From positions 10,708 through 51,445 of the forward strand of contig JAHDFS010000006.1 in assembly GCA_020628035.1 (NCBI GenBank): a stretch of 40,738 nucleotides of DNA, given 5' to 3'. The translations under genes were made by a program, and so were the position numbers. Origin of the DNA: Rhizobiaceae bacterium. Its GTDB lineage: Bacteria > Pseudomonadota > Alphaproteobacteria > Rhizobiales > Rhizobiaceae. The notes beneath the pieces are model-generated. The model was not told the DNA's origin. It saw nothing but the letters and a program-made list of their open reading frames with translations, and did no database searches. Of the stretch, positions 1 to 40,738 are shown one piece after another (position 1 is the first letter of the stretch; each line of letters opens with the position of its first letter).

Positions 1-135
1 TTGTTTCATGGCCAACGCGGTTCGCGCCGTTTTCGGCAAATATTGTCGACCGATGCGGTCAAATCAGATGCTACACCTGAAGTTATTCAAACCGCATTTG
101 ATGCAATTGAATTTGAAATGACGGCCGCTGAATGA
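1..135 (+). CDS. dusA: tRNA-dihydrouridine synthase, C-terminal fragment (truncated by window edge)
   Basis: Frame 1 from base 1 reads LFHGQRGSRRFRQILSTDAVKSDATPEVIQTAFDAIEFEMTAAE*. The GLFHGQ-x-G-x-R-x-(F/W)R-x-x-L pattern is typical of the DusA C-terminus. Confidence 0.7.
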   Translation: MFHGQRGSRRFRQILSTDAVKSDATPEVIQTAFDAIEFEMTAAE

Positions 136-136
136 T

Positions 137-523
137 TTAATCAGCAGGGATCTGTTTGGGTTTACCGTTTTCGTCCAAAGCAACCATCACAATGCGGGCG
201 TCAGTTACTTTTTCAGTAATTTCAGTGAGATAGCGCTGTACCCATGCATCCACTTGCAAGGTCATCGACGTGCGCCCAACTTTGACGATATCGATATAGA
301 TCCCCAAAGTGTCGCCGATTTTAACAGGCTTTTTGAATACCATTTCTTTCACAGCTGCGGTAACCACGCGTCCATGGGCACGTTCGGCAGCTTTAATGCC
401 GCAAGCCAAATCCATTTGCGCCATCACCCAGCCACCAAAAATGTCGCCGGCTGCATTGGCATCACCTGGCATGGCCAGAGTTCGTAGGGTCAATTCACCT
501 GTGGGTGTTTCACTATCAGACAT
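137..523 (-). CDS. acyl-CoA thioesterase, YciA-like hotdog fold
   Basis: ORF of 128 aa with TLAMPGDANAAGDIFGGWVMAQMDLACG...VFKKPVKIGDTLGIY, a typical hotdog acyl-CoA hydrolase signature. Confidence 0.85.
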   Translation of the reverse strand: MSDSETPTGELTLRTLAMPGDANAAGDIFGGWVMAQMDLACGIKAAERAHGRVVTAAVKEMVFKKPVKIGDTLGIYIDIVKVGRTSMTLQVDAWVQRYLTEITEKVTDARIVMVALDENGKPKQIPAD

Positions 524-636
524 TCAAACCTCGTCGCATCTTCAGGAATTCATGGTTAATTTTAGACTCATAATTCCTTTACCTCAATCAGGCATAGTAT
601 TTGGAAATGGTCCTTGCAACAGGAGTTTTGCGTATC

Positions 637-1524
637 ATGCAGGGTTTGAAAGCAGCTCATCGTCGAAATTTGAAGCGTATTATTGCCTTTAGCACGCTGT
701 TTTGTGTTGTTTTGACATCATGTTCGCCCGAGCGCGTTTTATTACCGCCTGGGGATGTGGTTTCATCCATCACGCCAAATGCGCCGACCGCGGTATCACA
801 GCCCGCACCGGCTGGAACGCTGATTGGCCCGGTGAATGGCGGGCAAACCCCAAATGTTGCGCCTTATGACCAGGGTTATGTGAGCCCTGAAGTTCCCGAA
901 CCTGCACGTGAAAAACAACAAACGCAAGTCGCTGGGTTAATTTCCAAACCGTCCTTTTTGGGTGGACCCAATCGCGCTGAAACGGCTTGCCAACGTCAAT
1001 TGAAACGTCTTGGCGTCCGTTTTGAAGTTTTGGCTCCGATTGTCGGGAAGGGCGCTTGCGGAATTGCAGCACCTGTTAAAGTTTCCGCATTGTCTGGTGG
1101 TATTGATATTAAACCTGATGCGACACTCAATTGCCCGATGGCACTTGCCTTTGCCAAATGGGTAAAAAACGAATTGGCGAACGCTGCACGTGTTCGTTAT
1201 CTTTCTGGGATTAAATCTATCCATCAGATGTCAGCTTATTCGTGCCGCACAATTAATTCTAAAGCGGGTGCACGATTATCTGAGCATGCCCGCGGGAATG
1301 CTATTGATATCGGTAAGATCAACCTCAATAACGGCAAGACGATTGTTGTGCGACGACCAGGAATATTTGCCTTCCGCGAAAAAAGTTTGTTGCACAGTGT
1401 GCGCGCGGAAAGCTGCAAATATTTCACAACGGTGTTAGGACCAGGTAGCGATCGCTATCATAAAGATCATTTCCACTTCGATTTACGTCAGCGTAAAACC
1501 AGCTATCGACATTGTTCGCTTTAA
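637..1524 (+). CDS. extensin-like C-terminal domain family protein, putative lipoprotein
   Basis: ORF 601..1524; the ATG at 637 (MQGLKAAHRR) is a better start. Hydrophobic signal with LTSC lipobox. ETACQRQLKRLGVRFE..GACGI..PVKVSAL and HARGNAIDIG...FHFDL match the extensin-like C domain. Confidence 0.8.
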   Translation: MQGLKAAHRRNLKRIIAFSTLFCVVLTSCSPERVLLPPGDVVSSITPNAPTAVSQPAPAGTLIGPVNGGQTPNVAPYDQGYVSPEVPEPAREKQQTQVAGLISKPSFLGGPNRAETACQRQLKRLGVRFEVLAPIVGKGACGIAAPVKVSALSGGIDIKPDATLNCPMALAFAKWVKNELANAARVRYLSGIKSIHQMSAYSCRTINSKAGARLSEHARGNAIDIGKINLNNGKTIVVRRPGIFAFREKSLLHSVRAESCKYFTTVLGPGSDRYHKDHFHFDLRQRKTSYRHCSL

Positions 1525-1635
1525 ACCGGTTTTAGAGTTCGTATGACGTTTAAGGTGAGCCAGGGTAGCGCTGCCAAACAATCTGAACTATGACAGATCT
1601 TATCCGGCAATTGGGTCGGTTGGTGAAATGTCTTT

Positions 1636-2451
1636 ATGCTTTCAGTTGATCTAATCTTTTTTGCAATATTGCTGCTATTAACGGGATCTCTTGCAGGGTT
1701 CTTAGCCGGATTGTTTGGCGTTGGTGGCGGTGCTGTGCTGGTGCCGGTGTTCTTTTATGCATTCGGAATTTTGGGTATAGATGAAACTGTTATGATGCAT
1801 ATTTCAGTTGGTTCATCCTTAGCTATAATTATACCAACATCGATCCGCTCGTTTTTAGCGCATATCAAACATGATGCCGTTGATTTTGATATTGTGAAAA
1901 AATGGATCATTGCGATCCCGCTTGGTGTATTTACCGCCTCCTATATCGCTTCCATTGCTTCAGGTGATGCATTGCGATTGATATTTGCGATTATCACCTT
2001 CGTTGTTTCGCTTCGCCTGCTGCTTAATCGACCGGGGTGGATTATCGGTAAAGAAGTGCCCGGTGGGGTTTGGCGCATTATAGTTGGCTATTTTATCGGG
2101 CTGTTTTCTGCGTTGATGGGCATTGGTGGGGGCGTGTTTAACAACACTTTCATGACCCTGTTTGGCCGACCTATCCATCAAGCAGTCGCAACGTCTGCAG
2201 GCGTTGGGGTGTTGATCGCCATTCCCGGTTTATTTGGCTATATTGCAGCGGGGTTGGGACAGCCTAATCTTCCGTCTTTTTCAACTGGATATATTTATTG
2301 GCCTGCGGTGTTGTTGGTCATACCCGCAACTTTGTTCTTCGCTCCTATTGGCGCAAAGCTCGCACATAAAGCCGATAAACGTCAACTCGAAATTGCCTTC
2401 GGAATTTTCATGTTCATTGTCGCAATGCGCTTCTTTTACAGCTTTTTTTAG
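1636..2451 (+). CDS. sulfite exporter TauE/SafE family membrane protein
   Basis: Multi-TM protein with GSLAGFLAGLFGVGGGAVLVPV and a second GLFSALMGIGGGVF motif, the two-fold TauE/SafE repeat. Confidence 0.9.
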   Translation: MLSVDLIFFAILLLLTGSLAGFLAGLFGVGGGAVLVPVFFYAFGILGIDETVMMHISVGSSLAIIIPTSIRSFLAHIKHDAVDFDIVKKWIIAIPLGVFTASYIASIASGDALRLIFAIITFVVSLRLLLNRPGWIIGKEVPGGVWRIIVGYFIGLFSALMGIGGGVFNNTFMTLFGRPIHQAVATSAGVGVLIAIPGLFGYIAAGLGQPNLPSFSTGYIYWPAVLLVIPATLFFAPIGAKLAHKADKRQLEIAFGIFMFIVAMRFFYSFF

Positions 2452-2693
2452 CCGTTTTGATTTTCTTTGCGCTCGCGTGCCATGCGTTGACGCCTTGTTT
2501 CACGTCGTGGCTTTCGTTCTATCAGTTCCATGCGCTCTGGAAGGATATCCATGATTTCACGGCGCTTGGCAGGCGTGTAGTTGACCCATGCGGTGATCTC
2601 TTGTCCGGTGCGTCCGCAACCAAAACAATATCCAGTCTTCAGGTCAATTGAGCAAACAAGGTTGCAAGGTGATTCTATACTAGCCATGAGCAA
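2448..2693 (-). CDS. DUF1289 domain-containing protein
   Basis: 81 aa, IESPCNLVCSIDLKTGYCFGCGRTGQEITAW, the Cys pattern of DUF1289. Overlaps the TauE stop by 4 bp in convergent orientation. Confidence 0.85.
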   Translation of the reverse strand: MLMASIESPCNLVCSIDLKTGYCFGCGRTGQEITAWVNYTPAKRREIMDILPERMELIERKPRRETRRQRMARERKENQNG

Positions 2694-2722
2694 ATATATA
2701 GATATCGAAAACCTGATTGCAA

Positions 2723-3508
2723 TCAGAGGACAAGCGCAAATCCAATCAAAATCGCAATTTCAGACAATTGCTGGGTCGCACCTATGGTGTCTCCGGTATG
2801 ACCGTCAATTTTTTTGTCTGTCAGTTTTGTGAAATAGTAGGATATTCCGGCCGCCAAAATTATGGCTAATGCAGCTGCCAGAAACCCTGCAGATAGAATA
2901 GCCAAAATGCCCAAAACAGCCAGGCTAATCATAGTGAATTGCAAAGCCTTATCTGAAGGTTCGCCGACACTGACCGCCACGCCATCGCTTTTAGCCGATG
3001 GCAATTCAGACCAATGCCAAACCATAATGCCGCGCGAAGATGCGCTTGCTATTATAACCGCGAGGAAGGCTGAAAATGCGTTTAGATGTTCAAGGATATG
3101 GCTTAAAGCGACAACTTTGATCAATATGGAGAGCAATAAAGCAAGCGTGCCATATGTCCCAAGACGGGAGTCCTTCATAATGATCAAAATTTTATCGCGT
3201 TTTGAAGAACCCCAAAAACCGTCTGCACAGTCGGATAAACCATCTTCATGCAGTCCGCCTGTTACAAAAGTAAGGCTTGCTACCAACAAAGCTGCGATGA
3301 GCAAAACGTTTACATCTAATGCAGCAAGGATTGCCGCAACGCTTGCCATCGGAAATGCGATAAGCGCGCCAGCTATGACAAAATAACCGGATGTCTCATC
3401 CATTTTTCCGTCATCATTATGGAAAAATTCCTCAGGAACAGGGTATCGGCTTAAAAATCCGATGGCCTGTGCAACCTTATCAATGTGGATATTGACGCTC
3501 ATGATCAT
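2723..3508 (-). CDS. cobS: adenosylcobinamide-GDP ribazoletransferase (cobalamin synthase)
   Basis: FLSRYPVPEEF...FVTGGLHEDGLSDCADGFWGSSKRDKILIIMKDSRLGTYG is the CobS/CobV signature. Confidence 0.93.
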   Translation of the reverse strand: MIMSVNIHIDKVAQAIGFLSRYPVPEEFFHNDDGKMDETSGYFVIAGALIAFPMASVAAILAALDVNVLLIAALLVASLTFVTGGLHEDGLSDCADGFWGSSKRDKILIIMKDSRLGTYGTLALLLSILIKVVALSHILEHLNAFSAFLAVIIASASSRGIMVWHWSELPSAKSDGVAVSVGEPSDKALQFTMISLAVLGILAILSAGFLAAALAIILAAGISYYFTKLTDKKIDGHTGDTIGATQQLSEIAILIGFALVL

Positions 3509-3646
3509 TTCAATCTCTGTTGATCTCTAAATGCGACGATAATGTCGCGCGAGGCGGTTGTCATCACCGCACTAGACCTTTACTAGCTGTGGCAGGCAGG
3601 TTTCAAGAGATTCCTGCAACGTTGCTATACTTGTTTGGAGCTTCAT

Positions 3647-4663
3647 ATGTCAGCCAGCGGACTACCTTTTGATGATTTTCGCACATTGTTAAAAAACCTT
3701 CCGGGGCCAAATGCGCAGGCAGTGGATATGGCGCGTGAACGCGACGGTCAGTTGACCAAACCCCCAGGTGCACTAGGGCGTTTGGAAGAAATCGCTTTTT
3801 GGTTGGCAGCGTGGACAGGTCGCAAACCTGCCGTCACCCGTCCACTTGTGGCTATTTTTGCGGGCAATCATGGTGTCACCAACAAGGGTGTATCGCCATT
3901 CCCTCCATCGGTGACAGCGCAAATGGTTGAAAATTTTGCCGCCGGTGGTGCCGCGATTAATCAGATCTGCGTTGCTTATGATTTGGGTTTGAAGGTTTTT
4001 GATTTGGCTTTGGAATTACCAACGGCAGATATCACTGAAGAAGCAGCGCTTGATGAACAGGCATGCGCGGCCACAATGGCATTTGGCATGGAAGCCATTG
4101 CCGGTGGCACAGATCTTTTATGTATTGGTGAAATGGGGATTGGCAACACCACTATTGCATCAGCGATTTACTATGGCCTTTATGGGGGAACAGCTGAGGA
4201 ATGGGTTGGTCCTGGAACCGGAGCGCAAGGTGAGGGGCTTCAACGGAAAATTGATGCGGTTCAACAGGCTGTTGAATTGCACAAAGATCATTTAAATGAC
4301 CCTCTTGAATTGTTGCGCCGTTTGGGCGGCCGTGAGATTGCTGCAATGGCTGGTGCCATTCTTGCTGCTCGTGTTGAAGGTATTCCAGTCATTATTGATG
4401 GATTTGTGGCAACAGCTGCCGCAGCTGTGCTTCATGCGGCAAATCCAAAAGCGCTTGATCACTGTATGATTGGCCATGTGTCAGCAGAACCTGCGCATAT
4501 GAAAGTGATCGAGAAACTGGATAAAACACCATTATTGGCGCTTGGCATGCGGTTGGGCGAGGGCACAGGTGCCGCTCTAGCTGCTGGTATTGTTAAAGCT
4601 GCCGCGCAATGTCATTCGGGCATGGCAACATTTGAACAAGCTGGTGTGAGCGATAAAGACTAG
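3647..4663 (+). CDS. cobT: nicotinate-nucleotide--dimethylbenzimidazole phosphoribosyltransferase
   Basis: ORF 3635..4663 (ATG at 3647). LTKPPGALGRLEEIA..., IFAGNHGVTNKGVSPFP..., GEMGIGNTTIASAI, DGFVATAAAAVL. Confidence 0.95.
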   Translation: MSASGLPFDDFRTLLKNLPGPNAQAVDMARERDGQLTKPPGALGRLEEIAFWLAAWTGRKPAVTRPLVAIFAGNHGVTNKGVSPFPPSVTAQMVENFAAGGAAINQICVAYDLGLKVFDLALELPTADITEEAALDEQACAATMAFGMEAIAGGTDLLCIGEMGIGNTTIASAIYYGLYGGTAEEWVGPGTGAQGEGLQRKIDAVQQAVELHKDHLNDPLELLRRLGGREIAAMAGAILAARVEGIPVIIDGFVATAAAAVLHAANPKALDHCMIGHVSAEPAHMKVIEKLDKTPLLALGMRLGEGTGAALAAGIVKAAAQCHSGMATFEQAGVSDKD

Positions 4664-4717
4664 TTTTTCCCCCTAAATGATGTGCCGCGATTTTGAATTG
4701 GTATGCGCCGGGCCGAA

Positions 4718-6256
4718 TTAGCGGTGGTGTGACCGACGTTTTGACACATCGATGTCTGGCTGTTCCACTGGTGAGATAGATTGCATAATCCGTTTTGCTG
4801 GGAACACGCAAGTAGCTGTGGTTCCAACACGCAATTTGGACTTAAGCATGAAGTTGCCTTCGTGCTTTTTCATAATCGCTTGAACAATCGGTAGGCCTAG
4901 ACCTGTTCCTTGCTCGGCGCTTTTAATGGCGATTGAACCTTGGCCAAAGGCTGATAAAACCACCGGAATTTCTTCTTCCGCGATCCCAGTTCCATTATCT
5001 GCAACGGACAAATATTGGCCGCCACCGGCCGTCCAACCAAGTTTAATCTTAATCTCACCTTGGCTCGGTGTGAATTTAACAGCGTTTGATAACAGGTTGA
5101 GGATTACCTGGCGTATAGCCTTTTCATCGGCCCAAACCGCTGGAAGGTCACCTTCGAACATTTCAGTTAATGTGATTTGTTTGTTGCGTGCTTTAAGGGT
5201 CACCATACTCAAGCAATCAGACACAATTTCCTGCAAGGAAACTGCTTCTTCAGTAAGATCATAACGTCCAGCTTCAATACGCGATAAGTCCAAAATCTCA
5301 TTAATCAGGTTCAACAAATGCTGCCCTGATCCATGGATGTCCTCCATATATTGCACATAGGTTGGATTTTCGATCTTACCCATTACGCCGTTTTTCATGA
5401 TTTCGGAGAAGCCTAATATGGCATTGAGCGGTGTTCTTAACTCATGTGACATGGATGCAAGGAAGCGAGATTTCGCCAAATTTGCTTCTTCTGCGCGACG
5501 ACGCGCTTCGTCTGATAGTGAATTTGCCACTTCCAATTCGGCAATCAATGCATCTTTTTCAATCTGGTGTTCTAAGATGGACAAGTTTGATTGGTAAAGC
5601 TTGCGACTTAAGAGAATGAAGAATGATGCCGCGACAACCTGAAAAGCAAGATGACCAAATTCGAAGAGGGACTGGGTCAACGTCGCATAAATCGCCATTG
5701 TTATGACGACAGGTGTTAGGACGTAATAGACTGCGCCCTTGAGTGCAAAAGTTGATGTTGCGATCGTGGCAACCATGATCAATAAAACTGCGGCGTAAAA
5801 AATATAATTGCCGTCATTTTCAAGATTGTGCTGTTGCATCACGACAAAGCCCGCCCAGGCCATGCCTATGAGTGCATAACTAAAGTTGTAGCGTCTGGTC
5901 CATGATTTTTCATCGATATCCGATGGTGGAATTTTTGCAGCCTTCTGACCAAAGATCGTCAAGACGGTGTAAGACAAGGATGCCAAAATCGCCCAGATCA
6001 TCATCTGAACAGAATGTTGAAGGTAATAACTGGTCGTTGCAGTGGCGATGACGAGCAAAGGCCCAATCGCAGCACCTTGCAATACACTATTGGTATGGAA
6101 GACGATCATTTCTCGCGCATAGCTTTTTGTGATCTTGCCGCCATGCTGCAATTTTTCGCGCTTATCTTTTACAGCGTTCATCACCGCTTCATTCGGTTTG
6201 CGCTGGGTGCGATCTACGATAATTTTATCGACATTTTGGTTGTCAGTATTTGGCAT
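4718..6256 (-). CDS. membrane sensor histidine kinase (HisKA + HATPase_c)
   Basis: Several TM segments in the N-terminal half, then KSRFLASMSHELRTPLNAILGFSEIMKNG (H box), N/G1/G2 boxes NLLSNAVKFT, VADNGTGIAEEE, GTGLGLPIVQ. No PAS domain seen. Resembles PdhS/DivJ/PleC-type HisKA. Confidence 0.9.
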   Translation of the reverse strand: MPNTDNQNVDKIIVDRTQRKPNEAVMNAVKDKREKLQHGGKITKSYAREMIVFHTNSVLQGAAIGPLLVIATATTSYYLQHSVQMMIWAILASLSYTVLTIFGQKAAKIPPSDIDEKSWTRRYNFSYALIGMAWAGFVVMQQHNLENDGNYIFYAAVLLIMVATIATSTFALKGAVYYVLTPVVITMAIYATLTQSLFEFGHLAFQVVAASFFILLSRKLYQSNLSILEHQIEKDALIAELEVANSLSDEARRRAEEANLAKSRFLASMSHELRTPLNAILGFSEIMKNGVMGKIENPTYVQYMEDIHGSGQHLLNLINEILDLSRIEAGRYDLTEEAVSLQEIVSDCLSMVTLKARNKQITLTEMFEGDLPAVWADEKAIRQVILNLLSNAVKFTPSQGEIKIKLGWTAGGGQYLSVADNGTGIAEEEIPVVLSAFGQGSIAIKSAEQGTGLGLPIVQAIMKKHEGNFMLKSKLRVGTTATCVFPAKRIMQSISPVEQPDIDVSKRRSHHR

Positions 6257-6535
6257 GCTTTACTCAATAGGATTACGACACGGCCAATATGTTAGTCCAA
6301 AATGCTTAAGAACTTATTTTTGATTCTTTTTACACTGGTATATTTACTTACAATTGGTATAAAATAGCCCCATAAACAGAGTTGTTATGGGTGCGGATTT
6401 CACTTTATGTTTGTATCTCATGGATTTCGCAATTTTTTTGGGCACAATTGCGGTGTAGTCTTAGATTTAGCACTTGTTTAATCTCGACTTTTGCGTAACT
6501 TCAAAAGTCGTTGGAAAGAGTTGGTGGGTAACTAA

Positions 6536-7021
6536 ATGGATCGATTAGACCGCAAAATTTTGCGTCTGTTGCAAGAAGATTCGACATTAGCTGTCGCAGA
6601 TATAGCAAAACGAGTTGGCCTTTCTACAACACCGTGTTGGCGTCGGATTCAAAAGCTTGAAGAAGACGGTGTAATTCGTGGTCGTGTCGCGCTGCTAGAT
6701 GCAGAAAAGGTGAATGTTAAAGTTACCGTATTTGTGTCCATCCGCACCAATTCGCATAGTACAGAATGGCTCAAACGTTTCTCGGAAGTGATCATAGATT
6801 TTCCGGAAATTGTCGAGTTCTATCGCATGAGCGGCGAAGTGGATTATCTACTTCGCGTTGTTGTCCCAGATATTGCTGCTTATGATGATTTTTACAGACG
6901 TCTCATCGAACGAATTGAGATCCGTGACGTTTCAAGTGCTTTTGCAATGGAAAAAATCAAATATACGACAGAATTGCCGCTGGATTATCTACCGGTGGAA
7001 AATGGTCGTTCCACCGATTGA
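6536..7021 (+). CDS. Lrp/AsnC family transcriptional regulator
   Basis: MDRLDRKILRLLQEDSTLAVADIAKRVGLSTTPCWRRIQKLEEDGVI: AsnC-type HTH followed by a RAM-like domain. Confidence 0.95.
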   Translation: MDRLDRKILRLLQEDSTLAVADIAKRVGLSTTPCWRRIQKLEEDGVIRGRVALLDAEKVNVKVTVFVSIRTNSHSTEWLKRFSEVIIDFPEIVEFYRMSGEVDYLLRVVVPDIAAYDDFYRRLIERIEIRDVSSAFAMEKIKYTTELPLDYLPVENGRSTD

Positions 7022-7045
7022 TAATGCCATTTAAAACGTGTTGTT

Positions 7046-7927
7046 TTATTTGCTGCTGAGCTTTTCTAATCGTGCAAGCAAGGATGATGTATCCCAACGA
7101 TTGCCGCCCATAGCCTGAACATCGCTGTAGAATTGATCGACAAGTGCTGTCACTGGCAGGCTGACGCCATTTGCGTTGGCCTGATCCAACACAATGCCTA
7201 AATCTTTACGCATCCAATCAACAGCAAATCCGTGTTCATATTCTCCAGCATTCATGGTTTTGTAGCGATTTTCCATCTGCCAGGAACCAGCAGCACCTTT
7301 TGAAATTACATCGATGACTTTTTCAATATCAAGACCGGCGCTCTTGCCGAAATTAATGCCTTCAGACAAGCCCTGTACCAAGCCGGCAATGCAAATTTGA
7401 TTGACCATTTTGGTGAGCTGTCCAGCGCCAACTTCACCCATATGACCAACCATTTTCGCAAAGTTCTGGATCACAGGTTCGGCTTTTGCAAAAGTGGCTG
7501 CATCTCCGCCAACCATGACTGTGAGAACTCCATTTTCAGCACCAGCTTGTCCGCCAGAAACTGGTGCATCAACAAACCCGCAACCTTTGGCTTGCGACGC
7601 GGCAGCAAGTTCTTTTGCAACTTCGGCAGATGCGGTGGTGTTATCAATGAGAACGCTTCCTGCTTCCATAGTGCTTAAAACACCATCTTCTCCAAGTGTA
7701 ACAGCACGCAAATCATCATCATTTCCAACGCAAGTGAAGACAAAGTCTGCACCTTTGGCGGCTTCCGCAGGCGTTGGTGCTGAACTGCCACCGAATTCGG
7801 CAACCCATTTTTCAGCCTTTGCAGCGGTGCGATTATATACGCATACATCATGCCCGCCTTTTGTTTTGAGATGTCCAGCCATGGGATACCCCATAACACC
7901 TAGCCCAATGAAAGCGACTTTTGCCAT
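7046..7927 (-). CDS. NAD(P)-dependent oxidoreductase, 3-hydroxyisobutyrate dehydrogenase family
   Basis: ORF 7046..8017; the start at 7927 gives MAKVAFIGLGVMGYPMAGHLKTKG (Rossmann). FVDAPVSGGQAGAENGVLTVMVGG and KMVNQICIAGLVQGLSEG are family motifs. Confidence 0.9.
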   Translation of the reverse strand: MAKVAFIGLGVMGYPMAGHLKTKGGHDVCVYNRTAAKAEKWVAEFGGSSAPTPAEAAKGADFVFTCVGNDDDLRAVTLGEDGVLSTMEAGSVLIDNTTASAEVAKELAAASQAKGCGFVDAPVSGGQAGAENGVLTVMVGGDAATFAKAEPVIQNFAKMVGHMGEVGAGQLTKMVNQICIAGLVQGLSEGINFGKSAGLDIEKVIDVISKGAAGSWQMENRYKTMNAGEYEHGFAVDWMRKDLGIVLDQANANGVSLPVTALVDQFYSDVQAMGGNRWDTSSLLARLEKLSSK

Positions 7928-7937
7928 TTTTGTTCCT

Positions 7938-8756
7938 TTATTTAGATCTTGTGGTTTGTTTATGCGCCACGATGAGATGACCGAATATTGGTTTACCTTG
8001 TTCATGTCGGACAACAATATCTTCCGATATCAAAATTTTAAGTCCAGAGTCAGATAAAACCTTATCCAGATATTCAAGCTTATGTGCAAATCTTTGATGC
8101 GCACCGACGGTAAAACCCGTGTTGTCGAAATCCGCATCTGGAAGTGTTTCGGTTGAAAAAATAGTATGGCCATTTGTAACAAGGTTGTTCGAAATGCCTT
8201 TGATTAAGTTTTCAATATTGCCGAGATAGGGCAACACGTCACCTGCGCAAATCAAGTCCCAAGGAGCTTCGTCATTGTCATCAAGGTAATCTTCAACATC
8301 GGCGACATACAGGCTTTCATATATTTCACGATCATAGGCGATCTCAATCATATTTTCAGACAGATCAACGCCGATCATCTCGTCTGCCATGTCTTCGAGC
8401 TGAACGCCCATGAGACCAGTACCGCAACCCAGGTCGAGCACTCTTTGAAAAGGGCCTAAATTTTGGTTTTGAAGTAAACGAGCGCTCATTGCAGGAACAT
8501 CATAACCTAAATCATCCACCAGAACCTTGTCGAAAACATCAGCATGCTGATCAAATAAGGTCGCGATATAGGATTGGGGTGCCTTATCCGGCACAGCGCC
8601 CATTTTCATGCTGGCTAATCTAACGCTTGCGCCACCATGGTCGTCGGGATCGATTTTCAGGACTTCCTGATAGGAAATGGCTGCTGCTTCAAAATCGCCA
8701 GCTTTTTCGAGTGCCAAAGCTTTGTTGTAAGCTTCTGCCAGCTTTTCTTCATCCAT
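7938..8756 (-). CDS. class I SAM-dependent methyltransferase with N-terminal TPR-like segment
   Basis: N-terminal TPR-like AEAYNKALALEKAGDFEAAAISYQEVLKIDPDD, then RVLDLGCGTGLMGVQL SAM-binding motif I. Confidence 0.88.
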   Translation of the reverse strand: MDEEKLAEAYNKALALEKAGDFEAAAISYQEVLKIDPDDHGGASVRLASMKMGAVPDKAPQSYIATLFDQHADVFDKVLVDDLGYDVPAMSARLLQNQNLGPFQRVLDLGCGTGLMGVQLEDMADEMIGVDLSENMIEIAYDREIYESLYVADVEDYLDDNDEAPWDLICAGDVLPYLGNIENLIKGISNNLVTNGHTIFSTETLPDADFDNTGFTVGAHQRFAHKLEYLDKVLSDSGLKILISEDIVVRHEQGKPIFGHLIVAHKQTTRSK

Positions 8757-8786
8757 ATCAAGTACCCGTCTTCAGACTTATGAAAG

Positions 8787-10028
8787 CTAGGGAACATCGC
8801 TAATGCGTTCTGTGGCCCCGCGTTCGACTGAGATTACATATATGGTATTTGCCAGTGCGCACAAGCTTGTTGCGAGCATAAATGCAATTAAAGGGAAGGG
8901 ACCTGTCTCTGGTGTGAGAATTGACGAGGCATATGCTGCCATTGCAGAACCGCCACCGATCATGACTGCGCCGCCAAGTCCGGAGGCTGTGCCAGCAAGA
9001 TGTGGTCTCACGCTGACCATACCGGCATTTGCGTTGGGCAGAGTTAATCCATTGCCCAAACCTAAAAAGAATATTGGTCCAAAAAAGGTAAGAGCGTTTA
9101 CATATCCCATGGTGTTTAACAGCAGGGATAGTGTCAAGCCAGATGCTGATACTATACCGCCAGCCAGCATCATTCTATTAAGACCAAATTTGGTCGAATA
9201 GCGTCCGCTGGCGAGATTACCTAAGAGATATCCTGTTGATATGAAGAGGAACAAATAACCAAAAGCAACAGGCGATAATCCCAAATGTTCAGTAGCTACA
9301 TAAGCGCCACCACCCAGCAGTGAAAAATATGCTCCTGAGGTAAATGATGCTGTTAAAGTGTATCCCCAAAACCGCCGTGACTTAATGAGCTCAGGATATG
9401 ACTTAATCTGCGCCATCATGGATGATGAGGTCGCCTTATTTGTCTCTCCGAGGTCAAAATAAATGATGATGAAGCAAATCGTGCCAAGGACCACCATCAA
9501 GGCAAAGTTGGCTTCCCAGCCAATATATTGATCAAGAATGCCGCCAATCAATGGGCTGAACATTGGCACCACCATCATGCCAACAGTTACATAACCGATC
9601 ATGGATGCTGCTTTATCGGCGCTCACTAAATCTCGCACGATTGCGCGGGATAAAACGATGCCCACTGCAGAGGAGGTTTGCAGGATCCGACCGAACAAAA
9701 ATATCTCAATATTTGGGGCAATCATGCAGATGAAAGAAGCAATTGTGAAGATCGCGAATCCCACCAAAATGACCGGTCGTCTTCCATAACGGTCGGATAG
9801 AGGACCAAACACAAGTTGTAATGCACCCGTCGCAGCTAGGTAACCAGTTACCGTAAATTGCATAATTGAATATGTTGTTTGAAAATGGTCCGTCATTGAT
9901 GGTAATGATGGTAGAAGCATATTCATACTCAAAACGGATATGCTGGCAATAATCACCAAAGTGAAGATACTTGGTGGTGTGCTGCGGTCTAAAAATCGGG
10001 AGGTGTTCATAACTTGTTGTGACATCAA
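8787..10028 (-). CDS. MFS transporter, Bcr/CflA-type multidrug efflux
   Basis: 12-TM protein; MNMLLPSLPSM, GALQLVFGPLSDRYGRRPVILVGFAIF, SSAVGIVLSRAIVRDLV. Confidence 0.9.
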   Translation of the reverse strand: MMSQQVMNTSRFLDRSTPPSIFTLVIIASISVLSMNMLLPSLPSMTDHFQTTYSIMQFTVTGYLAATGALQLVFGPLSDRYGRRPVILVGFAIFTIASFICMIAPNIEIFLFGRILQTSSAVGIVLSRAIVRDLVSADKAASMIGYVTVGMMVVPMFSPLIGGILDQYIGWEANFALMVVLGTICFIIIYFDLGETNKATSSSMMAQIKSYPELIKSRRFWGYTLTASFTSGAYFSLLGGGAYVATEHLGLSPVAFGYLFLFISTGYLLGNLASGRYSTKFGLNRMMLAGGIVSASGLTLSLLLNTMGYVNALTFFGPIFFLGLGNGLTLPNANAGMVSVRPHLAGTASGLGGAVMIGGGSAMAAYASSILTPETGPFPLIAFMLATSLCALANTIYVISVERGATERISDVP

Positions 10029-10104
10029 AAAATGGCTTGTGCAAGAGCGTAAGTTGTAACTAAATAAATAATGTACCTGTTAGTAATAAAAATAAAGAAA
10101 TCTA

Positions 10105-10272
10105 ATGACAGACGACGAAGACCAACAACAATGTCCTTTCTGTTTTGAGCCCTGGGGGGAGTGCGAACATTACGAGCTTATGCTCGAATTGGAAAAAGAA
10201 GCTGCCATGAATGAATTGGTGGAGAACCTGTCAAAGACCTACGGACATAGTGACAAAAATCATTGTCACTGA
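10105..10272 (+). CDS. hypothetical small Cys/His-rich protein (55 aa)
   Basis: Read from sequence; below the ORF-track cutoff: MTDDEDQQQCPFCFEPWGECEHYELMLELEKEAAMNELVENLSKTYGHSDKNHCH*. ATG at 10105, TGA at 10270-10272. Sits between two minus-strand genes. Confidence 0.55.
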   Translation: MTDDEDQQQCPFCFEPWGECEHYELMLELEKEAAMNELVENLSKTYGHSDKNHCH

Positions 10273-11147
10273 TTCGTGTTTTTGATTGCTATCCGTTCAC
10301 GATGGAATGTGTAAATTCCAGTGAAAACCACAATCAGGCTGCCAAGTATCATCCATGCATCTGGAATTTCGCCAAAAAACAGGAATCCCAATATCAGTGC
10401 TGCGACTAAATTTGTGTATCTGAAAGGGGAGATGAACGCGATATCACCTTCGCGCATAGCCAACATGATGGTTTGATTGGCCAGCAATATGAGACCGGCA
10501 CCGATTAAGATTATGCTTAAATGCTCCAAATTCATCGGTTTCCAACCGCCACTAAATACCATCATCACCAAACCAAGTATCATGATCATGAACGTGATCA
10601 CAAAGTTGATCGGTAGAAGCGGCACATTCGTTCCCATTTTGCGGGTCGCCAAATCTCGTAGGGTGATAAACATCACAGCGATCACAATAAACAGCGAGTG
10701 AAAATTAAAACCCTCGACACCGGGTCGAATGACGATGATCACACCGATAAACCCAATGAAAATCGCGGTCCATCTGCGCCATCCGACTTTTTCGCCCAAA
10801 AATAATGCTGCGCCCATGGTTACAGTCAGGGGAAGTGATTGCATAATTGCGCTTGTATTGCCCAAAGGGGTGAAGAGCAATCCGTAGAAGAAAAACAAAG
10901 TCGCACCGAGTTCACTGAATTGACGCGACATAACCCATTTGTTTTTCAATACTGAAATTTGATGCCAGGCCTTTTTGCGGTGCATGAGCACGCTGATAAT
11001 AATCAAGGCAAAGAACCCGCGCGCTGCGAGCACCTGTCCTAGGTTAAGATCAGCTGACAAGTATTTTACAAGCGTATCACCAGTGACAAAAAACATCATG
11101 GCGAGCGACATGAAGATCGCCCCGCGTACATTGGCAGAATTTGGCAC
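10266..11147 (-). CDS. DMT family transporter (EamA domains)
   Basis: About 10 TM; MFFVTGDTLVKYLSADLNLGQVLAARGFFA..., GNTSAIMQSLPLTVTMGAALFLGEKVGWRRWTAIFIGFIGVIIVIRPG. Confidence 0.9.
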   Translation of the reverse strand: MPNSANVRGAIFMSLAMMFFVTGDTLVKYLSADLNLGQVLAARGFFALIIISVLMHRKKAWHQISVLKNKWVMSRQFSELGATLFFFYGLLFTPLGNTSAIMQSLPLTVTMGAALFLGEKVGWRRWTAIFIGFIGVIIVIRPGVEGFNFHSLFIVIAVMFITLRDLATRKMGTNVPLLPINFVITFMIMILGLVMMVFSGGWKPMNLEHLSIILIGAGLILLANQTIMLAMREGDIAFISPFRYTNLVAALILGFLFFGEIPDAWMILGSLIVVFTGIYTFHRERIAIKNTNQ

Positions 11148-11150
11148 GAT

Positions 11151-12173
11151 TTAACCGCCTGTAACGCTCATATGACGACTAACTGCCGGCTTGTTGTGCG
11201 TTCGGTCGATGATGAAATCATGACCTTTTGGTTTGCGGGTAATGGCTTCATCAATCGCATCGGCTGTGAGCTGGTTATCCTGCGATGCACGCAAAGGTGC
11301 CCGCAGATCAGCTGCATCATCTTGACCCAAACACAGATAAAGCGTGCCTGTACACGTTAACCGAACTCTGTTGCAGCTCTCGCAGAAATTATGAGTGAGC
11401 GGGGTGATAAAGCCCAAGCGGCCGCCTGTTTCATGAAGCTGAACATAACGCGCGGGGCCGCCAGTTTTATAAAGGATGTCTTCCAGCGTGAATTCCTGTG
11501 ATAAGTCTTTGCGCACTTTAGAGAGCGGCAGATATTGATCGGTGCGATCTTCATCGATCTCACCCATCGGCATGGTTTCAATGATCGTCATATCCATGCC
11601 TTTGCCATGCGCCCAACGGAGCATGTCTGGCAGTTCCTTATCGTTGAAGTCTTTAAGCGCAACGGCATTGATTTTGACCTTTAGTCCAGCTTCAAGCGCT
11701 GCATCGATGCCTGTTAAAACGCGGTTTAAATCACCCCAGCGGGTGATGTCTTTGAATTTGTCAGCATCTAATGTGTCCAAAGATACATTAATGCGGCGCA
11801 TACCAGCGGCATAGAGGTCTTTGGCAAAGCGATGGAGTTGGGATCCATTTGTAGTAATGGTCAATTCATCAAGCGTGCCTTCATTGATCTTTTTGCCCAA
11901 AGCATTGATCAGTTGCATGATGTTTTTGCGAACAAGTGGTTCACCACCCGTTAGGCGAAGCTTACGCACACCTTTGTCGATAAAGATGCTGCAAAGGCGT
12001 TCGAGTTCCTCAAGTGTTAGCAGATCCTTCTTCGGCAAGAAGGTCATATTCTCAGCCATGCAATAGGTGCATCTGAAATCACAACGGTCTGTGACCGATA
12101 TGCGCAGGTAATCGACAATGCGCCCAAATGGGTCGATCATTGTTTTTGATTTATCGAGCACCAGATCAGACAT
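11151..12173 (-). CDS. moaA: GTP 3',8-cyclase (molybdenum cofactor biosynthesis protein A)
   Basis: ORF to 12209; likely start 12173 ([11 protein letters not shown]). [13 protein letters not shown] (radical SAM CxxxCxxC), [13 protein letters not shown]-terminal [22 protein letters not shown]. Confidence 0.95.
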
Positions 12174-12300
12174 CTTGAAAATCTTCCTCCAAATTTCGAA
12201 ATACCACAATTACTGCCGAACGGGCATTCGTCAATCTAAATTAGCAGGAAAGATGATCAAACGGGTCAAGAAAACCTATTTGTCGCAGTTTTGATCAGAT

Positions 12301-13974
12301 TTAGCGGTCGCGAAAGCGATTTGTGATGGGATATCTACGGTCTCTGCCAAAATTCTTCTTGGTAATCTTCACACCTGGCGCAGATTGGCGACGTTTATAT
12401 TCAGCGATATACAAAAGATGCTCAATCCGGTGCACAATTGCTTCCTCATGTCCGCGGGCGATAATATCCGCTGTCGACATCTCTTTTTCCACCAAGCATT
12501 CCAAAATATCATCCAAAACTGGATAGGGCGGTAAGGAATCCTGATCTGTCTGGTCTGGACGCAATTCTGCCGATGGTGCTTTTTCGATGATCGACATCGG
12601 GATCACTTCACCTGATGGACCAAGCGCACCGGGAGGCACTTGCGTGTTGCGCCATCTGGAAAGCGCATAAACCTGCATTTTATAAAGGTCTTTAATCGGG
12701 TTAAAGCCGCCGTTCATGTCACCATACAGCGTGGCGTAACCGACAGACATTTCTGACTTATTGCCGGTGGTGACAACCATGGAGCCAAATTTGTTGGAGA
12801 TCGCCATCAGAATAACGCCGCGTGCTCGACTTTGGATATTTTCCTCAGTTATGCCTTGGTCAGTACCATCAAACATATCACCAAGCGAAGATAAGAAGCC
12901 TTGAACAGGTTCTTCAATGGGGACAATGTCATAGCGACAACCCAGCGCCTTAGCGCAGTCTGCAGCATCCTTGAGCGATAGTTCAGAGGTATATCGATAA
13001 GGAAGCATGACACAACGCAAACGTTCTTCGCCAAGCGCATCAACTGCAAGCGCCGCGCAAATTGCGCTATCAATACCGCCTGATAGGCCAAGCACGACAT
13101 TTTTAAAGCCGTTTTTATTTACGTAATCGCGCAAGCCCAGCATACAGGCACGGTAATCAGCTTCTTCTTTTTCTGGAATATTGGATTTCGGGCCATCTGA
13201 GCACACCCAAACATCATCTTCGCGTTTCCATGTGCTGATGCTCAGTGTTTCTTCAAACTGGCTCATTTGGAAGGCGAGCGTTTTATCGGCATTAAAGGCA
13301 AAACTTGCGCCATCAAAAACCAATTCGTCCTGTCCACCCAGCTGATTGGCATAGATTAATGGTAATTCACTTTGAATGACCTGACGTAAAACCACCTGAT
13401 GCCGCACATCAACCTTATCGCGATAATAGGGCGATCCATTTGGCGAAAGGAGAATTTCTGCACCGCATTCTGCCAGTGTTTCGCAGACATCAAGATCACC
13501 CCAGATGTCTTCGCAAATCGGAATACCAAGACGAACGCCACGGAAATTGACGGGTCCGGGCATTTCGCCAGCGTCAAACACTCGTTTTTCGTCAAATTCG
13601 CCATAATTGGGTAAATCAACTTTATCGCGGATGGCGATGATCTCACCTTTATCAATCACGGCAATTGAATTGTGTCGTTTGTCGCCATTTTGGCGTGGAT
13701 AACCAATGATGATGCCCGGACCATCTTTATCAGCTGTATATTCAGCTAATTTTTCGATTGCTTCAGCACATTTTTCTAAGAAAGCAGGTTTGAGCACCAA
13801 ATCTTCTGGCGGATAGCCTGAAATGAATAATTCAGTAAACAACACCAAATCTGCTCCATGACGATCTGCATCTTTGATGGCTTCAATTGCTTTTTCCAAA
13901 TTACCAGCGACATCGCCGACTATGGGGTTAAATTGCGCCGTTGCAATGCGCAGAATATTTGGTGTCTCAGTCAT
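12301..13974 (-). CDS. nadE: glutamine-dependent NAD+ synthase
   Basis: N-terminal nitrilase-like amidase domain (ELFISGYPPEDL, PICEDIWG) and C-terminal synthetase LGLSGGIDSAICAALAVDALG, TTGNKSEMSVGYATLYGDMNGGFNPIKDLYK. Confidence 0.95.
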   Translation of the reverse strand: MTETPNILRIATAQFNPIVGDVAGNLEKAIEAIKDADRHGADLVLFTELFISGYPPEDLVLKPAFLEKCAEAIEKLAEYTADKDGPGIIIGYPRQNGDKRHNSIAVIDKGEIIAIRDKVDLPNYGEFDEKRVFDAGEMPGPVNFRGVRLGIPICEDIWGDLDVCETLAECGAEILLSPNGSPYYRDKVDVRHQVVLRQVIQSELPLIYANQLGGQDELVFDGASFAFNADKTLAFQMSQFEETLSISTWKREDDVWVCSDGPKSNIPEKEEADYRACMLGLRDYVNKNGFKNVVLGLSGGIDSAICAALAVDALGEERLRCVMLPYRYTSELSLKDAADCAKALGCRYDIVPIEEPVQGFLSSLGDMFDGTDQGITEENIQSRARGVILMAISNKFGSMVVTTGNKSEMSVGYATLYGDMNGGFNPIKDLYKMQVYALSRWRNTQVPPGALGPSGEVIPMSIIEKAPSAELRPDQTDQDSLPPYPVLDDILECLVEKEMSTADIIARGHEEAIVHRIEHLLYIAEYKRRQSAPGVKITKKNFGRDRRYPITNRFRDR

Positions 13975-14019
13975 AAACTTGATTTAGCGATCTTGGATCA
14001 TCTCGACAAGCTAAGGAAT

Positions 14020-14436
14020 TCAATTTTCTTGAAAAATATTCGCGTCATATTTGGCATATTGCGGATATTCATCGGTAATTTCATAAAAATCACCTTTGTC
14101 AGCGCAAAAGATATGCGCTTTGAATTTCATGCCCGTTGGTGTATCAAATGCGCCTGCTAAGATCGAGATTGTATCAAGATCATTGGCTTGCCAGAAAAGT
14201 GCAGATCCACATGTCGCACAAAATCCGCGTTTGGCAGTTGGAGAGGCTTCATACCAAGTGATATTCTCTTCGCCGGTGATCTCAACCTCCTCGCATTTTG
14301 CTTCGGTAGCAGCGTAATAAAACCCTGTTTGTTTTCGGCATTGGCTGCAATGACACCCTAAAATATCGCGCAACTCACCTTTGACTGTAAAACTCACTTT
14401 GCCGCAATTGCAGCTGCCTTTATGAATTGTCGACAT
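14020..14436 (-). CDS. GFA (glutathione-dependent formaldehyde-activating enzyme-like) family protein
   Basis: GSCNCGKVSFTVKGEL, GCHCSQCRKQTGF, GFCATCGSALFW: zinc-binding Cys pattern of the GFA/CENP-V family. Confidence 0.92.
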   Translation of the reverse strand: MSTIHKGSCNCGKVSFTVKGELRDILGCHCSQCRKQTGFYYAATEAKCEEVEITGEENITWYEASPTAKRGFCATCGSALFWQANDLDTISILAGAFDTPTGMKFKAHIFCADKGDFYEITDEYPQYAKYDANIFQEN

Positions 14437-14454
14437 GATTTAACCTCGTTTGAA

Positions 14455-14492
14455 TAAAGAAAACCCCTGAACCGTTTTCCGCAGTTCAGGGG
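14455..14492 (-). terminator. Rho-independent terminator downstream of the class II DAHP synthase gene
   Basis: Minus strand: CCCCTGAAC-(11 nt)-GTTCAGGGG followed by TTTTCTTT. 9-bp perfect arms at 14464-14472 and 14484-14492. Confidence 0.8.
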
Positions 14493-14522
14493 TCAATCAA
14501 ATGTGATTATTTAAAAAGATGA

Positions 14523-15896
14523 TTATTCAGCTGCGGCTGGTTGTGTCATCTTTGCGCCTTCTTTCATGCGTTCAGCAACTAAGAATGCAAGTTCAAGAGC
14601 TTGCTCGGCATTCAAACGTGGATCACAATGTGTGTGGTAACGCTCTGAAAGATCATCACCAGATAGCGCGCGTGCACCACCTGTACATTCTGTTACATTC
14701 TTACCAGTCATTTCAACGTGGATACCGCCAGCATGCGTACCTTCTGACTGGTGAACATCAAAGAATGTTTCAACTTCAGTCAAAATACGATCAAACGGAC
14801 GTGTTTTATAGCCAGACATTGAAATTGTATTGCCGTGCATTGGATCGCATGACCAAACAACTTTTTTGCCTTCACGCTCAACTGCACGAATAAGGGCAGG
14901 GAGGTGATCACCAACTTTGTCATGACCAAAACGTGCAATCAAAGTCAAACGACCAGCTTCATTTTCTGGATTTAAGATATCGCACAACTTAATCAGCTCT
15001 TCCGGATCAAGCGATGGTCCGCATTTTAGGCCCAATGGGTTTTTAATGCCGCGGCAGAATTCTACATGCGCGTGATCAGGCTGACGTGTTCTATCACCAA
15101 TCCAGATCATGTGACCGGATGTGGCGTAGTTTTCGCCAGATGTTGAATCAACACGTGTCAAAGCTTGTTCATAGCCCAAAAGCAAAGCTTCATGGCTTGT
15201 GAAGAACTCTGTTTCTTTCATGCTTGGGTGGCTATCAGGAGTGATGCCAATTGCTTTCATGAATTCAAGAGATTCAGAAATACGATTTGCAAGCTTTAGA
15301 TAACGTTCTGACTGCGGGCTGCCTTTGGCAAAGCCAAGCATCCAATTGTGCACGTTGACAAGATTTGCATAACCACCTTGCGCAAATGCGCGAAGAAGGT
15401 TGAGTGTTGCAGCAGATTGACGGTAAGCCATCACCTGACGCTCTGGGTCAGGGATACGTGCTTCTTCGTTGAACTCAATACCGTTGATGATGTCACCACG
15501 GTAGCTTGGCAATTCAACGCCGTCTTTTGTTTCTGTGTTGCTTGAACGCGGTTTTGCGAACTGACCAGCAATACGTCCAACTTTTACAACAGGGCTCTGT
15601 GCGCCATATGTCAAAACAACAGACATTTGCAAAAATGCGCGGAAGAAATCGCGGATGTTATCGCCTTCATGCTCAGCAAATGCTTCAGCACAATCGCCAC
15701 CTTGTAAGAGGAAAGCCTCGCCGTTTGCGACTTTAGCAAGGTTATTCTTAAGTGCACGCGCCTCACCAGCGAAAACCAGTGGTGGGAACTTTGATAGTCG
15801 TGCTTCCGTATCTGCCAGTTTTGCCTGATCTGGATATTCAGGCACCTGCAAAATTGGCTTGTTGCGCCAGCTTGCTGGATTCCAGTCCTGTGCCAT
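14523..15896 (-). CDS. class II 3-deoxy-7-phosphoheptulonate synthase (DAHP synthase)
   Basis: [73 protein letters not shown]: plant-type/class II DAHPS. Confidence 0.95.
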
Positions 15897-15958
15897 TTTA
15901 TTTACCTACCTATTTTACTCTATTATTTGTTAGTTTGACGGGCTTATAACGCTAGATT

Positions 15959-16612
15959 TCAGCTTATGAAAGAAATATCTTGGTTCTGGCGTAAGAAATA
16001 GTCAATTAGCTCGCGCTCGCGGTGCGATAAAGACACAGACCTTGGATATTTCGGTGTATGTCTATCCTGCAAGATTGGTGTGTGAAAATTCGCTGTGCTT
16101 TGAACAAAATCTTCAACACCGCTTTCCCCATAGATATTTAAAAAACCTTGTAGAACCGCATCTAAATAAGATTGCAAGATAGGGGGCTTTTGTTCTGAAG
16201 GATTGGGATGTTTATGGGCTTCATAAACATAAAAATCGCAGTTCAAATCACGAAATTCATCAGCAATATCAATGTCATGATGTTGAATGGTTCTGCGGTC
16301 GTAATTATGTTCGCGTTTATCGACATGCGGCAAATTTTCAGCCAAATCAAAGACGATAACGCCTTTTGTTGTATGATCTTCAGATGGTCTTGCCGTTAAA
16401 AGAGAAACGGTTTCTGCACCAAAATCTATACCGGTTGGAATGTCCCACATACGGCGCCAATTTTTCAATTCAGCCGGAATGCTTGCAATATATTTCGTGC
16501 GAAGCGTATTTTCATTGACCAAAGAGCCATAGCCGAAATAGCCGACAATTGGCGTATCATCGCCAACTTCGCGTAAAATTTGTCGGATTTCATTGCTCAT
16601 AAACTTGGCCAA
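15959..16612 (-). CDS. gamma-glutamylcyclotransferase-like family protein
   Basis: IVGYFGYGSLVNENTL (GGCT YGSL motif) and VDKREHNYDRR with the candidate catalytic Glu. Overlaps the upstream GH19-like gene by 16 bp. Confidence 0.72.
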   Translation of the reverse strand: MAKFMSNEIRQILREVGDDTPIVGYFGYGSLVNENTLRTKYIASIPAELKNWRRMWDIPTGIDFGAETVSLLTARPSEDHTTKGVIVFDLAENLPHVDKREHNYDRRTIQHHDIDIADEFRDLNCDFYVYEAHKHPNPSEQKPPILQSYLDAVLQGFLNIYGESGVEDFVQSTANFHTPILQDRHTPKYPRSVSLSHRERELIDYFLRQNQDISFIS

Positions 16613-17292
16613 TCCAGTTTCTCATCTATTTGTTCTACAGAATTTTCAGCGCCCGCGTGACGTAATGCATCCTCAAATATCTTGCAATAGATTTCGATTT
16701 TTTCGCCGATTAAACCTGTATCACCGTTCACAATATCCCGGGCTGATCGATAGTCGAGGCCGGTCTTGGTATCAAAATCGGACAATTTGCATGGCCGGAA
16801 CCAACCATCAATCATGCCGCTAAAGGCAATATGGGCGGACATAACGGGATCGAGCGCCAGATCATAATTATCTGCTAGATTTGTTTGGACACCAAACTTT
16901 TCGTTGAGCTTTTTCTCAGCGGCTACATAGTTCTTGCGGTGCGTGATTTGTATATCGCCGCACCCAACAGGATGCTGGCCGCTTTCGTCCTCATACCAGT
17001 AAGGTTGTTTTACCCAGCTCAACCGCCCTTCAGAATAGGCTTTTTCCAAACGTTCAACCGATGTTTTGCGATCCGGCGCAAAAGCTTCAAGGACAGGCGC
17101 CATTAAGCCGCCCGTTTCATGATAGATCTGTCCCAAAGCAGCAGCTAGATAGGTGATTGGATGATGGATATACCATTTTGCCCATACATCTAGTTTTACG
17201 TTCAAGCCATGAGATTGGCTTTCAGTTAAGCCATCCGGAAACAGATTGTTTTGTTCGGAACAAAGTCTTTGGAAAAACCGTTCGCGATCCAT
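16597..17292 (-). CDS. glycoside hydrolase family 19 / lysozyme-like protein
   Basis: YLAAALGQIYHETGGLMAPVLEAF (HETGG-type catalytic region) and VGCGDIQITHRKNYVAAEKKLNEKFG...DLALDPVMSAHIAF, similar to GH19 GxGxIQLTGRxNY and NPDLALDP motifs. No obvious signal peptide. Confidence 0.7.
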   Translation of the reverse strand: MDRERFFQRLCSEQNNLFPDGLTESQSHGLNVKLDVWAKWYIHHPITYLAAALGQIYHETGGLMAPVLEAFAPDRKTSVERLEKAYSEGRLSWVKQPYWYEDESGQHPVGCGDIQITHRKNYVAAEKKLNEKFGVQTNLADNYDLALDPVMSAHIAFSGMIDGWFRPCKLSDFDTKTGLDYRSARDIVNGDTGLIGEKIEIYCKIFEDALRHAGAENSVEQIDEKLDWPSL

Positions 17293-17298
17293 GATGAT

Positions 17299-18699
17299 TT
17301 AAACTCGTTCACCGTTTTTAACGCGGTAAGTTGGGCTATACATGGTCACCAGTTCTTCAGAAGCTGAAGGATGAACGGCCATGGTGCGATCAAAGTCGTC
17401 CTTCGTCACGCCAGCTTTGAGTGTAACCCCAAGAACTTGCGCGAGTTCACCAGCATCTGGGCCTAAAATATGGGCGCCAACGACTTTGCGATCTGCCGCA
17501 TTGACGATGAGCTTCATCATCATTTTCTCTTCGCGACCCGAGAGCGTGTGACGCATAGGTCTAAACTGAGCGCGATAGACTTCAAGTTCCTCAAAAGCTT
17601 TTCCTGCTTCTGCTTCTGTCATGCCAACTGTGCCAATTTCTGGCTGTGAGAACACAGCTGTTGGGATTAGTTCGTGATCAGGCGAGGTTGGGTTGTCTTT
17701 ATAAACTGTCTCGATGAAACACATTGCTTCATGAATGGCGACAGGGGTCAATTGAACTTTGTCGGTTACATCACCTAAAGCATAAATATTGTCGATATTG
17801 GTCTTGTTATATTCATCAACAACAATTGCACCTCGGGCATTTGTTTCAACGCCAACTTTATCAAGGCCCAAGCTTTCGGTGTTTGCAATGCGGCCAAGCG
17901 CGAGCATGACTTGTGAATATTCGCTCACATCACCATTTTTCGTGGTGACCCTGAGATCATTTCCAGCGGCTTTTTCAACCTTTTCGATGACATCTTCAAA
18001 CTGGATATTAATACCCTTGGCAATCATTGCGTCTTGAAGATTAGTGCGTAGATCTTCATCAAATTTTGATAGGATTTCAGTGCCACGATAAATCAGTGTT
18101 GTCTCAACACCCAGCCCGTGGAAAATATTGGCAAATTCAACCGCGATATAGCCGCCACCAGCGATTAAAATTGATTTTGGCAGCTCTTCGAGGTGAAATG
18201 CTTCATTGGATGAAATACACAATTCATGGCCCGGTAGATTGGACATCGGATTGGGACGGCCACCCACGGCAATAACAATCTTTTCAGCCGTTACGGTTTC
18301 ACCTGTGGCTGTGAGGCAAATTGTGTGCTCATCAACCAGTTCAGCTCTACTTTTGAACATGGTTGCATCATTGGATGAAAGGCCTTTTTGATAAAGGCCT
18401 TCAAGGCGTGCGATTTCTTTATCTTTATTGGCAATGAGCGTTTTCCAGTCAAATGTGCTTTCGCCCACCTGCCAGCCATATCCTTCGGCATCTTCAAAAT
18501 GCTCTGGGAAGCTAGATGCATAGACAAAAAGCTTCTTGGGAACGCAACCACGGATCACACAAGTGCCGCCAAAACGGTATTCTTCCGCCACCGCAACGCG
18601 TTTACCCATAGATGCAGCCACACGACCTGCGCGTACGCCGCCTGAGCCACCACCAATCACAAATAAATCAAAATCATAAGCCGCCATTTTTCGCTCCAT
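17299..18699 (-). CDS. gor: glutathione-disulfide reductase
   Basis: DLFVIGGGSGGVRAGRVAASMG, EYRFGGTCVIRGCVPKKLFVYAS (redox CxxxxC), C-terminal MAVHPSASEELVTMYSP. Confidence 0.95.
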   Translation of the reverse strand: MERKMAAYDFDLFVIGGGSGGVRAGRVAASMGKRVAVAEEYRFGGTCVIRGCVPKKLFVYASSFPEHFEDAEGYGWQVGESTFDWKTLIANKDKEIARLEGLYQKGLSSNDATMFKSRAELVDEHTICLTATGETVTAEKIVIAVGGRPNPMSNLPGHELCISSNEAFHLEELPKSILIAGGGYIAVEFANIFHGLGVETTLIYRGTEILSKFDEDLRTNLQDAMIAKGINIQFEDVIEKVEKAAGNDLRVTTKNGDVSEYSQVMLALGRIANTESLGLDKVGVETNARGAIVVDEYNKTNIDNIYALGDVTDKVQLTPVAIHEAMCFIETVYKDNPTSPDHELIPTAVFSQPEIGTVGMTEAEAGKAFEELEVYRAQFRPMRHTLSGREEKMMMKLIVNAADRKVVGAHILGPDAGELAQVLGVTLKAGVTKDDFDRTMAVHPSASEELVTMYSPTYRVKNGERV

Positions 18700-18767
18700 A
18701 ACACGTATTAAATTGGCATATGGTGCTTTTAGTACAAAATGCCAGCGTATCGATAATAACTTTTATT

Positions 18768-19283
18768 TTATTCTGAATTGCTATTTAGTTTTTCAGTGAG
18801 AACTTTTGAAGATGCGTCGTTCAAATCGCGTGTGATACCTGCGCCCCAAATTTCTGCAGCACGTACAAGTTCCCGACCCATGCCAGCGGTTGACTGAATC
18901 AATTTCTTGCCAGTTGCGGAATTATAAAATGTGGTGATTTCGTTCAATTCTTCGATTGTGAAGTTTTTTGCATAAATGTTTGCAGCTTCATTTTCCAAAT
19001 CAGCACGACGGCTAGCCAGCTTGATTGCTTCCTCATCAACCGCGATTGAAATTTCATCGGAGAAGTTGGGGTTAGCAAGTGTAAGGTTCGCTTTAATCTG
19101 CTCGGCTGAGCGCACGAGAATAGAATCAAAGTTTTTGGTCACTGTTAATGCTGTAATTGCAGCTTTTGCAGCCGCAATGTGATCTGCGCTTGCATCTTGG
19201 GCAGCGGCAATATTGGTTTGCGCCCCAGAGAGCATTAATGTTGCGCCGAAAGTTAGAATTTTAAAAAATTGCGTTTTGCTCAT
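18768..19283 (-). CDS. DUF2059 domain-containing exported protein
   Basis: Signal peptide followed by NEAANIYAKNFTIEELNEITTFYNSATGKKLIQSTAGMGRELV, typical of DUF2059. Confidence 0.85.
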   Translation of the reverse strand: MSKTQFFKILTFGATLMLSGAQTNIAAAQDASADHIAAAKAAITALTVTKNFDSILVRSAEQIKANLTLANPNFSDEISIAVDEEAIKLASRRADLENEAANIYAKNFTIEELNEITTFYNSATGKKLIQSTAGMGRELVRAAEIWGAGITRDLNDASSKVLTEKLNSNSE

Positions 19284-19305
19284 AGGTTAAGCTCCGTCTT
19301 TTTGA

Positions 19306-20010
19306 TTACTTGGTCATGATCTTAACACCCTCAGGTGTTGCGATCACTGCTTTTGTGGCGATATCAATAAACAATCCTGTTTCGACAACGCCTGGTATTA
19401 GGTTTAATTTTTCGTTGAGTTGCTTTGCATTAGAAATACGGCCAAATGATGCATCTAGAATATAGTGGCCACCATCTGTGACAAAGTCCGAACCATCTGC
19501 GTTTTTGCGGATTACTACCTGGCCGGACAATCCCATCTCGGAACTAACTTTAGCGATCTCTATTTCGGTGGCTTTTAAACCAAAAGGAACGACTTCGATC
19601 GGCAAAGGAAATGCGCCCAAAGGATCAACAACTTTGGAAGCGTCTGCGATAACAACCATTTCTTTTGACGCTTGCGCAACGATCTTTTCGCGCAGAAGCG
19701 CTCCGCCGCCGCCTTTAATCAGTTGTAGATCTTGGTCCAGCTCATCAGCGCCATCGATGGTCAGATCTAATTCAGGCAACTCATCAAGTGTGAAGGTTTT
19801 AACGCCGACTTCGATACATAATTTTTCTGTTTTGATGGAGGTCGTTACCGCCTGAACTTCAAATCCAGCCTGCACCTTGGCTCCGAGCAGTTTGGTAAAT
19901 TCATCTGCAGTCGAACCTGTGCCAACGCCTAAACGCATTCCGCTTTCCACAAGTTGCAATGCTTCTTGTGCTGCTGCCTTTTTTAACTCTTTTGGATCCA
20001 TTTGCCTCAA
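19306..20010 (-). CDS. rpiA: ribose-5-phosphate isomerase A
   Basis: [58 protein letters not shown]. Confidence 0.97.
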
Positions 20011-20150
20011 CCATTATTCAATATTTGAAGCTGGTAGCATGCTAGGACAATGCTCGCAAAGGAAATTCGCAACTTATCTGAGACATTTCTTGGACATTGA
20101 TCTGAAAATCGGATACCTGCAGACATAATTTGAATGATTTGGGGTGTGTA

Positions 20151-20822
20151 ATGTCCGATAAGCTGATTGTATTTGATTTAGATGGCACATTGTTGGACAC
20201 ATCAAATGATCTACTGGATTGTGTCAATCATTGCTTATTGTCGGTCGATCTAAAGCCCGTTGTTTATGAAGATCTCACATTTTTGGTTGGCCAGGGTGCT
20301 CGCGCGATGATCACCCGGGCTTTTGAGTTAAATAAAGCCGAGTTGACTGAAGATGAACTGGATCGATTGTTTGATCTTTTCATCGACTACTATACCGCTC
20401 ATATGCCAGGCACTTCAAAAGCTTACCCTGGTTTGATGGATGCAATTGCGCGATTAACCGCTGCAGGTTATCGGCATGCTGTATGTACCAATAAACACGA
20501 AGGTATGGCGCGTAAGTTGTTGGATTTGTTGTCTTTATCAGATCACTTTGCAGCGATAACTGGCGGAAATACTTATCCCTATCGCAAGCCGGACGCGCGT
20601 CATTTGTTAAACACAATTGAACTTGCAGGTGGGACGCCCGAACGCGCGATCATGATTGGTGATTCCAAAAACGATATCTATGCTGCACATAACGCAAATG
20701 TCGCATCTATTGCTGTATCCTTCGGTTTTAGTGATGTTCCAGTTGATACGCTTAATCCAGATGTAGTTATAAACAATTACGGCGAGCTCACTGTGGAACT
20801 CGCCGATCAATTGTTAAAATAA
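20151..20822 (+). CDS. gph: phosphoglycolate phosphatase, HAD family
   Basis: MSDKLIVFDLDGTLLDTSNDL (HAD motif I), VCTNKHEGMARKLLDLLSL, RAIMIGDSKNDIYAAHNAN. ATG at 20151; ORF track begins at 20130. Confidence 0.9.
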   Translation: MSDKLIVFDLDGTLLDTSNDLLDCVNHCLLSVDLKPVVYEDLTFLVGQGARAMITRAFELNKAELTEDELDRLFDLFIDYYTAHMPGTSKAYPGLMDAIARLTAAGYRHAVCTNKHEGMARKLLDLLSLSDHFAAITGGNTYPYRKPDARHLLNTIELAGGTPERAIMIGDSKNDIYAAHNANVASIAVSFGFSDVPVDTLNPDVVINNYGELTVELADQLLK

Positions 20823-20845
20823 TAAAGTGTTTTTAGAACTTAAAA

Positions 20846-22768
20846 TTAAGCACCAACACGTGATTTAATCGTTGTGTTATAGGCTTTTTCAAGCGCTTTG
20901 TCGCGACCATAGACATCTGCGAAATATTCGACTTCTCCTGTATTGGCATTCGGCCAAGCGGTGAAATAGGCGACATGCACTGGAATTGTCTTTTCAACAA
21001 ATACAGTTTTGTTTTTGCGTGGCGCGATATGAGCATCAATATCATCGACTGTTGTGCCCAAAACTGCTGCGGCCATGGCTTTCGGATCGTGCAGACGCAC
21101 GCAACCATGTGAGAAAGCACGTGTATCACGACCAAACAGATTTTTAGCCGGTGTATCATGCATATAGATTGCATGCTTGTTCGGGAACAAGATCTTCAAT
21201 TGACCTAGAGCGTTTTTAGGGCCTGGAGGCTGACGCACACCAATTGAACTTGTTGAGCTAAGAGAAGACCAACTGATAGAGCTCGAAGATGTTGAGCGTC
21301 CATTATAGCTCACTTGGTAGCCCAAGCGGTCTAGATAAGATGGATCGGCACGAAGCTTTGGCAACATTTCATTGGTGATGATCGACTGCGGCACACCCCA
21401 ATAAGGGTTAAATTCAACTTTTTCGATCTCATCGCTGAAGAAGTTGGTTTGGTTCGAACGCTTACCAACAACCACACGCATTTCAAGCTCAGGCTTGTGA
21501 TCTTCAAAATAGGTCACTTTGTAAGCCGGCGCGTTGATAAACACGTGTTTAGCTGCAAATTTTGACGGCAACCAACGTGCGCGTTCCATAGCATAGCGAA
21601 GCTTGTTAATTTTCACTTCGTTTGAATCTTCAACCAATGCTCGGATCGTCTTTTTACCGACGATACCGTCAGCTGCTAGATTGTTTTCCTTTTGGAAAGC
21701 TTTGACCAATTCAACAAGCTTTGGGGTATATTCATCATTACCCAGATAGGTGTTGAGCTGGTAGGCCATGTCTTTTTTGAGTTGTTCAGAACCTTTGGCG
21801 CGGATAGCCATAATGATATTTCTTAATTCTGGATTTTTCGTTCCAGGTTTTAAGAAAGTGCCTTCCGCAATGGTAATGCGCTCTTTTTCATCTGCTTTGA
21901 GCAACTCAGCCATTTCAGCTTTTAAAATGCCAAAATGATCACCCTGCGGACCATAAAACTCCATTGTGGCCGCTGGATCAGCTGAATATGCCAAACGAAC
22001 AAGTGCGTTGCTGAGTTCAGGTGTCTTACGTTTGAAGTCGTGATAGCCAGAAATTCGGTTTGGATCGATCAATCCACGTTGCGCATCAACAACATAGCTT
22101 AGAATTGCAGCTGAGAATTCCATCTCAAAGCGCATCAGATCAGGCCAATTTGTATCGCCGGTTTCTAAAGATACAACAGGCATGTCCACCTGATAGTTCT
22201 CACTTGGCAAGCCAATGAGCTCAGCCTCACCGAGTACTTTCATGATTGCTTTTGCTTGGTCATTTACACCCTTGTCGCTTACCCAACGATATTTTGGTGA
22301 CTTAGAGTAATGCGCAATCAAAGCATCTGCGACTTCTGGCAGCATCTTGAATTTTAAAGAGGCCAGTGCGTCATATCCCAAAGCAAATGGTGTGGGCTCA
22401 GCGACAACGATTGGCGCTTGCACTGTCGCATCTGCGTCAGCATCGGTGTTTTCAGCCTGAATACCACCTGTTGTGACAGGATCATTGAGCGTTGCCAATT
22501 TTGCAACAACCAACTTGTCCGCGTAATAGGTCTTGTAGCTTGGACCTTTAATGCGAGGTGGTTTTTTTCGAAGTGCTTCTTGGCGCGCCAATTCTTCTTG
22601 CCTTTGGCGTTCAGCTTCACGACGTTTTTGACGATTTCCGCCCCCGAATATCGCTTGAAGAAGGTTTTGCGCTGACGCATCTTGCACCATAATTGGTAAA
22701 GGCGATGTTTCCATCAATGCAAATGCCGATAGAATAAATACTGAGCGCGTAGCTAGCTTGCGTATCAA
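20846..22768 (-). CDS. L,D-transpeptidase family protein (YcbB/LdtD-like, with peptidoglycan-binding segment)
   Basis: Signal peptide; LVELVKAFQKENNLAADGIVGKKTIRAL (PG-binding), HAIYMHDTPAKNLFGRDTRAFSHGCVRLHDP (YkuD HxxxxxxSHGCVR). Confidence 0.92.
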   Translation of the reverse strand: MIRKLATRSVFILSAFALMETSPLPIMVQDASAQNLLQAIFGGGNRQKRREAERQRQEELARQEALRKKPPRIKGPSYKTYYADKLVVAKLATLNDPVTTGGIQAENTDADADATVQAPIVVAEPTPFALGYDALASLKFKMLPEVADALIAHYSKSPKYRWVSDKGVNDQAKAIMKVLGEAELIGLPSENYQVDMPVVSLETGDTNWPDLMRFEMEFSAAILSYVVDAQRGLIDPNRISGYHDFKRKTPELSNALVRLAYSADPAATMEFYGPQGDHFGILKAEMAELLKADEKERITIAEGTFLKPGTKNPELRNIIMAIRAKGSEQLKKDMAYQLNTYLGNDEYTPKLVELVKAFQKENNLAADGIVGKKTIRALVEDSNEVKINKLRYAMERARWLPSKFAAKHVFINAPAYKVTYFEDHKPELEMRVVVGKRSNQTNFFSDEIEKVEFNPYWGVPQSIITNEMLPKLRADPSYLDRLGYQVSYNGRSTSSSSISWSSLSSTSSIGVRQPPGPKNALGQLKILFPNKHAIYMHDTPAKNLFGRDTRAFSHGCVRLHDPKAMAAAVLGTTVDDIDAHIAPRKNKTVFVEKTIPVHVAYFTAWPNANTGEVEYFADVYGRDKALEKAYNTTIKSRVGA

Positions 22769-22985
22769 TTTATTACCCTTTCACGAGTGTTCCCGGTGAA
22801 TGTTTAACCGATGATGGCACTGAATTAAAGAACATCTTGTTAATTTTATTAAATTTCATCAAACTTGTGATGAAATATTGCACTGCAAACAAGTTCTTGT
22901 TGTCGAATGCGTGTTTTTTGACTAGATGATGGGTCATCAAATTGCGCTTTATCACTTGCGCGCCGAAATTATAAGGGGAAATCAC

Positions 22986-24377
22986 ATGACACAAACCCGT
23001 GCGGAATCAGACAGCTTTGGTGTTCTACAAGTACCATCGGATAAATATTGGGGAGCCCAAACACAACGCTCGCTGATGAATTTCCCGATTGGTTGGGAAA
23101 AGCAACCCGTTGCGATTGTCAGAGCGTTGGGTGTGATCAAACAAGCCTGTGCGCAAGCCAATGTCGAACTGGGTTCCATTGATGGCGAAATTGGCAACAC
23201 AATTGCAAAGGCAGCTGCCGAAGTCGTCGAAGGTAAGCTCGATGATCATTTTCCACTCGTTGTGTGGCAAACAGGTTCTGGTACGCAATCCAACATGAAT
23301 GCCAATGAAGTTATTGCCAATCGCGCCATTGAAATGTTGGGCGGCGAAATTGGTTCCAAATCACCAGTTCACCCTAATGATCATTGTAATATGGGCCAAT
23401 CTTCAAATGATACATTCCCCACAGCCATGCACATTGCGATTGCAATGACAGCGCGTGATGTATTGCTTCCTGGTCTTGAAAAACTTCATGATGCCTTGGT
23501 TGAAAAGGCTAAATCATTTGAAGAAATCATTAAAATTGGCCGCACACATACGCAAGATGCAACGCCTTTGACGCTCGGTCAGGAATTTTCTGGCTATGCG
23601 TTTCAAATTGAGCAGGGCATTGCAAGGGTAAATCAAGCCTTACATAATATATATGCGCTTGCGCAGGGTGGCACTGCTGTTGGTACCGGGCTTAATACCA
23701 AGAAAGGTTGGGCTGAAATGGTTGCTGCGAATATGGCTGCAATTACGGATCTTCCTTTTTATACTGCACCCAACAAATTCGAAGCACTCGCTGCGCATGA
23801 TGCATTGATTGAAATGTCAGGTGCATTGAAAACTGTTGCCGCAAGTGCCTTTAAAATTGCCAATGATATCCGTCTTTTAGGTTCCGGCCCACGTTGTGGT
23901 CTTGGCGAGTTAGTCTTACCGGAAAATGAGCCTGGTTCTTCCATTATGCCAGGTAAGGTCAATCCAACTCAATGTGAGGCGCTAACTCAAGTTTGTGCGC
24001 ATGTTATGGGTAATGATGCAGCGGTTGGGTTTGCAGGTTCGCAAGGCCATTTTGAATTGAACGTTTATAAGCCAATGATGGCTTATAACGTTTTACAATC
24101 TATGCAGCTTTTGGGTGATGCATCTGTTAGCTTTGTCGATAAATGTGTGGCTGGTATCCGCCCCGATGAAGACAGAATCAGCAAACTGATGTGGGAGAGC
24201 TTAATGTTGGTGACAGCTTTGGCTCCTGAAATTGGCTATGACAACGCAACCAAAGTTGCAAAAACTGCACATAAAAACGGCACAACCCTTAAGGAAGAGG
24301 CGATGAATCTTGGATTTGTCGATGAAGAAACCTTTGACCGTGTGGTACGCCCAGAGCAGATGCTAGGCCCTAAATAG
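22986..24377 (+). CDS. fumC: class II fumarate hydratase
   Basis: [67 protein letters not shown] at 22986; ORF track begins at 22926. Confidence 0.97.
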
Positions 24378-24409
24378 CGGTCTTTAAAGAGGTTTTTAAG
24401 TTAGAGAGA

Positions 24410-24436
24410 ACGCCCGATCCGTCGGGCGTTTTTTTA
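24410..24436 (+). terminator. Rho-independent terminator after fumC
   Basis: ACGCCCGA-TCCG-TCGGGCGT followed by TTTTTTTA. Confidence 0.92.
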
Positions 24437-24556
24437 TGGATTTTTTGAATACAAATTAACAGTTCGCCAACACTTTCCGTATAATTTTAACCAATACAAG
24501 CGCTCGCCTACGAGTTTTTGGCGGGGCAATACGAATAATACGAGGGTTGGGAACTC

Positions 24557-25600
24557 ATGAATACAGCGTCAATAGTGGTCGCAACGATGCACAAGCGGGG
24601 GATCTCCGGCTTACCACGCAATTACGAGCTGGTTTATGAAGCTCTGAATAAGAGTAATCCTAATCTGACACGCGAATTCGCCGCTCTAGGAAGTCAACCA
24701 TCCCAAGGTGACCTTGATGAGATTGGCAAAAAGTATTTTGCTCACCACCATCACGACGGTGTTGTTTCAACCGCCCAAGAGAAAATTTCTGGTGAGCTGG
24801 ATGAGTTGATCGGTCGTCTGAATAAAGAAAATAATACGCTTCAAGACTACAATAAAGTTCTTGATGATAATGCGAGTCGCCTTGGTACAATGGCGCGTAA
24901 TCCACGCAATAAAGATATTTTGAGCATTACTGATGCTTTGGCGCAGGCAACTGGCGACAAAATTGAAAACAGCAAGCAGATCATTGACCGCGTTCTCATG
25001 GCGACCAAAGAACTGGCACAAGTTAAAGAACAATTGGATGAGTATAAATCAATTGCAAATACTGATCCGTTGACACGTTTGCCAAACCGCCGCGCCTTTG
25101 ATGAGGCAATGTCAAACATTTATGACAGCAATATCTCAATTTCCACAAGTGCGCTAATCCTATTGGATATCGATCACTTCAAGCAATTCAACGATACACA
25201 TGGTCACCCGATTGGTGATCGCGTGTTAACTGTGGTAGCAAATGCAATGAGCCAAGAATTGCGTCAGGATTCACTTATTGCCCGTACGGGTGGCGAAGAA
25301 TTTGGTATTGTCGTATCAAACACATCCCCAGGTAATGTTGAACTCGTTGCGGAACGCATCCGCATGGCTGTTGAAAAAACATCTTTGAAAGATCGCAAGT
25401 CTGGCATGGACTTTGGTAAAATCACCATTTCGCTTGGTGTTTGCATGGCAAGTCAATGTGACAATGCTGATCAGCTATATGGTGCAACGGATGAAGCACT
25501 TTATCTTTCGAAGAATAAGGGCCGTAACCAAGTTCAAATGTATGATTCTGGTCGAATGGGCAGCTCTTCAAAGAAACGTGCTATGTATCGCGATGAGTAA
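24557..25600 (+). CDS. GGDEF domain protein (putative diguanylate cyclase)
   Basis: C-terminal ANTDPLTRLPNRRAFDEAM...LILLDIDHFKQFNDTHGHPIGDRVL...ARTGGEEFGIV, with an intact GGEEF active site. Confidence 0.93.
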   Translation: MNTASIVVATMHKRGISGLPRNYELVYEALNKSNPNLTREFAALGSQPSQGDLDEIGKKYFAHHHHDGVVSTAQEKISGELDELIGRLNKENNTLQDYNKVLDDNASRLGTMARNPRNKDILSITDALAQATGDKIENSKQIIDRVLMATKELAQVKEQLDEYKSIANTDPLTRLPNRRAFDEAMSNIYDSNISISTSALILLDIDHFKQFNDTHGHPIGDRVLTVVANAMSQELRQDSLIARTGGEEFGIVVSNTSPGNVELVAERIRMAVEKTSLKDRKSGMDFGKITISLGVCMASQCDNADQLYGATDEALYLSKNKGRNQVQMYDSGRMGSSSKKRAMYRDE

Positions 25601-25642
25601 GTAGCTCAATCTGATCTAAAAGCTCAATTTAAGTCTTAAACA

Positions 25643-25677
25643 CCGCCGCAAGAAAATCTTGAGGCGGTTTTTTGTGT
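25643..25677 (+). terminator. Rho-independent terminator after the GGDEF gene
   Basis: CCGCCGCAAG-AAAAT-CTTGAGGCGG followed by TTTTTTG; one mismatch in the stem. Confidence 0.85.
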
Positions 25678-25771
25678 TGAACTTTTAATGAATGATCGAC
25701 AACCGTGGCAAGTGGTTTAACAAAAATGAGCGGATTTGGCGTTCAGTGTCGATGATTTTTTGAGGGAAGGT

Positions 25772-26893
25772 TTACAACTTGCCAGTTGGTTCGTCATCTT
25801 GGAGAAATTTTGGACCAACGATGCGGACTTTTCGATCGGCTTCTTCCAATGGTTTTCCGGTTCTGCTCACGCTGGTAATTGCCTGAACATCTTCATCCGT
25901 CAACTTGCCAGCAAGATTAGAAATTGTTTCAGGATCCTCACCGCGATCAATTCGGTCAACGGGAACAATTGTCAGCCCAGCTGTGGACGCGTTTTCTACA
26001 TCACCGTTTTCTTCACGTTCCTTTAAGATGCGTTCACGGCGAGCCATTTCGGCATGAAAAGCAGACATATTGCATGAACATGCTTCGGATTTGGGTCCTG
26101 AACGGGTTTTATAAGAAAATGCGTAAGGTTGGCTCGTATATGCCTGACCACCCCGATAGGAGATCATATCTTCACTTTCTTGATCACGTGAGCGGTGAAA
26201 GAACAAATTTGTTTCTGTTCCCGGGCACATCAATTGGCAAGCCAGTTCATCACGTTCAAATGATGAGGATGATGTGTTTGATGAGATGGGAAAGAAAAAC
26301 CCGTCGCAAGAACGCACGCACATCGTGCGGTATTGTCCGATATTGCGCGCTGAATTTGGTAGGGTCACAACTCTTTGCCGGGGTTTACGACCACCGCTCT
26401 TGCCTAAAATGCGCACCCCATTACCCAATGATTGACCTTGGTTTGAAGGTGTCGTCGGGGTTTGTGTTGCTGATGCACTGATCACAGAATTATCACCGCA
26501 ATTAAAAGCTTCCAAACGGGCATTGATTTGTTCAACAGAAAGTTTTGATGGCACCGTTTTCAGATTTTTTCGTGCATTTGTTAGCTTGTCGAGATTAACC
26601 TGCATTTTGTCTTTAACATCGACCAATTTTTCACAAGCCTGATCAGCATTATCTGAATTACACTTATATCGACGTAGATCGCCCTCTAGTTTTGCCAACA
26701 TTTTTGTTTGCTGCTTTATAGCTTGCGAATAACGTTTGATTTTTTTTGCGCTAGATCGAGATGCGGATGCCGATTGAAGTTCGGCATGTAAGCTGTCGCA
26801 TGATTCAAGATTTTGCGCAAAACCATCAACTGGTATTGCGAAAAACCCGGTCGCCAAAAGGGCTGCTGTCAGCTTTCTCATGGTTTTACTCAT
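25772..26893 (-). CDS. DUF2865 domain-containing exported protein
   Basis: Signal peptide; YRTMCVRSCDGFFFPISSNTSSSSFERDELACQLMCPGTETNLFFHRS...SEACSCN is the DUF2865 core common in Rhizobiales. Confidence 0.85.
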   Translation of the reverse strand: MSKTMRKLTAALLATGFFAIPVDGFAQNLESCDSLHAELQSASASRSSAKKIKRYSQAIKQQTKMLAKLEGDLRRYKCNSDNADQACEKLVDVKDKMQVNLDKLTNARKNLKTVPSKLSVEQINARLEAFNCGDNSVISASATQTPTTPSNQGQSLGNGVRILGKSGGRKPRQRVVTLPNSARNIGQYRTMCVRSCDGFFFPISSNTSSSSFERDELACQLMCPGTETNLFFHRSRDQESEDMISYRGGQAYTSQPYAFSYKTRSGPKSEACSCNMSAFHAEMARRERILKEREENGDVENASTAGLTIVPVDRIDRGEDPETISNLAGKLTDEDVQAITSVSRTGKPLEEADRKVRIVGPKFLQDDEPTGKL

Positions 26894-26949
26894 CTTAAGC
26901 GAAAAAACATACTTAAGATTGAATATACACCCAAGAGATTAGCATCTTG

Positions 26950-26975
26950 TAAACGATGCACGCGTGCATCGTTTA
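26950..26975. repeat. 26-bp perfect palindrome TAAACGATGCACG|CGTGCATCGTTTA
   Basis: Both 13-nt halves are exact reverse complements with no spacer. Lies between maeB (3' end) and the DUF2865 gene (5' end). Confidence 0.95.
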
Positions 26976-26982
26976 TATTCGA

Positions 26983-29295
26983 CTAAGCAATCGCAGAGGA
27001 CGCTTCAACAACCGATAATGTAGCTATGTTAACAATACCGCGTGATGTCACAGATGGTGACAGAATATGTGCTGGTAGCTGCGTTCCTAAAAGAATTGGA
27101 CCAACATGCAATGCACTTAACATGGTTTTTGCAACGCCAAGGGTAATATTTGCTGAATCAAGGTTAGGGAACACCAATAAATTAGCTTCGCCCGTCAAGT
27201 GGCTGTTTGGCATGGCGCGACTGCGTAATACTTCTGAAATTGCGGCATCACCCTGCATTTCACCGTCAGATTCAAGTTCGGGTGCTATTTCGCGGAGGAT
27301 TTTGGCCGCTTTACGCATTTTTTGTGCCGTTGGTGTGTCATGCGAGCCGAAATTAGAATGCGATACCAATGCGACTTTTGGCACAATGCCAAAACGCCTG
27401 ATCTCTTCAGCGGCAAGCACCGTCATCTCAGCTAATTCTTCGGCGGATGGATCAAATGTCACATAAGTATCCGTTAGGAAAGTCGCACCACGTTGTGAAA
27501 TCAGCAAGCTCAGTGTTGATAAATCCGTTACCCCATCTTTAAGACCAATGATTTGGCGCACATATTTAAGATGGCTGGCATATCGGCCTTCTAAACCGCA
27601 GACCATGGCATCGGCATCTCCGCGTTTAACAGCAAGTGCACCGATCACTGTGGTGTTGGTGCGCACAATGGTGCTGGCAGCTTCTGGATTGATCCCTTGG
27701 CGCCCCACAAGTGAGAAATATGTATCGACATAATCTCGATACCGAGGATCGCTTTGCGGATTGACAACATTTAAGTCTTTTTCAAGGTTGAGGCGCAAAC
27801 CAAAGCGGCGCAGCCTCTGCTCAATAACTTCTGGTCGACCAACAAGGGTGGGTTCAGCCACCTGTTCTTCAATAAGCACTTGAGCTGCGCGCAATACACG
27901 CTCATCTTCTCCTTCACAGAAGATCACGCGTTTGCGTTCTGCTGCTCGCGCGGCAGCAAAGACCGGCTTCATAACGAAACCTGAGCGGAACACGAACCGG
28001 TTGAGACGATCAATATAGGCATCCATGTCTTCGATTGGACGTGCTGCTACGCCGGACTCTTCAGCAGCTTTCGCAACAGCGGGTGCAATGCGCAGGATCA
28101 AACGTTGATCAAAAGGAGAGGGGATCAAATAATTTGGTCCAAAGACCGGCGTTTCGCCGGAATAGGCTTGTGCTGCAAGTTCGGACGGTTCCTCACGTGC
28201 AAGTTCCGCAATCGCTTTTACGGCTGCGATTTTCATCTCTTCATTGATGGTACGCGCGCCGCAATCAAGTGCACCCCGGAAGATATAAGGAAAACACAAC
28301 ACGTTATTAACTTGATTGGGAAAATCAGAGCGACCAGTACAAATCATTGCATCTGGTCTGGCTTCCCGCGCGATGTCGGGCATGATTTCCGGTGTTGGAT
28401 TGGCAAGCGCCAGAATTAATGGTTGCTTGGCCATTTTTTCCAAATATTCAGGCTTTAAAACACCGGCTGCAGAAAGGCCCAAGAATACGTCAGCATCACC
28501 AATGGATTCTTCCAATTTTCTGTTGTCCGATTTTTGCGAATAGATGGATTTCCAGCGATCCATTTGAGACGTGCGGCCTTCATAGACCAAGCCTTCAATA
28601 TCATGGACCCAAATGTTCTCGCGTTTGGCGCCCATTGAAACAAGGAGATTAAGGCAGGCAAGAGCTGCAGCACCCGCGCCAGACGTTACGATTTTCACAT
28701 CCGCAATGTTTTTGCCAGCGAGCTCGATGCCATTTAGGACAGCGGCAGCCACAATGATTGCAGTCCCATGCTGATCATCGTGAAAGACCGGGATATCCAT
28801 GATCTCGCGAAGTTGTTCTTCAACCTCAAAACATTCCGGTGCTTTGATATCTTCCAAATTGATGCCGCCAAATGTGGGTTCTAAAGCAGACACAACCGAG
28901 ACCATGCGGTCGACATCTTTGGCATCCATTTCGATATCGAAAACGTCGATGTCGGCGAATTTTTTAAAAAGAACCGCTTTACCTTCCATCACTGGCTTTG
29001 AGGCAAGTGGTCCGATCGAACCGAGGCCGAGTACTGCGGTTCCGTTTGACACCACCGCAACCAAATTGCCCCGCGCTGTGTAAAGCGCCGCCGTATTTGG
29101 ATCATCTGCAATGGCGCGACAGGGCGCTGCAACACCTGGAGAATAGGCCAGCGCTAGATCTCGCTGGTTGCCCAAGGGCTTTGTTGCTTGGATTTCTAAT
29201 TTACCGGGTTTTTGATAATTGTGATAAAATAGCGCCTGGCTATCAAGATCATCAGATTCTTGTTGTTGCTTACTATTCCCACCATTATCCATCAA
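26983..29295 (-). CDS. maeB: NADP-dependent malic enzyme with C-terminal phosphotransacetylase-like domain
   Basis: [36 protein letters not shown]..., [22 protein letters not shown], then a PTA-like region [23 protein letters not shown]. Confidence 0.95.
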
Positions 29296-29439
29296 ATTTT
29301 TTCCTGTAGACTAATTATTGTAGCGACTCATTGCCATAATTGCATAAATGAACATGAAATTGCTACATTCTTTAGCGCTAAACTATGTTGCTGAAAACGA
29401 AATTTTGTCTGACAAGTACAAGATGCGCGATATAGATCG

Positions 29440-30639
29440 GTGACAATCAGTTTCATAATGGTTAAAACAGGTTCCATGAATAAGAATGCCAGTCAAAATA
29501 GTACGCGTCTTGCGCGATTTGAAGTGCTCGACGATGGCGATGATGGCATCGTTAAATTGATTGGCGAGTGGCGTCATGATGCGATTGAGCATGTGGCTGT
29601 CGAATTCCCGAAAATCCCTGATCAATCGCGCAAGAAGCAACTGATTATCGACATGTCAGGTGTTACGAATTTCGATACGGCAGGTGCATGGTTGGTTCAT
29701 CAATTCACCAATGCGTGCGAAGCAAATGGCACTACTTTTAAGATTAATGACGCCGGTGAAAATATTTTGTCGCTCTTATCAAAGATCCCGGCGAAATTGC
29801 ATGATCCGAATGAAGATGAAAATGAGCAAAAACCCAGTATTTTTCATCGCATTGTGGAACGCAGCCTTAGAGGCTGTCGCGCAATCTATTCAGACATCAT
29901 CATGGGCCTCAATATTTTGGGTGCGACAATCCAAGGTGGGCAATTAAAAGAGGGGCGCAGAACCGGCGCATCACCTGCAGCAATTGTCACGCAAATGGAC
30001 CACATTGGGGTGCGTGCTGTTCCGATTGTAGTTTTAATGTCTTTGGCGATTGGCGCGATTATCACGCAGCAGGCAGCCTTTCAATTGCGCGCTTTTGGCG
30101 CGGAGGTATTTGCAGCCGACTTGGTCAGTGTGTTGCAACTGCGCGAAGTGGGTGTGTTGATCACTTCCATTATGATTGCTGGTCGGTCTGGCAGCGCGAT
30201 TACCGCCGAAATTGGCTCTATGAAAATGCGAGAAGAAGTGGATGCGCTTCAAGTCATGGGTTTAAACCCCGTAGGCGTTTTGGTCTTTCCAAGGCTAATC
30301 GCGCTTATCTTGGTGCTGCCATTATTGACAATAGTTGCCAATTTTGCGGCTCTTTTTGCATCTGCAATGGTGCTTTATTTTTACTCTGAAGTGCCATTTA
30401 ACGTGTTTTTATCCAGAATGAAGGCGTTTATTGACTATACGACACTCACCTCGGGCATGATTAAAACACCTTTCATGGCTATCATCATTGGTATCATTGC
30501 AGCCGTTGAAGGTTTGAAGGTCGGAGGAAGTGCTGAATCCCTTGGTCGTCGCGTAACGGCATCTGTGGTGAAGGCGATATTCCTGGTTATTGTTATCGAT
30601 GGAATATTTGCCATTTTCTATGCTGCGATTGATTTCTAG
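29440..30639 (+). CDS. MlaE/YrbE-type ABC transporter permease with N-terminal STAS domain
   Basis: N-terminal STAS-like LIIDMSGVTNFDTAGAWLVHQF. MlaE part: RSGSAITAEIGSMKMREEVDALQVMGLNPVGVLVFPRLIAL. Start uncertain (29440 GTG, 29458 ATG or 29476 ATG). Confidence 0.93.
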   Translation: MTISFIMVKTGSMNKNASQNSTRLARFEVLDDGDDGIVKLIGEWRHDAIEHVAVEFPKIPDQSRKKQLIIDMSGVTNFDTAGAWLVHQFTNACEANGTTFKINDAGENILSLLSKIPAKLHDPNEDENEQKPSIFHRIVERSLRGCRAIYSDIIMGLNILGATIQGGQLKEGRRTGASPAAIVTQMDHIGVRAVPIVVLMSLAIGAIITQQAAFQLRAFGAEVFAADLVSVLQLREVGVLITSIMIAGRSGSAITAEIGSMKMREEVDALQVMGLNPVGVLVFPRLIALILVLPLLTIVANFAALFASAMVLYFYSEVPFNVFLSRMKAFIDYTTLTSGMIKTPFMAIIIGIIAAVEGLKVGGSAESLGRRVTASVVKAIFLVIVIDGIFAIFYAAIDF

Positions 30640-30650
30640 ATGGTGATGAC

Positions 30651-31466
30651 ATGAGTGATCTTTTGCATACAGAACAGCCGGTAGCGATGAATGATAAAGA
30701 CAAAATCATCCTGTCTGCGCGTGGGATATCTGTTGCATTTGGTGAGCATCAGGTTCTCAAGGATTTAGATCTGGATGTGCATCGTGGTGAGATTTTGGGA
30801 TTTGTTGGCGCATCCGGCACAGGAAAATCTGTATTGATGCGGACTATGTTGCGTTTGATTAAACGTCAGGCGGGACAGGTTCATATTCTCGGCAAGGATT
30901 ACGACAATATTTCAGATGAAGAGCGTATCGCAATTGATATGCGTCTTGGCGTGTTGTTCCAGCAAGGTGCATTATTTTCGTCACTTACGGTTATGGAGAA
31001 TATCCAAGTTCCGATGCGCGAATATTTAAGTATTCCGCAAAATTTGATGGATGATCTCGCTCGCCTGAAAATTGAGTTGGTTGGCTTGGCACCCAATGCT
31101 GCGGATAAATATCCATCCGAGCTTTCAGGTGGCATGATCAAACGCGCAGCATTGGCGCGTGCGCTGGCACTTGATCCAGATCTTTTGTTTTTGGATGAGC
31201 CAACATCCGGCCTTGATCCCATTGGCGCTGCCGAATTTGATGATCTCATTGCAAAGTTACGCGACACACTTGGTTTAACTGTTTATATGGTGACACACGA
31301 TTTAGATAGTCTGTTTTCAGTCTGCGATCGTATAGCTGTATTAGGTCAGAAACGCGTTTTGGTTGCTGGCGACATTGATACTATGCTTGCATTTGAAGAT
31401 GACTGGGTGCAATCCTATTTTAGAGGTCGGCGTGCGCGGTCTATTGTGCGCCTGGAAGGATCGTAA
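30651..31466 (+). CDS. MlaF-type ABC transporter ATP-binding protein
   Basis: Walker A GASGTGKS, signature LSGGMIKRAALARALALDPDLLFLDEPTSGLDP. Confidence 0.95.
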   Translation: MSDLLHTEQPVAMNDKDKIILSARGISVAFGEHQVLKDLDLDVHRGEILGFVGASGTGKSVLMRTMLRLIKRQAGQVHILGKDYDNISDEERIAIDMRLGVLFQQGALFSSLTVMENIQVPMREYLSIPQNLMDDLARLKIELVGLAPNAADKYPSELSGGMIKRAALARALALDPDLLFLDEPTSGLDPIGAAEFDDLIAKLRDTLGLTVYMVTHDLDSLFSVCDRIAVLGQKRVLVAGDIDTMLAFEDDWVQSYFRGRRARSIVRLEGS

Positions 31467-31469
31467 AGA

Positions 31470-33164
31470 ATGGAAACTAAGGCAAATTATACCATTGTAG
31501 GGTTATTCGCGGTTTTCGTGACGGTCGCAGCGTTTGGATTTATTTATTGGTATGCTGAGCTTTGGCAGACGGGAAAGTTTGCTCGAATTGTGGTTCAGAT
31601 CCCTGGTTCTGCCGCTGGATTAAATGTTGGTGCTCCGGTCCGTTTTAACGGTATACCTGTGGGGCAAGTTACAGGGGTAAATATCGATCTTAGCCAACCC
31701 AAATTTGTCAACGCACGCGCGGAAATTTCCGTTGATACGCCTATTAATCAGTCCACAATTATCAAGCTTGAAGCACAGGGATTAACCGGAGCTTCGATCC
31801 TTGAAATTTCTACCCCTGAAGGTGCTGGCACAGATATCTTGCAAAAAGCCTTTGACGAGGGGACCAGTATTCAGTTTGAAGCTTCTCCTTCTGGGATCGC
31901 GAATTTGTTGGAAACCGCTGAGAATATTATGGAGCGGACCGATGCCATTGTTGAGCAGGTTGAGAATTTTGTCACCACGGCGCAAGATCCAATCAATGCA
32001 ACGCTCAAAAATGCTGAAACTTTTTCCAAAGCGCTTACGGACAACGCCGATGGTATTGATGAGTTCTTAAAAAGCGTTTCCAGTTTGACTGGAACCATTC
32101 AAACTTTGTCTGTTCGTATTGATGGTACATTGGCATCTGCTGATCGTTTGATTACGTCCATTGATCCGCAAAAGATCGATAACACACTCGCTAATTTTGA
32201 AAAACTAAGCGGTGAAGCCACAACATCCTTGGCAAAAATTGACAAGCTGATATCGGAAGTTGAACCCGGCCAGATCGGTGAAACGGTGAAAAATATCACA
32301 GCGGCCAGCAATGATGCGCGTGAAGCAATAGAGCAGGCTAAACAAGCCATTTCGGGTATTGGCGCTAGCTCTGATGATATTTCTAAGATGATCGCCGATG
32401 TTTCAGAAACAGCGCAAAAATTAAATGCGGCCAGCGGAAAGGTTGATGCATTGCTTGCTGAAGTGAAACCGGGTCAGATTGGCAAAACACTTGAGGATAT
32501 CTCAACAGCCAGCGCTGATGCCCGTGTTGCCCTATCAGAAGCCAAGAAAGTGGTTGAAACGGTTGGCGGACGTTCGTCTGACATTGATGAGATGATCTCG
32601 ACAGTTGGTGAAACGGCTAAAAAACTGAATAGCGCGACAGAAAAGGTCGATACATTATTGGCGGAAGTTAATCCGGCAATTGTTCGTCAAGCGCTGTCAG
32701 ATATTTCATCAGCGGGTACCGATGCAAGAGAAACACTTTCAGAAGCGAAAAAAGTTGTCGCAAGTGTGGGTGGTCGGTCAGACGATATTGATCAGATGAT
32801 TACGGATGTGAGCGAAATTGCAATGCGTTTGAACGCAGCATCCACCCGTGTTGATGGTGTGCTTGCAAAGCTAGATGGCTTTTTGGGTGATGGAGATTCT
32901 TCGAGCCTCATGAGCGAAGCGCAGGAGACATTAAAAGCGTTTAAGGATGTTGCTGCTAACTTGAACCGACGAATTGGACCAATCGCAAGTAATTTAGAAA
33001 GATTTACGGGCGCAGGCCTTCAAGATGTTGAAGCTTTGGTTGTTGAAACACGTCGCTCGATTTCTCGGATTGAGCGTAGCATTTCTGAAATTGAGAAGAA
33101 CCCGCAAAGGCTTCTCTTTGGCGGCGAAACAGTGAAACAGTTTGACGGTCGAACCAGACGTTAA
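31470..33164 (+). CDS. MlaD family (MCE domain) protein with long repetitive helical C-terminus
   Basis: N-terminal TM, then MCE domain VQIPGSAAGLNVGAPVRFNGIPVGQVTGVNIDLS...ITGASILEIST-like region. C-terminal three tandem 68-aa repeats. Confidence 0.93.
   Translation: METKANYTIVGLFAVFVTVAAFGFIYWYAELWQTGKFARIVVQIPGSAAGLNVGAPVRFNGIPVGQVTGVNIDLSQPKFVNARAEISVDTPINQSTIIKLEAQGLTGASILEISTPEGAGTDILQKAFDEGTSIQFEASPSGIANLLETAENIMERTDAIVEQVENFVTTAQDPINATLKNAETFSKALTDNADGIDEFLKSVSSLTGTIQTLSVRIDGTLASADRLITSIDPQKIDNTLANFEKLSGEATTSLAKIDKLISEVEPGQIGETVKNITAASNDAREAIEQAKQAISGIGASSDDISKMIADVSETAQKLNAASGKVDALLAEVKPGQIGKTLEDISTASADARVALSEAKKVVETVGGRSSDIDEMISTVGETAKKLNSATEKVDTLLAEVNPAIVRQALSDISSAGTDARETLSEAKKVVASVGGRSDDIDQMITDVSEIAMRLNAASTRVDGVLAKLDGFLGDGDSSSLMSEAQETLKAFKDVAANLNRRIGPIASNLERFTGAGLQDVEALVVETRRSISRIERSISEIEKNPQRLLFGGETVKQFDGRTRR
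32238..32849 (+). repeat. Three tandem 204-bp (68-aa) coding repeats inside the MCE gene
   Basis: Units begin IDKLISEVEPGQIGETVKNI, VDALLAEVKPGQIGKTLEDI and VDTLLAEVNPAIVRQALSDI, at 32238, 32442 and 32646. Each is exactly 68 residues by manual count. Confidence 0.9.
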
Positions 33165-33240
33165 GGCTTTATAAATATCTCACTTTGGTTTATGAATGGG
33201 TCGATTTTAATGATTGATGTGAAACTGTTGGAGAATTCTC

Positions 33241-33837
33241 GTGCTGCGTAGTCTCTTGGCTTTGTCGACTTGCTTGGTGCTAAGTGGCTGTGTTCTCGGC
33301 GGTGGTAATGCATCTATCCCTGACACCTTCACCCTTTCCCAACAAGATATCGAGATCGCAGAGAAAAAGCGTAACTCTCGCCGGCAGATATTAATCGCTG
33401 AACCTGTGGCCTTAAAAACGCTTGATAGTGATAAAGTTGTGGTGCGTACGTCACCGTCTGCAGTCCAGTATTTGGCCGATGCACAGTGGAATGACAGATT
33501 GCCTCGCGTTGTCCAATCTAAACTTGCTCAAGCTTTTGAAAATTCAGGTCTTGTAGGCGGTGTTGGATTACCGGGCGAGGGATTAGCGATTGACTATCAA
33601 ATTGTTACATCCATCCGTGCCTTTGAAATCAATGTATCCTCTCCAAGATCTGCGGATGTGGCAATATCGGTAAAAGTGCTCAATGATCGAAATGGTGTCG
33701 TAAGAGCTCAACGTATATTTAGCTCGTCTGTGACCGCAGCTGGCACCGGTAATGATGATTATATTTCTGCTTTGGATTTGGCATCAACGATTGTCACGCG
33801 TGACATTGTATCATGGGCGGCGAAATATGTAAGATGA
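33241..33837 (+). CDS. ABC-type transport auxiliary lipoprotein family protein (PqiC/YmbA-like)
   Basis: Signal with lipobox LVLSGCVLGG. TFTLSQQDIEIAEKKRNSRRQILIAEPVALKTLDSDKVVVR...WNDRLPRVVQSKLAQAFENSG is typical. GTG start. Confidence 0.85.
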   Translation: MLRSLLALSTCLVLSGCVLGGGNASIPDTFTLSQQDIEIAEKKRNSRRQILIAEPVALKTLDSDKVVVRTSPSAVQYLADAQWNDRLPRVVQSKLAQAFENSGLVGGVGLPGEGLAIDYQIVTSIRAFEINVSSPRSADVAISVKVLNDRNGVVRAQRIFSSSVTAAGTGNDDYISALDLASTIVTRDIVSWAAKYVR

Positions 33838-33856
33838 ACTTTCAAAAAGCTAAATA

Positions 33857-33898
33857 AAAAAGCCGCCTGATCTATTTGACCAAGCGGCTTTTTTTTAT
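33857..33898. terminator. Bidirectional Rho-independent terminator between convergent genes
   Basis: AAAAAAGCCGC...(spacer)...GCGGCTTTTTTTT: A-tract, GC stem and T-tract on both strands. Confidence 0.9.
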
Positions 33899-33914
33899 TC
33901 GTGTTGAGGCTGTT

Positions 33915-36900
33915 TTATTTTAAACGCCCACTGGCATGGGCCAGCATGGTGTAAACTTTGCCTGTATCTGATGTCAGATAACTTTGACCAATCACATTGC
34001 TTGGGTCATTGCGTGAGACATCTGATAGTAGTTTTTCAAAGTCAGTCATATAGCGATCAACTGCCTTGCGGAATTCTGGCTCGCGCGCATATTTTGACTG
34101 GATGTCATCAAATGTCTTTTGACCTTTGATTGTATACAGGCGACGCGTAAAGATATCTCGCTCTCCGCGCTGGTATCTCTGCCATAGTTCGACAGATGCG
34201 TCATGATCAATGGCACGGGCGATATCAACAGACAGCGAGTTGAGCGATTCAACCACATGCTGCGGTTTGCGCGGCTGACGTGTTGGTTGCGCCGGAGCCG
34301 GTGCAGGAGCTTCTTGTGTGTCTGCACCTTTGATCAAGTTGCTCACCCATCGTGCATTATCATTGTTGTCTACAATCGCATCATGGGTTGGACGCAATTC
34401 CTGGGTAGCAATTTCAGGCGTCGTTGCGACACGTTCACGAGCTGATGAACGGTTTGATGCAGGTGAGGGGTTTGCATCCAGTGTCTGAGTTGATTTTGAC
34501 ACAAGTGATGACAATTCCTGAAGTGCTTCAATTTGCTGAGCAACAGCGCGGCGCATTGCGGCTGCGCTTTCGCGCGTTTCTTCTGGCAAGTCAAACGCAC
34601 CTTTTTTGAGCTCATCGCGTGTCTCGTTCAACTCCTTGCGAATGCTGCCAGCGGTGACGCGAATTTCCTCGGTTGCGCCTGAGAAGCGGCTTACCGCTTC
34701 ATCAACAGCTTCGCGGAGTGTGTTGCGAAGAACTTGTGCTGCATTGACCGAGCGTTGTTCAGTGTCTTTGATGAGGCTATCCACATCGCTGACAGAAGAT
34801 TTAAGCTCACGATCAATCGTGCCTGCTGCATTTGATGTCAGCGTTGCCGCTTGTGTAAATGCACCATCGACAATATCAATCAGTGAACGCATGTTGCGCT
34901 CGACTTCTTCAGAACGTGCAACCAGGCTTGAAGACAGACGATCAAGCGCGTCCTTGCGCTCATCCATGGTTGAAGACAGCCTGTTTTGTGCTTCACCCAA
35001 AAGGTCTGTTGCAGATGAAAGAACATTTGAATGTTGTTCAAAATGCTCGCTGATGCTGGCAATCTGGTTGAGTGTTGTGTTTGAAATTCCACCAAGTTGG
35101 CCAATGTTTTTGGCTAGGATATCCGCAGAATTAGACACAAGGCTTGAAGCTTTTTCGGTCGAATCAGACAAGTTATCCGCGGTCTCATTCAGACGTGTAT
35201 TGATAAGCGAGATATTCGCAGACGCCTGATGGATGGAGTCGTTAATGGTTGTGCTGCTTTCATTCATCTTCTCTAGGATGATTGCTGTATTTTGTGAGAG
35301 GCTAGCACTTGCATCGCGAACAGCTGTTAGTGTTTCGCTGCTACGTGTTGCAATGGCATCGATCAACGCTTGGTTCTCTGCTTTCAATTGCTCAGCACCA
35401 GCTCGCGCTGTTTCGCGCAGCGCCTGCGTTGCATTTGTTGTTGTCTCGGCAATCTCGTTAACAAGCGGGCTGAGCTTCTCACCCATAAAGCTTGCAAGCT
35501 CCTGAGTATTTTCTGAAAGCTTCGCGTTCAACTGGTTGGTGACCGTTGAAATCTCTTGCATTTTTGCAGCTTCTGATGTCAGAGCGCTGACATTTTCGGT
35601 CATAGCCTGCGTATGTGCACCAAGTTTTTCTGACAATTCATTTGAACGGATGCTCAAAGCTTCATCAAGATGCGTTGCCGCAGTGTTGACGCTTTCCGTC
35701 AAACGTTTGGTATGCGCACCCAATTTGTCATCGATAGACTGATTAAGCTCTTCGCTGGTTTTGCTGATGCTGTCACCAAATTCACTTGTTACGGCGCGCA
35801 ATGCTTCTTGTGCACGTGCAGCTTCTTGACCGAGATCAGTTGTTGCAGAAGACACACTTGATTTTAGTGTGCTTGCGAGCGAAATCGCTTGCTCACCCAA
35901 TGTGGTTGAGACGCGATCAAGACCATCAGATAGTGTTGAGTTTAAAATGCCAAAGCGTTTTTCAACATGGTCGGTTTTCTGCTCAACAGCGTTATCAATG
36001 GATGTAATCGCATCGAGTGTTTGCTCTGTCATGGACGCAGCATGTTGCTCGACTTTCTGCAGTGAATTCTCAACAGCAGATGAAATCGTGTTGATGGAAC
36101 CACTTGCAATAGAGGAGATCGCATTTGCTTTCTCTTCCAAGGAATTGGCTTTTTCTGTGAGCAAGTTACCAAGCTTTTCTTCATTGCTCATCAAGGCAAC
36201 AGAGATTTTGCTGGATTCGCGATCAAGCGCGCCGGAGAGGGCGTCTGTCATTGTATCCATGGCTTTGGTAATTAAGTTTGCGCCTTCACCAGAAATGGTT
36301 TCCATTGCATTTGTGCGATCAGTGAGGGTTTGCTCAAGGCGATCGATGTTACGTTTTGCGATGGAATCAAGTTCGTTGGCGCGCTCATGAAGCGCGTTAT
36401 CAAGCTTGGTCATATTCTCAGTCGCAATATTTTGCATGGTTTCAGCGCGTAGCTGAATGGACATATCAAGCGATTGAATGCCTTCACTGGTAATAGTTTC
36501 CAGGGAATCCGCTGTGCGTTTAACCGAACCTTCAATGGCCTCAATCGTCATCTTGCTGAGATTATCCATTTTCTCAGTGCGATCTTGAAGTGATGCATCA
36601 AGCGCATTGATTGAAGACTGGGCTGTATTGGCAAAGTTGCTGGTCTTCTCGTCCAGTGTTGCACCAAGCTTGTCGACAGATTCCTGCGTGATATTTGCAA
36701 TGCTATTCGTGCGCTGATCAAAACTGTTTTCAAGCTGCTTGATACTGTCTTGCGCAACAGCATTGATGGCATCTGTCCGTGATTTCATCGAAACATTGAT
36801 GTCTTCAACCGCTTTGCTCATGCTCTGATCAAGTGCAGATTGTGACGTTGTAAGTGTTTCACTAAGATCCACCAGGTTGCGCGTTAGATCGGCAGTGATG

Positions 36901-38690
36901 CCCTTTGTATGGCCTTCAATTGTTGCAGAGCCATCAGAAAGCGTCTTGTTGAGGTTTTCAACGCCTGTTGTGATTGCCATATCGATAGCCATGTTGTTGG
37001 CCATAAAGCTTTCATCGATCTTGTTAACAGCACTATCAGCTGCATTTTTAAGTGTATCTGCGTGGCCGCTCAGCTTATCAACACCCGTTTCAATGATATT
37101 GGTGAGATTAAAATTGCTGGCGGTCAGCGTCTCATTGACCTCTGCGACACCATCTTTCACAGTTGCATTGAAGGCTGATGTGCGTTGATCAAGGGTCGCG
37201 GCAAGTTTCTCGATATTTTCAGCAAAGCTAGTATTAACTTCGCTACTAGCAGCAAGCATTTGTTCGCCAACCAAGCCTGAACGCAGATCAATATCCATAA
37301 CGGCTTCATCAGCACTGGTTTTAAGTTGTTGACGGAATGCTGCGCCTTTTTCATCCAATGTGGCATTCATTGAATTAATAACGTCACTCAAACCTTGTTC
37401 TATAGCGCGTTGTCCAATTGAAAGCGAATCATTGATCTCTGAGCTGCGGGCTGACAGCGCTTCATTTAACTGTCGTGTGCGCTCGTTGATTGTCTCATTT
37501 AGACGTTCAGCAGTTGAATCAAGTGTGTTAACCCGTGTTTCAAAATCAGATAGTAACTCTTTGCTTTGTAACACAAATTGAGAGCTGATCATATTCAGTC
37601 TGCTGTCGATTTCGCCGGTAATATCGTTACCTGAAGTACGCAGATTGTTTAAAAGATTCTCTGAGTTTTGGTCAAACAGGTTTTGGATGGAATGGGTGAT
37701 ATCCATTGTACGCTCCTGCAGTGTCGCAGAATGCGTATCCATTAATTGCGCTACTGTTTCGCCAGAAAGGGCGATGCGCATTGCAATTTCATCCCCAGCC
37801 TGGCCCAACTCATCTTTGAGTTCATCACGCGCGCCGACAATGGATGTGCGTAAACGTTCGGCATAAGAAATGATCGCGTCGCGCTCGTTACTAAGATCGG
37901 TCACAAGACCGCGCACACGCATTTCATTATCTGTATAACTGCGCTCAAGCGCGTTTACTTCAGAATGCACGAGTGTTTCGAGTTCAGATGCACGCGCAAT
38001 TGTGCGTTCAATGCCTTCGTTCATGGCATTGACTTCGCGACGGATGGCCTGACCAACTGTGGTGATCTTACCGGTTCCGCGTGTTTCTGGATCTGCCAAT
38101 TGGATGGCAACATGTGTCATTGCGCGCGCGGCAACTTTAAATTCGCGGGCTCTTGTGACCATGATGGCAAAGGCAAAGAAGATAAATGTCGGAATAATCG
38201 CAACGAGTACTGCACCAATTAAGAAAGGGTCATTGATAAAATCGTTGGCATTGGTAATGGCGGTGATATTTTCATTAAAAAGGTAATAAGCTGCTGCACC
38301 AACGCCTGCAATCCAGACAAGGGACAACAAAATAGCAAATGTATAGGCTGAACCTGACACGCGCTGATCGAGCGCAGCAAGGAGCGGTGACGATTTTAGT
38401 CCAGAATCATCATTTGCAGGATCAAAATCGATCTGCGTTGTAGGGGCGGGAACTCTTTTTGGTTCTGACGGCGCTACATCTGCTTTATCATTTGAGCCAG
38501 TAGAACTTGCATTGGATGCAGTTTTATCTGATGTGTCAGGCGCAGATGCTAATTCTCTCGCAGCGCTTGATACTTGTTGCTCTAGATCTTCAAATGACTT
38601 TTCATCAAGAGAGAAATCAGCCTCTTGAGCATTGCCGCCTTTGGCAGCGTTTGAATGATCTTTTTTCTGACCAGCGGGCTCTTTTGCCAT
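33915..38690 (-). CDS. giant (1591 aa) membrane-anchored coiled-coil protein, candidate GPR/RgsE/TipN-type polar growth organiser
   Basis: Acidic N-terminus, TM hairpin YTFAILLSLVWIAGVGAAAYYLF...FLIGAVLVAIIPTFIFFAFAIMV followed by TRAREFKVAARAMTHVAIQLADPE. About 1200 aa of helical heptad/22-mer repeats. Conserved-looking C-terminus VESLNSLSVDIARAIDHDASVELWQRYQRGERDIFTRRLYTIKGQKTFDDIQSKY...YLTSDTGKVYTMLAHASGRLK. Confidence 0.75.
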   Translation of the reverse strand: MAKEPAGQKKDHSNAAKGGNAQEADFSLDEKSFEDLEQQVSSAARELASAPDTSDKTASNASSTGSNDKADVAPSEPKRVPAPTTQIDFDPANDDSGLKSSPLLAALDQRVSGSAYTFAILLSLVWIAGVGAAAYYLFNENITAITNANDFINDPFLIGAVLVAIIPTFIFFAFAIMVTRAREFKVAARAMTHVAIQLADPETRGTGKITTVGQAIRREVNAMNEGIERTIARASELETLVHSEVNALERSYTDNEMRVRGLVTDLSNERDAIISYAERLRTSIVGARDELKDELGQAGDEIAMRIALSGETVAQLMDTHSATLQERTMDITHSIQNLFDQNSENLLNNLRTSGNDITGEIDSRLNMISSQFVLQSKELLSDFETRVNTLDSTAERLNETINERTRQLNEALSARSSEINDSLSIGQRAIEQGLSDVINSMNATLDEKGAAFRQQLKTSADEAVMDIDLRSGLVGEQMLAASSEVNTSFAENIEKLAATLDQRTSAFNATVKDGVAEVNETLTASNFNLTNIIETGVDKLSGHADTLKNAADSAVNKIDESFMANNMAIDMAITTGVENLNKTLSDGSATIEGHTKGITADLTRNLVDLSETLTTSQSALDQSMSKAVEDINVSMKSRTDAINAVAQDSIKQLENSFDQRTNSIANITQESVDKLGATLDEKTSNFANTAQSSINALDASLQDRTEKMDNLSKMTIEAIEGSVKRTADSLETITSEGIQSLDMSIQLRAETMQNIATENMTKLDNALHERANELDSIAKRNIDRLEQTLTDRTNAMETISGEGANLITKAMDTMTDALSGALDRESSKISVALMSNEEKLGNLLTEKANSLEEKANAISSIASGSINTISSAVENSLQKVEQHAASMTEQTLDAITSIDNAVEQKTDHVEKRFGILNSTLSDGLDRVSTTLGEQAISLASTLKSSVSSATTDLGQEAARAQEALRAVTSEFGDSISKTSEELNQSIDDKLGAHTKRLTESVNTAATHLDEALSIRSNELSEKLGAHTQAMTENVSALTSEAAKMQEISTVTNQLNAKLSENTQELASFMGEKLSPLVNEIAETTTNATQALRETARAGAEQLKAENQALIDAIATRSSETLTAVRDASASLSQNTAIILEKMNESSTTINDSIHQASANISLINTRLNETADNLSDSTEKASSLVSNSADILAKNIGQLGGISNTTLNQIASISEHFEQHSNVLSSATDLLGEAQNRLSSTMDERKDALDRLSSSLVARSEEVERNMRSLIDIVDGAFTQAATLTSNAAGTIDRELKSSVSDVDSLIKDTEQRSVNAAQVLRNTLREAVDEAVSRFSGATEEIRVTAGSIRKELNETRDELKKGAFDLPEETRESAAAMRRAVAQQIEALQELSSLVSKSTQTLDANPSPASNRSSARERVATTPEIATQELRPTHDAIVDNNDNARWVSNLIKGADTQEAPAPAPAQPTRQPRKPQHVVESLNSLSVDIARAIDHDASVELWQRYQRGERDIFTRRLYTIKGQKTFDDIQSKYAREPEFRKAVDRYMTDFEKLLSDVSRNDPSNVIGQSYLTSDTGKVYTMLAHASGRLK
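36288..36815 (-). repeat. Eight in-register 66-bp (22-aa) coding repeats inside the giant coiled-coil gene
   Basis: KAVEDINVSMKSRTDAINAVAQ / DSIKQLENSFDQRTNSIANITQ / ESVDKLGATLDEKTSNFANTAQ / SSINALDASLQDRTEKMDNLSK / MTIEAIEGSVKRTADSLETITS / EGIQSLDMSIQLRAETMQNIAT / ENMTKLDNALHERANELDSIAK / RNIDRLEQTLTDRTNAMETISG; all 22 residues. Confidence 0.9.
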
Positions 38691-38978
38691 ACCGCTACTT
38701 CCTCATTTTGTTTGTACGCGTTTTGCAGCCATGACCCACGAGTAAACTACGAATGACCCTCGAAAGATCCGTTGGGCCGTTCAATTGAAACCTGCGCGTT
38801 TGTCCCCGCTTAAACTCGCCATAGCCTCATGCAAAACATATCAATGTTGTGTTTTGCCACATTTCTGTAGGTTTAACAATGAGATGAAGGCATTCGTACA
38901 CAGGCAGAAGTGCCACAATTCAACTTGGGAAAAATACGCCCATCATTAAGTCCCTGCAAAATATAGGTTTATGGTCTG

Positions 38979-38993
38979 TTAACCATATTTGAC
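38979..38993 (+). promoter_or_regulatory. candidate CtrA-binding site TTAACCATATTTGAC
   Basis: Matches TTAA-N7-TTAA with a degenerate second half (TGAC) and contains the 8-mer TTAACCAT. Located in the divergent intergenic region between the giant gene and the Hpt-like gene. Confidence 0.4.
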
Positions 38994-39081
38994 GAAAATA
39001 AGGCTGTTCGGCGACAGATTAACAAAAAACATTTACCTCCGTGCTTAAATTGCAGAAAACATAAAAGAAAACGGGGACAAA

Positions 39082-39450
39082 ATGGCTTTAAATCAAATTA
39101 TACTGGAGGCCCCAGAATTTGGGTCTGGTCGCGCCAGTGACGATCGTCCGATCGATATGCTACACCTTTCCAAACAGACTTCAGGGGATTCAGACCTTGA
39201 AAATGAACTTTTGACTTTGTTTGCAAAGCAAGTTCGTGAATGTTTGGCTGAAATGGCGTCTTGCGAAGAAGATGCGCGCGCAAAAATAGCTGAAGATGTG
39301 CACAATGCTGCGGACAGCATCGGCGCATTTGACGTTGCGGACCGGGCTGCTCGCGTGAAAGCAAATCCAGCTGATGCAGCTTCACTTGCAGCATTTTCAA
39401 ATTCGGTGGTCAAAGCCAGCAGTTTTATTGCGTCGCTAAACCGCATGTAA
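39082..39450 (+). CDS. Hpt-like (histidine phosphotransfer domain) small protein, possibly degenerate
   Basis: 122 aa; RPIDMLHLSKQTSGDSDLENELLTLFAKQ...AEDVHNAADSIGAFDVADRAARVKANP has the Hpt-like helical pattern, but the AHxLKG motif is not intact. Confidence 0.65.
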   Translation: MALNQIILEAPEFGSGRASDDRPIDMLHLSKQTSGDSDLENELLTLFAKQVRECLAEMASCEEDARAKIAEDVHNAADSIGAFDVADRAARVKANPADAASLAAFSNSVVKASSFIASLNRM

Positions 39451-39537
39451 GCTTGGAAAATTCATGAATTTAGGGTTGCGCTCTCAATAACACTGTGATT
39501 TGAGTGCTGTGAAATTTTTTAGGGACCCGTAAATTTA

Positions 39538-39858
39538 ATGGCCAAGATTACATATATCTCTTCAGATGGAAAAGAATTCGTTGTTGATGCAAAAAATGGA
39601 TCAACAGTGATGGAAAATGCAGTCAAAAACTCTGTGCCTGGCATTGAGGCAGAGTGTGGCGGTGCTTGCGCATGTGCAACGTGTCACGTTTATGTTGACG
39701 ATGCTTGGAGCAAAAAAGTGGGTTCGCCAGAAGCCATGGAAGAAGATATGCTCGACTTTGCCTTTGAAATGAAGGAAACCTCGCGCTTGTCTTGTCAGGT
39801 TACTGTGTCAGATGAACTTGATGGATTAATTGTACATATCCCATCCCAACAAGCTTAA
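39538..39858 (+). CDS. 2Fe-2S ferredoxin, adrenodoxin type
   Basis: [19 protein letters not shown]...[23 protein letters not shown], with the C-x5-C-x2-C...C cluster pattern. Confidence 0.95.
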
Positions 39859-39897
39859 AAAAAGTACCTCACCGCAAGAATGGGGTGAGGCGAATTG

Positions 39898-39946
39898 GGC
39901 GCTGTATAAAAGACATGGGAGGAACGTGTTTTATACCTTCTGCGCC
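39898..39946. other. bulged stem-loop in the ferredoxin-folP intergenic region
   Basis: GGCGC-TG-TATAAAA-(17 nt)-TTTTATA-CCTTCT-GCGCC: two stacked complementary arms. Confidence 0.45.
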
Positions 39947-40257
39947 GGGAGTACATGACGAATCGTAAAAACTAAACTTATGTAAGGGATAGCTGACGCT
40001 TTTTGATGCGACTATCCTGAAATGTTATCGATATAATTTGACAAAATAATAGGCAAATTTCATCAATTAGTTGATAAAATGGGCAGTTAGCGATTACTGC
40101 TTGACTTAAATTGACCCAATCGTCGACTATTCGCGCCCCAACCCAATTGGGCTGCGATTCTTTTAATTTCCGCTATACACCGCCTCGCATTTACCGATAT
40201 AGAGATGTTTGCTGACAAATTTGTTGGCGTTTGGCGTGTTCTGGGACAAATTTTCTT

Positions 40258-40738
40258 ATGTTGACATCTATTCGTTCCAATATTTCTTGTTTTAAACCGC
40301 GTATTTGGCAGCTAGCGCACGGTAAAGAGATAACGTTAGGCCCAAAGGCCATCATCATGGCGATCATGAATATTACGCCGGATTCTTTTTCTGATGGCGC
40401 ATTGATCAACAGTCTAGACGAGGCGCTCAAATCTGCCGAAAAACACATCAGCGAAGGTGCACAAATTTTGGATATTGGTGGTGAATCCACCCGTCCTGGT
40501 GCAGATCCTGTCACGGCACAGCAGGAGCAAGACCGCGTGTTACCCGTGATTGAAGCAATTGCGGCCAATTTTGATGCTATTCTATCCATTGATACCTACC
40601 GCGAGACAACGGCTGATCTGGCCATATCCGCAGGCGCGCACATTATCAATGATGTTTGGGGGCTTCAACGGGAGCCACAAATTGCAAATGTTGCCGCAAA
40701 GCATCGTGCAGGGGTCTGCATTATGCATACGGGTCGTG
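40258..40738 (+). CDS. folP: dihydropteroate synthase, N-terminal part (truncated by window edge)
   Basis: Read manually: MLTSIRSNISCFKPRIWQLAHGKEITLGPKAIIMAIMNITPDSFSDGA...GAQILDIGGESTRPGADPV...ILSIDTYRETTADLAISAGAHIINDVWG. Open at the window edge, so missing from the ORF track. Confidence 0.92.
   Translation, partial: MLTSIRSNISCFKPRIWQLAHGKEITLGPKAIIMAIMNITPDSFSDGALINSLDEALKSAEKHISEGAQILDIGGESTRPGADPVTAQQEQDRVLPVIEAIAANFDAILSIDTYRETTADLAISAGAHIINDVWGLQREPQIANVAAKHRAGVCIMHTGR

Follow-up and report, generated by a model that had tools for sequence, protein, structure and literature searches.

A likely polar growth scaffold of the GPR/RgsE class with a hendecad rod that varies in length by unit steps

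Proteins of the GPR/RgsE class form a growth-pole ring of six foci, and both polar growth and rod shape depend on them. Polar growers of this kind lack MreB (PMC8546619), and GPR is a leading scaffold candidate for shaping one growing tip without it. The localisation and depletion of GPR/RgsE have been studied in A. tumefaciens and S. meliloti, and its localisation in B. abortus (PMC8262873, PMC7327166, PMC9938171). A 40,738-nucleotide stretch of a Rhizobiaceae genome (contig JAHDFS010000006.1), referred to here as the window, includes an open reading frame for a large membrane-anchored helical protein, which an earlier note had taken for a short ortholog of this class. The locus raises the question of whether the protein is indeed GPR/RgsE and, if so, of how the length of such a scaffold can vary. 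The gene and the parts of its product are located in the window as follows.

33915..38690, minus strand: gpr/rgsE ortholog, 1591 aa, complete, with an ATG start and no internal stop
38698..38704, minus strand: Shine-Dalgarno-like GAGGAAG, just 5′ of the gpr ATG
38361..38690, minus strand: N-terminus, residues 1-110, disordered, acidic and Ala/Ser-rich
38277..38360, minus strand: TM segment 1, residues 111-138, from hydropathy
38145..38240, minus strand: TM segment 2, residues 151-182, from hydropathy
37131..38063, minus strand: start of the rod, ~310 residues (about 210-520), almost without indels in a comparison of 104 orthologs
35541..37130, minus strand: stretch of the hendecad rod in which length varies, about residues 521-1050 (approximate limits)
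36285..36746, minus strand: the clearest run of in-register 22-residue repeats, seven copies, residues 649-802
34521..35540, minus strand: C-terminal part of the rod, about residues 1051-1390, ending in a conserved anchor
34257..34520, minus strand: Pro/Ala-rich linker, residues 1391-1478, in which small indels are common among relatives
33918..34256, minus strand: conserved C-terminal helical module, residues 1479-1591, also present across Alphaproteobacteria

The start codon is supported by an N-terminal S(L/I)DEK(S/A)F motif that the window protein has in common with S. meliloti RgsE. A single proline (1075) is found between Pro201 and Pro1369, that is, in about 1170 helical residues, and the rod is rich in Ser, Ala, Leu, Thr, Glu and Asn, with 104 Lys/Arg against 182 Asp/Glu and a net charge of -78. 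Spectral analysis of its hydrophobic pattern showed a sharp peak at 3.65 residues (power 67), close to the 11/3 of a hendecad, and the autocorrelation of residue identity along the rod peaked at 22 and 11 residues. The 22-residue repeats have no counterpart at the DNA level, as neither a TRF array nor a direct repeat was detected in the window gene. Pfam PF01442 (apolipoprotein), a published hallmark of GPR (PMC8262873), matched the protein in 9 stretches, its 139 bits well exceeding the cut-off of 90. The spectral peak, the PF01442 score and the near-universal presence of the protein in the family, with a match in 247 of 249 sampled genomes, indicated that this architecture is not a product of chance. 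The earlier note had been accurate in its account of the reading frame, the 1591 residues, the acidic Ala/Ser-rich N-terminus, the two closely spaced TM segments and the long, almost unbroken helix. The C-terminal module, described there as compact and Trp/Tyr-rich, is compact and has six Tyr, but "Trp-rich" was a slight overstatement, with one Trp inside the module and another just before it.

BLASTP aligned the window protein with S. meliloti RgsE from end to end, the first segment having E=2e-141. RgsE was located in CP090106.1 (LZK74_25975), where the coding sequence specifies exactly 2089 aa, the published length (PMC7327166); the gene is annotated as "kinesin" (L042:18339-24608), and the record, of chromosome size, is filed as plasmid pSymB. 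The resemblance of both terminal modules to GPR/RgsE, on which the proposal of orthology depended, was borne out by ~51% identity over the TM/N-terminal part (window residues 86-300) and 82% over the C-terminal module (last ~120 aa), and PF01442 matched both proteins. Overall identity was only about 41%, and the rod is of low complexity. The closest named records were Rhizobiaceae metagenome-assembled genomes, at 86-94% identity. The source genome, a draft of 3.35 Mb (218 contigs, estimated completeness 88%), contained no second gpr copy and no better-matching ortholog, the query recovering only itself. The same 88% complete genome yielded one match to the MreB profile, and this candidate was assigned to FtsA, since FtsZ comes next to it; MreB is likely to be absent from the host. 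The genes around gpr provided a further comparison.

39082..39450, plus strand: Hpt-related protein, 122 aa, divergent from gpr, ortholog of S. meliloti Hpt (41% identity)
39538..39858, plus strand: 2Fe-2S ferredoxin, syntenic with S. meliloti
29440..33837, plus strand: Mla-type lipid transport operon (permease, ATPase, MCE protein and auxiliary lipoprotein), convergent with gpr
25772-26893, minus strand: DUF2865 protein, possibly RgsH (SMc00153), 24-33% identical to a protein encoded 26-28 kb away from rgsE in Sinorhizobium

The Hpt, ferredoxin, Mla and DUF2865 neighbours are common to the window and S. meliloti, so the comparison of synteny agreed with the earlier proposal. The DUF2865 gene is found 7 kb beyond the Mla operon in the window, and in S. 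meliloti Mla and DUF2865 are 15-28 kb from rgsE. The RgsE match, the shared gene order and the lack of a second copy together identify the window protein as a GPR/RgsE ortholog. Another coiled-coil protein of the ZorA or SMC type was considered, given a weak match to the NCBIfam ZorA model (36.7 bits), and its probability is practically nil: the score falls far short of the 190-bit cut-off, there is no ZorB-like gene among the annotated adjacent genes, and the strong full-length match to RgsE together with the synteny with rgsE refuted assignment to ZorA of Zorya systems. By orthology with the studied GPR/RgsE proteins, the window protein would be of a known kind, a membrane-anchored rod organising growth at a single tip of the cell.

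The gene adjoining gpr showed variation of its own. A divergently transcribed Hpt-like gene was present next to gpr in 96 of 104 loci, and among these the phospho-accepting His was kept in 89 and replaced in 7. In the window protein the position is occupied by Glu and the match to the Hpt profile is lost. The His was replaced in all three examined members of the window's genus; the Hpt-like proteins encoded next to gpr in the congeneric L002 and L045 are without it, and in L002 the gene also appears frame-broken. The median rod length was 1121 where the His was lost versus 1528 (p=0.002), but a tie between this loss and a short rod is not claimed, as there were only about three independent losses. 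No paper linking an Hpt protein to GPR was found in a limited search of the open-access literature.

The PF01442 match and the apolipoprotein-like periodicity of 11/22 residues, together with the Mla lipid-transport operon adjoining gpr in the window, bear on what the rod does. They could mean that it is an apolipoprotein-like lipid-binding helix engaged in polar lipid sorting, and not a scaffold for protein-protein contacts, and a lipid-related role was proposed by Zupan et al. (PMC8262873). However, the rod is strongly negative with few Lys/Arg, it is nearly continuous and almost devoid of the prolines that break apolipoprotein helices, and in S. meliloti the Mla operon is about 15 kb from rgsE instead of adjacent. 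A lipid-binding rod was considered unlikely on this balance.

The claim of the earlier note that scaffold length varies in the family was confirmed on a set of 104 intact orthologs having both anchors. They ranged from 1344 to 3387 aa (median 2043), with the window protein among the short ones, and almost all of the variation came from the middle of the rod. Nearly all indels were located between the first ~310 rod residues and the ~340 residues before the rod end, and 73 of the 104 have the same distance between the N-terminal anchor and the DEKG motif. Measured between the anchors, the rod has about 1121 residues in the window protein and 2797 at its longest. If each rod were one straight helix between the anchors, its length would be about 129-420 nm across the orthologs. 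In the longest ortholog (L086, 3387 aa), the rod region includes nine tandem copies of a 198-nt unit (6 x 33 nt), and on this example the longest rods may be recent expansions. In another genome (L056) gpr was split into two long frames of 1201 and 1171 aa, through either a broken gene or an assembly error.

The sizes of single indels were analysed in 29 independent (disjoint) close ortholog pairs. Exact multiples of 11 aa accounted for 38 of the 53 rod indels (p=4e-28 against 1/11), and 50 of the 53 fell in the classes 11n or 11n+7, whereas outside the rod, in the N-terminus and linker, these pairs had 137 indels, of which 1 was a multiple of 11. Indels of 1-6 aa numbered 0 over the 45,995 rod residues compared and 106 over 13,963 residues of the two control regions, linker and N-terminus, at nearly equal mean identity (0.89 for the rod and 0.88 for the control). 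Alignments of close pairs showed indels at multiples of 11, namely 11, 22, 33, 44, 66, 88, 99, 110, 132, 154, 198 and 396 aa, and also at 18, 29, 40, 51, 58, 87, 106 and 116 aa, sizes that correspond to 7+11n or to multiples of 29. The angular phase coherence of the rod indels was 0.93. An alignment-free check on total rod length differences gave 13 multiples of 11 among 23 nonzero values (p=1e-8). The outcome was broadly stable under three gap-penalty settings and weakest at -10/-1, where multiples of 11 made up no more than 35/62 and the rod showed four indels of 1-4 aa. No earlier report of a stepwise rule for rod length was found in the open-access literature.

Many of the genomes are drafts, and short-read assembly does collapse repeats, by which the length differences could have arisen as an artefact. 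This origin is very improbable, since 33-nt steps are shorter than the reads and the same steps were seen between genomes in few contigs, namely L103/L118 (22, 22) and L047/L058 (11, 11, 22, 44, 22, 116), as well as between the circular S. meliloti record and L060 (66, 106). TRF detected tandem arrays in 85 of the 104 genes; of the 263 arrays, 146 had a period that is a multiple of 33 nt and 42 a multiple of 87 nt, and duplication or loss of repeat units is therefore the likely mutational route. Tandem duplication alone would favour multiples of 33 nt, so the step sizes by themselves are no proof of selection, and the stepwise lengths might be a mutational by-product of slippage and recombination in 33-nt and 87-nt repeats, with the register under no selection at all. 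We judged this quite unlikely. Slippage adds unit-sized events, yet it does not remove small ones, and the depletion of 1-6 aa indels in the rod relative to the linker and N-terminus is not explained by it; moreover, the window gene, in spite of having no DNA-level repeat, still differs in its rod from a relative of the same genus by 11, 44 and 99 aa. For these reasons we infer that purifying selection on the helix register accounts for the missing small indels.

The stepwise signal was clear only in close pairs, in which single indels are readable. A single modulus for all rod lengths was rejected, as distant orthologs were not locked modulo 11 and showed only a modest peak at 3.662. The missing lock is presumably the consequence of accumulated 7- and 29-residue steps. 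The results point to a rod with a strictly kept register and a free total length, and they offer a concrete structural rule in which the hendecad register is preserved while length is free to change in unit steps. Taken together, it is highly probable that the window encodes the single GPR/RgsE ortholog of its host, a TM-anchored hendecad rod that keeps its register, changes length by unit steps and organises polar growth.

The C-terminal module has a wider distribution than the full-length protein family examined above. It was detected in 106 of 289 genomes sampled from Alphaproteobacteria, a class in which proteins of 650-2740 aa combine it with N-terminal TM segments. Among 20 examples, most had N-terminal TM segments, and the periodicity of the rods was 3.56 to 3.66. 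AlphaFold2 modelling with four usable sequences predicted a helical bundle (mean pLDDT 72), and comparison with solved structures, by fold and by sequence, gave no significant match. A plasmid of Sphingomonas parapaucimobilis encodes a 774-aa protein (L044:4018-6342) that combines the GPR C-terminal module with hydrophobic segments near its N-terminus, and the divergent gene adjoining it has a weak Hpt match.

A working model can be proposed for the scaffold. The two N-terminal TM helices would hold the protein in the inner membrane, with its bulk on the cytoplasmic side, as deduced from published RgsE PhoA fusions (PMC7327166). The near-unbroken helix of ~1170 residues, with its 11-residue repeat, would form a cytoplasmic rod, and beyond it a flexible Pro/Ala linker would lead to the conserved helical C-terminal module, which probably docks partners. 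By orthology, the protein would gather, presumably as an oligomer, at the new pole and organise unipolar wall and membrane growth there. With an uninterrupted hendecad face, rods could pack laterally against one another or bind partners, and steps of 11 or 7+11n residues would be accepted because the amphipathic face stays continuous, even as rod length changes more than threefold between species. By arithmetic, 20 residues rotate the helix face by ~164 degrees and 21 residues by ~-98 degrees, while 11 keep it aligned. The small coiled-coil deletions that Zupan et al. made in GPR span 21-22 residues by their printed ranges, while the text calls them 20 aa and the abstract 21 (PMC8262873). These deletions may have been in register or out of it, and loss of register may contribute to their published dominant effects.

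The earlier note had suggested that scaffold length could be related to ring size or cell width, which is still speculation. A doubtful extension of it is that GPR acts as an evolvable ruler, altered in quanta of 11 residues, in which selection forbids out-of-register changes and tolerates unit-sized ones, and the length of the rod sets how wide the ring or the cell is in different species, or how far the C-terminal docking module reaches, possibly with input from Hpt. Natural variants of 1344 to 3387 aa make the question of length versus ring size or cell width testable by rod swaps.

Several known systems resemble the window protein to different degrees. The apolipoproteins A-I, A-IV and E (PF01442) have amphipathic helical repeats of 11/22 residues, as the window rod does. 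Unlike it, they are small, secreted, proline-punctuated lipid carriers, and the likeness may be convergent. Caulobacter TipN has been described as analogous or similar to GPR (PMC13170164, PMC8546619) and is set beside it by that description; it has 882 aa and its host has MreB. GPR of A. tumefaciens (Atu1348) has two N-terminal TM domains, about 1700 aa of continuous helix matching PF01442, a proline-rich region and an essential C-terminus (PMC8262873). Compared through the literature and RgsE only, it is longer than the window protein (2115 versus 1591 aa), and RgsE was published as 42% identical to it. S. meliloti RgsE (SMc00190), like the window protein, has two N-terminal TM segments, a PF01442 rod, a Pro-rich linker and the C-terminal module, and its gene has the divergent Hpt and ferredoxin genes beside it and the Mla operon nearby. 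The two differ in that the Hpt protein next to rgsE keeps its histidine, whereas that of the window does not, and in that RgsE, with 2089 aa against 1591, has a rod 454 residues longer between the anchors.
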